Shown here: in pieces, positions 1 through 64,000 of the stretch
How the letters are laid out: each line of letters opens with the position of its first letter
Numbering within the stretch: position 1 is the first letter of the stretch
From: Gammaproteobacteria bacterium
GTDB lineage: Bacteria; Pseudomonadota; Gammaproteobacteria; Ga0077536
Assembly: GCA_021773835.1 (NCBI GenBank)
Contig: JAJFJQ010000027.1
Coordinates: 1 to 64,000 of the forward strand
Reading direction: 5' to 3'
Length of the DNA stretch: 64,000 nt
The notes under the pieces: generated by a model
Database searches by the model: none
Told to the model about the DNA's origin: nothing
The model's input: only the letters and a program-made list of their open reading frames with translations
Position numbers and translations under genes: made by a program

Positions 1-373
1 GGTTGGTGATCTCCACCACGACTAAGGTGGTTGCGGCCCGCGGCGCCTGTTCCAGAATCAGATTTTGACCGGCCTCGAATCCATTGATGATCGCTACCCG
101 CGGGGGTAGTTCCTCACCGGCGCGAATTTCCTGAACAAGACCCTGGATGGCGAGACGTGAGGCAACGTCGCCCTGGGGATGTCCGCCGGCACCATCGGCT
201 ACCGCCAGAATAAGCGTTACCGCATCGATCGGGATCACAGCGTACGCATCTTCGTTGACGGTGAGTTTGCTCGGTGATCGCGCACTAAACATCGCCACCG
301 ATCCATCGCAGATTTGCTGACACAGTGGCGCATTTTGCGAATCACCAGAAAACGTCGTTATTTGATTATTCAT
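1..373 (-). CDS. PP2C-family protein phosphatase (N-terminal part, runs off window)
   Basis: 124 N-terminal residues are visible; the gene continues past the left edge. PPM/PP2C phosphatases remove phosphate from Ser/Thr using two metal ions. Two metal-site motifs are visible, NEDAYAV (Asp42) and VADGAGGH (Asp60-Gly61). There is no signal peptide or membrane segment, so it is probably cytoplasmic. Its ATG (371-373) overlaps the stop of the upstream kinase gene in an ATGA quartet, which implies translational coupling and a kinase/phosphatase pair acting on shared targets (inference). The catalytic C-terminal half cannot be checked here. Confidence 0.85.
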   Translation of the reverse strand, partial: MNNQITTFSGDSQNAPLCQQICDGSVAMFSARSPSKLTVNEDAYAVIPIDAVTLILAVADGAGGHPQGDVASRLAIQGLVQEIRAGEELPPRVAIINGFEAGQNLILEQAPRAATTLVVVEITN

Positions 374-1101
374 GGCGGCCACTCAATCTTTTCGATGTAG
401 TCACGCAGCTGCCCCGCCGTTCTGTATTTTTTTAAGATCAAGGTGCGTTTTAGACCACAACAAATAGCCTTGATCTCCGGTGCGTGACGCGGGTAGTGCT
501 TGGCACCGCCGAGCACATCGTAAAAAACCTTGATCAAGTCGCAAACGTCGTCCCGTATCATTTCGCGTTTGGGTAACTGGTAGGAAAACAAATCGATGAC
601 TTTTACTTCAAAGCCGAGACCGTAGCGCCGCACAATAATATTGTCAGTGTGCAGATCGCCGTGATATTCACGCGCGAGATGGACGTCGGCCATCCCACTA
701 GCCAATGCGTGGAGCAGATGTAATGCCTCGAACTGAGGCATACGTCGACCGCGACAGCGTTTCAACATCTCACTTAGTACTTCACCTTCGACAAATTCCG
801 AGACGAATAAGGTCACGGATTGGCGCTGCATGTGGATGACTTCCTGGGTCAGATATTGGATCAATATGTTGCAGTGCCGCAGGTTGTGCAGTTTGATTGC
901 GTATTGCTTAGCGGTGCGGTTTTTGTGGTTCCGGTGCGGGAAAAACAGCTTTGCCGCGCGTTCAATCCCCGTCGCTTGCTCCCGGATCAAATACACCTCG
1001 CCTTCCCAACCTTGTCCTAGTTTTGACACCACCTCATAGCGCCCGGCGAGCGATTGCCCTTCTATCAGTTCGAAATTTTCTAGGGTCGGTGCTTTGTTCA
1101 T
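370..1101 (-). CDS. Serine/threonine protein kinase, atypical motifs
   Basis: 243 residues, a single kinase domain. The glycine-rich loop LGQGWEGEVY lies near residues 28-37, the ATP-binding Lys is Lys51 (AAKLF), and the catalytic loop is HGDLHTDN (147-154, Asp149 and Asn154). Two departures from Hanks kinases: HGDLHTDN replaces HRDLKxxN, as in aminoglycoside-kinase or RIO-like relatives, and the metal Asp170 sits in VIDLF instead of DFG. There is no membrane segment or sensor domain, so it is probably soluble. It overlaps the PP2C gene downstream by 4 bases. Substrate unknown; activity is likely because the key Lys, Asp, Asn and Asp are present. Confidence 0.85.
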   Translation of the reverse strand: MNKAPTLENFELIEGQSLAGRYEVVSKLGQGWEGEVYLIREQATGIERAAKLFFPHRNHKNRTAKQYAIKLHNLRHCNILIQYLTQEVIHMQRQSVTLFVSEFVEGEVLSEMLKRCRGRRMPQFEALHLLHALASGMADVHLAREYHGDLHTDNIIVRRYGLGFEVKVIDLFSYQLPKREMIRDDVCDLIKVFYDVLGGAKHYPRHAPEIKAICCGLKRTLILKKYRTAGQLRDYIEKIEWPP

Positions 1102-1259
1102 TTCTAGGCCTGATCCGGCGTGCTGCGATAAATGTGATTAAATTCAACGAATTCTATCAATGAGATCGGTATTAAATGGATAAATCCGGCGCTTGAAAAT
1201 ACTTATTGCACTTTGCTAGATTCTAGTTTAGAAAGCGGTCATTAAATGAGGAATTGCCA

Positions 1260-1448
1260 ATGGATAATGATGAAATCGGCGACGACGAATTTAGTCTGGC
1301 AGATAACGAACTCGAGTATCCTGCAGAAGACCCGCCGCCAACCCCCAAATCCGTCTTAGACTCGCGACGTCGCATTGAGGAATTAAAGGAATTGCGTCGC
1401 TTGCGTGAACTACTCGAAGACGACGAGTTCGTACTTGATTTGAACTGA
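1260..1448 (+). CDS. Small charged protein, PA3496-like
   Basis: 62 residues. The N-terminal half is acidic (Asp/Glu-rich) and the C-terminal half is a predicted charged helix with RRRIEEL and RRLRELLEDDEF. From memory this resembles the small gammaproteobacterial proteins annotated as PA3496 family (putative envelope integrity); that link was not tested. ATG 1260 is chosen because GAGGA (1248-1252) lies 7 bases upstream; an in-frame TTG at 1254 would be too close. It stands alone between divergent and convergent neighbours. The biased composition and good ribosome site argue that it is real. Confidence 0.65.
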   Translation: MDNDEIGDDEFSLADNELEYPAEDPPPTPKSVLDSRRRIEELKELRRLRELLEDDEFVLDLN

Positions 1449-1478
1449 TCGACGCCTGGGATAGGCGTCCGGTGACAA

Positions 1479-2558
1479 TCATGTGGCGATAACAACGGCG
1501 CCATCGGCGCGACGCGGCCGTTCTTGCAAGTTTCGCCCGGCGAGAAGATCGGCGGCGCTCCAGCCGATTTGCCCGTGACGACCATTACCGTAACGGACGA
1601 TTGCGTCGTCAAAGAACGGGCGCACATTCAGTATATCGAGCCAGATCCGCATCAGCAACCGCTTGCGCCGTTCGTCTTCGACTACTGCGTGCGCGGGCCG
1701 ACCGTGTAGCACGGTGTAGTTATTACAGAACTGGATATCGCCCGGTTGAAACGGAAATTCGAAACAACACTCGCGCGCAATTTCGTCGATTAAATCTAGC
1801 GTACTCGTGTCTTCATCGCTCAGAACATAACCGTTACGTTCTGCTGCCTTTATCATCCAGTTTCGATTGTACTGGCACGACACGACACCGTCTTTTTGAC
1901 TGAACAGCGGTATTCGATAGCCCGAGCTCGGCGCCTCGTCGACACCGTGTTCGTCCATGCGGTCCCATTCGAAACCTTCGTACAGTCGCGCTAGCGCGTT
2001 TGGAGAACGTTTGAGTAATTCGTTATAAACGGTCATCGAACTTGCCACTCGACTTGGCGGATCGTCTGGCGCCTGCCGTACACAAAGCAGCGCGACGATG
2101 TCGGTTAGATCGATATGCAGTTTCGTCTCTTGCGGAAAGCCGACGCCGCGACGTCCCTGATTAGGCCGCAACTTGCCATCCGTAACATAGTGGATCAAGC
2201 CGGCATCGCCGTTTTGGGTGAGTCCCGTGCCGATGTGCGCGCAAAACCCCCAGTACATGATCTCGAGGTCTTGCAACGAATGCTCGGTAACCGGAAAGTC
2301 TCGCACGCACGCGAAGCCGCGGCCATCGCGTAGTTCTTCGACGATCCGGTTGAACAGCGGCGCCAGTTTTGGCAATGGAAAATCTTTGGCGCTAATTTGA
2401 GCTGGTGTGAGACCACGTCGATGCACACAACTCAGTGCCCGTTCAAGCTCAGCGATATGCGCTGCTTCCAAGCCGACTTGCCAAGCGCGATCTACCTGTA
2501 GTTCATCGCCGTACCAAGCGCTGGGGCCCGTTATCGGATCGGTTCTGATGTCCAACAT
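1479..2558 (-). CDS. TauD/TfdA-family Fe(II)/2-oxoglutarate dioxygenase
   Basis: 359 residues, the family's usual size or slightly longer. These enzymes couple 2-oxoglutarate decarboxylation to hydroxylation of a substrate. The iron triad is visible: His148 and Asp150 in KLHID, and His285 in VLHGR; Arg304 in LLMRIWL is the likely 2-oxoglutarate carboxylate ligand. No signal peptide; cytoplasmic. The gene is divergent from the CoA-transferase gene at 2767 and convergent with the small gene ending at 1448. The substrate cannot be told from sequence; the family includes taurine, 2,4-D, alkylsulfate and gamma-butyrobetaine-type hydroxylases. Confidence 0.88.
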   Translation of the reverse strand: MLDIRTDPITGPSAWYGDELQVDRAWQVGLEAAHIAELERALSCVHRRGLTPAQISAKDFPLPKLAPLFNRIVEELRDGRGFACVRDFPVTEHSLQDLEIMYWGFCAHIGTGLTQNGDAGLIHYVTDGKLRPNQGRRGVGFPQETKLHIDLTDIVALLCVRQAPDDPPSRVASSMTVYNELLKRSPNALARLYEGFEWDRMDEHGVDEAPSSGYRIPLFSQKDGVVSCQYNRNWMIKAAERNGYVLSDEDTSTLDLIDEIARECCFEFPFQPGDIQFCNNYTVLHGRPAHAVVEDERRKRLLMRIWLDILNVRPFFDDAIVRYGNGRHGQIGWSAADLLAGRNLQERPRRADGAVVIAT

Positions 2559-2766
2559 TTGCTAACCGCTGATTATGACGTTCAAGCGATCTTACACGCG
2601 AAGAAAATCAAACACAGCACCGGGCCAACGAGGGCATATACGGTTGCTTCCGCGACATTCGATCGTCGGTATAGAATGACCCGTCTGACCTTGTATGCCT
2701 TGTTCCAGACCGTTTCGCCGGCAACATACGCCGCCCATTTTTAGTATTGAGAATAAGAGAAGCATC

Positions 2767-3984
2767 ATGAAGAAAACCGATCATGCACTATCGGATATCA
2801 AGATCCTCGACCTAACTCGAGCGGTCGCTGGCCCCACCTGTACTCGCATGCTGGTCGAAATGGGCGCTGAGGTGATTAAAATCGAACCGGCGCCGAACGG
2901 TGACATGATCCGTCCAATTTCGGTGTTTAAGAACGAACGTAGTCTGTACTTTGTGCAACAAAACAGAGGTAAACAGAGTGTTTGCCTTGATCTTAAGGAT
3001 CCGCGCGGCATGGCGATCGTCGCGGAACTCGTCAGTCACGTTGATGTGGTGGTGGAAAATTTTCGGCCCGGGGTCATGGACGCCATGGGTTTAGGCTACG
3101 AGCGCTTACGGCAGCTGAAAGACGATATTATTTTGTGTTCGATTTCTACCTTTGGCCAAACTGGGCCACTGTCGCAAACCCCTGGCTACGATTTCATCGC
3201 CCAAGCCTATTCCGGCATCACCTCAATGATCGGTGAGCCGGACGAACCACCGTGTCTTCCGGGCACTGCGATAGGTGACTGCAGCACCGGTGTGCACGGT
3301 GCGTTAGCCGTCCTGGCTGCGATCCACCATCGTGATCGTACCGGTGAAGGCGATCATCTCGACGTTGCGCTTGTTGATGTTTACTACTCCTACCACGAAG
3401 TAAACGTACACGTTTATAGCGGCAGTGACGGTACCGTAAGTCCCACGCGAACGGGTAGGAACTTTAGCTATTTATGTCCGTGCGGCGTGTTCCGTGGCAC
3501 CGGCGGGTTTATGGTCATTATGGCATTTCTCCACCACTGGCCTGATTTTTGTCGCGCCATAGAACGACCGGACCTGGCCGACGATCCAAGTTTGTCCAAC
3601 GAAGCCGGGCGACTGAAAAGGGTGGACGAACTCACTGAGATCATCGAAACCTGGCTCGCCAAATTTCCGGATATTCAAAGCGCGGTCGATTACCTTGGAA
3701 GCTTCGATGTACCTTGCGCGCCGATACTATCGGTCGCGGAAACTTTAGAAAATCCCCACCTGCGTGAACGCGGGACCGTGCGCACGGTTGACGATCCGAT
3801 CCACGGTCGATTCGAAATGCCGGGACACCCGATAAAGTGGCGACGATTACCGAACAATATTCCGCTAGATGCGCCGACCTTAGGTCAACACAACCAGTCT
3901 ATTCTAAGTGAGGTGCTCGGTCGGTCGGCAGAGGACATCGATACCTTGTCACGCGATGGCGTATTGTTTGCGAAAAACTGCTGA
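2767..3984 (+). CDS. Family III CoA-transferase (CaiB/BaiF type)
   Basis: 405 residues from ATG 2767, preceded by an AAGAGA-type site; the reading frame is open upstream to 2695 but homologous sequence starts with KILDLTRAVAGP. Family III enzymes move CoA between acids through an aspartyl-CoA anhydride. The family landmarks are in order: DLTRAVAGP, GAEVIKIEP, NRGKQSVCLDLK, VVENFRPGV, and GYDFIAQ, whose Asp is the position of the catalytic aspartate. It is followed 11 bases later by an alpha/beta hydrolase gene, so probably one operon. A related but separate copy lies at 21287. Acyl substrate unknown. Confidence 0.9.
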   Translation: MKKTDHALSDIKILDLTRAVAGPTCTRMLVEMGAEVIKIEPAPNGDMIRPISVFKNERSLYFVQQNRGKQSVCLDLKDPRGMAIVAELVSHVDVVVENFRPGVMDAMGLGYERLRQLKDDIILCSISTFGQTGPLSQTPGYDFIAQAYSGITSMIGEPDEPPCLPGTAIGDCSTGVHGALAVLAAIHHRDRTGEGDHLDVALVDVYYSYHEVNVHVYSGSDGTVSPTRTGRNFSYLCPCGVFRGTGGFMVIMAFLHHWPDFCRAIERPDLADDPSLSNEAGRLKRVDELTEIIETWLAKFPDIQSAVDYLGSFDVPCAPILSVAETLENPHLRERGTVRTVDDPIHGRFEMPGHPIKWRRLPNNIPLDAPTLGQHNQSILSEVLGRSAEDIDTLSRDGVLFAKNC

Positions 3985-3995
3985 GCGTTAACCCG

Positions 3996-4745
3996 ATGCA
4001 AACTGTAAAGGTCAACGACGTTACATTTCATTATATCGACGTCGGCAGTGGTGATCCTTTGTTGTTGTTTGGTGGGACCATTGGTACCGCAACGAATGAT
4101 TTTTCAAAACAGATCGAATCCTTTAGTGCCGACTATCGCGTGATTGCGCCAGAGCGACGCGGCTACGGGAACACCCGTCCGCCTGACCGCGACTATCCGG
4201 ATAACTTCTACCAACGCGATGCGAAGGACATGGCCGCCTTCATTAAGGCGCTAGACCTCGAACCGGCCACGCTACTCGGCTGGAGCGAAGGTGCGGACGT
4301 CGCCCTGTGCTTGACCGCAATGTTTCCGGAAACCGTATCGCGCTTGGTTGTGTGGGGTGGATTGTCTGAAGTGACGGCAGAGGATCTTGCTATCTTCGAC
4401 GCACGGCGCGACGTGAACGAATGGCCGGATAAAGTCCGAGACTCGCTCACGGCGGCATACGGAGAGACCTATTGGCAAACCACCTGGTGGAAATGGTGCG
4501 ACGTAATGGTGAGGCTGCATGCGCAAGGCGGCGATGTGAACCTTGCGGAGATCGAACAAATAAGGTGTCCGACGTTGATCCTGCATGGCACGAAAGATCC
4601 GCTGGTACGCACCAACCACGCCTTAACCATCCACAATCGGATCGGTGGCTCAAGGCTACACCTGTTTGAGGACGGTGGTCACAGCCCGCATATCACACAT
4701 ACCGACGATTTCCATCGTCTAGTTCGAAGCTTCATCAGTCAGTAA
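3996..4745 (+). CDS. Alpha/beta-fold hydrolase
   Basis: 249 residues, a compact alpha/beta hydrolase. The nucleophile elbow is GWSEG (Ser97), the acid is probably Asp201 in HGTKDPLV, and the base is His229 in DGGHSPH, so the triad is complete and in order. The oxyanion region is FGGT. There is no leader peptide, so it is cytoplasmic. It follows the CoA-transferase by 11 bases and is likely cotranscribed; it could hydrolyse an ester, lactone or C-C bond in the same pathway (inference). Specificity is not evident. Confidence 0.85.
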   Translation: MQTVKVNDVTFHYIDVGSGDPLLLFGGTIGTATNDFSKQIESFSADYRVIAPERRGYGNTRPPDRDYPDNFYQRDAKDMAAFIKALDLEPATLLGWSEGADVALCLTAMFPETVSRLVVWGGLSEVTAEDLAIFDARRDVNEWPDKVRDSLTAAYGETYWQTTWWKWCDVMVRLHAQGGDVNLAEIEQIRCPTLILHGTKDPLVRTNHALTIHNRIGGSRLHLFEDGGHSPHITHTDDFHRLVRSFISQ

Positions 4746-4957
4746 AAAGTTGGGTCAACCCGAGAACGAACATTCGTTTGCATTGGTGACGATCGGCAGA
4801 AAACGACCCAAAGCTGACTGAATACTGCCGGGTGTTAAATCTAGATCCTTCCTTAAAAAAGCCGTTTGCGAAAATTCAGTGGACTAATGTCCAAAACGGA
4901 GTTGCTCAAACATCATATGAATGAACCCTAACAAATTGAGCCCATAGAGGAGGCACT

Positions 4958-5305
4958 ATGAACAACTATCTTTGTATTCAACGAAGCCAGCCAAACCCAC
5001 CGGGAGGCGCCGGAGAAAGTGAAGCGCCGACACCTGCCCAAATGGAACAGATGTACGCAAAATTCAATGCTTGGAAGGAGAAGTTCCAGGACAACATTGT
5101 CGACATGGGCGGCAAATTAGGCATTGGGACTGTAGTCACCGCTGACACGGTAACGGATGGCCCATTCGTTGAGGCCAATGAAGTGGTCGGCGGCTATATG
5201 ATCATTACAGCTGAAAGCCTGGAAAAAGCGGTCGAGGTTGCTCAAGAGAGTCCAGGTGTAATGCCTGGTTCGAGTGTTGAGGTCAGGGAGATCAGTACTC
5301 CTTGA
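4958..5305 (+). CDS. YCII-related DGPF-domain protein
   Basis: 115 residues with the hallmark DGPFVEANEVVGGYMI (about residues 68-83) of the DGPF/YCII-related family, a ferredoxin-like alpha+beta fold of unknown activity. The start has a strong GAGGAGG-type site (AGAGGAGGCACT before ATG). Its TGA overlaps the TTG start of the sigma factor downstream. DGPF genes are the well-known genomic partners and presumed targets of ECF42 sigma factors. Cytoplasmic by absence of a signal. Confidence 0.88.
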   Translation: MNNYLCIQRSQPNPPGGAGESEAPTPAQMEQMYAKFNAWKEKFQDNIVDMGGKLGIGTVVTADTVTDGPFVEANEVVGGYMIITAESLEKAVEVAQESPGVMPGSSVEVREISTP

Positions 5306-6549
5306 CCACACCTCAACTGGTAGAGCATTTTTTTAGGCACGAGTACGGTCGCTTAGTTGCAATACTGTCGCGCCGCGTGGGAGTGGAGCACCTAGAGGCC
5401 GTCGAGGACGCAGTTCAATCCGCTTTGGTAAAAGCACTGGATTCCTGGACGACTGGAGGTTTACCCGACAATCCATCCGCTTGGCTTTTTCGTGTTGTGC
5501 AAAACGATTTGCTTGGCCAGCTCCGCCAAAAAACGAACCGTACCCGTCTATTGGAGCAATACCAGAATGATGTCATCGGGACTGCGGAGGCGGCTCCGGC
5601 GTTCTTGATGTCTAGTGAGGTCCAGGACGATTTGTTGCGAATGTTGTTCGTCAGTTGCGACACGGCAATTCCTGTCGAGTCGCAACTCGTGTTTACGTTG
5701 AAAACCCTGTGCGGTTTTGGGACGCGTGAGATAGCTCTACGCCTGTTTATTAGCGAGGCCAACGCGTACAAGCGTTTGAGTCGCGCTCGCAAACACCTGC
5801 GCGAAAATCCATTGCGGATTGATCAGCTGACTGGTGATGAACACGCAGAACGGCTTCCCGCTATCCTAAAAGTGCTGTATCTGCTGTTTACTGAAGGCTA
5901 CCTATCATTTGAAGGCGACAGCGCGATACGACTCGAGCTTTGTGATGAGGCGATAAGGCTGACCACAATCCTTGCGGAACACCCGGTGGGACAGACCCCG
6001 GAAACAAGTGCGCTGTTGGCACTTATGCATTTGCATGTCGCACGGATCACAAGCCGCCAGAATGCAAGTGGCGGTCTATTGTTGTTAGAGGAACAGGACC
6101 GCTCACTTTGGGATCAGCAGCGAATCAAGCTCGGTCTGGATTGCTTAGCCAGGTCCGCAACCGGCAATCACTTTTCCCGCTATCACGCGGAGGCAGGAAT
6201 TGCCGCAGAACATTGTCTCGCGCCAACATTTGAACAAACGCGTTGGGACAAGGTCGTCGAATGTTATCGATTGCTAGAACTCACAGAGCCCTCAGCGATA
6301 CACACACTAAACCGTGCTGTGGCAGTTGCAGAGTTGCAAAGTCCAGAGGCCGGGCTCGCTATACTCAACGACTGCCAGCCACCGACATGGTTGGTTGGAT
6401 CTTACCTCTGGGCGGCCGTTATGGGCGACCTGCATCGGCGTTGTGAAAACCATTCAGAGGCTGCACGTTTCCGAGAGAGCGCTCTGAAACTGGCACCTAC
6501 GAAAGCGGTAAAAGAACTGCTATGCCGTCGATTAGATGGTGGAAGTTAG
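5302..6549 (+). CDS. ECF42-type RNA polymerase sigma factor with C-terminal TPR-like extension
   Basis: 415 residues, twice the length of a simple ECF factor. Region 2 lies in about residues 1-75 (HEYGRLVAILSRRVG, VEDAVQSALVKALDSW, NPSAWLFRVVQND) and region 4 in about 110-165 (LCGFGTREIALRLFISEANAYKRLSRAR in two parts). The remaining 240 residues are the helical TPR-like extension typical of group ECF42. Start TTG 5302 overlaps the DGPF stop (TTGA), and the conserved N-terminus begins there. No anti-sigma gene is adjacent, which fits ECF42, where the extension is thought to regulate activity. The next 250 bases hold a repeat cluster. Confidence 0.88.
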   Translation: MTTPQLVEHFFRHEYGRLVAILSRRVGVEHLEAVEDAVQSALVKALDSWTTGGLPDNPSAWLFRVVQNDLLGQLRQKTNRTRLLEQYQNDVIGTAEAAPAFLMSSEVQDDLLRMLFVSCDTAIPVESQLVFTLKTLCGFGTREIALRLFISEANAYKRLSRARKHLRENPLRIDQLTGDEHAERLPAILKVLYLLFTEGYLSFEGDSAIRLELCDEAIRLTTILAEHPVGQTPETSALLALMHLHVARITSRQNASGGLLLLEEQDRSLWDQQRIKLGLDCLARSATGNHFSRYHAEAGIAAEHCLAPTFEQTRWDKVVECYRLLELTEPSAIHTLNRAVAVAELQSPEAGLAILNDCQPPTWLVGSYLWAAVMGDLHRRCENHSEAARFRESALKLAPTKAVKELLCRRLDGGS

Positions 6550-6630
6550 GGCGTCTACGTGTCCAAAAACTGATCGGCCGAACATCATTAGCGTAACTAA
6601 GACAAAAGGAGCACCTAATGAGCGGACAAT

Positions 6631-6724
6631 GGGTGTCCCAAACTTCACCACTTCAGGAGTTGCGGCAATTTACCAATTTACGGGACAATTTACGGGACAC
6701 CCACAATTTACAGGACACCCACAA
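6631..6724. repeat. GGGTGTCCC repeat cluster with short tandem array (left side)
   Basis: GGGTGTCCC occurs at 6631-6639. Then a short imperfect tandem array of the unit TTTACGGGACACCCACAA runs: a truncated unit at 6677-6688, full units at 6689-6706 and 6707-6724 (one base changed), with TTTACCAA before them. The array reads the opposite way to the 6631 copy. I see the same 9-mer nowhere else in the window outside 6631-7749. It looks like a REP/BIME-type element; its origin is inferred. Confidence 0.75.
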
Positions 6725-6784
6725 AATTCGTAGTCAGGAATCGAGAAATCGTGGTCACGCCATACCGACCACCGCAAAATTCGT

Positions 6785-6826
6785 GGGTGTCCCATAACTC
6801 TACCAGTGAAATTATCGTGGGTGTCC
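6785..6826 (+). repeat. Pair of GGGTGTCC copies overlapping a gene start
   Basis: CGTGGGTGTCCC with core 6785-6793 and CGTGGGTGTCC with core 6819-6826 are direct copies 34 bases apart. The second lies inside the first codons of the lipoprotein gene (GTG 6806), so the N-terminal residues SWVS come from the repeat. Confidence 0.75.
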
Positions 6827-7681
6827 TTTAATCTTCATCGCGACCGTTGGCTAGTCCTCCTGTGTCTCGCGATCTTTGTCGGGTGCAGCAATACCTTCAT
6901 CTACAATCGGCTCGACTGGCTAATACCGTGGTATGTCGACGACTATGTAGACCTCAACCGCGCACAGAAAAGTGAATTCAAAGCGCAGCTTCGCGTTCTA
7001 CTCGATTGGCACCGTAGTGACGAACTCGAGTCCTATGTTCTTATCCTCAATCGAATCGAGCGCGACCTTGAACACCCGATCGACGGAGACACCGTACAAT
7101 CCTGGTTGGATCTGCTACTTGTTGCCTGGCAACGCATCGAGAATCGGATCTTGCCGCTAGCCTTGGATCTTGGTGATGAGTTGTCTGAAGCGCAGATGGC
7201 AGAGTTCATCGAAGCGTTGTGGGAGAAACAAGCCGATTATGAAAAGGAATATCTCGCTCGAAGTGACGCCAAATATGCCGAAGATCTTTTCGAAAATCTC
7301 GAGAACAATCTAAGCGACTTGCTGGGCAGGCTGTCACCACAGCAAAAAAACCTCCTGCTCCTCAGCGCTGGTTCCCTGCAACGCTTCGATCATGCCTGGC
7401 TTGACGATCGGCGTGCTTGGCTTATGCGCCTGCAGGAAATGCTCAAGCGCGAGCCCGGATGGCAAACGTCGGTAGTCGAAGCGTTGGCTACGCGAGACGA
7501 ACAGCGTTCCGATGAATTCGCCAAGCGCTATGCGCACAATCAGGATGTCATCAACGGTGTCATTGCCGAGGTGATCAATCGACGCGATACGAAGCAATCG
7601 ACCCGACTCGATAAGGAACTCAAGGGAATGCGGCGCGACCTCGAGACCCTGATCAAGGACGTAAGAACGGGACACCCATAA
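6806..7681 (+). CDS. DUF6279-type lipoprotein
   Basis: 291 residues. After a basic stretch (HRDR) comes a hydrophobic segment ending in a lipobox, IFVGC, with Cys27 as the lipidation site. NRLDWLIPWYVDDYVDL after the Cys is typical of the DUF6279 family, and the rest is a charged, helical, coiled-coil-rich domain. Probably anchored to a membrane and facing the periplasm; role unknown. The start is uncertain: GTG 6806 or GTG 6821, neither with a clear ribosome site. The start region lies inside one GGGTGTCC copy, and the last codons (RTGHP-stop) are formed by an inverted copy at 7669-7677, so the gene appears to be bounded by repeat. Confidence 0.75.
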   Translation: MKLSWVSFNLHRDRWLVLLCLAIFVGCSNTFIYNRLDWLIPWYVDDYVDLNRAQKSEFKAQLRVLLDWHRSDELESYVLILNRIERDLEHPIDGDTVQSWLDLLLVAWQRIENRILPLALDLGDELSEAQMAEFIEALWEKQADYEKEYLARSDAKYAEDLFENLENNLSDLLGRLSPQQKNLLLLSAGSLQRFDHAWLDDRRAWLMRLQEMLKREPGWQTSVVEALATRDEQRSDEFAKRYAHNQDVINGVIAEVINRRDTKQSTRLDKELKGMRRDLETLIKDVRTGHP

Positions 7682-7749
7682 AATTAAAACGGCAGGATCA
7701 AGGGATCTTGGATTGCAATCGTTACAGTCGTAAATTTCGTGGGTGTCCC
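7669..7749. repeat. Inverted pair of GGGTGTCCC copies (right side of lipoprotein gene)
   Basis: GGGACACCC at 7669-7677 supplies the last codons and stop context of the lipoprotein gene, and GGGTGTCCC at 7741-7749 faces it 63 bases away. Both have the extended context (GGGACACCCATAAAATT; AAATTTCGTGGGTGTCCC), so the 7669-7749 segment is an inverted repeat like those left of the gene. Confidence 0.75.
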
Positions 7750-8016
7750 ATACTTCTTTAGCGCTAACAGTGTGCAATGTACAGCGATTCTTGCAACGGT
7801 TAGCGGTAAACGCGCGAACTTAAAGACAACGACTAGCGATTATCGGGTGCCAATAACGGTGTCAGTTACAGCATCGACATATACGGTTGCATACGAAATA
7901 CTTAGGATGGTGTCGTTAGCATGAATGTGGTTTTAAGAAAAACGCGTCATAAGCGTTAATTCTTCATTTCCTATTGTTTGAGATCTTTTTTCGCCCTCGA
8001 AATTTGTTTCAAAGAA
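7750..8016. other. Non-coding stretch between repeat and Pho-box-like array
   Basis: The 7,682-8,098 gap is 417 bases. Beyond the repeat copy (7741-7749) and the regulatory array (8017-8049) I see only AT-leaning sequence with no convincing gene; a 61-codon frame at 7739-7924 starts in the repeat and resembles nothing. Confidence 0.5.
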
Positions 8017-8049
8017 TCGTCATGAATTCGTCACGACGACGTCACGCTG
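8017..8049 (+). promoter_or_regulatory. Three-unit Pho-box-like direct repeat
   Basis: Three contiguous 11-base units, TCGTCATGAAT, TCGTCACGACG and ACGTCACGCTG, each carry CGTCA(T/C) at the same phase. The known PhoB site is a direct repeat of 11-base units with CTGTCAT/CTGTCAC cores, so unit length and the GTCA(T/C) core fit, while the first two core bases differ. It ends 49 bases before the ATG of the exported propeller-like gene. Phosphate control is an inference. Confidence 0.55.
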
Positions 8050-8098
8050 CATTCGTAAGTTGCTCTCACAACAAACAATTAGGTGGGAGAGAACTATC

Positions 8099-9703
8099 AT
8101 GCAAATTTTTAACCTGCGATCGATCTTAGCGATCGCACTAGCCAGCCTGTCATTGAGCACCAATGCGACGCCGGTTAGTGTCACTAACGGCGGCGCGATC
8201 GAACTCAAGGTCGCCGGTACTTATACTTCCGGTATCTTCGACGAAGGCGCGGCCGAAACCGCCGCGTTCGATCCGCGAACGAATCGCGTATTCGTCACCA
8301 ACGCCGACGCCAATACAATTGACGTGCTATCAATCAAGCGCGTTAAAAAACCGCGCCTTGAATTTACGATTGACCTGTCGCCGTACGGTGGCGGCGTTAA
8401 TAGCGTGGCCATTTACCGCAGATTAGTCGCAGTTGCTGTTGAGGCAGACGTTAAGCAAGCGCCTGGCAACATTGTATTTTTTAATCGCCATGGCGATTTC
8501 CTGGCCGCTATAGAGGTGGGTGCCCTACCTGATATGGTCACGTTCACGCCGGATGGCACGCGTGTCTTGGTTGCGAACGAAGGTGAACCCAGTGACGATT
8601 ACCTGGTTGACCCGGAAGGCAGCGTGAGCATCATCGACATTAGCGGTGGCCTGGCAAGCGCTTGGGTGACCGAAGTCAACTTTCAAGCGTTTAACGGCTT
8701 AGAATCCGAGCTCGCACCGCTACGCATCTATGGACCCGGCGCTAGCGTGGCGCAGGATCTGGAGCCAGAGTACATTGCTGTCTCTAAGGATTCGATGACA
8801 GCCTGGGTCTCCCTGCAGGAAAACAATGGTTTGGCGATTATTGACCTCGCATCCGCGACGGTCACCGATATAGTTGCGCTTGGTACTAAACACTTAAATG
8901 GCGCTAATGCGATTGACGCGAGCAACGAAGACGGCGTCATCAATATTGCATCATGGCCGGTTGTTGGCATGTATCAACCCGATGCTATTGCCTCCTATGA
9001 GGTCGACGGCGAAACCTACATAGTCAGTGCGAACGAAGGTGACGCACGAGATTATGACGCGTATTCAGAAGAGGCGCGGGTGAAGGACGTGGGTGACGAT
9101 TTCATAGTCGATCCCATTGCTTATCCGAATATCGTAGACCTCGCCGACGAAGCAAAACTTGGGCGCTTGAAAATGACCACGGCAACGGGCGACACCGATG
9201 GCGACACGGATATTGATGTCATACACGCTTATGGTGGCCGCTCGTTTTCGATTTGGAATGCGGCCGGGCAGCTTGTCTTCGACAGCGGATCAGATTTCGA
9301 ACGCATCACGTCCAGCGCGCTACCCGAGAATTTCAACGCCACGAACGATGAAAATGGCTCGTTCGATAACCGCAGTGACGATAAAGGACCGGAGCCAGAA
9401 GGCATTGCTTTGGGGAAAATCGACGGTCGGACTTATGCGTTCATCGGACTTGAACGGGTTGGCGGTATTATGGTGTACGACATTTCCAACCCGCTCATAC
9501 CTAAGTTCGTGCAATACATCAATAACCGAAGCTTCGACGGCGACGCCGAAACAGGTACGGCCGGGGATTTAGGACCTGAAGGATTGGTTTTTGTCAGTAA
9601 GCGTCAGAGCCCGCGCGGGAAACCGTTATTGATCGTAACCAACGAAGTAAGTGGAACTACAACCATCTACACGATAAGCACGCGCCGGGGTAAAAGATAC
9701 TAA
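8099..9703 (+). CDS. Exported choice-of-anchor I family protein (beta-propeller-like)
   Basis: 534 residues from ATG 8099, behind a strong GGGAGAG site; the frame is open 39 bases upstream without a signal. Residues 1-23 are a signal peptide (basic MQIFNLR, hydrophobic core, cleavage probably near NATP). The mature part has propeller-like repeats typical of choice-of-anchor I proteins: AFDPRTNRVFVTNADANTIDVL, FTPDGTRVLVANEGEPSDDY, EPEYIAVS, YIVSANEGDARDY and KGPEPEGIALGKIDGRTYAF (each quoted in part). These occur alone or fused to phosphatase/nuclease domains in secreted proteins. A Pho-box-like array upstream suggests a phosphate-scavenging role (inference). No anchor is visible at the C-terminus. 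Confidence 0.85.
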   Translation: MQIFNLRSILAIALASLSLSTNATPVSVTNGGAIELKVAGTYTSGIFDEGAAETAAFDPRTNRVFVTNADANTIDVLSIKRVKKPRLEFTIDLSPYGGGVNSVAIYRRLVAVAVEADVKQAPGNIVFFNRHGDFLAAIEVGALPDMVTFTPDGTRVLVANEGEPSDDYLVDPEGSVSIIDISGGLASAWVTEVNFQAFNGLESELAPLRIYGPGASVAQDLEPEYIAVSKDSMTAWVSLQENNGLAIIDLASATVTDIVALGTKHLNGANAIDASNEDGVINIASWPVVGMYQPDAIASYEVDGETYIVSANEGDARDYDAYSEEARVKDVGDDFIVDPIAYPNIVDLADEAKLGRLKMTTATGDTDGDTDIDVIHAYGGRSFSIWNAAGQLVFDSGSDFERITSSALPENFNATNDENGSFDNRSDDKGPEPEGIALGKIDGRTYAFIGLERVGGIMVYDISNPLIPKFVQYINNRSFDGDAETGTAGDLGPEGLVFVSKRQSPRGKPLLIVTNEVSGTTTIYTISTRRGKRY

Positions 9704-9830
9704 CGTTCGCGCGAAAGCCGATATCGGAGCGTCTTGTAAGTTGCAGAAAGATAAAGGCGCGCAAAACCGGATGACGGCGCAGTACTTGCGTAAGTCTGGA
9801 AAATGAGTTCGGTTTAAGCTTTGAATTAGG

Positions 9831-9855
9831 GGGCGCGATCAGCGCCCTTTTTTTT
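9831..9855 (+). terminator. Rho-independent terminator
   Basis: GGGCGC (9831-9836), loop GATCA, GCGCCC (9842-9847), then eight T (9848-9855). A textbook intrinsic terminator about 130 bases after the stop of the exported propeller-like gene. The rest of the gap to 10132 shows nothing further apart from the GGAGGAG ribosome site of the next gene. Confidence 0.9.
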
Positions 9856-10132
9856 GCTTGAAAATCTGCCTGACGGCGCTTCAGGGAGCAGTGCGGGAAA
9901 TTGTTGACGAGTTCGGTTACCAAAATAGCGTAACGGTGAGGGTGACGGCAACACGAATTATTAGCGCGGGCACAACGTGCTCAAGTATCCCTAGGCCGAT
10001 CACGAGTATCTGACGGCTTTGGTTTAAGGCCTTGCAATTTACGGCACAGAAGTAAAACCTAGGGCGCGGTCCAGATCTACACTGACGTCGCAGTCGCGGT
10101 CGGATCGGCGGGCAAACACGGGAGGAGCGATC

Positions 10133-11224
10133 GTGGATCATAAGCACTTGGGGCGCGCTCGGCAGCTGAGAAGTTTGGTCCTCGAGTCGCGGGACGAGAT
10201 TGAGTCGGCCCGCCAGTTAACCGCCGCGGTGGTCGATGCATTGACGGCGGCCGGGGTCTTCAGATTGCTTGTCCCCAAAGACGCCGGAGGCATGGAAGTC
10301 GAGCCTCTCGCCGCCTACCAAGTCTACGAGGAGTTGGCTCGGGCGGACGCTTCGGTGGCCTGGATCTCGTGGAATAATGCACTTGCCGCAGTGCTCTCTC
10401 GCGGTTTGTCCCCGGACGTACGCAAACACATTTTCGGTGATGCGCGGGCTGCGTTTGCGAATTCGACGCGCCCGTCCGGCACGGCCGTTGCAGAGGGCAA
10501 AGGGTTTCGTGTGAGCGGCCGCTGGTCTCTCGTGTCGGGTTGTCAAATCGCCGCGTGGATACCCTTAATGGCGCGACTCGATGACGACGAGATGCGGATG
10601 TTCTTCCTGCCGCGCGGCGATTACGAGATCCTCGACACCTGGTACTCCGCGGGCCTGCGTGGTTCCGGCAGCCATGACATAGTCGTCGACGACGTCTACG
10701 TACCCGCCGAGCGCAGTTGCTCCCCGCTCGCGCCGGCCAAGCTGGAAGGGCCCTTGCACCGCTTTCCCTTCGCGCCGTTGCTTGCCCCCGGTTGCGCATC
10801 AATCAGCTTGGGCATCGCGACCTCCGCTTTTGAGGCCGCGTTGGAGATCGTCAGCAACAATGCCCAAGCCGATGCGCGCGTGCATGCGACGCTGGCGGAG
10901 GCAGAAGCGCAGATAGAAGCGGCTCGGCTCTTTCTGCACGCCGCGGTGAAAGACAATTGGGCGGCCTGTCAACAGGGTGAACCCCACCTCGCCGAGCGGG
11001 CGCGCCTGTGGCGAGCCGTGCTGCACGCAGCCACCGCGTCGAAGACGGTCGTCGGTATGCTGTTCGAGGCCACGGGCACTTCCGCCGTGTATGCCCGTAA
11101 CCGCGTGGAACGCTGCCACCGGGATATCTGGACGATGTCCCAGCACCTGCTGCTCAATCCCCTATGGCACTCCGAGGCCGGCCGGATGCGGCTCGGACTC
11201 GAACCGACCAACCCGATGTTTTGA
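10133..11224 (+). CDS. Acyl-CoA dehydrogenase-fold flavin enzyme (group D monooxygenase-like)
   Basis: 363 residues. The start is GTG 10133 with GGAGGAG at 10121-10127. Acyl-CoA dehydrogenase fold: N-terminal helices (ALTAAGVFRLLVPKDAGG, EELARADASVAW), middle beta domain (FRVSGRWSLVSGC, GLRGSGSHDIVVDDVYVPAE) and C-terminal helices. The motif set GVFRLLVPxxxGG with WSLVSG and GSGSHD matches the HsaA/DszC/HpaB-like flavin monooxygenase branch better than true dehydrogenases. No reductase partner is nearby. It opens the GC-rich block; a similar paralogue lies at 13464. Hydroxylation of an aromatic or polycyclic substrate is possible but not shown. Confidence 0.82.
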   Translation: MDHKHLGRARQLRSLVLESRDEIESARQLTAAVVDALTAAGVFRLLVPKDAGGMEVEPLAAYQVYEELARADASVAWISWNNALAAVLSRGLSPDVRKHIFGDARAAFANSTRPSGTAVAEGKGFRVSGRWSLVSGCQIAAWIPLMARLDDDEMRMFFLPRGDYEILDTWYSAGLRGSGSHDIVVDDVYVPAERSCSPLAPAKLEGPLHRFPFAPLLAPGCASISLGIATSAFEAALEIVSNNAQADARVHATLAEAEAQIEAARLFLHAAVKDNWAACQQGEPHLAERARLWRAVLHAATASKTVVGMLFEATGTSAVYARNRVERCHRDIWTMSQHLLLNPLWHSEAGRMRLGLEPTNPMF

Positions 11225-11244
11225 GCCGGGCCGAACGGCCCGGC
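11225..11244. terminator. GC-rich hairpin between convergent genes
   Basis: GCCGGGCC-GAAC-GGCCCGGC is a perfect 8-base-pair stem with a 4-base loop directly after the stop at 11224 and before the convergent stop at 11264. No T-run follows on either strand, so it is a weak or factor-assisted terminator at best. Confidence 0.45.
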
Positions 11245-11263
11245 CCATGGTGTAGCTCTTTCG

Positions 11264-11671
11264 CTAACGCCGAAAAGCCGCTGCCATGTCCTCGTACTGA
11301 TTGTATTCACGCAGATAGGAGAGCTTGCCGTTGTCCGCGTATTTCACCACGTGCACCCAGTCCATATCATAGAACTTGCCGGTGGCAATCACGCGTGTCC
11401 CGCGCTCGACCCCGATGATTGCTGCAGTAGTGCCCTGCACCAGGACGTTGTCTACATGCAGCGGTTTGAGTTCGATAGCCGTCGCCAACTCTTTCCCGTA
11501 GCGCATCAATCCGTCCGCTCCCTCATATATGCCACCGAAGGGAATGTGTTCGGGAAGGTGATTGATCCACACGAAGTCGTCCGTGATCCAGTTCTTGACC
11601 ACATCCATGAAGTCCGCCGTTAGCAGCCGGTACAACTTTCGGGTTCTTGCCTCAATGTCATCTAGCGCCAT
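11264..11671 (-). CDS. SnoaL-like / NTF2-fold protein
   Basis: 135 residues, the usual length of a single SnoaL-like (NTF2-superfamily) cone domain. Visible landmarks are LYRLLTADFMDVVKNWITDD at the start, YEGADGLMRYGKEL in the middle and VHVVKYADNGKLSYLREY at the end. Members act as isomerases, cyclases, dehydratases or small binding proteins, often next to monooxygenases. It lies within the GC-rich block, on the minus strand, downstream of the hydrolase at 11747-12643 and probably cotranscribed with it (75 bases apart). Reaction not determinable. Confidence 0.8.
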   Translation of the reverse strand: MALDDIEARTRKLYRLLTADFMDVVKNWITDDFVWINHLPEHIPFGGIYEGADGLMRYGKELATAIELKPLHVDNVLVQGTTAAIIGVERGTRVIATGKFYDMDWVHVVKYADNGKLSYLREYNQYEDMAAAFRR

Positions 11672-11746
11672 TTACATTCTCACTAAACGGGTTTCCCGCC
11701 GGAGCGTGGTTTTTGTATTCGCCCATCGCTGCTTGGGTCGCCGCCG

Positions 11747-12643
11747 CTACTGGGTGTGCTTACGGACGAAGGCGCCGAGTTGCTGAATCGCTTCTTCGCC
11801 TTCGTCGAGACGACTGGCGAAGATCTGGAACACGTGCACCTGACCCTCCCATATGTCGAGGGATACATCGACCCCGGCGGCATTCGCGTTGTCGGCCATG
11901 CGCACGGCATCGTCGAGTAGGGTCTCGCGTGATCCGACTTGGATCAGTAAGGGCGGCAGCCCGTGTAGTGAGGCATATAGCGGTGCGGCCAACGGGTTTC
12001 GCAGATCGCCCAGCGGTACGTAAGTGCGCCCCATATGTTGAATCATGTCTCGCTGGACCATCGGGTCTTCGGCGGATTTACTGTCCATGCTCTCGCCGGT
12101 TGCTTCGAGATCGACCCAAGGCGAAATCGTCACGCCACAGGCCGCCATCGGCATGCCGCCGTCACGTGCCGCCACCAGGGTCGCAAACGCCAAGCCACCG
12201 CCAGCGGAATCTCCCGCGATGCTGATACTGCCTGAAACAAAGCCCTGGTCGAGAAGCCAGCGATAAGCGCCCGTCGCATCGTCGACCGCCGCCGGGAAGG
12301 GACGCTCCGGCGCCAAGCTGTAATCGAGAGCCAGCACTCGAGCGCCCGAGGAACGGGAAAAGCGCTCGCACATGTCGCGGTGCGAGTCGATCGAGCCGAG
12401 TACGTAACCACCGCCGTGGAAATAGAGGATGACGCGGTCCGGCGACGCCTGCGGCGCGCTGATGAACTCACCGCGCACGCCACTGACATCCACTGCTTCA
12501 GTGGTCGCTCCGACCGTCGGCACTACATTGGCGAAGATCCCATCCCAGCCCTTACGCATCTCGGCCAGGCTGGTGTCGGGTCCCCACGATCCAAAGACCG
12601 CCACCATGTCCGCGATCACGGGTTCGAGTTGGTTACTCGACAT
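11747..12643 (-). CDS. HSL-family (alpha/beta hydrolase fold-3) esterase
   Basis: 298 residues. The hormone-sensitive-lipase group is recognised by HGGG (76-79, oxyanion hole) and GDSAGG (nucleophile Ser146). The acid is probably Glu240 or Asp244 in GSRETLLDDA, and the base is His270 in GQVHVF. No signal peptide; an intracellular carboxylesterase. SPWVDLEATGES is also typical of the family. It heads a minus-strand pair with the SnoaL-like gene in the GC-rich block. Likely substrates are short acyl esters; its role in the cluster is unknown. Confidence 0.88.
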   Translation of the reverse strand: MSSNQLEPVIADMVAVFGSWGPDTSLAEMRKGWDGIFANVVPTVGATTEAVDVSGVRGEFISAPQASPDRVILYFHGGGYVLGSIDSHRDMCERFSRSSGARVLALDYSLAPERPFPAAVDDATGAYRWLLDQGFVSGSISIAGDSAGGGLAFATLVAARDGGMPMAACGVTISPWVDLEATGESMDSKSAEDPMVQRDMIQHMGRTYVPLGDLRNPLAAPLYASLHGLPPLLIQVGSRETLLDDAVRMADNANAAGVDVSLDIWEGQVHVFQIFASRLDEGEEAIQQLGAFVRKHTQ

Positions 12644-12768
12644 AACATGCTCCTAGAAAACGATGGCTTGCTCGAAGGATCGATTCCCCGGCACCATTAA
12701 TTTATGCCATCGCTCAATCAATGGCTACCGATCGTTGTGTACAGTCATTTGGGCACGCCGCAACAGGA

Positions 12769-12834
12769 GAAAAGGGACGCACTTATTTTCTAGCACCGAA
12801 CAATGGCGGGCAAAATAATTGCGTCCCCTTTTCC
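12769..12834. repeat. REP-like imperfect inverted repeat (copy A)
   Basis: AAAAGGGACGCACTTATTTT (12770-12789) is matched 18 of 20 by the reverse complement of AAAATAATTGCGTCCCCTTT (12812-12831), with a 22-base loop. It sits in the 338-base gap 12,644-12,981, which otherwise shows no gene. A half-copy lies at 16304-16329. Such AAAAGGGGAC...CTTATTT hairpins resemble REP elements linked to RAYT transposases (from memory). No transposase is in the window. Confidence 0.65.
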
Positions 12835-12981
12835 GCAACAGACTGTTCACATCCATCTGCCCGTTGAAGGAAGTGCCGAGACCATCGACCCACACCTCCA
12901 GCGCGTAGCTTTGGTCTCGTTAGTACAACTATTGACCTGCCTTCCCTCGTCGGCTAGGTTCAGCGGAGCTGAGGGCCGATT

Positions 12982-13467
12982 ATGAAACCCAACGACCGCA
13001 TTCAATTTCACGGCATCGACCATGTCGTGCTGCAGGTAACCGATCTCGAGCGGACGCTGCATTTTTACATCGAGATCCTTGGGCTGGCGGTCGAACGGAT
13101 CATCGAAGACAGACAGATCTATCAGGTTCGCTGCGGTCGGAGTCTGATTGACCTACATGTCCTACCGCCGGGGAAGAAGCTCGCCGACAAGGATGAACGG
13201 GGCATCGGTCACCTGTGCCTCCTGGTGCACGGAGATATTGAGGAGATCGTAAACTACCTTACAGAACATAAGGTCCCGATCACTTTCGGTCCGATTGAGC
13301 TCTATGGCGCCACGGGCTTCGGGACATCGATTTATGCCGTGGACCCTGACGGTCACACGATTGAGCTCAAAGCCGATCGCCCTCAGTATGCGGTCCAGAC
13401 CACCTCCAAAGAAGCGAGGGCGAGCCTGACTCGCCCAAAGACGGACCCGCCATCGAGCGGACGATGA
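12982..13467 (+). CDS. VOC-family (glyoxalase/dioxygenase-fold) protein
   Basis: 161 residues, one VOC module pair. Likely metal ligands lie in HGIDHVVLQV (start), GIGHLCLLV (middle) and DPDGHTIELK (Glu near residue 130); the last 25 residues are an uneven tail. VOC members include glyoxalase I, epimerases, fosfomycin-resistance proteins and extradiol dioxygenases; at this size it is not a two-domain extradiol dioxygenase. Its stop overlaps the ATG of the next flavin enzyme (ATGA at 13464-13467), so the two are translationally coupled. Confidence 0.82.
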   Translation: MKPNDRIQFHGIDHVVLQVTDLERTLHFYIEILGLAVERIIEDRQIYQVRCGRSLIDLHVLPPGKKLADKDERGIGHLCLLVHGDIEEIVNYLTEHKVPITFGPIELYGATGFGTSIYAVDPDGHTIELKADRPQYAVQTTSKEARASLTRPKTDPPSSGR

Positions 13468-14699
13468 CCGACTCAGCGGCAAAAGGCCAATACGCAATAC
13501 GAGAAGAGAGTGACGAAAGATCGCTGAGGTTTGCGGACTTCATGCGCATCGCGCGAGAACTGCAGCCGCTCGTCGCAGCCGAAGCCGACGAGGCCGAACG
13601 ACTCCGGCACATGACCGACAAGGTCGTCGCGGCATTCAAGGAGGCCGACCTCTACCGCATCTTGATGCCAAGGGTGATCGGCGGTGCGGAGTTGTCGTGG
13701 GGAGAAGCGATGCAGGTGGTAGAGCAGATCTCCCTCGCGGATGGGTCAGCGTGCTGGTGCCTGATGGTCATGGCGCTCGAGCTCTGTCATAGCGCCGCCT
13801 ATCTGCCGAACAAGGGCGCGGAGGTCGTATTCGCTAACGGGAAGGATGTCCTGATTGCCGGACAGGGCCCCCCGATGGGTACCGCGCGACCCGTCCCAGG
13901 CGGCTACGTGGTCAACGGCCATTGGAGTTACGGGAGCGCCATTCACCACGCCACCGTCATCCGCACCGGCTGTCTGTTGCTGGACGGCGACGACAAGCCT
14001 GTGATGAGCCCGTTTGGCATACCGGAGGTGCTGGTTTGCCACGTCGATCGCGACGACGTCGAGGTCGTGGAGAACTGGGACGTCATCGGTTTGCTCGGGA
14101 CGGGCAGTCACGACTATAAGATCGACGACGTGTTCGTACCGACGGAGCTGACCTACCTCGGCGAGTCCCGAGAGCCGGTGCGCGGCGGCTATCTGTACAC
14201 GGTCGGTCTCACTGGATTCACGGCGTGGGGACATACCTCCTTCGCGCTTGGCGTGGGGCGTCATGCGTTGGACGAGATCGCACGAGTAGCGCAGACGAAG
14301 CGCACGGTGTTCGGCCTGATCGGAGAGGGGGCCGGCTTTCATCAACGTTACGCACGCGCCGAGGCAATGTATCGATCGGTGCGGGCGTTCTGCTACGACA
14401 TATGGGGTGACCTCGACGCGACCTTAGCGCGCCAAGAGCCCGCAAGCCTGGAACAGATCGCGCTGTTGCGTCTCGGCATGACCTACGTACACGAAGTCAT
14501 CTCCGAGGTGTGCACCTTCGCCCACAAAGCCGCTGGCGGGGTGTCGCTGCGGCGGAGCGTACTGCAACGCTGCTTTCGCGATATACACGCGGGCACGCAG
14601 CACGTGCATTTGTCGGATCAGATCGCTCAGGACACGGGGAAGGTGCTGCTGGGCATGGCCGATAAGGACGCCACGTGGACCATCATCGGTCTCAAGTGA
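13464..14699 (+). CDS. Acyl-CoA dehydrogenase-fold flavin monooxygenase-like protein
   Basis: 411 residues. N-terminal helices (VVAAFKEADLYRILMPRVIGG), a middle beta domain (VPGGYVVNGHWSYGSAIHHA, GLLGTGSHDYKIDDVFVPTE) and C-terminal helices ending DIHAGTQHVHLSDQI. The VVNGHWSYGS and TGSHD motifs match the HsaA/HpaB-like monooxygenase branch. Translation is coupled to the VOC gene by ATGA. With the paralogue at 10133 it makes two such enzymes in one GC-rich block, which suggests successive hydroxylations or a duplicated oxygenase (inference). No flavin reductase is adjacent. Confidence 0.82.
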   Translation: MTDSAAKGQYAIREESDERSLRFADFMRIARELQPLVAAEADEAERLRHMTDKVVAAFKEADLYRILMPRVIGGAELSWGEAMQVVEQISLADGSACWCLMVMALELCHSAAYLPNKGAEVVFANGKDVLIAGQGPPMGTARPVPGGYVVNGHWSYGSAIHHATVIRTGCLLLDGDDKPVMSPFGIPEVLVCHVDRDDVEVVENWDVIGLLGTGSHDYKIDDVFVPTELTYLGESREPVRGGYLYTVGLTGFTAWGHTSFALGVGRHALDEIARVAQTKRTVFGLIGEGAGFHQRYARAEAMYRSVRAFCYDIWGDLDATLARQEPASLEQIALLRLGMTYVHEVISEVCTFAHKAAGGVSLRRSVLQRCFRDIHAGTQHVHLSDQIAQDTGKVLLGMADKDATWTIIGLK

Positions 14700-14709
14700 G
14701 CATCGCTAT

Positions 14710-14868
14710 ATGGAAGGACGCCTGACGGTCGTATGGCTCCGCGATGGAATAGACGGCAGCAGACTGGTCGCCGTTATCCGTTCGATTTCCATAAAAAATG
14801 ATTGTTATCTCATGCGACAATACGCACAAGAGATCAATGCGCGGGCGTTGGATGGCTTAGAAGAATGA
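14710..14868 (+). CDS. Possible 52-residue small protein of unknown function
   Basis: An ATG-to-TGA frame of 52 codons, with a C-terminal part reading MRQYAQEINARALDGLEE, lies between the flavin enzyme and the SDR. There is no clear ribosome site and I recognise no family. It may be a fragment left at the right edge of the GC-rich block or a chance frame; listed for completeness. Confidence 0.25.
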   Translation: MEGRLTVVWLRDGIDGSRLVAVIRSISIKNDCYLMRQYAQEINARALDGLEE

Positions 14869-14881
14869 CCAGGACTTATAG

Positions 14882-15643
14882 TTGACGCAAGAACCATTAA
14901 TCGATCGTGTCGCCTTAGTCACTGGCGGGTCTAGAGGCATCGGGCGTGGCATTGCACTGACGCTCGCAGCACGCGGCGCTAGCGTCGTCGTGACATATCA
15001 GAATTCACGCGACGCAGCGTCTGCCTTGGTTCAAGAAATCAGCGCGATGGGACGACGTTCATTAGCCATGCAAAGTGACGTCGCGGATCTCGATTCGAAT
15101 AGAGAGATACTTTCGCGGCTACAAGGAGAATTTGGACGTCTCGATATTCTCGTCAACAACGCAGGTCTATTCCCTCCAACGCAACAAATTGCTGATGTAC
15201 CTCCGGACTGCTGGCAAAGAGTAATGCAAGTAAACTTTTTTGGTTGTCTCTATGCGTCGCAGGCAGCAATTCCAATAATGCGATCACAGGGTTGTGGTTG
15301 CATCATTAACATTTCGTCTGCTACTGCAAAAAGATTGCCTGTTAATCATGCTGCCTATGTGACGTCGAAGGCTGCGCTGGAAGCATTAGTAGTCATTATG
15401 GCCAAGGAAGAAGGTGCACATGGAATAAGGGTCAACGCCGTGCGTCCTGGCATCACAGACACAGATATGGTGAGCGATTTCATAAAGACACCGCAGGCCC
15501 AAACGATGATCGGATCGTTAACGCTGGGCCGAATCGGGCAGCCGAAAGATATCGCCGCAATGGTCGCATTTCTGGCGAGCGACGAAGCTAGTTGGGTTAC
15601 GGGTCAAATCTTAGGGGTTGATGGCGGCGGGCCGACCGTTTGA
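14882..15643 (+). CDS. Short-chain dehydrogenase/reductase (FabG-like SDR)
   Basis: 253 residues, classical SDR. Cofactor motif TGGSRGIG (14-21), NNAG (92-95), catalytic Ser145/146, Tyr159 and Lys163 (YVTSK), and a C-terminal GQILGVDGGGPTV. Arg/Ser in TGGSRG suggests NADP(H) preference. The start is TTG 14882 because the conserved N-terminus begins there and no in-frame ATG is available; AGGA lies about 8 bases before it. Base composition returns to the window's normal value here. The substrate (3-oxoacyl or sugar/alcohol) is unknown. Confidence 0.88.
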   Translation: MTQEPLIDRVALVTGGSRGIGRGIALTLAARGASVVVTYQNSRDAASALVQEISAMGRRSLAMQSDVADLDSNREILSRLQGEFGRLDILVNNAGLFPPTQQIADVPPDCWQRVMQVNFFGCLYASQAAIPIMRSQGCGCIINISSATAKRLPVNHAAYVTSKAALEALVVIMAKEEGAHGIRVNAVRPGITDTDMVSDFIKTPQAQTMIGSLTLGRIGQPKDIAAMVAFLASDEASWVTGQILGVDGGGPTV

Positions 15644-15657
15644 TCTTCCCTCTCGTT

Positions 15658-15720
15658 AAAGGTGACGGAGGGATTAAAAATTCGCCACTGATTAGATTTT
15701 AATCCCTCCGTCACCTTTTT
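15658..15720. terminator. Perfect 22-bp hairpin between convergent genes (REP-like copy B)
   Basis: The left arm 15658-15679 (AAAGGTGACGGAGGGATTAA and on) and right arm 15697-15718 are perfectly complementary over 22 bases, with a 17-base loop. The right arm is followed by T-rich sequence and the left is preceded, on the other strand, by T's, so it can terminate both the SDR (stop 15643) and the GNAT gene (stop 15732). The GACGGAGGGATTAAA core resembles REP-type elements seen beside RAYT genes (from memory). Confidence 0.75.
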
Positions 15721-15731
15721 CCTCTTTTCTA

Positions 15732-16214
15732 TTAGCCGCTCGCAAAATCTTCAAGTGATTTTCCTGCTAGACGGTAACCGACCCAGTCTTGTTGCGACTT
15801 TGCACCAATAGACTCATAGAGCTGTATTGCAGGCTGGTTCCAGTTGAGCACATTCCACTCGAAGCGGCCGCAGTTCTTGGTCATGGCGATTTTTGCTAAA
15901 TATTTCATGAGTGCTTTACCCGCGCCTATGCCCCGGTGTGCTGGAGAAACGTACAAATCCTCAAGATACAACCCGCGCCTACCGAGCCAAGTTGAGTAGT
16001 TAAGAAAATAGACTGCTAAACCAATAGGTTCATCATGGACGCAGCAGATAAGCGCCCATGCCGTCGAGTCGTCAGCAAAAAGTGTGTTCTCTATGGCAGA
16101 CACTGTTGCGACGACTTCATTTTCTGCTTTTTCATAAATCGCAAGCTCAGTTACAAACTTAAGAATCAGCGCCGAGTCATCAACGGTAGCTTCTCGAATA
16201 TCTAGGTCGGCCAT
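15732..16214 (-). CDS. GNAT-family N-acetyltransferase (SSAT-like)
   Basis: 160 residues. Motif A, LYVSPAHRGIGAGKAL, carries the R-G-I-G-A pyrophosphate loop for acetyl-CoA. YFLNYSTWLGRRGLYLEDLY and WNVLNWNQPAIQLYESIGA are characteristic of the spermidine/thialysine (SSAT) branch, which acetylates primary amines. Length is normal for that branch. It is a monocistronic minus-strand gene facing the SDR, separated by the 22-bp hairpin. Amine specificity is inferred from family only. Confidence 0.88.
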   Translation of the reverse strand: MADLDIREATVDDSALILKFVTELAIYEKAENEVVATVSAIENTLFADDSTAWALICCVHDEPIGLAVYFLNYSTWLGRRGLYLEDLYVSPAHRGIGAGKALMKYLAKIAMTKNCGRFEWNVLNWNQPAIQLYESIGAKSQQDWVGYRLAGKSLEDFASG

Positions 16215-16303
16215 CCTTTACTCCCAGTTCCTAGTCTCACCGGCATGATAGTTCATCTGTTTGCCCTCAGTATGCGGTTACGCAAAAAGCAGCTTGCTAC
16301 CGG

Positions 16304-16329
16304 TAAAGGGGACTTACTTATTTTTCTGG
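16304..16329 (+). repeat. REP-like half element (copy C)
   Basis: AAAGGGGACTTACTTATTTT, closely matching the left arm of the element at 12770-12789, without a recognisable second arm downstream. It lies in the 16,215-16,512 gap, which shows nothing else except the AGAGAGGG ribosome site of the next gene. Confidence 0.55.
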
Positions 16330-16512
16330 CAGCCCGCACTTTTAGCGAATTTTATTTCGCCTCTCGATTGACGGTTCATGGCCGAATTGAGTCCGTCCAC
16401 ACACCCTTCTCAGCGCCGGTTGACGCTCGGATCTGTGGGTGCACGACGCTAGCCAAATTGGCCCAATCTGTGAGATAAATTACCGATCACGACAACTTTA
16501 AGAGAGGGCGCT

Positions 16513-17595
16513 ATGCAATTCGGGATCATGTTCGATACCCATATCGATAAATGGGAACTTATCCGTTACGCCGACGAGTTAGGTTACGACACTGCTTGGG
16601 TCCCGGATTCACAGATGATTTGGTCCGATTGCTATGCAACGATGGCCTTGGCTGCGGTGAATACGAAGCGGATCAAAATCGGCACGGGGGTTGCAATCAC
16701 TGGTACTCGGATCGCACCAGTCACCGCGCATTCCATTGCGTCGATCAATCAACTTGCGCCGGGCCGGATCTTCCTTGGCATTGGTACGGGTCACACCGCG
16801 ATGCGGGTGATGGGTCAAGATCCGATGGGGGTTAAAGATTTTCGCGAGTACTTGCGTGTGGTGCGCACGTTGCTAGCGGGCGAGGAAGTTGATTACACCT
16901 ACGATGGTAAAACCCGAGATATCGCCTTTATCCATCGGGATCGCTATTTCATCAATCTTGATCAGCAGATCCCGATCTATGTCGCCGCCAACGGACCGTT
17001 AGTGTTGCAAGCAACCGGTGCCTACGGCGATGGCTGGATGACTATTACTGTCAATCCGGATGAGATCGCCGCCTCACTAAAACAAATCGAGAAGGGCGCG
17101 GATAAAGCGGGACGCACGCTGCCAAATAATTTCCATAAGGCCTGCGTTACCTCTGCGTGCGTATTGCGTCCTGGCGATAAACTCACCGACGACCGCGTGA
17201 TCGACGAGACTGGCTCGATGGTAACTTGCGTCTTACACTTCGCATGGGAGGTTTGGAAACAGCAAGGTGAAAAGGACGAACTTATTCCGCCCTTCTTCGC
17301 CGACCAATGGGAGCAGTATTGCCGGCGTGTCGAAGATTATAGTCTTCCCGAAGCGGCGCGCTTCCGCCAGATCCACGACGGCCATTGCACCTTCCTACAA
17401 CCGGAGGAACGCATCTTTGTCACCCCGGAGGCAATCGAGAACACGTGTATTGTTGGATCGCCCGAGGAGATCATCGGACGCCTTCAAGGCCTAGCCGATG
17501 CAGGTCTAGACGAGGTGGTATTCCTGCCACCTGCCGATCATCAACGCAAGGTGTATCGGGATCTCGCGGAGATGGTCATTCCCGCGTTTCGGTAG
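16513..17595 (+). CDS. LLM-class (luciferase-like) flavin-dependent oxidoreductase
   Basis: 360 residues. The TIM-barrel starts at MQFGIMFDTH and has the class landmarks YADELGYDTAWVPDS, AAVNTKRIKIGTGV, SINQLAPGRIFLGIGTGHTA and a C-terminal VGSPEEIIGRLQGLADAGLDEVVF. GRIFLGIGTG is typical of the F420/FMN-dependent branch (5,10-methylenetetrahydromethanopterin reductase-like). A good AGAGAGGG site precedes ATG 16513. It is convergent with a VOC gene whose stop is two bases away. Cofactor and substrate undetermined. Confidence 0.88.
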   Translation: MQFGIMFDTHIDKWELIRYADELGYDTAWVPDSQMIWSDCYATMALAAVNTKRIKIGTGVAITGTRIAPVTAHSIASINQLAPGRIFLGIGTGHTAMRVMGQDPMGVKDFREYLRVVRTLLAGEEVDYTYDGKTRDIAFIHRDRYFINLDQQIPIYVAANGPLVLQATGAYGDGWMTITVNPDEIAASLKQIEKGADKAGRTLPNNFHKACVTSACVLRPGDKLTDDRVIDETGSMVTCVLHFAWEVWKQQGEKDELIPPFFADQWEQYCRRVEDYSLPEAARFRQIHDGHCTFLQPEERIFVTPEAIENTCIVGSPEEIIGRLQGLADAGLDEVVFLPPADHQRKVYRDLAEMVIPAFR

Positions 17596-17597
17596 GC

Positions 17598-18179
17598 TTA
17601 GCTCTGACCAACCGCCGTCTTAACATGGCGGTTGGCCTTCCACGCGTTCCACTTTTCCATGTTCTCGTGGGCGTCGCGCACGTGTTGGTCAAATACTTTC
17701 GCTTGCGCTGCATTGGCAGCAGAGAATTCCAGTCGATACCCATTGGGATCGTGAAAGTAGATTGATGAAAACATGCCGTGGTCAATAGGTCCCTCGACGG
17801 TAATGTCGTGCGCTTCGAGTTTATCCTTCCAGGCATGCAATGCTTCGTGATCGGCGAGACCCATGGCGAAGTGCAAGTCTAATCCCCAACGCGTTTTGTA
17901 CAACTCCTCGGGGTCGTCGCCCGGATGATCCGGTACATCGAAGAACGCAATGTAGTTTTCCTTGCCGTCGGCATGACTTCCAATATCGAAGAAAAGATGC
18001 ATGAACACGTCCGGTTCCCCGGTCGTCGGATGAACATCGTTATGTAATGCCATTTTCATCGGGAAACCCAAGGTGTCTTCATAGAACGCGCGGGTTTCCT
18101 CGGCGTCGCGGCACCGATACGCGGAATGGTGGAGTCCAGACACTGGGGGTTGCTTCGGGTCAACGGGTCGATTCGTCAT
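17598..18179 (-). CDS. VOC-family protein
   Basis: 193 residues, glyoxalase/bleomycin-resistance fold. Likely metal ligands are His in GLHHSAYRCRD, His in LDLHFAMGLAD and Glu in NGYRLEFSAA. ETRAFYEDTLGFP is the standard first beta-alpha module. A C-terminal helix follows the fold. The gene is convergent with the LLM gene. A 9-bp inverted repeat (CCAACCGCC/GGCGGTTGG, 17608-17635) lies in its last codons and may help termination in both directions. Substrate unknown. Confidence 0.85.
   Translation of the reverse strand: MTNRPVDPKQPPVSGLHHSAYRCRDAEETRAFYEDTLGFPMKMALHNDVHPTTGEPDVFMHLFFDIGSHADGKENYIAFFDVPDHPGDDPEELYKTRWGLDLHFAMGLADHEALHAWKDKLEAHDITVEGPIDHGMFSSIYFHDPNGYRLEFSAANAAQAKVFDQHVRDAHENMEKWNAWKANRHVKTAVGQS
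17608..17635. terminator. Hairpin at convergent gene ends
   Basis: CCAACCGCC (17608-17616) and GGCGGTTGG (17627-17635) form a 9-bp stem with a 10-base loop inside the 3' end of the VOC gene and 12 bases past the LLM stop. No T-run; termination is only suggested. Confidence 0.35.
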
Positions 18180-18313
18180 GGTGTTCGCCTCGCTCAGGCC
18201 GCATCTGGTGCGGGCGCTTATGATACCGAAAAATGGCGGGATTTATTGGCGATATTCCGCATAATCCAGTTAGGCTGATCCCCGCTACGCCAAAGATTAA
18301 ATAAGCCGCATTC

Positions 18314-20134
18314 ATGGACTACGGAACGCTACCGATGCCAGAACGATCAAACTTATCAACAACGCGCTGCTTCCAAGCAATGGTCCCAATGCGGGACGGG
18401 GTCTGCCTCAACACGTTCGTGTTTCTGCCAGAATCCGGCGGTCCGCGTTTCCCAGTCATTCTACAGCGCACGCCATACGGCATTACCTTACCTGAGAGCA
18501 CCTCAAAGACCGATTGCGAAAATGGCTGGTTGCCAGATCCAGCCCAACCGTTGCGCGGCTCCTTACTCCGCGGTTGGCGCCAGATCGTCGACAATGGCTA
18601 CGTCGCCGTCTATCAAGATACGCGCGGTCGTCATGGTTCAGAAGGCGAGGACCGTGTGTACGCCGATGACGCTGCCGATGGTCACGACACCTTAAATTGG
18701 ATCGCACAACAAGACTGGACCAACCAGCAGGTAGGTGTGTCGGGTTCGTCCGCGGGTGCGACTACAGCACTCGCCGCTGCGTCGCAGCGGCACCCGAGCT
18801 TGCGGGCGTTCTTTGCCCAGGTCGGCGGTTCGAGCATCTATGACGATGTGGTCTACGAAGGACAGTCGATCGAGATGGAGCGATTGTGGCTGTGGGTGGC
18901 AAACAATATCCCAGGGCTGTCACAGTCGCATCGAGAGATCGCGATGCACGCTCAAGGCTTAAGTGGCGCGGACATGGATCAGGCCGCTGCGGCAGCCGCC
19001 GAACGGTATGCACGCCTCGATGCGGCGAAAGCAGGTAACCCGCCGTTTATCGATTCAGACGATTGGATGCGATTGCCACTCAATGATTATCCCGACTTCA
19101 CCAAGTGGCAACCCTACCTCAATGAGATCATTACCCATCCCGCGCCCGATGAGTTTCGGGCACAGCACAATTTCCGGCGTACGATCGAGATCCCGGGTTT
19201 CCATGTCACCACCTGGTTCGATATTTTCCAGACGAGCGTCATCGCGGCGTTTAACGACATTCAATCTCGGGTCGGCGATCAGCGATTGTGGATCGGTCCG
19301 AACGCTCATTATTTCGTCTACGAGGAAAATTTCTGGCCCTACGATCCATATTTCAAATGGTTCAACCATTGGCTAAAGGGCGAGAGCACGGGGATCATGG
19401 ACAGCCCGACGGTGTTCTATTCACCGCGCGCTTGGGTCAAAGCACCTAACGACTATGTGGCCGACGATTGGCACCATGCGGACACTTGGCCACCGGCTGG
19501 CGTTACAGCCTCGCGGTTGTATCTAGAGGGTGCCGGTCGCTTAAGCGCTAACAATTCAGACGGCCATGCACGCACCTTTAGCTACGATCCAAAATCGCCG
19601 AATCCAACAATTGGCGGACGCAATATGTCGATCGACAGCGGACCTCGGGATCAGCGTGAACTCTACCAACGTGCCAATTACGGGTTGATATATCGCGGCG
19701 AGGTGCTGGAAGAAAATCTCACGATTGGGGGCGAAGTGAATGTGACTCTACACATTGAATCCGATTGCCCGGATACAGATTTCGTCGCCAAGTTGATCGA
19801 ACTCGAAGCCGACGGCACCGCCACCCTCCTCATGGATGGCGTAGTTCGCGCGATGTTTCGAGACGCTTCAAATGAGCCGAAGTATTTAGAGCCCGGAAAG
19901 ATCTATCCCATCACGATAAACCTTGCGCATATCCATCACACATTCCTTGCAGGCAGCCAAATCCAGGTCGATATCACTAGCAGCAACTTCCCGCGACGCG
20001 CGCGCAATACCAACAGCGGCAACCCAATACTCGCGCATGACAGTAACGCCGATATTCGTGTCGCTACGAATACCATCCACCACTCAAAAAATTATCCATC
20101 GTTTGTAGATCTGCCGGTCGTGCCTGGTGCGTAG
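18314..20134 (+). CDS. CocE/NonD-family hydrolase (Xaa-Pro peptidase S15-like)
   Basis: 606 residues, a typical length. Alpha/beta hydrolase with cap and C-terminal jelly-roll, as in cocaine esterase. Landmarks: MRDGVCLNTFVFLP, VILQRTPYG, YVAVYQDTRGRHGSEG, the nucleophile elbow GVSGSSAG (Ser143) and the late DITSSNFPR of the jelly-roll domain. No signal peptide. It probably hydrolyses amide or ester bonds of bulky acyl compounds. Divergent from the VOC gene at 17598-18179, which may share the 134-base promoter region. Confidence 0.9.
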   Translation: MDYGTLPMPERSNLSTTRCFQAMVPMRDGVCLNTFVFLPESGGPRFPVILQRTPYGITLPESTSKTDCENGWLPDPAQPLRGSLLRGWRQIVDNGYVAVYQDTRGRHGSEGEDRVYADDAADGHDTLNWIAQQDWTNQQVGVSGSSAGATTALAAASQRHPSLRAFFAQVGGSSIYDDVVYEGQSIEMERLWLWVANNIPGLSQSHREIAMHAQGLSGADMDQAAAAAAERYARLDAAKAGNPPFIDSDDWMRLPLNDYPDFTKWQPYLNEIITHPAPDEFRAQHNFRRTIEIPGFHVTTWFDIFQTSVIAAFNDIQSRVGDQRLWIGPNAHYFVYEENFWPYDPYFKWFNHWLKGESTGIMDSPTVFYSPRAWVKAPNDYVADDWHHADTWPPAGVTASRLYLEGAGRLSANNSDGHARTFSYDPKSPNPTIGGRNMSIDSGPRDQRELYQRANYGLIYRGEVLEENLTIGGEVNVTLHIESDCPDTDFVAKLIELEADGTATLLMDGVVRAMFRDASNEPKYLEPGKIYPITINLAHIHHTFLAGSQIQVDITSSNFPRRARNTNSGNPILAHDSNADIRVATNTIHHSKNYPSFVDLPVVPGA

Positions 20135-20185
20135 GCTCGGAGCGTTCGAGACACAGATATCTATAACAAAGCAGGAGAATAACTT

Positions 20186-20689
20186 ATGGATGCAATTAAT
20201 TGGGACGCTGTATCTGCGCTCGCAGAAATCATCGGTGTCATTACGGTAGTCGGATCATTGGTCTTTGTTGGTTTTCAGATGCGACAAACCGCTAAGGCGA
20301 TCAATATGAATTCTACCCATGCAATCCATGAAGCTTGGCGAGACAGCTGCTTCCGGGTGGCAGAGTGTGATGCCATAACGTCCGTAATGCACCGTGAAAT
20401 AGCGGACGCAGACTCACTCGACGGGATAGATAAATATCGATTTGCGTTGACGATGCAGGCCCTTTTGCAGAACTATTCCAACGCGTTCTACCAAAGCCGG
20501 ATCGGCACACTCGATGCTTTTACGTGGGAATCGATCGACGCTCAATTTGGTAATTTTTTGAAGGTCCCAGCAATACGCGGTTACTGGGAACGCAGCGGGT
20601 CCAATTATCCGAAGTCGTTCGTGGATTATATCAATCATGAGGTGCTGGATCGAAATGTGGAGGACGGCTATCGCGTTCATGGGACCTAG
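20186..20689 (+). CDS. Conserved small membrane protein (DUF6082-like), unknown function
   Basis: 167 residues with a GCAGGAGAA site before ATG 20186. One N-terminal membrane segment (about residues 10-32, AEIIGVITVVGSLVFVGFQMRQ) is followed by a soluble helical domain with YRFALTMQALLQNYSNAFYQ. The pattern AEIIGxxxVVxSLVFVGxQxRQ recurs in many marine proteobacterial proteins and resembles DUF6082 from memory. It follows the CocE-type gene by 52 bases and may be cotranscribed. Function unknown. Confidence 0.7.
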   Translation: MDAINWDAVSALAEIIGVITVVGSLVFVGFQMRQTAKAINMNSTHAIHEAWRDSCFRVAECDAITSVMHREIADADSLDGIDKYRFALTMQALLQNYSNAFYQSRIGTLDAFTWESIDAQFGNFLKVPAIRGYWERSGSNYPKSFVDYINHEVLDRNVEDGYRVHGT

Positions 20690-20743
20690 CCTTATGGACT
20701 CACGTCCCTCCTATTGTTAGCGTTTACACCAAATTTTTGATGA

Positions 20744-21124
20744 CTATTCAGCTGATCGGCTTGACCAGGTACATTGCTTGTCCGCACACCGGGCGACCAG
20801 CGTATCCGCTGACGGCAACTCACATTCGGTGGTCTGTAGATGCAACCTGCAGCCGTTTTCCGTCACTGTTTTGTTGATCGCCGCTATTGCAGCCGCCTCG
20901 CCGCTGTTCACGAGCGCATCGCTACAACCGTAATTCGGATGATGAATATCGATGGGCTTACAATCCGCATCCACTGCGCAAAAATTTGCCTGCTCGATAC
21001 TTGTCGTCATCTGGTCAAAGAATTGATTGCATCGATCCGCGCCGCTATCGATGGAAAAGTACAGCACGCCAGCCAATATAAATGGTCCAAAAAATGCGCC
21101 GAAAAATATCAATTTCTTCAACAT
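20744..21124 (-). CDS. Cys-rich single-pass envelope protein, unknown function
   Basis: 126 residues from ATG 21124, chosen because GTGGAG lies 10 bases upstream and a membrane segment follows at once (LIFFGAFFGPFILAGVLYF); the open frame upstream to 21253 has no such support. The segment is probably an uncleaved anchor with the rest outside the cytoplasm. Seven Cys residues in the exported part (for example CNQFF, NFCAVDADCKP, YGCSDAL, NGCRLHLQTTEC) suggest disulfides. I do not recognise a family. Divergent from the CoA-transferase gene at 21287. Confidence 0.6.
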   Translation of the reverse strand: MLKKLIFFGAFFGPFILAGVLYFSIDSGADRCNQFFDQMTTSIEQANFCAVDADCKPIDIHHPNYGCSDALVNSGEAAAIAAINKTVTENGCRLHLQTTECELPSADTLVARCADKQCTWSSRSAE

Positions 21125-21286
21125 CCCGCTAAGCTCCACCCGGTTTTGTGATACGCCCACCCGCACGGCGTAAAATTCTACCTGTTGATTCTGTGGGATC
21201 GTATGATGCGAATGCAACGTGCGTTCGTTTAGGATCGTAGCGCTAACAAACACGAAAATTTCCAGATAACCGAGGTCATCGACCGC

Positions 21287-22525
21287 ATGAAAACAACACC
21301 AAAACCACTCGAAGGCCTCCGCGTTCTGGATCTGACGCGTTACCTCGCTGGTCCGTATTGCACCATGTTACTGGCCGGACTGGGCGCCGAGGTAATCAAG
21401 GTAGAGCCACCCGGGCGTGGTGATATCTATCGCAATCGCGCACCATTCGGTGGGCCGAAAGGTGTTTCCGATCACCGGCAGACCCCGCAAGACGTCGGCC
21501 TCGGGCTTGTCCATCGGGCCCGCAACAAAAAAAGTATTACCTTGAATCTACACGAGGCGGAGGGCCGGGCCTTACTGCGCACCTTGTGTGAGGACGTCGA
21601 TGTCGTGGTCGAGAACTATTCACCCGGCATACTCGCCGAGATGGGGTGCGACTACGAGACATTGAAGGCGCTCAATGAGCGGATCATATTGTGTTCCATT
21701 TCCGGCTTCGGCCAAGATGGTCCCATGCGCGATTGGCGCGCCTACGACCCGATCGGCCAGGCGGTCGGCGGCATCATGGCGGTGACCGGCTTTCACGATA
21801 AGCCACCCGTTAGATGCGGCGCCGCGATCGCCGATACCGTCACGCCTCTCGTCGCCGTGATCGGCGTGCTTTCGGCTTTGCTACGCCGAGGCATTACCGG
21901 TAAGGGCGATTGGGTAGACGTTGCGATGATGGATGTATTGGCTTTTTTGCTCCCTGAGGTCGTCGAGTTTTACCAGGGCGGCATGATGAAGTTTCCACTG
22001 GAGAATCGTCACCCTGGGGGCGTACCGTTTAATACCTTCGCCGCGACCGACGGCCATGTCAGTATTGCGTGTATAACAGACAAGGATTGGCAGGCCTTAC
22101 TGGGTGCAATGGACCGAGGCGATTTGCTCGACGATGCACGTTTTACGCATGTGGAAGACCGTCGCGAAAATCTCGAGACGGTAGAGGCCATAGTTGCTGA
22201 ATGGGTGGGCAAGCAAAAACGCGATGCCGTCGTCGATATCCTGCAAGGAGCCAAGGTCGTCTGCGGCCCGGTGCTAAGCTTGGACGAGGTGCTCGAAAGT
22301 GCACAACTTCGCATGCGCGGCATGTTTCCGGGACTTGAGTTGCCAAGCGGGGAGATGATCCCCAACGCCGTCGGGCTCGGTATGCCGATCCAATTTAGGG
22401 AAGATCCATTGAAGTTCGATCAAGCTGCGCCAGAACTTGGCCAGCACAATGCAGCAGTTTACCGCGACCTCGCTGGCATTGATGAAGTGACGCTTGATAG
22501 GCTTCATCAAAACGGGATCGTTTGA
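21287..22525 (+). CDS. Family III CoA-transferase (CaiB/BaiF type)
   Basis: 412 residues, full length. Landmarks: VLDLTRYLAGPYC, GAEVIKVEPPGRGD, ARNKKSITLNLH, VVVENYSPGILAEMG, AYDPIGQAVGG (its Asp is the catalytic position) and the C-terminal ELGQHN. Different enough from the copy at 2767 to serve another acid. It is followed by a convergent LLM monooxygenase gene; an inverted repeat CGGGATC-GTTT-GATCCCG spans its stop (22513-22530). Substrate unknown. Confidence 0.9.
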   Translation: MKTTPKPLEGLRVLDLTRYLAGPYCTMLLAGLGAEVIKVEPPGRGDIYRNRAPFGGPKGVSDHRQTPQDVGLGLVHRARNKKSITLNLHEAEGRALLRTLCEDVDVVVENYSPGILAEMGCDYETLKALNERIILCSISGFGQDGPMRDWRAYDPIGQAVGGIMAVTGFHDKPPVRCGAAIADTVTPLVAVIGVLSALLRRGITGKGDWVDVAMMDVLAFLLPEVVEFYQGGMMKFPLENRHPGGVPFNTFAATDGHVSIACITDKDWQALLGAMDRGDLLDDARFTHVEDRRENLETVEAIVAEWVGKQKRDAVVDILQGAKVVCGPVLSLDEVLESAQLRMRGMFPGLELPSGEMIPNAVGLGMPIQFREDPLKFDQAAPELGQHNAAVYRDLAGIDEVTLDRLHQNGIV

Positions 22526-22530
22526 TCCCG
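22513..22530. terminator. Hairpin spanning a stop codon between convergent genes
   Basis: CGGGATC (22513-22519), loop GTTT, GATCCCG (22524-22530), a perfect 7-bp stem overlapping the CoA-transferase TGA. No T-run; weak terminator candidate. Confidence 0.35.
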
Positions 22531-22553
22531 CAATCTCGCGTTACTCAGATCGC

Positions 22554-23900
22554 TTAGAACGCCATTAAGTTATCACGCAGAGTACCGTCGATATATTCGT
22601 CGCGAACAAGTCCGCGGCGTTGCAGTTCGGGCACGACCAAATCGACAAACTCCTCGATCGAACCCGGCAGATAAACCGGTGAGAGCAAATAGCCGTCGCC
22701 GCCCACAACCTCCATCGTCTCGGCCATCCAATCGGCGATCTGTTCCGGGGTCCCGACAATTTGCGGGACGCTGACCCCACGCGCATGGGCCTTTGCAATA
22801 TCGCCCAAGGTCATCTTGGTCGATGTAGCACTGGTCATATACATATCGACTAAGCCCTGGATGCCCGGCACTTTCAGACCATCAACCGTTGCATTGATGT
22901 CCTCTTGAGACAAATCGTAACCAAGGTGACCGGACAAGATGGTAAGACCGGCCTCCGGATTCAACATGGCATTGTGCATATCGGCCTTAGCCTGTGCGAT
23001 TTCTTCCGTTTCACCGACGATCGGCTGGACACCATAGAGTACTTTTAAATCATCTGCGGAACGGCCGTGCTGAGCCAATTGACCCTTAACCGAATCGTAG
23101 TAACGTTTCATCCCAGCGACTTCATGTTGGATCGTAAATACGACTTCGGCGTGGCGCGCGGCGAACGCCTGTCCGCGTTTTGACTGCCCGGCTTGTACAA
23201 TAAGCGGCTTGCCCTGTGGGCTGCGGTCGACATTTAACGGACCGGCAACCTTAAACCACTCCCCGTCAAAATCGATCGGATGCACCTTCTCGGGATCGGC
23301 AAACATATCGCCTTCGACATCCATCACGATCGCATCTTCATCCCAGCTATCCCACAATTGATACATCACCTCCATGTACTCATCGGCACGGTCATAACGT
23401 CGGTCGTGGGCGAAATGATCAGCGTCATCGATACTCAAGTTGCGTACCGAACTCAAATGGAAGGCCGTGACAATATTGACTCCGGCGCGACCAGCACTCA
23501 TATGGTCCCAAGTCGATAACCGTCGCGCGAGCAAATACGGCGGCAGCGCCGCGACGGACGCAGTAAAGACATAGCCGATTTTGGAAGTCACCGCCGCTTG
23601 CCAAGCCATCATGGTCGACACGTCGTAACATGGCGCTTGAGCGGCGAAGCGCACTGCCGGCTTGTAGCTCTGCTGATAGTCCGCATAGATACCTTCAGTA
23701 TCGGCGGAAAAGAAAAAATCGAACTTGCCGCGCTCACAAACTTTGGCCACGTGTTGCCAAATCTCGGGCCGATCGAAACGCCATGGGTGTTGCATGTGCA
23801 TTGGGTGCTTCCACGTCACCATACTGTGATGGGTCACCGGCATCATGGTGTATTGGCCGAGGTGAAATCTCTTTGGCACGGTAGAACCCCTCGTGTGCAT
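22554..23900 (-). CDS. LLM-class flavin monooxygenase, NtaA/SnaA/DszA branch
   Basis: 448 residues, the length of the NtaA/SnaA/DszA branch (nitrilotriacetate, pristinamycin, dibenzothiophene-sulfone monooxygenases), which use reduced FMN from a separate reductase. Landmarks: HPWRFDRPEIWQHVAKVCERGKFDFFFSAD (in part), LSTWDHMSAGRAGVNIVTA, IVQAGQSKRGQAFAARHAEVVF, VGTPEQIADWMAE and LPGSIEEFVDLVVPELQRRG. The start falls at the conserved N-terminus. Divergent from the zinc alcohol dehydrogenase gene. No reductase is adjacent. Confidence 0.9.
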   Translation of the reverse strand: MHTRGSTVPKRFHLGQYTMMPVTHHSMVTWKHPMHMQHPWRFDRPEIWQHVAKVCERGKFDFFFSADTEGIYADYQQSYKPAVRFAAQAPCYDVSTMMAWQAAVTSKIGYVFTASVAALPPYLLARRLSTWDHMSAGRAGVNIVTAFHLSSVRNLSIDDADHFAHDRRYDRADEYMEVMYQLWDSWDEDAIVMDVEGDMFADPEKVHPIDFDGEWFKVAGPLNVDRSPQGKPLIVQAGQSKRGQAFAARHAEVVFTIQHEVAGMKRYYDSVKGQLAQHGRSADDLKVLYGVQPIVGETEEIAQAKADMHNAMLNPEAGLTILSGHLGYDLSQEDINATVDGLKVPGIQGLVDMYMTSATSTKMTLGDIAKAHARGVSVPQIVGTPEQIADWMAETMEVVGGDGYLLSPVYLPGSIEEFVDLVVPELQRRGLVRDEYIDGTLRDNLMAF

Positions 23901-24097
23901 AGCAATTGGTTAAGCTATCCGACACTTTGCCAGAATCTGTGCTTAGCACAATCTAGGACAATGGGACCGCGGATACGGGATCTGGTTTATTAACTGCAAA
24001 TTCTTCCATAATAAGCAACAACATCTATTCGCGCCGATCGGTGGTAACCGGGACAACGGATAGGGCTTGTTCAAAAATTTAGCGACAGGAGACCATC

Positions 24098-25189
24098 ATG
24101 CACGTTAAGGCCGCAGTTCATCGAGAAACCAATCGACCGCTCACCATAGAAGATGTCGATGTCGCGGACCCGGGCCCCGAAGAAGTCCTGGTCAAAACAA
24201 AGGCCTGTGGTGTCTGTCATAGTGACCTGCATGCACTGCATGGTGCCATCCCCTCGCAACCGCCGACCATTCTCGGGCATGAGCCAGCCGGAGAGGTGCT
24301 GGCTGTTGGAGATCGCGTACGCAACGTCGCCGTCGGCGATCACGTGATTGCTTGCACGTCCATATTTTGTGGTAGCTGCACGCAGTGCATTCAGGGTCGA
24401 CCGCATTTGTGCATAGATCGCGGCGCATGCCAGCGCGACGAAGGTGAAGCCCCACGCATCACCCGCGCTGGCGAAACCATCCATCCATTCGTAGACCTCG
24501 GCGGATTTGCCGAAGCGATGCTGCTACACCATCGCGCCGTTGTTAAAATCGATAAGGACATCCCTTTGGATCGCGCCGCACTTGTCGGATGCGCTGTAAC
24601 AACAGGTGTTGGTGCGGCGCTCAACACAGCAAAAGTGACACCTGGATCAACGGTGGCTGTGTTTGGCGCAGGCGGTGTCGGCATTTCGGTCATTCAAGGC
24701 GCGCGTATCGCCGGTGCGCGACAGATCATCGCAGTTGATCTGCTGGATGATAAGCTCAAAAACGCGCAAACCTTCGGCGCGACCGACATCATCAACTCAA
24801 GCGATGTTGACCCGGTCAAAACCATCCGCAAGATGACCGGTGGCGGTGCGGACTTTGCATTCGAGGTGGTCGGTCTACCACAGTTGTTGGAGCAAGCCTT
24901 CTACTGCCTAGCACCGCATGGTACTGCGGTTCTCGTCGGCGCTATTCCAGTTGGAGAGAAGATCTCGGTAAACGCCGGTCACTTCTTTTTGGAAAAACGC
25001 ATCCTCGGTTGCATGATGGGGTCAAACCGATTCACCATCGACGCGCCGCATTACTTAGAACTTTACCGCCAAGGTCGGCTCGACCTGGATGCAATGGTCA
25101 CGCGGCACGAACCACTCGAGCGGATCGGTGATGCATTCTCAGCAATGGAGGCCGGCGAGGTTACCCGCACCGTCCTAATGTTCGATTGA
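24098..25189 (+). CDS. Zinc-dependent alcohol dehydrogenase (MDR superfamily)
   Basis: 363 residues. Catalytic zinc residues: Cys40 in GVCHSD and His61-Glu62 in GHEP. Structural zinc cysteines 91, 94, 97 and 105 (CGSCTQCIQGRPHLC) are all present. Rossmann motif GAGGVG, then VDLLDDKL, whose Asp favours NAD. It resembles the class III/AdhC group of formaldehyde- and aryl-alcohol-type dehydrogenases. SD GACAGGAG precedes ATG 24098. The enoyl-CoA hydratase downstream starts 41 bases past its stop and probably shares the transcript. Confidence 0.9.
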   Translation: MHVKAAVHRETNRPLTIEDVDVADPGPEEVLVKTKACGVCHSDLHALHGAIPSQPPTILGHEPAGEVLAVGDRVRNVAVGDHVIACTSIFCGSCTQCIQGRPHLCIDRGACQRDEGEAPRITRAGETIHPFVDLGGFAEAMLLHHRAVVKIDKDIPLDRAALVGCAVTTGVGAALNTAKVTPGSTVAVFGAGGVGISVIQGARIAGARQIIAVDLLDDKLKNAQTFGATDIINSSDVDPVKTIRKMTGGGADFAFEVVGLPQLLEQAFYCLAPHGTAVLVGAIPVGEKISVNAGHFFLEKRILGCMMGSNRFTIDAPHYLELYRQGRLDLDAMVTRHEPLERIGDAFSAMEAGEVTRTVLMFD

Positions 25190-25230
25190 CTCGGGCTACA
25201 CTTAAGCGCTTATTCGATACGAGATACATC

Positions 25231-26022
25231 ATGTCCAAACTCGACACGCAAGACCTTGGGGTCGATATTAAAAATTACGTTGCAACGGTCGAAATCCAAC
25301 GGCCGCCACACAACTTCTTCGACATCGATCTCATCAATCAGATCGCCGACACCTATGAAGCACTCGACGCGCTCGATAGCTGTCGCGCGATAGTGTTGTG
25401 CGCACAAGGCAAAAACTTTTGCGCCGGCGCCAACTTCGGCGCCAGTGACGCAGGCAAGGCGAAAGACAACTCACAGGGGGAATTATCGAATTCACTTTAT
25501 ATCCAAGCGGTGCGGATCTTCCGCTGTAAGAAACCTACGGTCGCGGCCGTCCAAGGGGCAGCCATCGGTGGCGGTCTCGGACTTGCCGTTTCCGCCGATT
25601 TTCGGGTGACCTGCCCGGAAGGACGTTTCAGCGCCAATTTCACCAAGCTTGGATTTCACCCTGGGTTCGGCCTCACGGTGACCTTACCCGAACTCATCGG
25701 TAAACAACGAGCAAGCCTATTGTGCCTCACCAGTCGCCGTCTGAATGGCGAGCAAGCCCATGCGTGGGGCCTTGCAGATGTTTGCGTTCCGCTCGGCGAA
25801 GTTCGTGAGGCAGCTGTCGCCTTGGCGGCAGAGATCGCTGGGTGCGCACCGTTGGCAGTGGAATCGACCCGCACCACGTTGCGGCTTGGACTTGCCGATC
25901 GCGTCGCACGACAAACAGACCATGAGTTAGTCGAGCAAAATTCATTGCGCGCGACCACGGACTGGGAGGAAGGGATCAAGGCTGCCGCCGAACGGCGCGA
26001 GCCCGTATTCACCGGAAGCTAG
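25231..26022 (+). CDS. Enoyl-CoA hydratase/isomerase family protein
   Basis: 263 residues from ATG 25231, where homologous sequence begins; a TTG at 25186 overlapping the previous stop is the alternative. Crotonase fold: oxyanion-hole regions GKNFCAGANF and VAAVQGAAIGGGLGLAVSADFRV, then FTKLGFHPGFG. The catalytic Glu usually found after GAAIGGG is not obvious, so hydration, isomerisation or hydrolysis are all possible. Cytoplasmic. Operon with the alcohol dehydrogenase upstream. Confidence 0.88.
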   Translation: MSKLDTQDLGVDIKNYVATVEIQRPPHNFFDIDLINQIADTYEALDALDSCRAIVLCAQGKNFCAGANFGASDAGKAKDNSQGELSNSLYIQAVRIFRCKKPTVAAVQGAAIGGGLGLAVSADFRVTCPEGRFSANFTKLGFHPGFGLTVTLPELIGKQRASLLCLTSRRLNGEQAHAWGLADVCVPLGEVREAAVALAAEIAGCAPLAVESTRTTLRLGLADRVARQTDHELVEQNSLRATTDWEEGIKAAAERREPVFTGS

Positions 26023-26034
26023 CGCCGGCCGTTA

Positions 26035-26529
26035 TCAATCCCAGATCCGAGGTTCCCCAACGGTCACAACCTTACCATCGAGATAACCGAGTTTGACCGT
26101 TGCTCTTTCAAAGCCAGCTTTGGCCATCAAGGTGATCGATATTTCGTCGCACGCTGAGAGCTCATCGGCGTAGCTTGCCAAATCGATTCCGTTTTCAAAT
26201 TTGAGCGTCGCGGCGACATCTTTTTCACTGATCATCGCATTACGGATGACGCCGTTTTTGACCATCACCGAGCCGCAGGTACTACCCGCCGTGACGTCTT
26301 CCACCGAGATGAGTGCTAAGCGGTCGGCCGGTAAACTAAGCCGAAACGCGCTAGATCCGACCACACTGTTCTCGGCAACGGCGCCAATCACATCCTCGAG
26401 CCGACCTGAATCCCAAATCATATAGCCAACGCCAATAAATAGGCCGATAACGACTAGTACCATGATGCCTCTTAGAATGACGGCGATTACCTTGAAAATG
26501 CCTTTTATCGCCTGCCAGATGATCTGCAT
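26035..26529 (-). CDS. Single-pass membrane protein, unknown function
   Basis: 164 residues. The N-terminal segment has one long hydrophobic helix (about residues 8-42, IFKVIAVILRGIMVLVVIGLFIGVGYMIW in pieces), then a mostly beta, soluble domain that is probably periplasmic, with two Cys (STCGSVMV and SACDEISI). No family recognised. Convergent with the enoyl-CoA hydratase gene (12 bases between stops); the RRM gene lies 100 bases downstream on the same strand. Confidence 0.65.
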   Translation of the reverse strand: MQIIWQAIKGIFKVIAVILRGIMVLVVIGLFIGVGYMIWDSGRLEDVIGAVAENSVVGSSAFRLSLPADRLALISVEDVTAGSTCGSVMVKNGVIRNAMISEKDVAATLKFENGIDLASYADELSACDEISITLMAKAGFERATVKLGYLDGKVVTVGEPRIWD

Positions 26530-26628
26530 CGATGATAACTCCAGCGTTACCTTTTCGAGCCCGATCGGTTGGTCAAATTCTGTGCCGCATCACCTTGCGG
26601 CGGCACCGATCGCGCTGGATGTCTAAAC

Positions 26629-26910
26629 TCAATTAATAGCGTCCGTGGATGGCATATCTTTATTGTTCGATTTTGGTTCGGCTTTCTTGACGCGGATTTT
26701 GTTGCCGGCAAGCTCGGTACCATTTAGCGTTTTCATCGCGGCCTTGGCGGCGCCGGGCTTTGGCATATCAACGAAGCCAAAACCTTTAGAGCCCCCAGTT
26801 TCTTTGTCCATCACGATCGTGCATGACTGAACGGCGCCGTGCACTTCGAATAACGCTCGGACCTCTTGTTCGGTCGTACTGCGCGCGAGATTGCGTATCA
26901 ATAATTTCAT
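26629..26910 (-). CDS. RRM-type RNA-binding protein
   Basis: 93 residues: one RNA recognition motif plus a short charged tail. RNP2 is LLIRNL (3-8) and RNP1 is KGFGFVDM (42-49), with both aromatic positions kept. Small single-RRM proteins of this kind (Rbp/RbpD-like) occur in cyanobacteria and many proteobacteria, some cold-induced. Cytoplasmic, probably binds single-stranded RNA. It has its own 5' leader of about 90 bases after the methyltransferase gene. Confidence 0.9.
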   Translation of the reverse strand: MKLLIRNLARSTTEQEVRALFEVHGAVQSCTIVMDKETGGSKGFGFVDMPKPGAAKAAMKTLNGTELAGNKIRVKKAEPKSNNKDMPSTDAIN

Positions 26911-27000
26911 GGTTTAGCCGTTGTCACTAGATCGGTGAAAACTATACAGTGTCTCAAGCGAGCGTTCGAAGCGATAAACCATAGCCAGCACCCGGCCTAG

Positions 27001-27627
27001 CTAGATTTTTCGCCACACGCTAGCAAGCCACGGTTGCTCCGCGCGCGGTGGACCGGCGGGCCGATAGTAGTAGGTTAGCTCCGCGAACGTGGCCGCACTC
27101 ATATAACGCCGCCACTGCGCTAGGTCACGATAAGCACCGTAGCGCTCGCCGTTCCAACCTTCCTGATTTTGACCACGTGGATTGGAGGTAAACAACACGC
27201 CGTCTTGCTTCAGACTCGAATGCAACTCGTCTAATACCTGGGGCAAGGCGTCACTTGGGACATGGAACAACACGGCGTTGGCAAAAATGCCATCGAATCT
27301 CGACGCTGGAAGGTCGAGTGCTAGAAAGTCCTGCAGCCACACCTCGCATCCACTAAATTCGCTCGCCATCTCCACAAATCTTGGCGCGCCGTCGAGGCCG
27401 ATCGCATTGTGGCCACGCGCTACAAATGTTTTAAGGTCGCGGCCTGGCCCGCAACCGAGATCAAGGATCTCATATGGTGGCGGCGCTTGGATATGTTCGA
27501 GTAAGGCCTCGATATTCTGACTAACGTCGTGGTCGTGTGTTCCATGCCAAAACGCCTCGGCTTGCGCTTCATAGTGCCCGATAGTTCTCGCGGAAATTTC
27601 GTCCAATGGTGGTTTCGATTCAGACAT
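27001..27627 (-). CDS. Class I SAM-dependent methyltransferase
   Basis: 208 residues. SAM-binding motif I is ILDLGCGPG (54-62), followed by GHNAIGLDGAPRFVEMA (motif II acidic loop) and FDGIFANAVLFHVP (motif IV). It ends with YYRPAGPPRAEQPWLASVWRK, common in this small-methyltransferase group. No membrane segment. Probably monocistronic; divergent from the sulfotransferase-like gene with 91 bases between. Substrate unknown. Confidence 0.85.
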   Translation of the reverse strand: MSESKPPLDEISARTIGHYEAQAEAFWHGTHDHDVSQNIEALLEHIQAPPPYEILDLGCGPGRDLKTFVARGHNAIGLDGAPRFVEMASEFSGCEVWLQDFLALDLPASRFDGIFANAVLFHVPSDALPQVLDELHSSLKQDGVLFTSNPRGQNQEGWNGERYGAYRDLAQWRRYMSAATFAELTYYYRPAGPPRAEQPWLASVWRKI

Positions 27628-27718
27628 TAGGTTTACACATGATCTTCCGCTTTAGAATTCGGTACGCTAAGTGTCGCCCCACTTAATATACTACGCGCTC
27701 GTAGTAGAATAGCTTGCT

Positions 27719-28318
27719 ATGGCACTTTCACTAATTGGCGCAGGCTTCGGCCGTACCGGCACGATGTCGATGAAATCCGCTCTCGAGATACTTGGATTGG
27801 GACCGTGCCACCACATGATCGAGGTTAATAGTAACGATAATCAGCGTGCTATCTGGCGCGCCATTGCCGCCGACGAATCGCGCGATTGGGATAGCGCTTT
27901 CGCCGGCTACCACTGTGCGGTTGATTGGCCATCGGCGTTTTATTGGCGTGAGTTGAGTGAATACTATCCGCAGGCAAAGGTCTTGCTCACGGTGCGCAGC
28001 GCAGAGAGTTGGTACATCAGCATGACGAAGACCATCTTTCCGTCCATCGCAGCGACGACGGATCCGGCTGCCGTCGCCGTGAAATTGATCCGCAAGCGCG
28101 TGTTCGATGAGGTGCTTGATGACAAAGCACACGCCATTGCCATCTACGAAAAAAATATCACTGATGTTCAGGCCGCTTTTGCCGGTGATCGTCTACTGAC
28201 CTACACCATCGGCGACGGTTGGGAACCGCTATGCCGCTTCTTAGAAAAGCCCGTTCCCGATGCACCCTTTCCTAGCACTAACTCTTCGGACGAGTTCAAT
28301 TCGCGGCAAAACAAATAG
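27719..28318 (+). CDS. Sulfotransferase-like P-loop protein (Sulfotransfer_4 type)
   Basis: 199 residues. The PAPS-binding P-loop lies at the N-terminus, GAGFGRTGTMS (7-17), followed by ALEILGLGPCHHM; VLLTVRSAESWYISM is the 3'-phosphate-binding stretch. Length and motif set match the short Sulfotransfer_4 family found in many marine bacteria and fungi. It would transfer sulfate from PAPS to a hydroxyl group; acceptor unknown. Convergent with the TSUP transporter gene. A second, different sulfotransferase lies at 42983. Confidence 0.85.
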   Translation: MALSLIGAGFGRTGTMSMKSALEILGLGPCHHMIEVNSNDNQRAIWRAIAADESRDWDSAFAGYHCAVDWPSAFYWRELSEYYPQAKVLLTVRSAESWYISMTKTIFPSIAATTDPAAVAVKLIRKRVFDEVLDDKAHAIAIYEKNITDVQAAFAGDRLLTYTIGDGWEPLCRFLEKPVPDAPFPSTNSSDEFNSRQNK

Positions 28319-28341
28319 CTCCAGAAGGACAGATTGCACAT

Positions 28342-29091
28342 CTAATACACGGCGGTAACTACAATGTAGAAACCCGTTATCAGCAGTAAGCCAAAAACCG
28401 AGCGCTTCAAGGCCGCATCTGATATCGGTGGGGGCATGATGCGACCCAGCCACGCACCGATCGTGACAAACGGTAATGCGATCAGCGACAACCACAGCAC
28501 CTCGGGTGTGATCCCACCTTGGAAGGCGACCACAACGGTACGCAGGCTACTCGCGGCCGCGAAGAACAACAACATCGTGGCCCGGATGACTGCAAGCTCA
28601 AGCGGTTGCCGATAAGTAAACCATCCGATAACTGGACCCGAGGCGGAGAACATGCCGCCACTAAGACCACCACCGATTCCGGCAGCTAAACACGCCCACC
28701 TAGGCGATACCTGCGATAAGGGTATCGGTCGGATCATCATCGACGAACTGCCGATCACGATGAATAAGCCGAGCAACAGCTGCAATACCATTTGAGCTTC
28801 TTGATCAAGCACCATGATGATCCACACGCCAAGGACAACGGTCGGGATCTGACCCGCCATCATCCAAGGCAAAATCGCTCGATTGACAGACGGTAGGTGA
28901 CCCTTTATCGAAACCAAAATATTGACGAAGGCAATGATACTTGCCGCAGCAGTCAATACAGGCAGCGAGATGGTGCCGCTAGCACCGACAATCGCGACGA
29001 CGATCATCCCCATTGCGAAGCCGACGACAGACTGCACATAGCTGCCGAAAAAGACCGCGCCGGCGAACACTACCCAGCCAAGAGGTTCCAT
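28342..29091 (-). CDS. TSUP-family transporter (TauE/SafE)
   Basis: 249 residues, hydrophobic throughout with about eight predicted membrane segments. The family motif of two related halves is visible: GAVFFGSYVQSVVGFAMGMI near the start and GGGLSGGMFSASGPVIGWF near residue 140. TSUP proteins export or import sulfite, sulfoacetate or other organosulfur anions in the inner membrane. Its nearness to a sulfotransferase gene is suggestive but the genes are convergent. Divergent from the enoyl-CoA hydratase at 29217. Confidence 0.87.
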   Translation of the reverse strand: MEPLGWVVFAGAVFFGSYVQSVVGFAMGMIVVAIVGASGTISLPVLTAAASIIAFVNILVSIKGHLPSVNRAILPWMMAGQIPTVVLGVWIIMVLDQEAQMVLQLLLGLFIVIGSSSMMIRPIPLSQVSPRWACLAAGIGGGLSGGMFSASGPVIGWFTYRQPLELAVIRATMLLFFAAASSLRTVVVAFQGGITPEVLWLSLIALPFVTIGAWLGRIMPPPISDAALKRSVFGLLLITGFYIVVTAVY

Positions 29092-29216
29092 GTAGATGCG
29101 ATCATTTGCCTATCAAGTGGACGAGATGGGGCGTATTCAGCTCGAACGGGTCCCAGTTTTACGCAAAGCTCCGGTATGATAGCCCGCCCAGTTCCCCAAT
29201 CGCAGAGGAGTTAAAC

Positions 29217-30011
29217 ATGGCGGACCTGCTAGTAGAAAAGAATAACAGCATCGCGACGCTAACGTTCAATCGTCCCGATGCACGTAACGCCCTGAGTAAC
29301 GATATGCGTTTCGATTTGCGTGATGCCCTCGCGGAGCTGGAGCACGACGACGACACCCGTTGCATTGTGATGCAAGGCGCGGGCGATCATTTCATGGCAG
29401 GCGGTGACGTCAAACGAATGGCCGAGTATATCGACAAGCCTGCCGCGGAAATCCGTGCGTCGTTCACGCAGCGTATCCACGATCTGCATCCAATCATGTT
29501 CACCATGCGACGCATGCCAAAACCGATCATCGCGAGCGTAGCGGGCGCGGCTGCCGGTGCTGGCGTAAGCATGGCGCTCGCTTGCGACCTCGTTATCGCC
29601 GCCGATAGCGCCTTTTTTACTTTGGCCTATGTACACATCGGAACAACACCCGACGGCTCCGCATCGTTTAACCTGCCGCGCGCGGTTGGGATCAAGAAAG
29701 CCATGGAGATCGCCCTATTAGGCGATCGTTTCGACGCCAAGGCTGCGCAAGATATGGGCATGATCAATTTCGTCGTACCGGCAGCGGACTTGAAGAGCGA
29801 AACCGAGAAGCTGGCGACTCGACTCGCGGGTGGACCAACACATGTCTACGGCAACACGAAACGGTTGTTATATCGATCACTCGAAAACGTATGGGAATCG
29901 CAACTTCAACTCGAAGGAGAAACCTTTGCCGATTGCGCGGCACGTGAAGATTTCCGCGAAGGTGTGACCGCATTCGCGGAGAAAAGAAAACCCAAGTTTA
30001 CTGGGGCCTAA
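29217..30011 (+). CDS. Enoyl-CoA hydratase/isomerase family protein
   Basis: 264 residues from ATG 29217, which has AGAGGAG 9 bases upstream; the long open frame before it is antisense to the TSUP gene. Crotonase fold: GDHFMAGGDVKRM (oxyanion hole one), PIIASVAGAAAGAGVSMALACDLVIA (oxyanion hole two, in part) and YVHIGTTPDGSASFNLPRAVG. The gamma-loop GTTPDGS is typical of PaaG/1,2-epoxyphenylacetyl-CoA isomerase-like branches rather than plain hydratases. Cytoplasmic. A decayed monooxygenase fragment follows on the other strand. Confidence 0.88.
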   Translation: MADLLVEKNNSIATLTFNRPDARNALSNDMRFDLRDALAELEHDDDTRCIVMQGAGDHFMAGGDVKRMAEYIDKPAAEIRASFTQRIHDLHPIMFTMRRMPKPIIASVAGAAAGAGVSMALACDLVIAADSAFFTLAYVHIGTTPDGSASFNLPRAVGIKKAMEIALLGDRFDAKAAQDMGMINFVVPAADLKSETEKLATRLAGGPTHVYGNTKRLLYRSLENVWESQLQLEGETFADCAAREDFREGVTAFAEKRKPKFTGA

Positions 30012-30197
30012 AACGATCGCATCGACATAATGGATGAAATTTCTCGGTACTGTCACCGAAGTGAAGTAGCAACCAGCGCCCCGGGTTGCACCCAATATGG
30101 CATCTACCTGATCGGCCACTTCCTAGACGGTGCCGAATACGTAATCGCAGTCGGTCGCTAATTTGGGTTTCCTGGATCGCGCGTGCGCCAATTCAAT
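30012..30197 (-). pseudogene. Remnant of an LLM monooxygenase C-terminus
   Basis: On the minus strand, one frame reads IELAHARSRKPK...YVFGTV, an in-frame TAG at 30123-30125, then EVADQVDAIL...NFIHYVDAIV. This matches, piece by piece, the end of NtaA-type LLM proteins such as the intact gene at 22554-23900 (AKAHARGVS, VGTPEQIADWM, SIEEFVDLVV). No start, barrel or ribosome site remains, so it is a decayed fragment of about 60 codons. Confidence 0.45.
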
Positions 30198-30234
30198 GGA
30201 CCAGACACCGAATAATAGGAGCAAATAACAATCC

Positions 30235-30891
30235 ATGAATGTCACCGAGGCGATGCACGCACGCAAATCAATTCGCAATTTTCTGGATACACCAGTAGCC
30301 GATGCGGTGATCCAAGAATTGCTAACCAAGGCTGCCCGTGCTGCATCTGGCGGTAACCTTCAACCTTGGCGGATCTACATTATCAACGGCGAGGTCACCT
30401 CGCGCTTTGTTCAGCTTATTGAATCAAAAGCTGAGCGGGAAACGCCGATGTATTCTGTCTATCCACCAAAGCTAAAAGAACCTTACCGCTCGTCTCGCTA
30501 CAAACTTGCAGAGGATATGTATGCCTTGTTGGGCATTCCGCGAGAGGATAAACCGGCTCGTCTCGCCCATGTCGCGCGCAATTTCAGGTTTTTTGACGCG
30601 CCTGCAGCGTTTTTTTGTTTCGTCGATAAGATCATGGGCCCGCCGCAGTGGTCAGACCTCGGTATGTTTCTGCAAAGCTTCATGTTGCTGGCACAAGAGG
30701 CGGGACTGGATACCTGTGCCCAGGAAGCGTGGGCGAATTGGCCGCAAACGGTCGCCGAATTCGTCGGCGCACCGGATGAACTTATGCTGTTTTGCGGTAT
30801 GGCCATTGGTCACGCTAACCCAGACGCCCCGGTGAATGATCTCTTCTCGGAACGCGAACCTTTCGAACACTGGGCGACATTCGTCACCTAA
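30235..30891 (+). CDS. Nitroreductase-family flavoprotein
   Basis: 218 residues. The FMN-phosphate-binding motif is HARKSIRNF (Arg10, Ser12, Arg14), followed by AARAASGGNLQPWRIYII and a C-terminal FCGMAIGHANPDAPVNDL. MFLQSFMLLAQEAGLDTCAQEAW is the conserved helix before it. Family members reduce nitroaromatics, quinones or enals with NAD(P)H as FMN homodimers. AGGAG lies upstream of ATG 30235. Start and length are typical. Substrate not evident. Confidence 0.9.
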   Translation: MNVTEAMHARKSIRNFLDTPVADAVIQELLTKAARAASGGNLQPWRIYIINGEVTSRFVQLIESKAERETPMYSVYPPKLKEPYRSSRYKLAEDMYALLGIPREDKPARLAHVARNFRFFDAPAAFFCFVDKIMGPPQWSDLGMFLQSFMLLAQEAGLDTCAQEAWANWPQTVAEFVGAPDELMLFCGMAIGHANPDAPVNDLFSEREPFEHWATFVT

Positions 30892-30964
30892 GCGCCATAC
30901 GCCTTTGTGTGGTCTTTGCTAGTGGTACGATCGACCCCGTAGAATAATCTGGGGATCAAGCCAA

Positions 30965-31423
30965 GTGGATATTCAGCGCATCACCGAGGTAGGTGTCGCC
31001 GTACGCGACTTAGAACAAGCTACCGGCTTATTCGTCGATCTATTTAACGCCGAGGCTGGAGAGCTTATCGAAATAGCGCGCTACGACATGCGCTATCGCA
31101 TGTGCCGAGTGGGCAAGGTCGACTTCGAACTCATGGAAGCGACTGGAGACACTGGGGTCATCGCCGAATTCGTCGCTAAACAGGGAGAAGGTCTTCATCA
31201 TATCGCCTTTGCGGTTGACGACATCGAAGACACGATGGGCGCGCTCCGGAAAAAAGGCGTGCGCTTTGTGGACGATGCACCGATCCGCGCCCAACTGGGT
31301 TTCGTCGACTACGCCGGTCGAACCTTCTGCGATGACATCCAGTTCACATTTTCACACCCGGCTTCGATGTTAGGGATTTTGTTTGAATTTATTCAATATC
31401 CAGATGAGTATCAAACATCGTAG
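30965..31423 (+). CDS. VOC-family protein, methylmalonyl-CoA epimerase-like
   Basis: 152 residues, start GTG 30965. ITEVGVAVRDLEQATGLFVDLF, GEGLHHIAFAVDDIEDTMGAL and ASMLGILFEFIQ (terminal Glu) give the metal sites of the epimerase-type VOC fold. GLHHIAF is the epimerase signature, but the first metal position is Glu-Val rather than the usual IDHIA(I/V), so an epimerase call is tentative. It may act on a 2-substituted acyl-CoA. Flanked by nitroreductase and histidine-phosphatase genes. Confidence 0.75.
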   Translation: MDIQRITEVGVAVRDLEQATGLFVDLFNAEAGELIEIARYDMRYRMCRVGKVDFELMEATGDTGVIAEFVAKQGEGLHHIAFAVDDIEDTMGALRKKGVRFVDDAPIRAQLGFVDYAGRTFCDDIQFTFSHPASMLGILFEFIQYPDEYQTS

Positions 31424-31486
31424 ACGTACCGATTTCTTTCCGAGATTTTAGTCTGCCAACGGCAATATCGTTTACACTAGCAGGCT

Positions 31487-32095
31487 ATGGCTGTACTACT
31501 AATCCGTCACGGCGAAACTGATCTCAATGCAGCACAGGTAGTCCAATTTCCAGATACACCGCTCGGAAATCATGGCCTACTGCAAGCAGAGCGACTTGGG
31601 CAAAGCTTAACGCGTCGATCGATTGGACTTGTCCTGACTAGTGATTATCAACGTGCACGAACGACCGCAGAACGTGTTGCCCAATACACGGGAGCGGGCT
31701 TGATCGAGAGTCCCCATCTTCGTGAACGAAATTTCGGCGAGATACGTGGCACGCCTTATACCGAATTCGGGGATCTGGACATCTTCGGACTGGACTACGA
31801 ACCGCCCGGTGGTGAAAGTTGGGATGTCTTCCACAAAAGAGTTGATATTGCGTGGAATGAAGTCACCTCACACGCACAATCATTGTCGGGCGACTTGGCG
31901 GTTGTCACCCATGGCTTGGTTTTAAGATCGCTGCTTGAGCGCAAGTTAGATGTGTCGGATCACACCTTAGAAACCGACTTAGTCGTTGCGAATACCTCGA
32001 TCACCGTTGTCGACCATGACCCACCGTGGCGCGTCGTTGAGCTTGCCAGCGTTGAACATCTTGAAGACGTCGGGCGCGATGCTGCGGCAGTGTAA
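31487..32095 (+). CDS. Histidine phosphatase family protein (phosphoglycerate mutase-like)
   Basis: 202 residues. The phospho-acceptor motif is LIRHGETDLN (His8), then RRSIGLVLTSDYQRARTTAERV and LRERNFGEIRG, and the second His in VVTHGLVLRSLL. Matches the small bacterial CobC/GpmB-like group. Cytoplasmic. In this group activity ranges from sugar-phosphate to nucleotide phosphatase; no neighbour decides. It stands alone with an unremarkable 5' region. Confidence 0.88.
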   Translation: MAVLLIRHGETDLNAAQVVQFPDTPLGNHGLLQAERLGQSLTRRSIGLVLTSDYQRARTTAERVAQYTGAGLIESPHLRERNFGEIRGTPYTEFGDLDIFGLDYEPPGGESWDVFHKRVDIAWNEVTSHAQSLSGDLAVVTHGLVLRSLLERKLDVSDHTLETDLVVANTSITVVDHDPPWRVVELASVEHLEDVGRDAAAV

Positions 32096-32318
32096 AAGGC
32101 GCCGCGTATCGTGTGGTTCGGCGATTCCCGTAGGTTGACAGAATTCCCTCCCTGGCCCCAACTACTAAATTTGCGGGTAGAATCGGGCCGACGCCGTAAC
32201 AGGTTGTGCGCGATGGATATATCAACTCCTGACCGGTAAACGGTCTCGGAGGGAGTTTGGATCGATAATTAATAATGGCTTCGCCTTGGCGGCCAAATTA
32301 CAAACGGAGACTGGATGG

Positions 32319-32672
32319 ATGAGCGATGAACAGCGCGAAAAAGGCCGTGCCTTACTCGAACAATTGTGCGGCGATGCGGATGCAATTAACGGTTTTCCCG
32401 ACAAGTTCCTGGATTACACCCTGGAACATTTATTCGGCGATGTGTGGCAAGGCGATCCGTTGGCGTTGCAAGAGCGTTCACTCGTGACCTGTACAATTCT
32501 GACCGCCCTAGCGCGCGAGCCGGAACAACGTTTTCATTTTGCGGCCGCTCGTCGCCTAGGCATTCCTCGGGAGAAAATACTTGAGATGATCGTTCATGCG
32601 GCGCACTACGCCGGCTGGCCAAATGCGGTGGGTGCGTTGCGCAGCCTTAACGAGGTTTGGCCAGAAGAATAA
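32319..32672 (+). CDS. Carboxymuconolactone decarboxylase (CMD) family protein
   Basis: 117 residues from ATG 32319, supported by ACGGAGA 8 bases upstream and by homologue-like MSDEQREKGRAL; a TTG at 32286 is possible. Single CMD domain: LALQERSLVTCTILTALAREPEQRFHFAAARRLG and ILEMIVHAAHYAGWPNA (both in part). The domain lacks the CxxC motif, so a lactone decarboxylase or thioesterase-like role is more likely than peroxidase. Same strand as, and 51 bases before, the EthD gene. Confidence 0.85.
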   Translation: MSDEQREKGRALLEQLCGDADAINGFPDKFLDYTLEHLFGDVWQGDPLALQERSLVTCTILTALAREPEQRFHFAAARRLGIPREKILEMIVHAAHYAGWPNAVGALRSLNEVWPEE

Positions 32673-32722
32673 CGGCACTACTTAAATTCTATTTCGTATG
32701 AGTACTATTCGGGAGAGACATC

Positions 32723-33025
32723 ATGTTTAAAGTAATGGGCATTATTAAACGACCAGACGGTATGGACTTCGAAGCGTTCAAGCAATGGTGGCTGACGGAG
32801 CATGCGCCGAAGGTAAAAAAGTGGCCGGGACTGAAAGAATATCGGATCAACTTGAGCACTACGCCAGATCAGGACTGGGACGGTATCGCTGAAGTTTTCT
32901 TCGAGACAAAAGAAGCAATGGATGCGGTGTTTGCTACGGAAGAAGGTAAAGTCGCCCGTGCGAGCGCAACTGCAGGTGCATCGGGTATTTCAATTATATT
33001 GACCGAGGAACACATTATGGTCTGA
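32723..33025 (+). CDS. EthD-domain protein
   Basis: 100 residues, dimeric alpha+beta barrel fold. FKVMGIIKRPDGMDFEAFKQWWLTEHAP (in part) is the family's opening, with WWLTEHAP as the clear signature. EthD proteins help a cytochrome P450 in ethyl tert-butyl ether breakdown, and relatives act in polyketide or aromatic pathways; none of those partners is here. GGGAGAGA precedes ATG 32723. It lies between the CMD and acyl-CoA dehydrogenase-like genes. Confidence 0.85.
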   Translation: MFKVMGIIKRPDGMDFEAFKQWWLTEHAPKVKKWPGLKEYRINLSTTPDQDWDGIAEVFFETKEAMDAVFATEEGKVARASATAGASGISIILTEEHIMV

Positions 33026-33100
33026 CGTTTGTAGACGTCGGTCATATTCGGATGCGCTCACGTTCTTTACTCCCGCTGTAGCAGCACTGACTAAAACGTC

Positions 33101-33982
33101 ATGACGAACTTGGCCGTTCTAGAACAATTTCTAAACGGAGAACACGGGCCTGTGCCTTGTGCGACGGAGCAAGACTATTACCGCTTGTGGCACGCGCGAG
33201 GCATCGGCAATCTGGCACCAACCGATATTGCGATATTGGGCGGTATACTCGCCGACCGCCTGCCGTGGGTGTTTACGGCGGGCTATCAAGCGACGTTGCA
33301 CAATGCGTTCACGTCGTTACCACCAGATGGATGGGCCGCGTTCGCCGCAACCGAAGACGCGCACGATCCGCAGACGCATCCCGGCACTAGCCTACGCAAT
33401 AACGGCCAAGGGTATTTTCTCAACGGACACAAATCTTGGGTCGCGCACTCTGCTGTTGTCGACCATCTGATCGTTACCATTAACGACCCTGAAGGCGATA
33501 AGCGTCGCGCACGCGGATTGATCGTCCAGCGCGATCGCGCCGGGGTTACGTTGACGCATCGAGAGCAACCAAGATTTCTCGCTCAAATGAGCCAAGGCTT
33601 CGCGAAGTTCGATGACACCCTGGTTGATCAAGGTGAAGTTTTTGAGTTCGAATCGATCCGTCAATTCGGCCGCACTGAAGCGAAGTTCGTGATGCTGGCA
33701 AGTGCCGCTTTCTTGCTGGCTCGGGTAGAGGACTCTAGTGAGTTGCAAGATCGCCTATTCACCGTCATTGCCTCATTAGTCACACTCATCGGTGAGAACG
33801 AAACGTCGGCCCAAGTCTACGGTCGGGTCGATCGAGAACTCCAACGTTGCGTTGATCTGTTTGAAAAAGACGATAGTCTGCGTCATATACCAGACTATGC
33901 TACTGATAGTCGATTGTTCCGCATGTACACCGATCGAATTCAACGACGCGTCGGCTACGCAAGGCAAGACGCAAATGCCTAG
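33101..33982 (+). CDS. Short acyl-CoA dehydrogenase-like protein
   Basis: 293 residues against about 380 for the family. The middle beta domain is recognisable (AATEDAHDPQTHPGTSL, GYFLNGHKSWVAHSAVVDHLIV, RARGLIVQRDRAGV), preceded by a shortened N-terminal helical part and followed by a helical tail with no usual EMxGGxG-type segment. The catalytic Glu cannot be placed. It could be a divergent oxygenase or dehydrogenase, or a paralogue that has lost activity. The reading frame is intact, with no sign of frameshift. Confidence 0.6.
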   Translation: MTNLAVLEQFLNGEHGPVPCATEQDYYRLWHARGIGNLAPTDIAILGGILADRLPWVFTAGYQATLHNAFTSLPPDGWAAFAATEDAHDPQTHPGTSLRNNGQGYFLNGHKSWVAHSAVVDHLIVTINDPEGDKRRARGLIVQRDRAGVTLTHREQPRFLAQMSQGFAKFDDTLVDQGEVFEFESIRQFGRTEAKFVMLASAAFLLARVEDSSELQDRLFTVIASLVTLIGENETSAQVYGRVDRELQRCVDLFEKDDSLRHIPDYATDSRLFRMYTDRIQRRVGYARQDANA

Positions 33983-34290
33983 ATCACATTCATTAGCAAT
34001 ACGCGGCCGAGCACTGGCCCACTACGGCTTCTCACACGAACACTTGTACACAAAATCGATCAGCGCACAAAATCTGATTGGTAGGTGGTGACGTCGGTCT
34101 CGGAAATGAAACTGCCGCATTAATCTTCTCGATGGTCAACTTATTGATGGTCGAATTTAGTGGAACGACAAACCGGATACCGGGCGTCAATCTGAGTAAC
34201 GGACAATGTGACGGCCATCTTCTAGTACTCGACCAACCTGTTAAAGCGGTAAGATTGCCCGAGGAATTTTAAGCGATAGGTCAATGTCTC
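33983..34290. other. 308-base gap with no convincing gene
   Basis: Two short open frames (33975-34091 and 34078-34272) have no ribosome site and no recognisable motif. The region may be a worn-out gene but I cannot identify one, and I see no repeats or hairpins. Confidence 0.4.
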
Positions 34291-35445
34291 ATGGCTGCAC
34301 CGGCGATGGTCGACATACACACTGTATTTCAAGCGGCAGTCGATTCCGCCATCCGTGAGCATGGCGAAGTTGGTCTACAAGTTGCCGTTTATCATCGGGG
34401 CGAACTTGTCGTCGATGCTTGGGGTGGTATCGCCGATGAAACCACTGGGCGCGCAGTCGATCGCGATACGCTGTTCGCGTGCTTTTCTGTGATCAAGGCG
34501 GTCACAGCAATGGCACTGCATATCCAAGCAGAGCGCGGGTTAATCGATTACGAACAATCGATTGCAACGTACTGGCCGGAGTTTGCGGCAGCAGGAAAGG
34601 ATCGGGCGACGATACGCGATGCCCTGAGTCACCGGCTCGGTATTCCGCAAATGCCGGACGGCGTCACCCCCGAACTCATGAGCGATTACGACTGGATGGT
34701 TGATGCCCTGGCGAAGATGGAGCCGCGTTTCGAACCCGGAACCGACAACGCTTACATGTGTTACACCTTCGGTTGGGTGATCGCGGAGTGTGTGCGACGC
34801 ACCGATCCCAAGCGCCGACCGTTTGGTCAGTTTGTGCAAGAAGAAATCTGTACGCCGCTTAAGATCACGGATTTATGGATCGGGATCCCTGATGAAATCG
34901 AACCGCGGATCGCAAGAATTAAGAATTCCGTGCCGCGGCCATTAGCGCCTGATCTACCAATTTTTTCTGCCATTCCACCCGAAGTCGCAACGGTCGAAGA
35001 AGTTTTCGGACGCGCTGATGTGCGGCGCTCGTGTAATCCAGGGGCAAACGGCATCATGAACGCACGTAGTGCGGCGCGGGTATTCGCGCTGCTGGCCAAT
35101 GGTGGCGCCCTCGACGGCGTCCGTTTATTGTCCGAGGAGCGTGTACGTAGCTTCAGCACCCCCCGCCGCGATACCGATCGGCCAGATACGATTCTCGGAT
35201 TTCCGGTGCGGGTGGGAACAGCGGGATTCTGGCTGGGCGGTAACGTCAGTAATGATTACCCTTACCGGCTTGTTGGCGACAATCCGCGCACGCTATGCCA
35301 TCCCGGCGCAGGTGGCTCAATCGGTTGGGCAGATCCAGATGCCAATCTCGCGGTGGCGATTTGTCATAACCGGATGACGCATAGTCCGAGTGAGGCGTTC
35401 GCGCCGATCCGTGCCGCGCTGGATCAGGTGTTCGACCTTACGTAA
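34291..35445 (+). CDS. Beta-lactamase-fold serine hydrolase (class C / EstB-like)
   Basis: 384 residues. The SxxK motif is SVIK (Ser66, Lys69) and the Tyr region YMCYTFGWV fits the YxxLTFGW pattern of EstB-like esterases; a C-terminal HPGAGGSIGWADP replaces the KTG box. EstB-type enzymes hydrolyse small esters and sometimes transacylate. No signal peptide is seen, so it is unlikely to be a secreted beta-lactamase. Adjacent genes give no link. Start ATG 34291 is taken; the upstream ribosome site is weak. Confidence 0.86.
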   Translation: MAAPAMVDIHTVFQAAVDSAIREHGEVGLQVAVYHRGELVVDAWGGIADETTGRAVDRDTLFACFSVIKAVTAMALHIQAERGLIDYEQSIATYWPEFAAAGKDRATIRDALSHRLGIPQMPDGVTPELMSDYDWMVDALAKMEPRFEPGTDNAYMCYTFGWVIAECVRRTDPKRRPFGQFVQEEICTPLKITDLWIGIPDEIEPRIARIKNSVPRPLAPDLPIFSAIPPEVATVEEVFGRADVRRSCNPGANGIMNARSAARVFALLANGGALDGVRLLSEERVRSFSTPRRDTDRPDTILGFPVRVGTAGFWLGGNVSNDYPYRLVGDNPRTLCHPGAGGSIGWADPDANLAVAICHNRMTHSPSEAFAPIRAALDQVFDLT

Positions 35446-35504
35446 CGGCGTAGGTGCCTCACTGGCGGGAAGCGATCGAATAAATCAGTCGGAGGATGCT
35501 CGAA

Positions 35505-35921
35505 ATGCCACAGATAATCTCCGGGGGCTGTCGGTGTGGACAAGTTCGTTACGAATGCGCAACGGAACCACTTGCCGTGACACTGTGTTACTGCCGCGAT
35601 TGTCAGCAGTTCGCAGGTGGCGCATGCGGTAACTTCGTGGTGATGCCTGTCTCGTCGGTCGCGGTAACGGGCAGGATAAAAAGTTACAGCGTGCAAGCGG
35701 AGAGCGACCGAACCATCAGCCGCGAATTTTGTCCGGAATGCGGCTCACCGTTGTTCGCCACCACCTCAAATCTACATGCCGTCACCGTTGCCAGTTTCGA
35801 CGATCCGAGCCCGTACAAACCTACCCTAGCTATCTGGCTTGATAGCGCGCCACCGTGGGCCGCTGCACCCCCAGACATCCCGCAGTTTCCGCGAAACCCA
35901 CCTCTGTCCTCCGGGCAGTAG
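35505..35921 (+). CDS. GFA/CENP-V-family zinc protein
   Basis: 138 residues from ATG 35505: GGAGG (35491-35495) is 9 bases away, whereas the ATG at 35496 directly abuts it. Zinc cysteines: GGCRCGQVRYE, CYCRDCQQFAGG and FCPECGSPLF. Related to glutathione-dependent formaldehyde-activating enzyme, but many members have no such role. Cytoplasmic. No formaldehyde-oxidation genes are adjacent; the nearest is the zinc alcohol dehydrogenase 10 kb away. Confidence 0.86.
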   Translation: MPQIISGGCRCGQVRYECATEPLAVTLCYCRDCQQFAGGACGNFVVMPVSSVAVTGRIKSYSVQAESDRTISREFCPECGSPLFATTSNLHAVTVASFDDPSPYKPTLAIWLDSAPPWAAAPPDIPQFPRNPPLSSGQ

Positions 35922-36081
35922 CGGCGCTCTGGGTAACATAGCCCGACGGATCTCTTATGCACGCCCCTTAGCGGACACTCGAAAAACAGGCTTCGATCGT
36001 CCTATACTCCCAGCCCACTCGAGAGCAGTAGCGCCATCGTTGTTGTGATCTCGGAGAATCACTGTTCAAACGGAGGACGTC

Positions 36082-36849
36082 ATGGGGCGATTACAAGATA
36101 AGGTGTGCATCATCACCGGTGCGGCGGGCGGTCAAGGTCAGGTTGCAGTCGAATTGTTCGCTGCCGAGGGTGCAAAGGTTGTGGCGACTGATCTACCCGG
36201 CAAGGCAACCAGTGCAATCAATGAAACAATGCAGAAATTCCCGGGCAAGGTGTACTATGTACGCGGTGACGTCACAGCGAACGCCGACTTAGACGAAATC
36301 GTCAAAACCGCGACCGATAACTTTGGTCGTATCGACGTCTTATTCAACAACCATGGTGTCATGGTCGGTAGTCCGTTGCTCGAGACGACCGAAGAAGAAA
36401 TCGATCAGGTCCTAAAGATCAACGTGCGCGCCTCGTTTCTGCTATGCCAACGTGTTGCCCGTCAAATGGTTGAACAAGGCGGTGGCGGATCTATTATTTT
36501 GAATAGTTCTGTCGGCGGCCTAGTGGGATTCCCGGACATGGCTGCTTACGGCGCATCCAAGGCCGGGGTAGCGCAGCTCGCGCGCTCAATGGCAAACGAC
36601 TTGAGGGATCATCAGGTTCGCGTTAATGCCGTCGCTCCCGGCGGGATTGACACACCAATGCCGCACAAATATTTAGAAAAATTTGAAGACCGTGAAGAGA
36701 TCTGGAAGGCCATGGAGCAGGCACACCTAACCGGACGTTTGGGTCGCCCCGAAGAAGTGATCTGGTTGGTGATTTTTCTCGCCTCGGACGAAGCCTCGTT
36801 TATGAACGGTGCCGTGGTTGCGGTCGATGGCGGCTACTCCTGCGTATAG
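36082..36849 (+). CDS. SDR family oxidoreductase, first gene of a five-gene operon
   Basis: 255 residues. TGAAGGQG (12-19), NNHG (89-92, in place of NNAG), Ser142/143, Tyr156 and Lys160 (YGASK), C-terminal GAVVAVDGGYSCV. ATD after the first strand suggests NAD preference. A strong GGAGG site precedes ATG 36082. It begins a compact plus-strand operon (gaps 5, -4, 7, -4 bases) with an LLM monooxygenase, a PEP-mutase-type lyase and LeuCD-like subunits; it may oxidise an alcohol in that pathway (inference). Confidence 0.9.
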   Translation: MGRLQDKVCIITGAAGGQGQVAVELFAAEGAKVVATDLPGKATSAINETMQKFPGKVYYVRGDVTANADLDEIVKTATDNFGRIDVLFNNHGVMVGSPLLETTEEEIDQVLKINVRASFLLCQRVARQMVEQGGGGSIILNSSVGGLVGFPDMAAYGASKAGVAQLARSMANDLRDHQVRVNAVAPGGIDTPMPHKYLEKFEDREEIWKAMEQAHLTGRLGRPEEVIWLVIFLASDEASFMNGAVVAVDGGYSCV

Positions 36850-36854
36850 TTTCA

Positions 36855-37988
36855 ATGCACACAACTGATCGCTTGCGCGGCGGTAACGCGCTTAAGTTTG
36901 GGGTGTTCGGCGTTAACGTCTCCCATGGCTGCTCGGTAACTACTGCGCCTGGCAATATTGAAGTCACCTGGGACGAAAGCGTGCGTATCGCGCGCGCCGC
37001 CGATGCTGCCGGCATCGAGGCACTGATCCCGGTCGCGCGTTGGAAGGGCTTCGGCGGTGAAACGAATTTTAATCATCGCTGTTTCGAAACCTATACCTGG
37101 GCCGCGGGCCTCGCCCAGGCAACCAACAATATCCACGTGCTGGCAACTTCTCACGTGCCCACAATCCATCCCGTGATGGCCGCAAAACAAGCCGCCACGA
37201 TTGATCACATTTCGGGTGGACGCTTCGGACTCAATATCGTCGCTGGTTGGAATGCAAGCGAGATCGGCATGTTTGGTCGTCCGCAACGCGAGCATGACGA
37301 GCGCTACGCTGTCGCTGCTGAGTGGATCACACTGATTAAGCGATTGTGGACGGAGCCGGGCGCGTTTGATTATAAGGGCGAATATTTTGACTGCCCGGCC
37401 GCCTACGCCGAGCCCAAGCCAATTCAAGCCCCTCATCCGTTTATTATCAGCGCAGGAGTTAGTCCCGCGGGTCAGCGATTCGCCGCCGAGCATGCCGATA
37501 TGAATTTCTTACTCGCGCCGACCTTAGAAATCGGCGCTGAGATACTACGTGGTGTTAAAGCGATGGCCAAAGACGAGTTTGGCCGCGACATTCAAGTATG
37601 GGGAATGGCGGCGATCACACAAGGCGATTCGCAAAAGGCAGCGGAAGATTACTTTAAGTATTACGTCGATGAAGTCGGCGATTGGGCCGGGGCGGAGAAT
37701 ATGCTGAACGCGTTTGCACCAAATTCCGGCAGTTATTCGCCCGAGCACCGGGCGCAGCATCTGCGCTCTATGGTCGCAGGCTACTGCGCCTGGCCGATTG
37801 TTGGTTCGGCAGAGCGAATAGCTGAATCGTTAATCGAAATTTCAGATCTCGGATTCGATGGGCTGAGTCTGTCGTGGGTAAACTACGATGACGGTCTTGC
37901 CCAGTTCAATGCGGAGGTGATGCCACTGTTGGAACAAGCCGGAGTAAGGCAAGCTGTCACTGAAACTAAAACACGAGCAAGGGCATGA
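36855..37988 (+). CDS. LLM-class flavin monooxygenase (SsuD/SfnG/RutA-like)
   Basis: 377 residues. Barrel landmarks: LKFGVFGVNVSHGC, ARAADAAGIEALIPVARWKG, IDHISGGRFGLNIVAGWNASEIGMFG (in part), ISAGVSPAGQRFAAEHADM and VGSAERIAESLIEI. GGRFGLNIVxGWN is the signature of the SsuD/SfnG/RutA group, which uses FMNH2 and O2 to split C-S or C-N bonds. Begins 5 bases after the SDR stop and ends in an ATGA overlap with the lyase gene. No flavin reductase is in the operon. Confidence 0.9.
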   Translation: MHTTDRLRGGNALKFGVFGVNVSHGCSVTTAPGNIEVTWDESVRIARAADAAGIEALIPVARWKGFGGETNFNHRCFETYTWAAGLAQATNNIHVLATSHVPTIHPVMAAKQAATIDHISGGRFGLNIVAGWNASEIGMFGRPQREHDERYAVAAEWITLIKRLWTEPGAFDYKGEYFDCPAAYAEPKPIQAPHPFIISAGVSPAGQRFAAEHADMNFLLAPTLEIGAEILRGVKAMAKDEFGRDIQVWGMAAITQGDSQKAAEDYFKYYVDEVGDWAGAENMLNAFAPNSGSYSPEHRAQHLRSMVAGYCAWPIVGSAERIAESLIEISDLGFDGLSLSWVNYDDGLAQFNAEVMPLLEQAGVRQAVTETKTRARA

Positions 37989-38857
37989 CACCAACAGACA
38001 AACGCGCCGTACTCGCAAAACGCATTCGCGCTCGCGAACTGGTTATCGCACCCGGCATCTACGACATGATTTCCGTACGCATTGCCGACAAGCAAGCACA
38101 CCCTGCCTTATATATGACGGGCTACGGCACGGTTGCGTCCTACCTAGGACTACCCGATGCAGGCTTGGCTAGCTACACCGACATGGTCCACCGCGCGGGA
38201 CAAATGGCCGCCGGTAGCAACACCCCAATTATTGCCGATGCGGATACCGGCTACGGCGGTCTATTGAATGTGCAGCACACAGTCCGGGGCTTTGAGGCCG
38301 CCGGAATCGCGGCGATCCAGATCGAAGATCAAGAATTTCCAAAGAAATGCGGCCACACGCTCGGACGGCGCGTGATCGAGACCGCTGAGATGGTCGAAAA
38401 AGTCATGGTCGCCTGCGACGCACGTCAAGATCCGAATTTCTTGATCATCGCCCGTACGGATGCACGAACCGGCTTGGGCTTAGATGAAGCGATTAAACGG
38501 GCACTTGCGTATCGCGAAGCCGGTGCCGACGTCATTTTCGTCGAAGCGCCTGAGAACGAAGACGAATTTGCTGCGGTCGCGGCGGCGATTGACGCGCCAC
38601 TGATGGCAAATATGGTCGAAGGTGGGCGCTCGCCGTTACTCAGTCGGGAACGTTTAAGCGAACTCGGTTTTGCGGTCGCGATCTATCCTGGCACCGGATT
38701 CACTGCTGCGGCCGCGGCGCTGGAGCAGGCGTACCGCTGCATTCGCGACACGGGTTCAACCGATACGCTGGAGGCGCCGTTATACCCCGTCACCGAAATG
38801 CATAATTTAATGGGTTTCGAATCGGTTTGGGATTTCGAAAAGAAATGGGCTAAATAA
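37985..38857 (+). CDS. Isocitrate lyase/PEP mutase-family lyase (dimethylmalate/methylisocitrate lyase-like)
   Basis: 290 residues, the size of PrpB and 2,3-dimethylmalate lyase. Family core: metal-binding DADTGYG (Asp85, Asp87), IQIEDQEFPKKCGH with the catalytic KKCGH (Cys122), IIARTDA and GADVIFVEAPEN. The Cys in KKCGH marks the C-C-cleaving lyases rather than phosphonomutases (D-x-x-x-x-K-x-N). Overlaps the LLM gene by 4 bases and is followed 7 bases later by the LeuC-like gene, so it probably splits the product of the hydratase into pyruvate and a shorter acid (inference). Confidence 0.87.
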   Translation: MTPTDKRAVLAKRIRARELVIAPGIYDMISVRIADKQAHPALYMTGYGTVASYLGLPDAGLASYTDMVHRAGQMAAGSNTPIIADADTGYGGLLNVQHTVRGFEAAGIAAIQIEDQEFPKKCGHTLGRRVIETAEMVEKVMVACDARQDPNFLIIARTDARTGLGLDEAIKRALAYREAGADVIFVEAPENEDEFAAVAAAIDAPLMANMVEGGRSPLLSRERLSELGFAVAIYPGTGFTAAAAALEQAYRCIRDTGSTDTLEAPLYPVTEMHNLMGFESVWDFEKKWAK

Positions 38858-38864
38858 CCACGCG

Positions 38865-40283
38865 ATGCCTGCACCCGCCGCGCCGCGACTACTGTTCGAC
38901 AAGATCTGGAATTCGCATTGCGTCACGGGACTCGGCGGCGGCTATGATCTGATTTATATCGATCGCCACATGTTGCATGAGCTCGCAAGTGATGTGGCGT
39001 TTGCCATGCTGCATGAGCGCGGACAATCGGTACGCCGTCCGGAACTCACGTTTGCAACCCACGATCACGTGGTGTCGACGGCCGCCGGGCGCCAAGATGA
39101 CACCTGGCCCGAAAGCGCCGGCTACATCGCAACGCTGCGTGACAATACGGCACGCCACAATATTGAGCTATTTGATCTGCACAGTCCGCAACAAGGTATC
39201 GTGCACGTGGTTGCGCCGGAACTCGGTGTTGCCTTACCTGGAACTACGCTCGTGTGTGGAGATAGCCACACGTGTACGGTTGGCGCCCTCGGCGCGCTGT
39301 CGTGGGGGATCGGCACGTCGGATGTCGCACATGTGCTTGCCACCCAAACACTGGTGCAATTACGACCACAAGTCATGCGCATCGAATGCACTGGGCGGCT
39401 AGCCGATGGTGTCACTGCTAAAGATCTCGTGCTGGCGTTAATTGGGAAACTCGGTGCGGACGCGGGCACCGGTTATGCCATCGAATACTGTGGTGAAGCT
39501 GTCTCAGCGCTGTCGATCGAGGCTCGCTTAACGCTGTGCAATCTGAGCATCGAAATGGGCGCGCGCATCGGGCAAGTTGCACCGGACGACAGCACTTACG
39601 AATATTTAAGTGGCCGGCGTTATACGCCAATTGGCGAGGCTTGGGACCAGGCGCTGGTGCATTGGCAATCACTACCAAGCGATCTCGGTGCAACTGCCGC
39701 CCGTGAAATTAGTTTTGAGGTAAGCCACCTAAAACCACAGATCACCTGGGGTACCAGTCCGGCACATGTGATCGACATCGATGGTGTCGTGCCAGATCCA
39801 AGCGACGCCATCGATGCACAGACCCGCACCGGAATGGAAAAAGCGTTGGCTTATATGGATCTAGCACCGGGGACGCGGCTAGCCGATGTTGAGATCGATG
39901 CGGTGTTCATCGGATCTTGCACCAATAGCCGGATCTCTGATTTGCGCATAGCCGCAAATGTGGTCAAAGGCCGTCATGTTGCCGCCGGCGTGCGGGCCTT
40001 AGTGGTTCCAGGATCATCCCAAGTACGGAAGCAGGCTGAAGCCGAAGGATTAGACAAAATATTCTCTGCCGCGGGATTTGAGTGGCGCCAGGCGGGATGC
40101 TCGATGTGCGTTGCCTTGAACGACGATCGCCTTCGATCCGGTCAACGTTGCATGTCAACGTCAAATAGAAACTTCGAGGGGCGCCAAGGTAAAGGTAGTC
40201 GTACGCATCTCGCAAGCCCTGCGAGTGCCGCGGCCAGTGCTATCTGCGGCTACATCACAGATCATCGAAGCATCGCCGTATGA
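38865..40283 (+). CDS. LeuC-like aconitase-family large subunit (hydro-lyase)
   Basis: 472 residues, like LeuC. [4Fe-4S] cysteines: Cys352 in FIGSCTNS, Cys412 and Cys415 in AGCSMC. Also [20 protein letters not shown] (substrate-loop motif) at 129-148. In leucine synthesis LeuC pairs with LeuD; here no leuA or leuB is nearby, while a PEP-mutase-type lyase is. DmdA of dimethylmaleate hydratase is of the same family. ATGA overlap with the small subunit gene indicates a heterodimer. It may hydrate a substituted maleate or fumarate (inference). Confidence 0.88.
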
Positions 40284-40897
40284 ACAGCGCTCTAATAACT
40301 GGTATCGCCGCCTCGCTCGCAGTCCCGAATATCGATACGGATACGATCATTCCGATCGACTACTGCATCAATCGAAACCGTCCCAATTTCGACATCGCAT
40401 TATTTCGTTCTTGGCGATTTCACGATGACGGCAGCGAAAGGCCGGACTTTCTTTTGAACACGGATCCGTATCGAGATACGAAAATATTGATTACAAGCGC
40501 CAACTTTGGTTGTGGCAGCTCGCGCGAGATGGCGGTATGGGCGCTCGTCGACTTCGGTATTAAATGCGTGATAGCGCCGAGTTTCGGTGAAATATTTTAC
40601 AACAACTGCTTTCAGAACGGCCTGTTAGCGGCGCGGGTTTCCGACGAAACTGCTGTCACCCTGGGCCGTACTGCCGAGCAAACTCTTGGCTTGACCTTGG
40701 AAATTGACGTTAGTGAAAAAATGATCCGCACAAACCGGTCCGAAAAATATCAATTCGAACTCGATAGCCTCCGCAGCGAGATGTTGTTGCAAGGACTTGG
40801 TCCCGTTGCCGCTACACTGACCCGGGTGGATGACATTGAGACCTTCGAAAAAAGCGACCGCTTACGTCGACCTTGGCTAACGCCACAGCAAATTTAA
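40280..40897 (+). CDS. LeuD-like aconitase-family small subunit
   Basis: 205 residues. Opening [11 protein letters not shown] and [37 protein letters not shown] (in part) are the swivel-domain landmarks; the SREMA stretch is the catalytic Ser-Arg region. Overlaps the large-subunit gene (ATGA at 40280-40283). Last gene of the operon; the thioesterase gene faces it 24 bases away. Serves as the partner of the LeuC-like protein; substrate as discussed there. Confidence 0.9.
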
Positions 40898-40920
40898 AGC
40901 GGTTGAATCATTACACACGA

Positions 40921-41280
40921 TCAATCGCGAGGAATAGCCGATTTCTTACCGTTCTCATCGACATTAACGAATGTAATGCGTGTTGCGAATACCACGTCTT
41001 TGGACATGGTTGATGAGGTTTCAGTAAAAACTTCCACGTCATAGTCGACCGAGGTATTGCCAAGGCGCGATCGTGTGATCACAAACCGCAGGATCTGGCC
41101 ACAGGCGATCGGGTTCCGGAAAGAAACGTTATCGAGTGCAATGGTAACGAAACGGTGGCCCGGAAATTCGAGATTCACCGTAACGTACGCGAATTCATCC
41201 AACCACTTGAGGAGGTAACCGCCGAAAAGGTTACCCTGGTCATTCATGTACTCAGGCAAGATGATTTTGTAGTGTTCCAT
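40921..41280 (-). CDS. Acyl-CoA thioesterase (hotdog fold, YciA-like)
   Basis: 119 residues, a single hotdog domain. ILPEYMNDQGNLFGGYLLKWLDEFAYVT (in part) contains the catalytic-helix motif N-x-x-GNLFGGYLLKWLDE, with Asn and Asp in the usual places of YciA/acot-type thioesterases. It hydrolyses acyl-CoA to acid and CoA. Last gene of a minus-strand run cyclase - enoyl-CoA hydratase - thioesterase (gaps 12 and 42 bases). Preferred chain length is unknown. Confidence 0.9.
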   Translation of the reverse strand: MEHYKIILPEYMNDQGNLFGGYLLKWLDEFAYVTVNLEFPGHRFVTIALDNVSFRNPIACGQILRFVITRSRLGNTSVDYDVEVFTETSSTMSKDVVFATRITFVNVDENGKKSAIPRD

Positions 41281-41322
41281 CGCTGGCTGCGGCTCAGAAC
41301 TACCCGTTAGTGCGGATCTGAC

Positions 41323-42099
41323 TCAACGCCCTTTAAACACGGGATCGCGTTTTTCAACAAAGGCACGCATCGCTTCTTTCGAATCTTCGCTCTTGCTTAA
41401 CTCGCCAGTCATCGTTTGCTCAAAACGATAGCCGTCACGCAAGCTCATTTCCTCAATTTGATTAAGCGCGTGTTTCGCGAGCTTGATGGCGAGCGGGCTC
41501 TTGCCGGCGATTTCCCTGGCAAGCCCCAGCGCAGTATCCATCAGGTCCTCCGGAGCAGTGCATTCCTCTACAACTCCAAGCCGATACAGCTCCGGGCCAA
41601 ACATGCGCATGCCGGTCAGCATCATGCGTCGCTGACGCGAATGACTGAACAGACGCTGCGCATGCCGGCCACCGCCGAGTAGGCCGACATTGATTTCGGG
41701 CAGTCCGAGACACCCTTTCTCACTCGCCAGTAGAATGTCGCAAGAAGCAGCCAGCGCGAGTCCGCCACCGAGCGCCGGCCCATTGATCGCGGCGATCACC
41801 GGCTTCTGACATTCCATGATGCTGTGGTAGGCCTCACGCGCGCGGCGGCTGTTTTGCCAATGGTCGCCGTCTTCGCGGGTTTTGCCGACCCGCTCTTTGA
41901 TATCCGCGCCGGCACAGAAGCATTTACCTTCACCGGTAAAAATGGCAACCCGAACATCGTCGCGATCGCTAATCGTATCGAAGGTCCACGCCACTTCTTC
42001 TAACAACTGCTGGCTATGCGCGTTGACCGGTGGATTAGCAAGCTGCACCAGTCCAATGAAGTCCTCAACAACTTCGAGCTTAACGATTTCAGGATTCAC
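41323..42099 (-). CDS. Enoyl-CoA hydratase/isomerase family protein
   Basis: 258 residues. GEGKCFCAGADIKER (oxyanion hole one), PVIAAINGPALGGGLALAASCDI (oxyanion hole two, in part), PEINVGLLGGGRHAQRLF. The catalytic Glu after the GGG is replaced by a context (LPEINVGLLGGG) seen in several side-branch members. It lies 12 bases after the cyclase gene and 42 before the thioesterase, so a three-gene degradative transcript is likely. Substrate unknown. Confidence 0.9.
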   Translation of the reverse strand: MNPEIVKLEVVEDFIGLVQLANPPVNAHSQQLLEEVAWTFDTISDRDDVRVAIFTGEGKCFCAGADIKERVGKTREDGDHWQNSRRAREAYHSIMECQKPVIAAINGPALGGGLALAASCDILLASEKGCLGLPEINVGLLGGGRHAQRLFSHSRQRRMMLTGMRMFGPELYRLGVVEECTAPEDLMDTALGLAREIAGKSPLAIKLAKHALNQIEEMSLRDGYRFEQTMTGELSKSEDSKEAMRAFVEKRDPVFKGR

Positions 42100-42111
42100 G
42101 ATGACTACCTG

Positions 42112-42918
42112 CTAATCGATCATCGCCACGGCGCGCGTCCAACCCCCTGACGCTGCCTTAACCTTGCAGGGAAAACACGCGACGGTGAAACCGTAGTCAG
42201 GGAGGTCTTCCAAATGCCGAAGTTTTTCCATGTGGCAGTAAGGCACGTCGATCCCAGCGTAGTGACCTTCCCAAATGATCTTGGGATCTTTCGTTGCCAG
42301 CCAACGTTCCAGCGTTTTCGAGAACGGCGCATCCCAACTCCACCCATCAATACCGGTCACCCGCACACCTTGGCTGGTGAGCCATTTCGTCGCCTCGCCT
42401 CCGACGCCGCAACCAGAGTGTATGAATTGATCGCTGCCATACATCTCGCCCGCGTGCGTATTGACCAGCACGATATCCATTGGCTGTAGTTCGTAACCGA
42501 TACGTTTCAACTCTGCTTGCACGTCCGCGGCCGTTGCCACATAGCCGTCTTCCATATGACGGAAGTCGAGTTTGACCCCCGGTCGGAAATACCAATCTAG
42601 CGGCATCTGATCGATCGTCGGCATTGGATTGCCGTCTTTATCTTTCGAGTTGTAGTGATACGGCGCATCCATGTGGGTACCGTTGTGGGTGGTTAGTGTA
42701 ATTTCCTCAATTGCCCAACCCTCGCCGCCGGGGAGATCCTCTTCTTTCAATCCAGGAAAAAGCTCGCACATCTTCGGCGCATTTTCTTTACCCGTGATGT
42801 ATCGGATCGTAGGACGCATAAAATCTGGATCGACTTGCGTTTCATTGTCTAGTGGTTGGCTAATGTCTATGATTCGTGACGGTAATTTCATTGATCTATA
42901 TTCCCGCGCCGTAGCCAC
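42112..42918 (-). CDS. Cyclase family protein (KynB/arylformamidase-like)
   Basis: 268 residues. The metal motif HNGTHMDAPYH (HxGTHxDxPxH) is intact; VLVNTHAGEMYGSDQFIHSG and WSWDAPFS follow. Relatives hydrolyse formylkynurenine, isatin or cyclic imides/lactones with Mn or Zn. Start GTG 42918 is preferred because GAGGAGA lies 3 to 8 bases upstream; the downstream ATG 42891 lacks a site. First gene of the minus-strand trio; divergent from the sulfotransferase at 42983 with 64 bases between. Confidence 0.87.
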   Translation of the reverse strand: MATAREYRSMKLPSRIIDISQPLDNETQVDPDFMRPTIRYITGKENAPKMCELFPGLKEEDLPGGEGWAIEEITLTTHNGTHMDAPYHYNSKDKDGNPMPTIDQMPLDWYFRPGVKLDFRHMEDGYVATAADVQAELKRIGYELQPMDIVLVNTHAGEMYGSDQFIHSGCGVGGEATKWLTSQGVRVTGIDGWSWDAPFSKTLERWLATKDPKIIWEGHYAGIDVPYCHMEKLRHLEDLPDYGFTVACFPCKVKAASGGWTRAVAMID

Positions 42919-42982
42919 GGTTCTCCTCGTTGGTTTAGTTTATCGGTTAGGTTTTTGTTCTGCGCATAATACAGGTATTTAA

Positions 42983-43921
42983 ATGAGTTCATCACGCCCC
43001 GAAAAACGCTACCCCTATGATAGCCACCACTTCCTCGATGGCTCACGCTGGCGCGTCTATAAACCACGCCCGGATGACATCATCGTATCAACCTCGATGA
43101 AATCGGGAACGACCTGGATGATGACCATCCTCGCAAATATGCTGTACGAGAATGGTGAATTTCCCGCACCAGTAGACGAGCTGGGTCCATGGCTGGACAT
43201 GCGGCTCCCGCCGCTCGACGTTGTCGCCGCAGCGCTTGAAGCGCAGACTAAGCGGCGTTTTCTAAAGACCCATCTGCCGCTGCACGGGCTCCCGTTTTAC
43301 GACCAATGCCGCTACATTGTTGTGGGGCGTGACGCGCGCGATGTGTTTATGTCGGTCGTGAATCATCATCAAAGCTATACCGATGAGGTGTTAGCAAGCC
43401 TAACGGAATACGACGAGGCACTTGGCCGCTCCTTTCCGCATGACCTCGGCGACATCCATAATATGTGGCGATTGTGGATGACGGAGAGTTGGTTCGACAA
43501 CGAAACCGACGGTTACCCTTATTGGTCGCACTTAACCCATTGCCAATCTTGGTGGGACTTTAAGCATCTACCCAATATTCTGTTCGTTCATTTTAACGAT
43601 CTACTTGCAGATACGGCGGGCGAAATACGACGGGTCGCGGATTACCTATCGATTGCACTCAATGATGATCGCGTGGAGGACATCGTGGAGCGTGTGTCGT
43701 TTAAGCGCATGAAGCAGGATTTCGCGAACATTAATGCGAAGGCGCCAATGGTGTTTCGCGGTGGTGCCGATTCGTTTATGAACAAAGGCACGAACGGCCG
43801 TTGGCGTGAGGTATTAAGCGAGGCCGAACTCGAACTCTACGACCAGGCGGTTGCTCGAGTGCTGAGCCCAGATGCCGCGCAATGGCTTGAACATGGTGGA
43901 ACAGTTAGCTACCGCAGTTGA
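42983..43921 (+). CDS. Sulfotransferase (Sulfotransfer_1 type)
   Basis: 312 residues, the size of cytosolic sulfotransferases. PAPS P-loop TSMKSGTTW (37-45), FLKTHLPL, and YIVVGRDARDVFMSVVNHH carrying the 3'-phosphate-binding Arg-Asp-Arg. C-terminal FRGGADSFMNKGTNGRW matches the RKG-type loop. It would transfer sulfate to an alcohol or phenol. Ends 13 bases inside the convergent zinc-finger gene. Acceptor unknown. Confidence 0.88.
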   Translation: MSSSRPEKRYPYDSHHFLDGSRWRVYKPRPDDIIVSTSMKSGTTWMMTILANMLYENGEFPAPVDELGPWLDMRLPPLDVVAAALEAQTKRRFLKTHLPLHGLPFYDQCRYIVVGRDARDVFMSVVNHHQSYTDEVLASLTEYDEALGRSFPHDLGDIHNMWRLWMTESWFDNETDGYPYWSHLTHCQSWWDFKHLPNILFVHFNDLLADTAGEIRRVADYLSIALNDDRVEDIVERVSFKRMKQDFANINAKAPMVFRGGADSFMNKGTNGRWREVLSEAELELYDQAVARVLSPDAAQWLEHGGTVSYRS

Positions 43922-44175
43922 CTATCCTTGCTGCCGCGCCGATTGATTGCGCCACCGTGTTGCTGCATTGCGTCTTCCGCTTCTTGGCAGTCGATGCAGC
44001 GGCGTACCCCAGGCACGGCTTGGCGACGTGCTTCGGGGATCGTGATCCCGCAATCTTCACACTCAGCCAGACTCTCGCCGCGCGCGATTTGGCTGCGCGC
44101 CAGTTTCACAGCTTCATCAACGCTCGCGTCAATTTGTTCTTGCACCGCGCCGTCTTTAGCCCATCCCGTTGCCAT
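43909..44175 (-). CDS. DksA/TraR-type zinc-finger protein
   Basis: 88 residues from ATG 44175, with GGAGGC upstream. C4 zinc finger ECEDCGITIPEARRQAVPG then RCIDCQ: Cys-x2-Cys-x17-Cys-x2-Cys, the TraR/DksA class. An acidic helix precedes it. Short members (YbiI-like) lack the coiled-coil tip of DksA, so direct RNA polymerase secondary-channel action is uncertain. Its 3' end overlaps the sulfotransferase gene by 13 bases on the opposite strand. Confidence 0.88.
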   Translation of the reverse strand: MATGWAKDGAVQEQIDASVDEAVKLARSQIARGESLAECEDCGITIPEARRQAVPGVRRCIDCQEAEDAMQQHGGAINRRGSKDSQLR

Positions 44176-44305
44176 GATCACCGCCTCCGCCTAAGCAGAT
44201 TTGAGCCGATCGTCGCGTGAGCCGGGATTGGAGTCAATCAAAATTAGGCGATCGATACCAACAGGGATGCCGCCGAGTGGGCATACCAATATTGACAGTC
44301 TTGAA

Positions 44306-45085
44306 TTAGGCGGCGTTACGTCGACGGCGCGTGCAGGCTAGAAACGCAAATGCCGGTAGCGCTAAGGCGAGACTTGGCGGCAGTGGGACGACGGCAGCCG
44401 CGGGCGGTGCAGTAAAATCAATGAATATCATCGGCCGGTCGGCGAAATCTGAATTCTCCGACGCGTCGAAGTCAACGCCATTGGTGCCGGTCGCGATAAA
44501 CGCCCAGCCAAAATTCTGTGCGCCAGCAGACCATGACGCGACGGTACTCGTGATATCAATGGTGACCTTGTTGCCGCCGCCGTTAATGATCGAAACAGGC
44601 GTCGCGCCAGCATTAACGCCAGCCGTCACCCCGCCACCAAATGAATCCCAGGTAACTGTGGATTCTAGACCGAAGTCGGCTGTGAGTTCATAAAGCTCCA
44701 AGTCGGCACCGACATTGTCGATGTCAATGAATAGCGTTGCAGAGTTGATAACCGATCCCAGGGCGACTTGGCCAGGACCGGAGCCGAAAATGTTGTCGAA
44801 GCGCATGACAACCTGCGCCTCGGCGCCGCCGTCGAGCAGGTCTACTGTGAATTCAGGATCCGACGATCCTGTGCCCAGATCGAAATTACTGGTAGCAGCA
44901 GACTCACGTAACTCTGCATCGTGGGTGCTGTTGTAGGTCAGCCCAATGCTGGTGCCGTCGACCGTGATGAGTTGCCCGTCACGAAAGTCGATCGTCGTCG
45001 CTAGCACGTTGTTGCAAACGAACGCCATCGTTGCGAGCAAAATTGGCGCCAAGTGGTTCAAAGTGATATTCGTTGTTCTGTTCAT
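44306..45085 (-). CDS. Exported protein with VPLP-type (PEP-CTERM-like) sorting signal
   Basis: 259 residues. A signal peptide ends near residue 29 (NNVLATT). The middle has repeated Ser/Thr/Asp-rich beta strands like DNRLRE-type stalk domains (LFIDIDNVGADLELYEL, VTWDSFGGG, VTIDITSTVASWSAG). The C-terminus is VVPLPPSLALALPAFAFL then CTRRRR: a VPLP motif, hydrophobic helix and Arg cluster, i.e. a PEP-CTERM-type tail processed by an exosortase. Function unknown; probably surface or exopolysaccharide-associated. No exosortase is in the window. Confidence 0.8.
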   Translation of the reverse strand: MNRTTNITLNHLAPILLATMAFVCNNVLATTIDFRDGQLITVDGTSIGLTYNSTHDAELRESAATSNFDLGTGSSDPEFTVDLLDGGAEAQVVMRFDNIFGSGPGQVALGSVINSATLFIDIDNVGADLELYELTADFGLESTVTWDSFGGGVTAGVNAGATPVSIINGGGNKVTIDITSTVASWSAGAQNFGWAFIATGTNGVDFDASENSDFADRPMIFIDFTAPPAAAVVPLPPSLALALPAFAFLACTRRRRNAA

Positions 45086-45288
45086 GCCGTCAATTGTAGT
45101 GAGGGCACGAACAAATTTTGGTCTACCTTGGGAAAACCGTGAACCGCGTCAACGGCGCTACAGAGTACTGTGCACAAGGTCACAGGAGGACGTCCACAGC
45201 TACACTTGAGGATGCCAACCTCGTCACATCCTCGCCGCAACAGCGCGCGCGGCGACGTGGAACTAAATCACAACAATTTTTAACGTAT

Positions 45289-46377
45289 TCAGCCGAAAGT
45301 GTTCTGTGCAGAGCGAAATTTCATCAAGCCGAGGCGCTCGCGGAAATCTTCCGACGCCTTAATGAACATTGGATCCGATGGAATGCCAATACCATTGGCG
45401 ATGCGATCATTCTTTGTGAAGTTACCCGCAATGATTGAGGCCGCTGCGACGGCGGCCGGTCCAAGCTCCGCTGACAGTGCGGAGCGGGCGCGATTCAACT
45501 CTGCGACATCGGTCTCAAGTAAGGCTTCTGCAAAATCGAGTAAGACCCGCCCGCCATCAACTCCTATTTCTTGACTCGGCTTGACCAGTGCGTCGATATT
45601 GAATTCGCGATCTATCGTTCGGCCGCTCTCACGGAGCACCCAGGCATGCCCGGCAGTTCAGTAAAAGCAATCATTCAAAGCCGATACCCGGCCTGCGATC
45701 ACCTCGACCTGTGGTCGGGTAAGGCCCGCATGATGTTGGTAGTCGAACTCGGCAAATCGATGTAATGGTAAGTATTGTGCTTGTTCGAGTTCCACATGGT
45801 CATGCGTCTCTGTCGGCACTAAGCTCAGCGCACGGATAATAAACGGCATCATCGCGTCCCCATAAAGTGTCTTGGCGTCGGCACCTCCGGCGTCGCCCGC
45901 CGGTACGGTCGCGACCCATGCGCCTTCTTCAATTGCGGCGGCGGAGCGTTCACCGCTCGGCGGCCCATCAACTGTTGGCGGCAAGGGTCGGGTCGGGATA
46001 TCGACACCGCGAGCTACAATGTCGATATTCGTCAGGCGAGAAACCAGCCCAACCACTTCCACGTATTGCGCGTCAGTCAATCCTTTAGCCAACGCTTGCT
46101 CGCAATCCGCACGCTCCACCGATGCAGGATCGACCGCCAACTGCCGCGCAATATGCCGTGCCGCTTCCGGCAGGTTGCGCACCGGTTCGCCAGGGGCACT
46201 GTTGGCTGTCTCTTGGATCCCGGCCTCGACCCGGGCGTTGCGGACTTCGGCCGCGAGCGCCAGTCGGGCTGCGCCATCGAACGAACTACCGGGTGCACCA
46301 AATGCGGCCAGCTGCCGCTCATAGATAGCGGCTATCTCGTCGCTTATCGGAAATTCTGTGTTTGCGTAATGATTCAC
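45289..46377 (-). CDS. AhpD-like alkylhydroperoxidase family protein with in-frame TGA (candidate selenoprotein)
   Basis: Read straight through a single TGA (45658-45660), the frame 46377 to 45289 encodes 362 residues, the length of two-region AhpD-like peroxidases. GTG 46377 has GGAGGATCG at the right distance. The N-terminal half has ARLALAAEVRNA and GLTDAQYVEVVGLVSRL of the family; the second has the redox motif at residues 237-244: Cys-Phe-Tyr-[TGA]-Thr-Ala-Gly-His, where relatives have CxxCxxxH. The TGA therefore sits exactly at the second, reactive Cys. Both halves are otherwise intact and in one frame, and a SECIS-like hairpin follows. The alternative is a nonsense mutation or base error (TGC or TGT to TGA). 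Confidence 0.6.
45620..45642 (-). other. Candidate bacterial SECIS hairpin
   Basis: On the minus strand TGGGTGCTC (45642-45634), loop CGTGA (45633-45629), GAGCGGCCG (45628-45620): five pairs closing the loop (one a G-U), a single G-G mismatch, then three more pairs. The loop begins 24 bases after the TGA, and G is the second loop base; bacterial SECIS elements are known to have the loop roughly 16-37 bases downstream with G among its first two bases. Fold and fit were judged by eye. Confidence 0.4.
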
Positions 46378-46520
46378 AGGGCGATCCTCCTACGATAACG
46401 ACGTGCGAATAATGGGCTGTGCCTGTCACTAGCGCCCGATCATGGCTACACTCAATGTAACAAAATTGTCCCAAGCCCGAGCCGTGTATCCGAACCGGCA
46501 GAGAGAACAGGGGAAATATC

Positions 46521-47984
46521 ATGTCGACAGAATACGCACGTAGTCACTGGCTAGATGAAGCGCTGGCCAATGAGAGTGCTGAACCGTCCGCAGCACTTGA
46601 TACCAATACCCGGGCGGATGTGTGCATCGTTGGTGGTGGGTATACCGGTTTGTGGACGGCCATTCGGCTGAAAGAAGCCGAGCCTGCGATCGATGTGGTG
46701 TTGATCGAGAAAGACCTTTGTTCGTCTGGGGCGAGTGGGCGCAACGCCGGTTTCTTACTTTCGTTGTGGGCCAAATTTCTGTCTTTAGAAAAGATCTGTG
46801 GCACGAGTGAGGCGCTACGGCTGGCAAAGGCCTCGGACGGATCGGTCACCGACGTAATGGAGTTCTGCGCCGAAAATAGTATTGACGCCGATATTCGCAA
46901 AGACGGGTGGTTGTGGGTTGCAACGAGTGCCGCTCAACAAGGACTCTGGACCGAGACTATCGATGCCATCGGTCGACATGGCCTGACCCCGATTGTCGAA
47001 TACTCCGGCGACCAAACGGCGGCGCGCAGTGGTAGCCCGGTTCATATTGGCGGCGCGTTTGAGAGTCACGCCGCACGGGTGCAGCCGGCGCTATTGGGCC
47101 GGGGCCTGCGGCGCGTTGCAATCGAGCGGGGCGTGAAGATCTACGAGCACACCGCATTAGAATCTCTCACCCATGGCAATCCAGCCGTGATCAAAACTCC
47201 GAAAGGAAGAGTCACTGCCGATCGTGTAGTACTTGCGATGAACGCCTGGGCTATACGCTGGGCGGAGATCCGCAAGTCCATCGTGGTTGTCTCAGGCGAT
47301 ATGATCGTCACGCCGCCGATCCCCGAGCGACTTGGGAAGATGGGATGGACTGATGGATTGACCGCCTCGGACGGGCGTGCGCTGGTACAGTACTACCGCG
47401 CTACGCGAGACGGCCGCCTCGCCTTCGGCAAGGGTGGCATGTCGGGAACGTTTTCGTTTGGCAGCAAGGTCGGAGCCGAAGTCGAGGGCGCATCTCCTTC
47501 CTGCGATGTCTTGCTTGAGGCGATGCATAATACGTTTCCAGATCTGGCGGACGTGGGCATGGCCAAAAGTTGGCGCGGTCCGATCGATCGCTCGAAATTA
47601 GGTCTTCCATTATTTTCCAATCTAGGGTCCGCGGAAAATGTTTTTTACGCGGTTGGATTTTCCGGTAATGGCGTTGGCCCGTGTCAAATGGCCGGGCGCG
47701 TGTTGGCCTCACTCGCGCTCGAACGACAGGATGAATGGTCAGGCTGCGGCCTAGTCCGCCAAGCCACGCGAGACTTTCCACCAGAGCCGTTTCGACTGCT
47801 CGGCTCTAAGATGATCTGCCGCGCGCTGTCGGCCAAAGACCAAGCCGATGACGAAGGCCGTAAACCTTCATTAGCAGCACGCCTTGGTGCACGACTTGCG
47901 CCGGCCGGGGTTTCGCCGTTTAACGCGGAGGATAAGGAAGCGAATGATGCCACGGCAACGGCGACCGTGGTGACGGCGGATTGA
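46521..47984 (+). CDS. FAD-dependent oxidoreductase (DAO family, PuuB-like)
   Basis: 487 residues. The Rossmann motif VCIVGGGYTGLWTAIRL binds FAD; ASGRNAGFLL and a C-terminal FYAVGFSGNGVGPCQMAGRVLASLAL match the DAO family's FAD-binding end. The family oxidises amino groups (for example gamma-glutamylputrescine oxidase, DadA, glycine oxidase). SD-like GGGGAAA precedes ATG 46521. It is convergent with the Sel1 gene. A polyamine-type substrate is only suggested by family likeness. Confidence 0.87.
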   Translation: MSTEYARSHWLDEALANESAEPSAALDTNTRADVCIVGGGYTGLWTAIRLKEAEPAIDVVLIEKDLCSSGASGRNAGFLLSLWAKFLSLEKICGTSEALRLAKASDGSVTDVMEFCAENSIDADIRKDGWLWVATSAAQQGLWTETIDAIGRHGLTPIVEYSGDQTAARSGSPVHIGGAFESHAARVQPALLGRGLRRVAIERGVKIYEHTALESLTHGNPAVIKTPKGRVTADRVVLAMNAWAIRWAEIRKSIVVVSGDMIVTPPIPERLGKMGWTDGLTASDGRALVQYYRATRDGRLAFGKGGMSGTFSFGSKVGAEVEGASPSCDVLLEAMHNTFPDLADVGMAKSWRGPIDRSKLGLPLFSNLGSAENVFYAVGFSGNGVGPCQMAGRVLASLALERQDEWSGCGLVRQATRDFPPEPFRLLGSKMICRALSAKDQADDEGRKPSLAARLGARLAPAGVSPFNAEDKEANDATATATVVTAD

Positions 47985-48007
47985 ACCGCTCACTCGACCA
48001 CAGTCTC

Positions 48008-49252
48008 TCAGCTAAGGCTTGAGTGCGCCCGCCCCTTAGCCAAACGCTGGCGTGCGCCGCGCAGCGTATCGGGGTCGATTTCATCTTCGAGAATATCTAG
48101 CCGATGCTGGGCTTTGGGTAGTCCACCCTCTGCGGCGAGACTCATCCAATAGTAGGCGCCGGCTGGATCTTTTTGCACCCCTTTCGCGCGCGCTAGGCAA
48201 ACGGCTAGCGCATATTGTGATCGCAGGTGGCCTTGCTGGGCGGCGGATTCATACCACTGCAAACCATCGTCGCAGGCGTACTTCGGATCGTCAAAGAGCA
48301 TACAACGTTGCGCTAAATCGTATTGTGCCTTGACGTAACCGGTATCAGCCGAGCGTCTAAGCCACGACATTGCCGCGTCTCGGTCGGCAGTGACTCCATC
48401 CCCAGATTCGAACGCCATGGCCAAGCGGTAGGTCGCTTGGGGATAGTCTTGCTCCGCAGCCTGGCGTAGCCATCTAAGTGATTCTCCGGGCGACGGCTCT
48501 GGAATCAGCTCGCGCGCATAAAGTCGGCTCAAGGCGTATTGGGCCGCAGCAAAACCGGATTGCGCAGCCTTTTCCATTAATTCTTTCGCACGATCCAGAT
48601 CGTTAAATCGCGGCGGTGCACTGACATAGATCTGGGCAAGATTGTATTGCGCTTCCGGATCGCCGCTTTTAGCCGCCTCGCTACACCAGTAAATACCTTG
48701 TTCGAAGTCCCGGTAGCCGGCGTCCCCATTGACGTAAACAAGCGCTAACCGTATTTGCGCGCGCACAAAGCCTTGCTCGGCCGCGTCCTCCCAGTGTTGT
48801 AATGCGACGTCGATATCCGCCACCACGCCGATACCGCGGGCGAAGATTTCGCCGAGGCTAAATTTCGCTAAGGCATTGCCGTTGGCCGCCGCCGCGTGAT
48901 ACCAGGTCAAGGCGCGATCGATATCGCGCTCGGCTCCGATTCCAGTCTGATAACACAAACCCAGCCGTGCCATCGATTCTGCGTGATTATGCTCTGCGGC
49001 TTCGCCATACCAGGTCACCGCAGCCTCTGGATCTGCCACTACACCCTTGCCCATCGCATAGCAGCGAGCCAATCGATATTGGGCCTCTGGGTGGCCCGCA
49101 TCTGCTGCCCGGCGATACCAGGTAAAGGCTTGTTGATCGTCGATATCGAGCGCCGCGCGTTTGCGAAAGCGCTCCGCGATAGCAAATTGCGCGTCAACAT
49201 CGCCGCCGTTGGCAGCGGCAAGCATCTGTTCCATGTTGAATTCGTCGAACAT
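48008..49252 (-). CDS. Sel1-like repeat (SLR) protein
   Basis: 414 residues made of about eleven 36-residue Sel1/TPR-like repeats, each with the pattern A-x-x-G-x-x-x-A-Q-x-x-L-A (for example AADAGHPEAQYRLARCY, AAEHNHAESMARLGLCY, AAAQGHLRSQYALAVC-like). No signal peptide, so it is probably a cytoplasmic scaffold. Such proteins bind partners in signalling or stress; no partner is evident. ATG 49252 or the internal ATG at 49234 may be used. Confidence 0.85.
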   Translation of the reverse strand: MFDEFNMEQMLAAANGGDVDAQFAIAERFRKRAALDIDDQQAFTWYRRAADAGHPEAQYRLARCYAMGKGVVADPEAAVTWYGEAAEHNHAESMARLGLCYQTGIGAERDIDRALTWYHAAAANGNALAKFSLGEIFARGIGVVADIDVALQHWEDAAEQGFVRAQIRLALVYVNGDAGYRDFEQGIYWCSEAAKSGDPEAQYNLAQIYVSAPPRFNDLDRAKELMEKAAQSGFAAAQYALSRLYARELIPEPSPGESLRWLRQAAEQDYPQATYRLAMAFESGDGVTADRDAAMSWLRRSADTGYVKAQYDLAQRCMLFDDPKYACDDGLQWYESAAQQGHLRSQYALAVCLARAKGVQKDPAGAYYWMSLAAEGGLPKAQHRLDILEDEIDPDTLRGARQRLAKGRAHSSLS

Positions 49253-49356
49253 GGCTGGACTGTAGTGGAATTTTGCGTGAGGGGCTGTGACCCCGGTCGT
49301 AGCTCAACCACGCAGAATGCATAGCGAGTCACACACGAAATCGGGTTAATACATTT

Positions 49357-49992
49357 TTACATCTGGAAATCGATCGCCATCCGCATTTCCATCGGAATGC
49401 CGTGCTGCAAGGGTATTGGTGCCGTAGATTCGACCAGACACTGAAATCCAAGTGTCCGATAAAAATCCACCGCAGGATTATCCGACAAAACATCAAGATG
49501 CAGTGCTCGCAGACCCGCGCGTCGGCCATTTGCAATGGCGTTTTGGACAAGTTTCGCACCGATGCCCTTACCACGGTACGTTTCATCTACCGCTAGCGCA
49601 TGGATGTAATAGACACTTTTGGGGATCGCCGCATTGAGATAACTGCACTGATAAGTTCGCTCGGCAATAAGCGCAAGCTGCTCACTGGTGACATGGCCGG
49701 CTTCGATAATTTCGGGCCACAGCGCACCCAATGCCTTTTTCCTTTCCGCAAATTCCGGCCCATGAAAACCGACCTCGATGCCGACAAGTTTTTCACCGTC
49801 TAGTGCCAGTGTCGTGCCGTCGTAGGCAAACAATGTTCCCGGCGTGCGCCAGGATAGATGGACTGTCTGATCAAATAATTCACGTCCGTCAAATTGGTAA
49901 TCGTAGGTCGCGGGCCCTGTTGCATGCATGAGATCAGCGAATGCATCGGCGTACTGCAAAATGTGTCGCTTGTTCGCGCGGACGATTTCCAT
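49357..49992 (-). CDS. GNAT-family N-acetyltransferase
   Basis: 211 residues. The acetyl-CoA loop is LAVDETYRGKGIGAKLVQNA (RGKGIG), followed by GLRALHLDVLSDNPAVDFYRTLGF, the usual end of the GNAT fold. The first 60 residues (ANKRHILQYADAFADLM) are an extra N-terminal part. Acceptor unknown. The gene ends the minus-strand run TetR - LLM - GNAT; 19 bases separate it from the LLM stop, so cotranscription is likely. Confidence 0.86.
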   Translation of the reverse strand: MEIVRANKRHILQYADAFADLMHATGPATYDYQFDGRELFDQTVHLSWRTPGTLFAYDGTTLALDGEKLVGIEVGFHGPEFAERKKALGALWPEIIEAGHVTSEQLALIAERTYQCSYLNAAIPKSVYYIHALAVDETYRGKGIGAKLVQNAIANGRRAGLRALHLDVLSDNPAVDFYRTLGFQCLVESTAPIPLQHGIPMEMRMAIDFQM

Positions 49993-50011
49993 CTTTCGTT
50001 GGAGGCTGCGC

Positions 50012-50986
50012 CTACGCCACCGAGGCTTTGTCTACGGCTTCGAGCACCGGGACGAACGCTTCGATCGTCTGTACGTTGGTCGGCTCGATCGAGACTTGCA
50101 AATGGGCGATCCCTTCTGCCTGGTATTCGAGTAGAGTCTCGGCAATCTCGTCCGGCCCTCCCGTGAGTGGCTTCAGCGGGCCCTCCTCAACCCAATTCGT
50201 TGTTGGCAATCGATCCCACCACGGATCGGCACTTGAATCTGCTACCAGAGCGGTAACCGTCCGTTCAAGTGTTGCCGGGTCTCGACCTGCTTTTTGACAG
50301 GCTTCATCGATGAACGGTCGCAGCCGTCGGATACCGTCGACCTTGTTGTGCGTGTCGTCGTAATAGGCATTCCAGAGGTCGCCATACTTCGCCATGCACG
50401 CCATCATTCTGGGTTGGACGGTGCCGAACAAGATCGGCGGCCCATGCGGACGTGGGCCACGCGGTCTGAGTTCGCAATCGCGCGCAAAATGATATTTGCC
50501 CTCGAAGTCGACTTCGCCGTTGCGCAACAAGCCATGCAAGATCTGGATCGCTTCCTCAAATCGACTGACCTTGTAGTCGAACGGGAAGCCAAACTTGTCG
50601 TATTCGAATTTGTGGTAGCCAGATCCGAGCCCGAGGATCAACCTACCACCACTGATCTCTTCCACCGTGTCGACCATCTTGGCCAGCAAGGCGGGGTTTC
50701 GCCAGCCCATAGCCAGCACCAAGGTGCCGAGCTCAACCCGGTTCGTGACTGCCGCGAGTGCTGATAATAGCGACCAAACTTCCCACACCCCGCGGCCCTT
50801 CTCTTCACCCTCGAGTTTGTACAGGAGATGATCAACGACCCACAAAGAATCAAAGCCTACGTCCTCAGCCAGACGAGCCATGTCACTCACCTCGCGCCAG
50901 CCGCGCACCCCGGGCCCACGCATACCCTCGGTTTGTGGCAGCATCAAGCCTATTTTTAGTTTTCGCGATCCGCTCGCAACTGTCAT
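50012..50986 (-). CDS. LLM-class flavin-dependent oxidoreductase
   Basis: 324 residues from ATG 50986, where the conserved LKIGLMLPQTEG begins and a GGGGAAAG site lies just upstream; the frame is open further up inside the regulator gene. DMARLAEDVGFDSLWVVDHLLY, NRVELGTLVLAMGWRNPALLAKM, GGRLILGLGSGYHKFEYDKFG (in part) and FGTVQPRMMACMAKYGDLWN mark the F420-like branch. The start lies 10 bases after the TetR stop, so the regulator and enzyme form one transcript. Substrate unknown. Confidence 0.88.
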   Translation of the reverse strand: MTVASGSRKLKIGLMLPQTEGMRGPGVRGWREVSDMARLAEDVGFDSLWVVDHLLYKLEGEEKGRGVWEVWSLLSALAAVTNRVELGTLVLAMGWRNPALLAKMVDTVEEISGGRLILGLGSGYHKFEYDKFGFPFDYKVSRFEEAIQILHGLLRNGEVDFEGKYHFARDCELRPRGPRPHGPPILFGTVQPRMMACMAKYGDLWNAYYDDTHNKVDGIRRLRPFIDEACQKAGRDPATLERTVTALVADSSADPWWDRLPTTNWVEEGPLKPLTGGPDEIAETLLEYQAEGIAHLQVSIEPTNVQTIEAFVPVLEAVDKASVA

Positions 50987-50996
50987 ACGCTTTCCC

Positions 50997-51593
50997 CTAA
51001 CTCTCGGCGATCGATACCGCCATTTCACCGGTTCGTCGGCATAGTGATTTCCAGCTACGACTCGCATTAGAGTGCGGTCCCGCATGGGCCTGTAAAGAGG
51101 CGCCATCGATGACCGCAGTAATCAAGCGTGCTTTTTCCAGCAAGGCACTGGGTGTGCCAGACACGCCAAATTTCTGCATAGCGGCAACGATGATGTCGAA
51201 ATGTTGCTGATAAATATCGGCTGACAGGCGTCGGAAACGCCGATTGTGCAAGTGCAGCAAATTCAACACCGGCCAGATGTTACCCCCCAAGCTGGTGTAC
51301 TCCGCGATCAGCAATTGCGACAGCCTTTCCATATAGTCCTTTAGCCCACTCGCTTGTTGTTCGAGACCACGCATGGATCGAAGGTTGTGCTCGAATTCGT
51401 TTTGGATCACCGCTTCGAGCAGATCATCGCGGGTGGGAAAGTAATATTGCAGGTTGCCGAGCCGCATATCGGCACGCTTGGCGATATCCCGCAAAGCAAA
51501 GCGATCGAGCCCCTCGGTGGCCAAGACATCTCGCGCCGTATCTAAGACCCGGGAGCGGCTGGCTTCGCCGCGTGTCATCGCTGTGGCACTCAT
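50997..51593 (-). CDS. TetR-family transcriptional regulator
   Basis: 198 residues. N-terminal HTH: DTARDVLATEGLDRFALRDIAKRADMRLGNLQYYFPTRDDLL (in part) at about 18-60. The C-terminal helices form the ligand-binding and dimer part. It is divergently arranged to the hydantoinase genes, with 81 bases between starts holding a palindrome (51597-51611) next to a TTGACA -35, so it probably represses that operon and itself (inference). The ligand may be the pathway substrate. Confidence 0.88.
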   Translation of the reverse strand: MSATAMTRGEASRSRVLDTARDVLATEGLDRFALRDIAKRADMRLGNLQYYFPTRDDLLEAVIQNEFEHNLRSMRGLEQQASGLKDYMERLSQLLIAEYTSLGGNIWPVLNLLHLHNRRFRRLSADIYQQHFDIIVAAMQKFGVSGTPSALLEKARLITAVIDGASLQAHAGPHSNASRSWKSLCRRTGEMAVSIAES

Positions 51594-51596
51594 AGA

Positions 51597-51618
51597 GGCC
51601 TAAAATAGGTCATTGACA
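51597..51618 (+). promoter_or_regulatory. Candidate TetR operator and -35 of the hydantoinase promoter
   Basis: GGCCTA-AAA-TAGGTC (51597-51611) is a nearly perfect palindrome (five of six pairs) lying 2 bases before TTGACA (51613-51618), a consensus -35. A weak -10, GAGAAT (51637-51642), follows 18 bases later. It lies between the divergent TetR and hyuB-like starts, which suits an operator overlapping the promoter. Confidence 0.45.
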
Positions 51619-51674
51619 CAAAATTGCAACCGCGTCGAGAATACACGGTCCACCAGCTTGAGGAGATCCGTGCA

Positions 51675-53570
51675 ATGGCCACTGTGATGCAAGACGAGTC
51701 GATCAGTGATTTTGATCCCATTACGTTCAGCGTAATCCGCAACCGCTTCGAAGCCATCGGTCAAGAAATGACCCTGGCGATGGAGCAAACTGCGTGGACC
51801 TCCGTGATCGCGTTGGCCAGGGATTATTCGTGCATGATCTATGACGCGCATGAAACCGGTCCCCGGCAGGTGACCATGGCCGAATGTTTGCCGATCCATT
51901 GCAACAGTATCCGCACTTTGCTGATGGAGGTCGTCGCTACTTTCGAAGACGACATCCACGACGGTGATGTGTACATGGCCAACGATCCCTATCGGGGTAA
52001 CACGCACGTGCCGGATCTCGTCACCGCCCAACCCGTTTTCGTCAATGGCAAGCATGTCTTCTGGACCGTGGCGCGCGGACACCAACTCGACTGCGGTGCG
52101 GCCGAGGCATCGAGCATCGTCCCGGCGGCGCGTACAATTTTTCAAGAAGGTATCGTGATCCCGCCGACCAAACTCGTCGACCGCGGCAAAGAACGCCATG
52201 ACATCGTCGCCTTGTACCTCTCCAATGTCCGTTATCGCGATGCCTTGCACGGCGACCTGCGCGCCCAGCTCGGTGCTTGCGGCGTCGCGCGCAAAGGTTT
52301 GATCGAACTCTGCGAACAATACGGCCGAGATGAAGTCATGCGTTACAGCGATGGGCTCATGGACTACGCCGATCATCGAGCCACCGAGCAATTTAAAAAT
52401 ATTCCGGACGGCGTCTATTTCGGTGAGACGTGGACCGATACGGACGGCAATGGCGCAGTCGACGTACCAATCAAGGCTACGGTCACGAAAAAAGGCGCAG
52501 ACATTCAAGTGCAATACGACGGCGGCCCGCCGTCGACCGGTTCATTCAACGCAACCCATGCGGTGAGAATGGCAACGGCGACGATCCCGTTTCTGTACTA
52601 CATCGATCCGGACATTCCGCACAATCACGGGGTACTACAACACATCACCGCCGATGCCGAGTCCGGTACGATCTGTAAGGCTGAGTATCCGGCGGCATGC
52701 GGCGGCGCGACGACGAACCCTGCCGATCCGATGCACGAAGTTATCAATATCGCGATGGCTGAAGCCATCCCAGATCTGGTGCCAGCAGGGTCGTGTCACG
52801 CCGGACACCTACCGAACTTCAGTGGCATCGATAACCGTAATGGCAAGGAATGGGGCTGCATGTTGTTTACCAGTATGGGTGGCTCCGGTGCAGCAAAAGG
52901 GGCCGATGGTTGGCCAATGATCGGCACCATCGCCGGCATGGGCGGCCTCACCTCAGCGTCTATCGAAGAAACCGAGCTGCTGTACCCCTTGCGCATCGAC
53001 TTTAATGAAGTAGAAACGGATTCGATTGGTTTGGGCCAGTGGATCGGTGGCGCCGGTACGCGTACTCGTTACCGGCCGATAGCAGGCGAGATGGAAGCCG
53101 TTTCCTTCGGCGAAGGTTCGAGGAATCCACCACACGGGGTCAACGGTGGCACGATGAGTGCTGGCGGCGGGATTTACATCGAGCACACCGACGGCAAACG
53201 CACGTTTACCTCCGTCGCCGGGCAAACCATGGTGCGCGAAGGCGAATCTTGGACCGGATATTCTTCCGGCGGTGGCGGCTGGGGTCATCCCTGCGACCGT
53301 GACGCGGAACTTGTTCGTCGCAATCTACGCGACGGCATCATCAGCGAGGAAAGCGCGCGCGACATTTTTGGGGTCATTTGCAAAGACGACTTCGAACGCA
53401 CACTCGATGTCGCAGCTACCGAAAAGCGTCGCCAGGAGCTCCGCAAAATCGAGCGTCCTATGATTGACCCAACGGAACCAGGAGCCGGCAAGTGGATGGA
53501 CCGCAATGTCCGAGAAGGCGATCGGTATCTCGAGGCGCCAACCATCGCTGAACACTTTAACGACAATTAA
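51675..53570 (+). CDS. Hydantoinase B / oxoprolinase family protein (HyuB-like)
   Basis: 631 residues from ATG 51675 with AGGAG (51661-51665) 9 bases upstream; the frame is open to 51624. Landmarks of the B subunit: DPITFSVIRNRFEAIGQEMTLAMEQTAWTSVIALARDYSC (in part), GDVYMANDPYRGNTHVPDL (metal and substrate region) and the C-terminal GYSSGGGGWGHPCDRD. HyuA and HyuB together perform ATP-dependent hydrolysis of hydantoins, 5-oxoproline or related cyclic amides, and acetone-carboxylase-type relatives carboxylate. The HyuA-like gene follows 16 bases later. Confidence 0.88.
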   Translation: MATVMQDESISDFDPITFSVIRNRFEAIGQEMTLAMEQTAWTSVIALARDYSCMIYDAHETGPRQVTMAECLPIHCNSIRTLLMEVVATFEDDIHDGDVYMANDPYRGNTHVPDLVTAQPVFVNGKHVFWTVARGHQLDCGAAEASSIVPAARTIFQEGIVIPPTKLVDRGKERHDIVALYLSNVRYRDALHGDLRAQLGACGVARKGLIELCEQYGRDEVMRYSDGLMDYADHRATEQFKNIPDGVYFGETWTDTDGNGAVDVPIKATVTKKGADIQVQYDGGPPSTGSFNATHAVRMATATIPFLYYIDPDIPHNHGVLQHITADAESGTICKAEYPAACGGATTNPADPMHEVINIAMAEAIPDLVPAGSCHAGHLPNFSGIDNRNGKEWGCMLFTSMGGSGAAKGADGWPMIGTIAGMGGLTSASIEETELLYPLRIDFNEVETDSIGLGQWIGGAGTRTRYRPIAGEMEAVSFGEGSRNPPHGVNGGTMSAGGGIYIEHTDGKRTFTSVAGQTMVREGESWTGYSSGGGGWGHPCDRDAELVRRNLRDGIISEESARDIFGVICKDDFERTLDVAATEKRRQELRKIERPMIDPTEPGAGKWMDRNVREGDRYLEAPTIAEHFNDN

Positions 53571-53586
53571 GACTGGGTCATCACTT

Positions 53587-55653
53587 ATGAGTAACCGGAT
53601 TGGTATCGACATCGGCGGCACATTTACGGACGTCGTTTTGCTGCAAGACAATGGGCAGTTTCATGTGTACAAAGAGGACTCGACTCCAGACGAGCCGCTG
53701 CGTGCAATCAATCAAGGCCTTGCAGGCATTGCCGCCGAAATCGACACCAGCGTCGAGTCTTTGCTGAAATCAACAGAGTTTCTTGTCCACGGCCAAACCA
53801 TGGCGACAAACGCGTTGATTCAACGCAATGGTCCGGTAGTCGGTCTGTTATGTACCGAAGGGTTCCGCGATGTGCTGCATCTCGGTCGCGGCGCTAAACC
53901 GGAGCGCTTCAACGTTCACCTACAAAAGCCTGAGGATTTCATTCCTCGCTATTTACGCCTCGGGATCCCCGAACGCATCGGCGCAGATGGCACGATTGTC
54001 AAAGCCTTAGACGAGGATGCAGTGCGTGAAGCGGCCCGCGCCTTAGGTCAACATGACGTGAAGGCAGTCGCGGTGGCGTTCCTGTGGTCGATCGTCGATG
54101 CGTCGCACGAGAAACGCGCGGCCGAAATCGTACAAGAAGAGCTACCTCAAGTGGATGTCATCTGTTCTTCCGACATCCTACCGGAGATCCGAGAATGGGA
54201 GCGGACGTCTTCGACGATCCTCAGCGCCTATATCGCACCCATCATTGGTGACTACCTGCGTGCCTTCGAAGCGGAGATGGCAAAAGGCGGGATGCCATAT
54301 AGACCGTTGATCATGCAAGTCAATGGCGGCTGCGCGGCGGTACCAGACCTGCTCGCGCGTCCGGTTAACGCAGTGGCCTCCGGCCCCGCGGCGGGACCGG
54401 CGGCAGGTGCGCACTATGCGTCAACTACGAAATCGCCGGATCGTTTAATCGTTGTCGATATGGGCGGCACCAGTTTCGATGTGTGTTTGCTGCGCGATGG
54501 CGAAGCAGTGATGTCGAGCGACATCAAGGTTGCCAATCAACCGATCGGCGTAAACGGGGTGGAAGTTTTATCCGTTGGTGCGGGTGGTGGTTCTATTGCT
54601 TGGATCGACAGCGGCAATTCGCTCCGCGTGGGTCCGCGCAGCGCAGGATCACAACCGGGGCCCGCCTGCTACGGACGCGGTGGCGTAGAACCTGCGGTCA
54701 CCGACGCCAACCTCGTCACTGGTCGCATGGCAGCCGGCGCCTTTTTGGGCGGGCGGCGGGCGCTGGATATGGACCTCGCAGTCAAGGCTATCGAATCATA
54801 CATCGCGACCCCGCTGGGTCTCGATGTGAATACCGCAGCCGCTGGGATCGTAACGATCGTGAATTCAAATATGGCGACCGCCATCCGCGCGGTGTCCATT
54901 GAGCGCGGTATCGACCCACGAGATTACGTCATGGTCGCTGGCGGCGGTGCCGGCGGACTCCATGCTGCAGAGCTCGCCCGTATGCTGAACATCGGCGAAG
55001 TATTGATCCCGCGATCTGCTGGCGGCTTGTGTGCCTTCGGTATGGCTGTCACCCCGGTTCGGCATGATTACGTGCGCCTAGCGCATTGCTATTCAAACGG
55101 CGATGGTGTGCCTGATCGCATCAACGGTGTATTTAAAGAATTGATGGACGAAGGGCGCGCACATCTGGAATCCGACGGATTCAATGCGAGCGAGATCCAT
55201 TTCACGCGCCATCTCGAAGGGCGTTATCCCGGGCAGGTGCATAACCTCACGGTGCCGCTGCCAGACGGCGAAATTGACGACAAATTTTTGCGCAAGCTTG
55301 AGACCGAATTCCACGCCGAACACGACAAACGGTTCACCTACGCAATGCGAGACCAACCGGTGGAATGTCTACATTGGCGTGTGACCGCGACGGGCAGTCG
55401 GCCGGCACCCGAAGGACGGCTGGCGCGGCAATCAGACGGTTCGATCAAGCCGACGGGCCATCGCACGGCCTATATGGCGTCGGTTAATAGCGAGGTCACG
55501 ACGGAAATCTATCAGGGCGACGATTTAGCCGCCGGCGATAAGATCACCGGTCCTGCGATTGTCGAGTTCGCCACCACGACCGTTGTCGTCAATCCCGACG
55601 ACGTGCTCGTTGTTCAGGCCGATGGTAGCTCGCTTCTGACTATTGCATTGTAA
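53587..55653 (+). CDS. Hydantoinase A / oxoprolinase family protein (HyuA-like)
   Basis: 688 residues. RIGIDIGGTFTDVVL at the N-terminus is the ATPase phosphate-1 motif; VVDMGGTSFDVCLL and VASGPAAGPAAGAHYA belong to the second ATPase part, and GGGGSIAWIDSGNSLRVGPRSAGSQPGPACYG (in part, GAGGGSIAW) is characteristic of HyuA. ATG 53587 is chosen over the far-upstream frame that overlaps hyuB. It would supply ATP-driven activation for ring opening with the B subunit. Substrate ring unknown. Confidence 0.88.
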   Translation: MSNRIGIDIGGTFTDVVLLQDNGQFHVYKEDSTPDEPLRAINQGLAGIAAEIDTSVESLLKSTEFLVHGQTMATNALIQRNGPVVGLLCTEGFRDVLHLGRGAKPERFNVHLQKPEDFIPRYLRLGIPERIGADGTIVKALDEDAVREAARALGQHDVKAVAVAFLWSIVDASHEKRAAEIVQEELPQVDVICSSDILPEIREWERTSSTILSAYIAPIIGDYLRAFEAEMAKGGMPYRPLIMQVNGGCAAVPDLLARPVNAVASGPAAGPAAGAHYASTTKSPDRLIVVDMGGTSFDVCLLRDGEAVMSSDIKVANQPIGVNGVEVLSVGAGGGSIAWIDSGNSLRVGPRSAGSQPGPACYGRGGVEPAVTDANLVTGRMAAGAFLGGRRALDMDLAVKAIESYIATPLGLDVNTAAAGIVTIVNSNMATAIRAVSIERGIDPRDYVMVAGGGAGGLHAAELARMLNIGEVLIPRSAGGLCAFGMAVTPVRHDYVRLAHCYSNGDGVPDRINGVFKELMDEGRAHLESDGFNASEIHFTRHLEGRYPGQVHNLTVPLPDGEIDDKFLRKLETEFHAEHDKRFTYAMRDQPVECLHWRVTATGSRPAPEGRLARQSDGSIKPTGHRTAYMASVNSEVTTEIYQGDDLAAGDKITGPAIVEFATTTVVVNPDDVLVVQADGSSLLTIAL

Positions 55654-55695
55654 AAACTAACGCGAACTATTCGATCACAATAAAAAGATTTGTTG

Positions 55696-55781
55696 ATCAC
55701 GGAGAACACTAAGTACACGAAGACAGAAAATATTGTTCTAAGTTGAGGATATTTTACTCTCTCCGTGTCCGCCGTGGTTCC
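55696..55781. repeat. Degenerate CACGGAGAACAC inverted repeat
   Basis: ATCACGGAGAACACTAAG (55696-55713) and, inverted, CTCTCCGTGTCCGCCGTGGT (55757-55779). From memory, CCACGGAGAACACGAAG / CTCCGTGTTCTCCGTGG pairs recur in intergenic regions of many environmental bacteria, often around GxxExxY-type genes. Here it is worn (several mismatches) and lies in the 211-base gap after the HyuA-like gene. Confidence 0.5.
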
Positions 55782-55865
55782 AAACATATGTATCTACAAC
55801 GCAGTGACTGCGACTAAATTCAACTAGCATTTCCGAAAGCTATAAAATAACCAGGAGAAGATAAG

Positions 55866-57230
55866 ATGCTCTCAGACCTTCAAGGAATGGATCTCGACTC
55901 ACATCTCCATCCGTTTACAAACTTCGCTGATCTTGAGGCCAACGGTGCCCTAGTTATAAAGAGTGCCTCTGGCACGACAGTGCGAGATGTCGACGGTCGC
56001 CCATTCCTGGATGCGATGGCGGGACTGTGGTGCTGCGACGTCGGCTACGGTCGGACCGAGATTGCCGAGGCCATCGCAGAACAAGCGCACGAGCTCGCGT
56101 TCTTCCATTCCTTTTTCGGCATGGCGACGGAACCAACGATCCGCCTCGCCGATCGGCTGAAACATATGATGCCGTGGCCAATCGCTCGGGTCTTCTTTGG
56201 TTGTTCAGGCTCCGATGCAAACGACACCCAGATCAAAATGATTTGGCTGTATAACAATCTGCGCGGTACGCCAGAAAAAACGAAGATCCTATCCCGGCAC
56301 ATGGCCTACCACGGGATCACACTGGGCGCGTCGAGCATGACGGGGCTGCCGACCGTGCACTCGCATATGAATCTACCGCTAGCCGGCTTCCACCACCTGG
56401 CGATGCCACATTACTACCGCGAGTCTGAGCCCGGCATGAGCGAATCTGACTTCGTCGCCCAAAAGGTAGAAGAGCTCGAAGCGACCATCGCCCGTGAAGG
56501 TGCAGCGACAATCGCGGCGTTTATCGCCGAGCCGGTGATGGCTGCCGGCGGCGTGATTGTCCCGCCCGAGGGTTATTACCCGGCGATGCAAGCAGTGCTG
56601 AAAAAGCATGACATTTTGTTTATTGCCGATGAAGTGGTTTGCGGCTTCGGCCGTCTTGGGCAACCCTGGGGTAGCCAAGTACTAGGCATTGAACCCGACA
56701 TGGTGACGATCGCTAAAGGCTTGACCAGTGGTTATGCACCGCTCTCCGCGTCGTTGATCTCTGAGAAAGTGTGGTCGGTTATCGAGGAACATGGTTCCGA
56801 AATCCTCCAGTTTAGTCACGGCCAAACGTATAGCGGTCATCCCATCAGTACCGCCGCAGCCCATGCCAATCTTGACATCATGGAAAACGAATCCTTGTTC
56901 GATCGTGCTGCAGAAACCGGGATCTATATGCAACGACGTCTTCGCGAAGAATTTGCCGACCACCCCCACGTAGGTGAGGTTCGCGGATTGGGTATGATTG
57001 CTGCAATCGACATTGTTAAGGACCGCGATGACCGCAGTATCTTCGATCCAGCATTGAAGGTGCCGCTGCGCCTGTTCCGTGGGATCCTCGACAAAGGTGT
57101 TATCGCACGTGCAGCGGGCGTGTCGGGCATCGCCATGTGCCCACCCTACGTTGTCGAACCGGCCGAAATAGATACCATCCTCGGCGCCATACGCGAGACC
57201 GTCGATGAGGTCGTCAGCGACGTCGCATAG
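55866..57230 (+). CDS. Class III PLP-dependent aminotransferase
   Basis: 454 residues, usual for omega-amino acid:pyruvate aminotransferases. PLP-Lys284 in [13 protein letters not shown], Asp255 in [14 protein letters not shown], and [13 protein letters not shown] earlier. AGGAG (55853-55857) lies 8 bases before ATG 55866. The family uses beta-alanine, taurine, polyamines or other omega-amines and pyruvate. It lies downstream of the hydantoinase genes, so it could act on an amine or amino acid released by ring opening (inference). Confidence 0.9.
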
Positions 57231-57264
57231 TGCGGCGCTAATTGTGACGGTAAGGAGTTAACGC

Positions 57265-57603
57265 ATGAGTGGAATTAAGGTCGTCGACCTCAGCGAAGCC
57301 GAAATTTACGAAGAGTCGGCGTTGATCTCGCGCCGAGTGGTCCGGAAAGTACACGGCGCCGAAGGTGCGTCGCTGAATGTAGCGACGCTGCATGAAGGCT
57401 ACGACGATCCAGCCGTTACCTACCCCGATCACGATGAATTTATCCACATCTTAAGCGGAACGATTGAATTTACCGTTGACGGTAAGACTCAAACGCTAGG
57501 TGCGAGTAAAAGTATTTATATTCCGCGCGGCGAGACCTATGGTTATAAGGTGACTGAAGGCCCGAACGAATTGGTCGTGGTATTTACCCCCGCGAAATTC
57601 TAA
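57265..57603 (+). CDS. Small cupin-domain protein
   Basis: 112 residues, one cupin barrel. Metal motif 1 is YPDHDEFIHILSGTIEFTVDG (in part), with His, Glu and His at the expected spacing though the first His is within PDHDEFIH; motif 2 is SIYIPRGETYGYKV, lacking the final His, so metal binding is uncertain. It follows the aminotransferase by 34 bases and is probably in the same operon. Possible role: isomerase or binding protein for the pathway. Function not determinable. Confidence 0.82.
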   Translation: MSGIKVVDLSEAEIYEESALISRRVVRKVHGAEGASLNVATLHEGYDDPAVTYPDHDEFIHILSGTIEFTVDGKTQTLGASKSIYIPRGETYGYKVTEGPNELVVVFTPAKF

Positions 57604-57739
57604 GCGGATCAAGACGCGCGAAGTTGACTTACTACGCGTGATAGTCGGGACCTTTACGATTAGAGCAGAGGCTTTAAGCCCTTCACAAAATTCACGCGTA
57701 CCTCGAACTGACTCGTGCATCGTGATGTGACGAACCAAA

Positions 57740-59692
57740 ATGTTTGAGACGCTAAACTCATCACTCACCATCAGGAACCGAACATTTCGCAACCGGATCT
57801 TTTCGTCCGGTCATCAGACATTGTTGGCCCGCGGCGGGCTAGTCACTGAGGCGTTTATCGCCTATCACGCAGCGCGTGCGCGCGGCGGCGCCGGTTTGAT
57901 CATTACAGAGGCAGCGTCCGCCCACGAATCGGCCTACTTTAACGAGTTTGTCCCATCGGCCTTTCTCGACGAATCGATCCCCGGGTTTCGATTGCTTGCC
58001 GAAACCATTCATACACACGACTGTGGTCTTATCGGACAACTGTTCCACCCTGGCGCAGAAGTCGCCGCGATTTTAGACGACGGCAGCCGACCAGCAGCAT
58101 GGGCACCGTCTGTGCATCACCAGGAACGCTATCTCGTGACCGCGCGCCCGATGCCGCTTGCAATGATCCGCGATGTTATCGAGGGCTTTGGGAACACCGC
58201 GATGCGTATGGTAACTGCTGGCTTGGACGGCGTTGAGGTACTCGCAAGTCACGGCTACCTACCCATCCAGTTCTGTAACCCGCGGGTCAATCACCGCATC
58301 GATGACTACGGTGGTAACTTTGAGAATCGCCTACGGTTTTTAAACGAGATGCACGACACCATCCGCGATAAAGTCGGCGACAAGCCAATCGTTGGATTAC
58401 GTATTTCGGCTGACGACCTCGAGGCGTCCGGCTTCGGTGAAAAAGAAGTCACAGAAGTTCTGCACGCGCTCGATGCGGCGGGACGCTTCGATTATTTCAA
58501 TGTCACCTTGGGTTCATCGTCGACGACTGAAGGTGCGGTACACATTGTACCGCCGATGTCGATCGATCCGGCCTACGTTGCGCCCTATGCGGAGCGCATA
58601 AAGCGTTCGACCGGCAGGGTAATTTTAGCAACCGGTCGGTTCAATCGGCCGCACGATGCCGAACGTGCTGTTGCGGCGGGGCACGTCGATATGGTCGGCA
58701 TGACCCGCGCCCAAATCTGCGATCCACAGATGGCACGCAAAACATTTGAGCAGCGTCCCGATGATATCCGCGAGTGCATCGCCTGCAACCAGGCTTGCAT
58801 TGGACACTATGCTCTTGGTGCACCGATTTCATGTATTCAATATCCAGAATCCGGGCGCGAGCTTACCTACGGCAAACGCAAAGCGGCAACGCATTCCCGC
58901 GAGGTATTAGTGGTTGGTGGTGGTCCAGCCGGTCTTAAGGTGGCAGCTGTTGCAGCGGAACGTGGCCACCGCGTTGCCTTGTATGAAAAAAGCAACCGGC
59001 TCGGCGGTCAGGTGCTACTCGCGCAGTTGTTACCGGAGCGCAGCGAATTTGGCGGTATCGTCACAAACCTTGAGCGCGAAGCGCGCGCAGCAGGGGTCGA
59101 TATCAAACTTGGCATTGAGATGACGGGTGAGCGAATTCGCGCTAACAATCCGGATGTCGTCGTCATTGCCTCTGGCGCGACCCCACATATTCCGGACATC
59201 GAGACCAGCGATAGCGCGCATATCGTTACCGCGTGGCAAGTTATCAACGATGAAGTTGAATGCGGGTCACGGATCGTCATTGCGGATTGGCGTGGCGACT
59301 GGGTCGGGCTCGGCTTGGCGTTAAAGCTGATCCGTGCGGGACATCAGGTACGCCTGGCAACCGTTGCAAACTGCGCCGGGGTGAACGTTCAATTTTATAC
59401 GCGCGATCCACTCATCGCCGAAATAGATCGACTAGGGGTTGAGTTCACCCATTACGCACGCCTAGCCGGCGCCGATGAGGGTACTGCCTATTTCGTACAT
59501 GCGAGCGGCGGACATAGTTTAGAGTTCGAATGCGATACGCTCGTCCTTGCCTACGACCACGATAGTGAGATGGAACTCTTCACGAGCCTTGAACATTTCG
59601 ATACCGAAGTACATGTAATCGGCGACGCCCTATCGCCGCGCACAGCAGAAGAGGCCGTGCTCGAAGGGTTGAAGGTAGGAGCTAAGATCTAG
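57740..59692 (+). CDS. NADH:flavin oxidoreductase / 2,4-dienoyl-CoA reductase-like (FMN, 4Fe-4S, FAD)
   Basis: 650 residues, the length of trimethylamine dehydrogenase and 2,4-dienoyl-CoA reductase. An N-terminal OYE-type barrel (FRNRIFSSGHQTLLARGG, GQLFHPGAE, GVEVLASHGYLPIQF, DDYGGNFENR) is followed by the [4Fe-4S] motif CIACNQAC then C (Cys346, 349, 353, 365) and an FAD/NAD domain with GGGPAG (393-398). The active-site pair after LASHGYL is HGY rather than the HGYLxxQF of dienoyl reductases in full, so substrate is open. Last of the plus-strand run after the cupin gene. Confidence 0.87.
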   Translation: MFETLNSSLTIRNRTFRNRIFSSGHQTLLARGGLVTEAFIAYHAARARGGAGLIITEAASAHESAYFNEFVPSAFLDESIPGFRLLAETIHTHDCGLIGQLFHPGAEVAAILDDGSRPAAWAPSVHHQERYLVTARPMPLAMIRDVIEGFGNTAMRMVTAGLDGVEVLASHGYLPIQFCNPRVNHRIDDYGGNFENRLRFLNEMHDTIRDKVGDKPIVGLRISADDLEASGFGEKEVTEVLHALDAAGRFDYFNVTLGSSSTTEGAVHIVPPMSIDPAYVAPYAERIKRSTGRVILATGRFNRPHDAERAVAAGHVDMVGMTRAQICDPQMARKTFEQRPDDIRECIACNQACIGHYALGAPISCIQYPESGRELTYGKRKAATHSREVLVVGGGPAGLKVAAVAAERGHRVALYEKSNRLGGQVLLAQLLPERSEFGGIVTNLEREARAAGVDIKLGIEMTGERIRANNPDVVVIASGATPHIPDIETSDSAHIVTAWQVINDEVECGSRIVIADWRGDWVGLGLALKLIRAGHQVRLATVANCAGVNVQFYTRDPLIAEIDRLGVEFTHYARLAGADEGTAYFVHASGGHSLEFECDTLVLAYDHDSEMELFTSLEHFDTEVHVIGDALSPRTAEEAVLEGLKVGAKI

Positions 59693-59793
59693 CGCCGCGA
59701 CGGGAAGCCATTGCGCATTTTCAAAGGAAAATATGGGCTATGGTGGTGACCGTACATGGTACAGTGGGCGGGCATAAACTGAGTTAATGATAT

Positions 59794-60840
59794 ATGGACC
59801 TCCGTACTAGCAAAATCCTCGTCTGTCTGGTGATGTTCGCCGTCCTGTTGGTTGGCTGCGGCGGCGGCGGACCCTACGTCGGCCTCTGGCAATGCACCGA
59901 TAATCCAGATCTGAGTCTTAAAATTTCGAGATTTGAAGAATATTTCGTGATTACGTCGACGGACGGAGGTAAGGAGTCGAAAAAAGAAGGAACGTTTGCC
60001 AACGACGTCTTGTCCGTCGGTAAAAACATTGTTGGTAAACCAATGGCCTTAGCACTAGACAATGATGGAATAACCTGTACGAACCCACCTAATTTTTGTC
60101 GTTGCACTAGCACTTACGCAAAAGTTGACGCATTAACTCCCACCAGTAATACGGCGAGCAGCCAAGAAGATGAGCAAGCTGCCGAGATGATTTCATTCGG
60201 CCCGGATCCGTCAACTGCCGAGCAAGTGATCCGAGAGCGGGATCCGACGGTATTTAATATGGTCAATGGTGGTAGCGTGCATGTTTTTGACCACGCGGAG
60301 AACGAAGAAAACGAAAAGCGCGTATTTGACGGGGCAAAGTTGAAATACTACGTCATGCCCCAGTTAGCGCTTAAACAATTGGCAGACAATAGCTTTGCCG
60401 AAGTACGCCACATCGACGACGAAGTATCTGTCTTTTTTCAACTAACCGCGCTCAATATTGATAACTTCGAACTCATGGAGAACGTTCACAAGTCCATTAG
60501 CCCGCGCGTTCTAACGCATATGGTTTTACCATTGTCGTATGCAAGCCTAACCATCGCGTTGCCGGGATCATCCCCAGTGGCCCCCGTCGTCGTAACCCGT
60601 CCTGAGTTCGATCTAAAAAATAGTCCACTCGATATTTCGTTATCCATAGCTGCCGGCTCAACTATTGATCTTGCCGCGAGGTTGGAGAGTGGAAGGGAGA
60701 TCGCGCAAGCGATAAACGACGGCTCTACGCTTCCGATCGCATCGTTTGAGGTTATCCAGCGGCCTAGCGCCGAGAATTCGGAAGAAGTCGGGCCGGAGGC
60801 ACCGGTAACAAAAATCGTAAATGTGATGGCCCCCAGATAA
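59794..60840 (+). CDS. Putative lipoprotein of unknown function
   Basis: 348 residues. The N-terminus is a lipoprotein signal: MDLRTSK, hydrophobic core, lipobox LLVGC with Cys22, then Gly-rich GGGG. The mature part has a GLWQCTDNPDLSL domain, Asp/Glu-rich regions and two CC-like CTNPPNFCRCTS cysteine clusters. I recognise no family. Probably anchored in the outer or inner membrane facing the periplasm. It starts 101 bases after the oxidoreductase stop; no ribosome site stands out. Confidence 0.65.
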   Translation: MDLRTSKILVCLVMFAVLLVGCGGGGPYVGLWQCTDNPDLSLKISRFEEYFVITSTDGGKESKKEGTFANDVLSVGKNIVGKPMALALDNDGITCTNPPNFCRCTSTYAKVDALTPTSNTASSQEDEQAAEMISFGPDPSTAEQVIRERDPTVFNMVNGGSVHVFDHAENEENEKRVFDGAKLKYYVMPQLALKQLADNSFAEVRHIDDEVSVFFQLTALNIDNFELMENVHKSISPRVLTHMVLPLSYASLTIALPGSSPVAPVVVTRPEFDLKNSPLDISLSIAAGSTIDLAARLESGREIAQAINDGSTLPIASFEVIQRPSAENSEEVGPEAPVTKIVNVMAPR

Positions 60841-60872
60841 AGAACTGAGCGTTATTGCTGACTGTAGAGATC

Positions 60873-62084
60873 TTATTTTTCGCGTAATAGCGGCGATTGA
60901 ATCTGCTCTCGTTCAAGCCCTAACTCGCCCAAACTGATCTGACCCAAACAAACATCACTGCTCGGTTGCATCATTGTCGCGGTCGCGCCGTCACGAAACA
61001 GACGCTCTATAACCGAACCTTTAAATAAACCGTGGGCGCCACTCATTTCGAGCGCGGATCGCGTTGCTGCGGTGACCGATTCGCCGACAATGTATTTCGC
61101 CCGAAACAACGCCATTTGCACAGCTTCGGTCTGGCCTTCGTCATCTGCGAGCCACGCGGCGTAGCGCAATAGCCATCGCGCGCTTTCCATACTGGCGCTC
61201 ATGATACCGATGCGATGGCGAATATCGGGATGATACGACAGCGGTTGTTCGTAGCCTTTTGGGCGACGTTCCGTTACGACCTTTTTGATCGCTTCGACGG
61301 CACCCAAACCGAGTCCGAGATACACCGCGGTATAGGGCAAATTGATCAGTGATTCATGAGTTGATAGAAAATCACCAATGCTCGGGACGACCATCTCGTC
61401 AAAGGCCCATTCGGCCGGCACAAAACAATTCTCCAGCACAACATTGTCACTACAGGTGCCACGCATGCCGAGCGTATCCCACACGTGTTCGATTTTAAGT
61501 CCGGGTGTGTCGGTCGGCACCACGACCATGATGACTGATTCGGGATTGTCTACGTGCTCTGGATGCACGCAAATTAGTGCGCTATCCGACGACCCTATCA
61601 TCGAGGCAAATGCCTTGCGCCCATTTAACACATAGCCGCCATCCACCCGCCGCGCCTCGGTTGAGCTTGCACGGGTGGAGTAAAGCAAGTTCGTCGTGCC
61701 AGCCTCGGAAATGAGGTTCGACATCAACTTCTTCTCGGTAATCATGTGGTGCGCGACCCGTTCGGCAATTGCGTCGCTAAACGCGCCAGTACCGGTCAGG
61801 GTGTAGGCGGCCACACAGTGCATGTTAAAACTCATGGCGGTCGCCGCACAACCTTGCGCGAGTTCTTCCATCGCTAAGGTATGACCGAGCAAACCTGCAC
61901 CCATACCGCCAAGTTCTTTGGGTATCAATAGGCCGAATAGGCCTGCCTCGCATATTGCTTGATAATTCTCCTCGGGCGGAGAGGCATCGCGATCATGTTT
62001 TGCTGCATTTTCGGCGAAACCCTGGGCGAGTTCGCGACAGCATTCCTGCAACGCGATCTGTTCTGATGAAAGTGAGAATTGCAT
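60873..62084 (-). CDS. Acyl-CoA dehydrogenase
   Basis: 403 residues from ATG 62084, the standard length, starting at MQFSLSSEQIALQECCREL. N-terminal helices (GLFGLLIPKELGGMGAG), middle domain (VDGGYVLNGRKAFASMIGSSDSALIC, MRGTCSDNVVLENCFVPAEW, both in part) and C-terminal helices (TAATRSALEMSGAHGLFKGSVIERLFRD). GLKIEHVWDTLGMRGTCSDNV is the usual FAD/substrate segment. The catalytic Glu cannot be fixed by eye. Convergent with the lipoprotein gene. Chain-length range unknown. Confidence 0.88.
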   Translation of the reverse strand: MQFSLSSEQIALQECCRELAQGFAENAAKHDRDASPPEENYQAICEAGLFGLLIPKELGGMGAGLLGHTLAMEELAQGCAATAMSFNMHCVAAYTLTGTGAFSDAIAERVAHHMITEKKLMSNLISEAGTTNLLYSTRASSTEARRVDGGYVLNGRKAFASMIGSSDSALICVHPEHVDNPESVIMVVVPTDTPGLKIEHVWDTLGMRGTCSDNVVLENCFVPAEWAFDEMVVPSIGDFLSTHESLINLPYTAVYLGLGLGAVEAIKKVVTERRPKGYEQPLSYHPDIRHRIGIMSASMESARWLLRYAAWLADDEGQTEAVQMALFRAKYIVGESVTAATRSALEMSGAHGLFKGSVIERLFRDGATATMMQPSSDVCLGQISLGELGLEREQIQSPLLREK

Positions 62085-62140
62085 CAATACTAAATATCGT
62101 TTCGGATTCAACTCCGCACGTCACTCGGGACGTTAAGCTC

Positions 62141-62167
62141 GTCACCCCGGACCAGATCCGGGATCCA
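62141..62167. repeat. Worn CCCCGGA...TCCGGG intergenic repeat
   Basis: GTCACCCCGGACCAGATCCG continues GGATCCA: a palindrome CCGGA-CCAGA-TCCGG inside the GTCACCCCGGAnnnGATCCGGGGTCCA form that I recall as a frequent intergenic repeat in marine proteobacteria. Only one copy is here, in the 281-base gap before the molybdoenzyme gene. Confidence 0.5.
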
Positions 62168-62365
62168 TGCAGCGTATGTCCACCCACCGAGTATTGGTAT
62201 ATTGGGGCCTGGTATAACGCTTTAGTGGACGCGGCACCCATACCTGTTTCGTGCTACACAGTATACTGATTTAACGATGATGGGCCACAGATTAAGCAGC
62301 GCCATCGACCTGCAATGTATACTGGGCCGTCCCCCAAAATGACGTTCCAACGCTGGTAGTAGCAC

Positions 62366-64000
62366 ATGAAAAATACCGATGAACTGCCTCTAACGAGTTC
62401 CCATTGGGGCACCTTCCGCGTTGCCTCCGAGAACGGTAAGGTCACCGCCCTACATGCCTTCGAACAAGATCCGGATCCATCACCGATCGGACACGGGATC
62501 CTCGATGTTCTGGACGGGCCAACCCGGATCTCTGCGCCGATGGTACGCAAGAGTTGGCTAGAAGGCGGCCCTGGGACAGCGACAGATAAACGCGGTGATG
62601 AACCTTTTGTCGAGGTGTCTTGGGAGAAAGCGGAACAACTCGTAGCCGATGAGCTCAATCGCGTGCGACACGAGTTCGGCAATGAGGCAATATTTGCGGG
62701 ATGCTACGGCTGGGCCAGCGCCGGGCGTTTTCATCACGCACAGAGTCAAATTCATCGCTTCCTAAATTGCATTGGCGGCTATACGAAGTCGGTAAATACC
62801 TATAGCTTCGCGGCCGCGGAAGTGATCGTCCCGCACGTACTTGGTAGTTATCGCGATTACGTTTACGCCGCAACGAGTTGGCAATCGATCAAGGACCACA
62901 CCGATCTGTTCGTCGCCTTCGGTGGTGTGCCACTAAAGAACGGACAAATCGGTCAAGGCGGGATAGGCAAGCACTGTCAACGCGACGGGATCCGCGCGGC
63001 CGCAGATTCCGGGATTAAATTCGTCAATATTTCGCCGTTGCGCTCGGACGTGCTGGAAGAAGTCAACGCGCAATGGCTAGCGCCGCGCCCTTCGACAGAT
63101 ACCGCCCTCATACTTGGGCTGGCGCATACCTTATTGAACGAACAATTACACGATATTGAATTTCTCGATCGCTACTGTGTTGGCTTCGATAAATTCGCGG
63201 CGTATCTGTGTGGCGATCCCGACGGCATCGAAAAATCCGCCGATTGGGCGAGCGCAATTTGCGAGATCCCAGCCGCGACAATCCACGATCTTGCCCGACG
63301 CATGGCGAGTTCACGCACGATGGTCTCGGTAAGTTGGTCGTTAACCCGGCAAGACCATGGTGAACAGCCGTTTTGGGCGGCAATCACGCTGGCTGCGATG
63401 CTCGGTCAGATAGGCCTACCCGGTGGCGGCATTGGCTTTGGCTACGGCGCCGTCAATAGCATCGGTAACCACCACACTTCCCTGCCGGCGACCGCGCTGC
63501 CGCAAGGACAAAATCCAGTAGAGTCATTTATCCCAGTCGCCCGAATCAGCGACATGTTGCTCAAGCCCGGCGCGCCGTTCGACTACAACGGCAAACGTTA
63601 CAACTACCCGGATATTCGCTTGATCTATTGGGCTGGTGGTAATCCGTTTCACCATCATCAAGACCTCAATCGGATGCGCCAGGCGTGGCAAAAACCGGAG
63701 ACCATCATTGTCCATGAATGGTGCTGGAACGCACATGCAAAGCACGCCGACATCGTCCTACCGTGCACGACGACACTGGAGCGTAGCGACATCGCACAAA
63801 CACCACGCGATCCGTTCGTGGTCTACATGGAACAGGCGATCGAACCATTTGGCGAAAGCCGCAACGATTACGACATATTCCGTGGGATCGGCGAACGCAT
63901 GGGTGTTGAGGCGGTCTTCAGCGAGGGCCGTGATGAGCAGCAATGGATAGCTTGGATCTATGATCGGACGCGCGAGAAGGCCGCCGCACAGCACATCGAA
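62366..64000 (+). CDS. Molybdopterin-dependent oxidoreductase, BisC/TorA/DorA-like (truncated by window end)
   Basis: 545 residues are visible and the frame runs off the right edge. DMSO-reductase family: GCYGWASAGRFHHAQSQIHRF (in part; Tyr-Gly-Trp near the active site), NTYSFAAAEVIVPHVLG with the probable Mo-ligand Ser, LFVAFGGVPLKN, GGGIGFGYGAVNSIGN and IRLIYWAGGNPFHHHQDLNRM (in part). No N-terminal [4Fe-4S] Cys cluster and no twin-arginine signal, so it matches the cytoplasmic biotin/methionine-sulfoxide reductase branch (BisC-like) best. ATG 62366 fits the conserved start (SSHWGTFRV). Divergent from the acyl-CoA dehydrogenase gene. Confidence 0.88.
   Translation, partial: MKNTDELPLTSSHWGTFRVASENGKVTALHAFEQDPDPSPIGHGILDVLDGPTRISAPMVRKSWLEGGPGTATDKRGDEPFVEVSWEKAEQLVADELNRVRHEFGNEAIFAGCYGWASAGRFHHAQSQIHRFLNCIGGYTKSVNTYSFAAAEVIVPHVLGSYRDYVYAATSWQSIKDHTDLFVAFGGVPLKNGQIGQGGIGKHCQRDGIRAAADSGIKFVNISPLRSDVLEEVNAQWLAPRPSTDTALILGLAHTLLNEQLHDIEFLDRYCVGFDKFAAYLCGDPDGIEKSADWASAICEIPAATIHDLARRMASSRTMVSVSWSLTRQDHGEQPFWAAITLAAMLGQIGLPGGGIGFGYGAVNSIGNHHTSLPATALPQGQNPVESFIPVARISDMLLKPGAPFDYNGKRYNYPDIRLIYWAGGNPFHHHQDLNRMRQAWQKPETIIVHEWCWNAHAKHADIVLPCTTTLERSDIAQTPRDPFVVYMEQAIEPFGESRNDYDIFRGIGERMGVEAVFSEGRDEQQWIAWIYDRTREKAAAQHIE

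Follow-up and report, generated by a model that had tools for sequence, protein, structure and literature searches.

The window, a stretch of 64,000 nucleotides from a Gammaproteobacteria bacterium (contig JAJFJQ010000027.1), holds a reading frame for an AhpD-like protein that is interrupted by one TGA codon. The question raised by this locus is whether that TGA is decoded as selenocysteine (Sec) or marks a gene broken by mutation, sequencing error or decay.

A reading frame with a single internal TGA and its protein family

The frame (46377-45289) lies on the minus strand, for which the sequence-only reading had given no orientation, and comprises 363 codons from a GTG start to a terminal TGA, with the context LNDCFY-UGA-TAGHAWVL around its only internal TGA (Table 1). 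The coordinates, the length of 362 residues, the one internal TGA and the CFY-TGA-TAGH motif given by that reading were all exact on the window sequence. After the terminal TGA (45291-45289) the frame continues ATA CGT TAA, so that a backup TAA stands three codons on. In the window, 5 out of 52 frames of at least 200 codons run on for 122 codons or more beyond their stop, and the open frame by itself is therefore weak evidence here; homology, invariance of the TGA and the pattern of selection, taken together, raise readthrough of codon 240 above chance. Annotation pipelines that read UGA as a stop would cut the protein off at residue 239.

Table 1. Features of the selenoprotein gene in the window; positions are those of the whole stretch.
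Feature	Position	Strand	Basis
Selenoprotein gene	46377-45289	minus	GTG start to terminal TGA, 362 residues, Sec240
In-frame TGA, codon 240, read as selenocysteine	45660-45658	minus	TGA at the homologous codon in 19/19 family members
Ribosome-binding site AGGAGG	46386..46391	minus	Sequence; 8 bases 5' of GTG
N-terminal domain, residues 1-160, probably AhpD-like without CxxC	45898..46377	minus	Folded alone; PDB matches
C-terminal AhpD-like catalytic domain, residues 161-362	45292..45897	minus	Pfam CMD, PDB sequence matches, fold search
Glu225, proton relay, 12 before Cys237	45703..45705	minus	Invariant; spacing as PA0269 Glu36/Cys48, 2PRR Glu74/Cys86
Cys237, partner of Sec240 in CFYU	45667..45669	minus	Invariant in the family alignment
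His244, proton relay, 4 after Sec240	45646..45648	minus	Invariant; spacing as PA0269 Cys51/His55
SECIS-like hairpin, +21 to +39 from UGA	45622..45640 (core 45624-45638; loop CGUGA 45629-45633)	minus	Covariation, RNAalifold, synonymous constraint, geometry

When the TGA was read as Sec, the protein matched the NCBIfam model NF041238 (AhpD_rel_CFYUT, alkylhydroperoxidase-related (seleno)protein; curated cut-off 175 bits) with 329.3 bits over model positions 1-357 of 357, and the Pfam domain CMD with 27 bits (cut-off 23). PDB sequence matches of the C-terminal domain were 6k40, 3c1l, 2pfx and 2prr. Thus, the window gene clearly belongs to an already known selenoprotein family and represents no new kind of system. 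In the Sargasso Sea selenoproteome of 2005, hypothetical protein 1 comprised four sequences with a conserved CxxU, without functional evidence (PMC1088965), and a 2026 review lists NF041238, with CxxU, as "AhpD-related protein (hypothetical protein 1, Sargasso Sea metagenome)" (PMC13188914). The window gene shares with this family the whole-length match, the C-F-Y-[U/C]-T motif (here CFYUT), the CxxU and predicted Sec insertion via an in-frame UGA, and we found no difference in kind; family, chemistry and recoding are all known in kind, and what is added here are three paralogues in one genome, together with a two-domain AhpD architecture suggested by the predicted structure. The selenoproteins AhpD-like 1 (COG2128) and AhpD-like 2 (pfam02627) of the Sargasso Sea and GOS data also carry, as the window gene does, a CxxU within the AhpD/CMD superfamily, but the literature lists them apart from hypothetical protein 1. 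The earlier proposal of an AhpD-like selenoprotein is supported, with a refinement as to the family, which is the separate hypothetical protein 1/NF041238, and not the abundant Sargasso/GOS AhpD-like family.

We also recorded further AhpD-type candidates. Three AhpD/CMD-fold genes in the window's own genome carry a TGA in frame where the second redox residue would stand, in CRLU, CPFU and CFTU motifs (L067:2761-3249 (+), L068:2692-3231 (-) and L069:2684-3208 (-)); they weakly resemble the YciW-related (seleno)protein family NF053654, below its cut-off, and if they count, this genome has six AhpD-type selenoproteins. Another three AhpD-type genes of about 197 residues with an in-frame TGA (CHYU, CTYU and CSYU; L075:2472-3062 (-) in genome G023, L065:2747-3337 (+) and L076:1953-2543 (-)) are near TIGR01926, and the one in G023 is divergent from selA.

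Conservation of the TGA and of a downstream hairpin

Within the same taxonomic family we searched 36 genomes for NF041238 (a search at the level of the order covered the same 36) and found 19 members over the cut-off in 13 of them, each with a single in-frame TGA. The codon homologous to 240 was TGA in all 19 members, always within CFYUT and never Cys, TAA or TAG, at identities to the window protein down to 31%; the final stops of the relatives varied among TAA, TAG and TGA, while the internal TGA was constant. Three paralogues in the window's own genome (contigs 20, 68 and 71) fell on separate branches of the tree. The closest orthologue, in UBA11873 (same contig as C370 of G003), was 76% identical, and against it dN was 0.18 before the TGA and 0.14 after it, with dS of about 2 on both sides; the part downstream of the TGA is therefore translated and selected. 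At the position of the GTG start of the window gene this orthologue (L038:1483-2568 (-), also seen in L058 near 3975) has CTG, with no ATG, GTG or TTG near the expected start.

These data bear on whether the TGA is a recent nonsense mutation, a sequencing error or part of a decaying gene whose codon was formerly TGC or TGT. A TGA is one base away from either Cys codon and the genome is a draft of 74 contigs, but the same TGA recurs in 19/19 homologues, purifying selection is equal past it, and both the full length and a downstream hairpin (see below) are conserved. With 19 loci in 13 genomes carrying the TGA, a point mutation or read error is untenable; we rejected the pseudogene and sequencing-error readings, and their probability is practically nil. 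The sequence-only reading had held that frame, motifs and length were intact, unlike in a decaying gene, and had proposed a check of relatives for other stops, frameshifts or Cys codons. Full-length conservation and purifying selection after the TGA bore out the former, and the latter returned no other stop, no frameshift and no TGC or TGT at codon 240 across the 19 members in 13 genomes.

Beyond the taxonomic family, NF041238 was found only in the window's own genome in both a class sample (369 genomes) and a phylum sample (398 genomes), and these samples thus gave no Cys orthologue for comparison. A scan of genome contigs returned the UBA11873 orthologue only, and a tblastn search of plasmids gave no match. 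No relative was confirmed in a scan of viral contigs, for which the search pattern back-translated C as TGY and was blind to TGA forms. As no Cys form occurs among the 19 members, the enzyme seems to depend strictly on selenium in this lineage.

Downstream of the UGA, the first 15 codons are free of gaps in all 19 sequences and hold a stem that pairs +23 to +27 with +33 to +37, and that reaches +21/+39 in many members. Its loop, 5 nt long and in most members CGUGA or CGUGC, lies 24 nt from the UGA. Compensatory changes were present at pair 24-36 (GC or AU) and at pair 27-33 (CG or UA). The covariation score was 0.309, against 0.199 +/- 0.033 in shuffled alignments (0 out of 500 reached 0.309) and at most 0.120 in slid controls with pairing partners shifted by 1-3 columns. 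RNAalifold recovered the same 5-bp stem unprompted, and the hairpin codons for Leu, Arg and Ser ranked 1, 2 and 5 out of 259 codon columns in synonymous constraint (z of 9.3, 9.1 and 6.6, respectively). The slid controls and the synonymous constraint weigh more than the shuffles, since the latter leave relatedness in place.

The published bacterial SECIS model that we used has a loop of 3-9 nt with a G in its first two positions and a stem of 4-16 bp, 16-37 nt from the UGA, with a minimum free energy (MFE) of at most -7.5. The window hairpin has a 5-nt loop with G second and a stem of 5-7 bp, 24 nt from the UGA, and for positions +18 to +42 it is the locally optimal fold (-11.2 kcal/mol on the window sequence), although the global minimum of the window's own 60 nt after the UGA is another fold. 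In two relatives (G000_C68 and G003_C307) the named stem is weak, and in some the local MFE lies above -7.5. In its geometry, the conserved hairpin fits the bacterial SECIS model.

Selenocysteine machinery and gene neighbourhood

All four genes whose presence the sequence-only reading had asked about (selA, selB, selC and selD) are in the genome. In particular, selA (C47:431451-432824) and selB (C47:432851-434740) are followed directly by tRNA-Sec (anticodon TCA), and selD is on contig 55. A second candidate tRNA-Sec over the Rfam threshold (C26) was a tRNA-Ser according to ARAGORN and was rejected; on the window itself, Rfam and ARAGORN gave no match. All 13 genomes with a CFYUT gene have selA, but so do 18 of the 23 family genomes that lack the gene, and because of this we set the co-occurrence aside as too weak, not being significant alone. 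Location was another matter: in five relatives (G005, G013, G019, G027 and G030) the CFYUT gene immediately precedes selA and shares its strand, and in G019 (L073:2605-9317) one strand carries a crotonase, the CFYUT selenoprotein, selA, selB, an esterase and tRNA-Sec.

Reading of UGA240 by ordinary suppression, or as an amino acid other than Sec, was considered as well. The conserved TAC before the UGA and the AC after it could be a readthrough context, but adjacent genes, and this gene itself at its end, use TGA as an ordinary stop, the whole Sec machinery is in the genome, the TGA occupies the position of the second catalytic Cys of the wider superfamily, and a SECIS-like hairpin and the location beside selA in five relatives also speak against it. 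We therefore rejected non-Sec readthrough, which we hold to be very improbable. The Tyr codon before the UGA (45661-45663 (-)) was TAC in all 15 non-redundant members and was the third most constrained synonymously; this invariant TAC is perhaps an anti-termination context.

Around the window gene itself, an FAD-dependent oxidoreductase (46521-47984 (+)) is upstream and divergent, and a CBM96-like protein (44306-45085 (-)) and a DksA/TraR zinc finger lie downstream. Neighbours kept in UBA11873 were a cyclase, a sulfotransferase, TraR, GNAT, LLM and a hydantoinase-like gene. The oxidoreductase, a Sel1-repeat gene (48008-49252 (-)) and the CBM96-like gene found no match in the syntenic UBA11873 contig, and the flanks of the selenoprotein gene thus differ between species of the genus. 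From this arrangement, the window gene is probably a single-gene unit, without a conserved partner that would tell its function.

Active site and probable two-domain architecture

In the solved AhpD-like proteins the proton relay follows the pattern Glu-x11-Cys-x-(Tyr/His)-Cys-x3-His, as in PA0269 (Glu36, Cys48, Tyr50, Cys51 and His55; PMC3141380) and 2PRR (Glu74, Cys86, Tyr88, Cys89 and His93; PMC4674687). The window protein has E225, C237, Y239, U240 and H244 at identical distances, none of the five varying in the family alignment, with the TGA/Sec240 in place of the second catalytic Cys of the wider superfamily. It shares with the AhpD-like peroxidases of known structure (PA0269/2O4D, 2PRR, 3C1L and 6K40) the helix-turn-helix and the E-x11-C-x-Y-[C/U]-x3-H motif with matching spacing, and differs from them in that they lack Sec, have a CxxC and consist of one AhpD domain, about 145-197 residues long. 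According to the sequence-only reading the TGA replaced the second, peroxidatic Cys; the alignment upheld the second redox position, while the term peroxidatic would apply by analogy with studied AhpD proteins. Because the exact relay spacing is kept, the window protein is likely a selenylsulfide-forming peroxidase/reductase.

Taking the lines of evidence together, the gene almost certainly encodes a true NF041238 selenoprotein, in which UGA240 would be translated as Sec under the direction of the hairpin, within a C-terminal AhpD-like catalytic domain. We infer Sec insertion at codon 240, a catalytic cycle and a role of the N-terminal half as follows. SelB and tRNA-Sec would decode the UGA, guided by the hairpin that lies some 20 nt further on. 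Sec240 and Cys237 would form the redox pair of the C-terminal domain, with Glu225, Tyr239 and His244 as the proton relay. Sec240 would most likely be the attacking residue, with a hydroperoxide, or else an oxidised partner, as its target; the resulting selenenic acid would be resolved by Cys237 into a selenylsulfide, and a thiol reductant would regenerate Sec240. The N-terminal half would probably be a cysteine-free second AhpD-like domain, taking the place of a dimer partner within the same chain.

This last step draws on predicted structures. The AlphaFold2 model of the whole protein had a pLDDT of 92, and its fold matches in the PDB were AhpD-like proteins, among them the AhpD-fold debrominase Bmp8, with a weaker full-length match to Sestrin2 (TM 0.47, E 0.08). 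Folded alone, the N-terminal half had a pLDDT of 84, and its best 21 PDB matches were all AhpD-like, though weak (E 0.05 to 1.8, TM about 0.4-0.54). A profile comparison of the two halves gave no match, so internal duplication was not seen by sequence, and a viral fold search gave no match. Bacterial analogues of Sestrins are on record in which AhpD domains are fused into a pseudo-dimer and the N-terminal one has no cysteines, and in those of Corynebacterium ureicelerivorans and Comamonas aquatica the active site is also in the C-terminal domain (PMC11429811). Going by the models, the window protein, like Sestrins and these pseudo-dimers, probably consists of two AhpD-like domains, one of them catalytic, its N-terminal half lacking CxxC. 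In Sestrins the active Cys is in the N-terminal domain and the second Cys is lacking, whereas CFYU of the window protein (residues 237-240) is C-terminal and has both redox positions; on this ground we rejected Sestrin proper. No Sec is described in Sestrins or fused pseudo-dimers, whereas the window protein has a predicted Sec, and a Sec-bearing fused AhpD pseudo-dimer may be undescribed so far.

The job of the selenoprotein could also be something other than peroxide removal: it could sense peroxide or selenium status, act as a redox enzyme of another type (dehalogenase-like, for instance), or work as a thiol-disulfide reductase or adaptor; this lies within the selenoprotein reading and is not exclusive of it. 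In M. tuberculosis, AhpD serves AhpC as an adaptor, PA0269 has no more than weak peroxidase activity (PMC3141380), and the structural match to Bmp8, the location beside selA in one genus and the Sestrin-like architecture of the model would agree with such a role. On the other side, all five peroxidase-linked relay residues are kept, and no partner emerges from the genes next to it in the window's own genome, several of which change between two species of the genus. We consider a non-peroxidase role a serious possibility, though the less probable one. That the NF041238 family is a Sestrin-like Sec pseudo-dimer whose N-terminal domain has a non-catalytic binding or regulatory role, with the adjacency to selA reflecting a link to selenium or peroxide sensing, is a speculative and rather unlikely proposal.

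The complete genes, with three paralogues in one genome, provide comparative proof for a selenoprotein family whose name goes back to four environmental fragments, and in one genus the CFYUT gene is placed with the Sec machinery. Finally, the CFYUT family is reasonably suited to a study of the advantage that Sec may offer over Cys at the active site of AhpD-type proteins.
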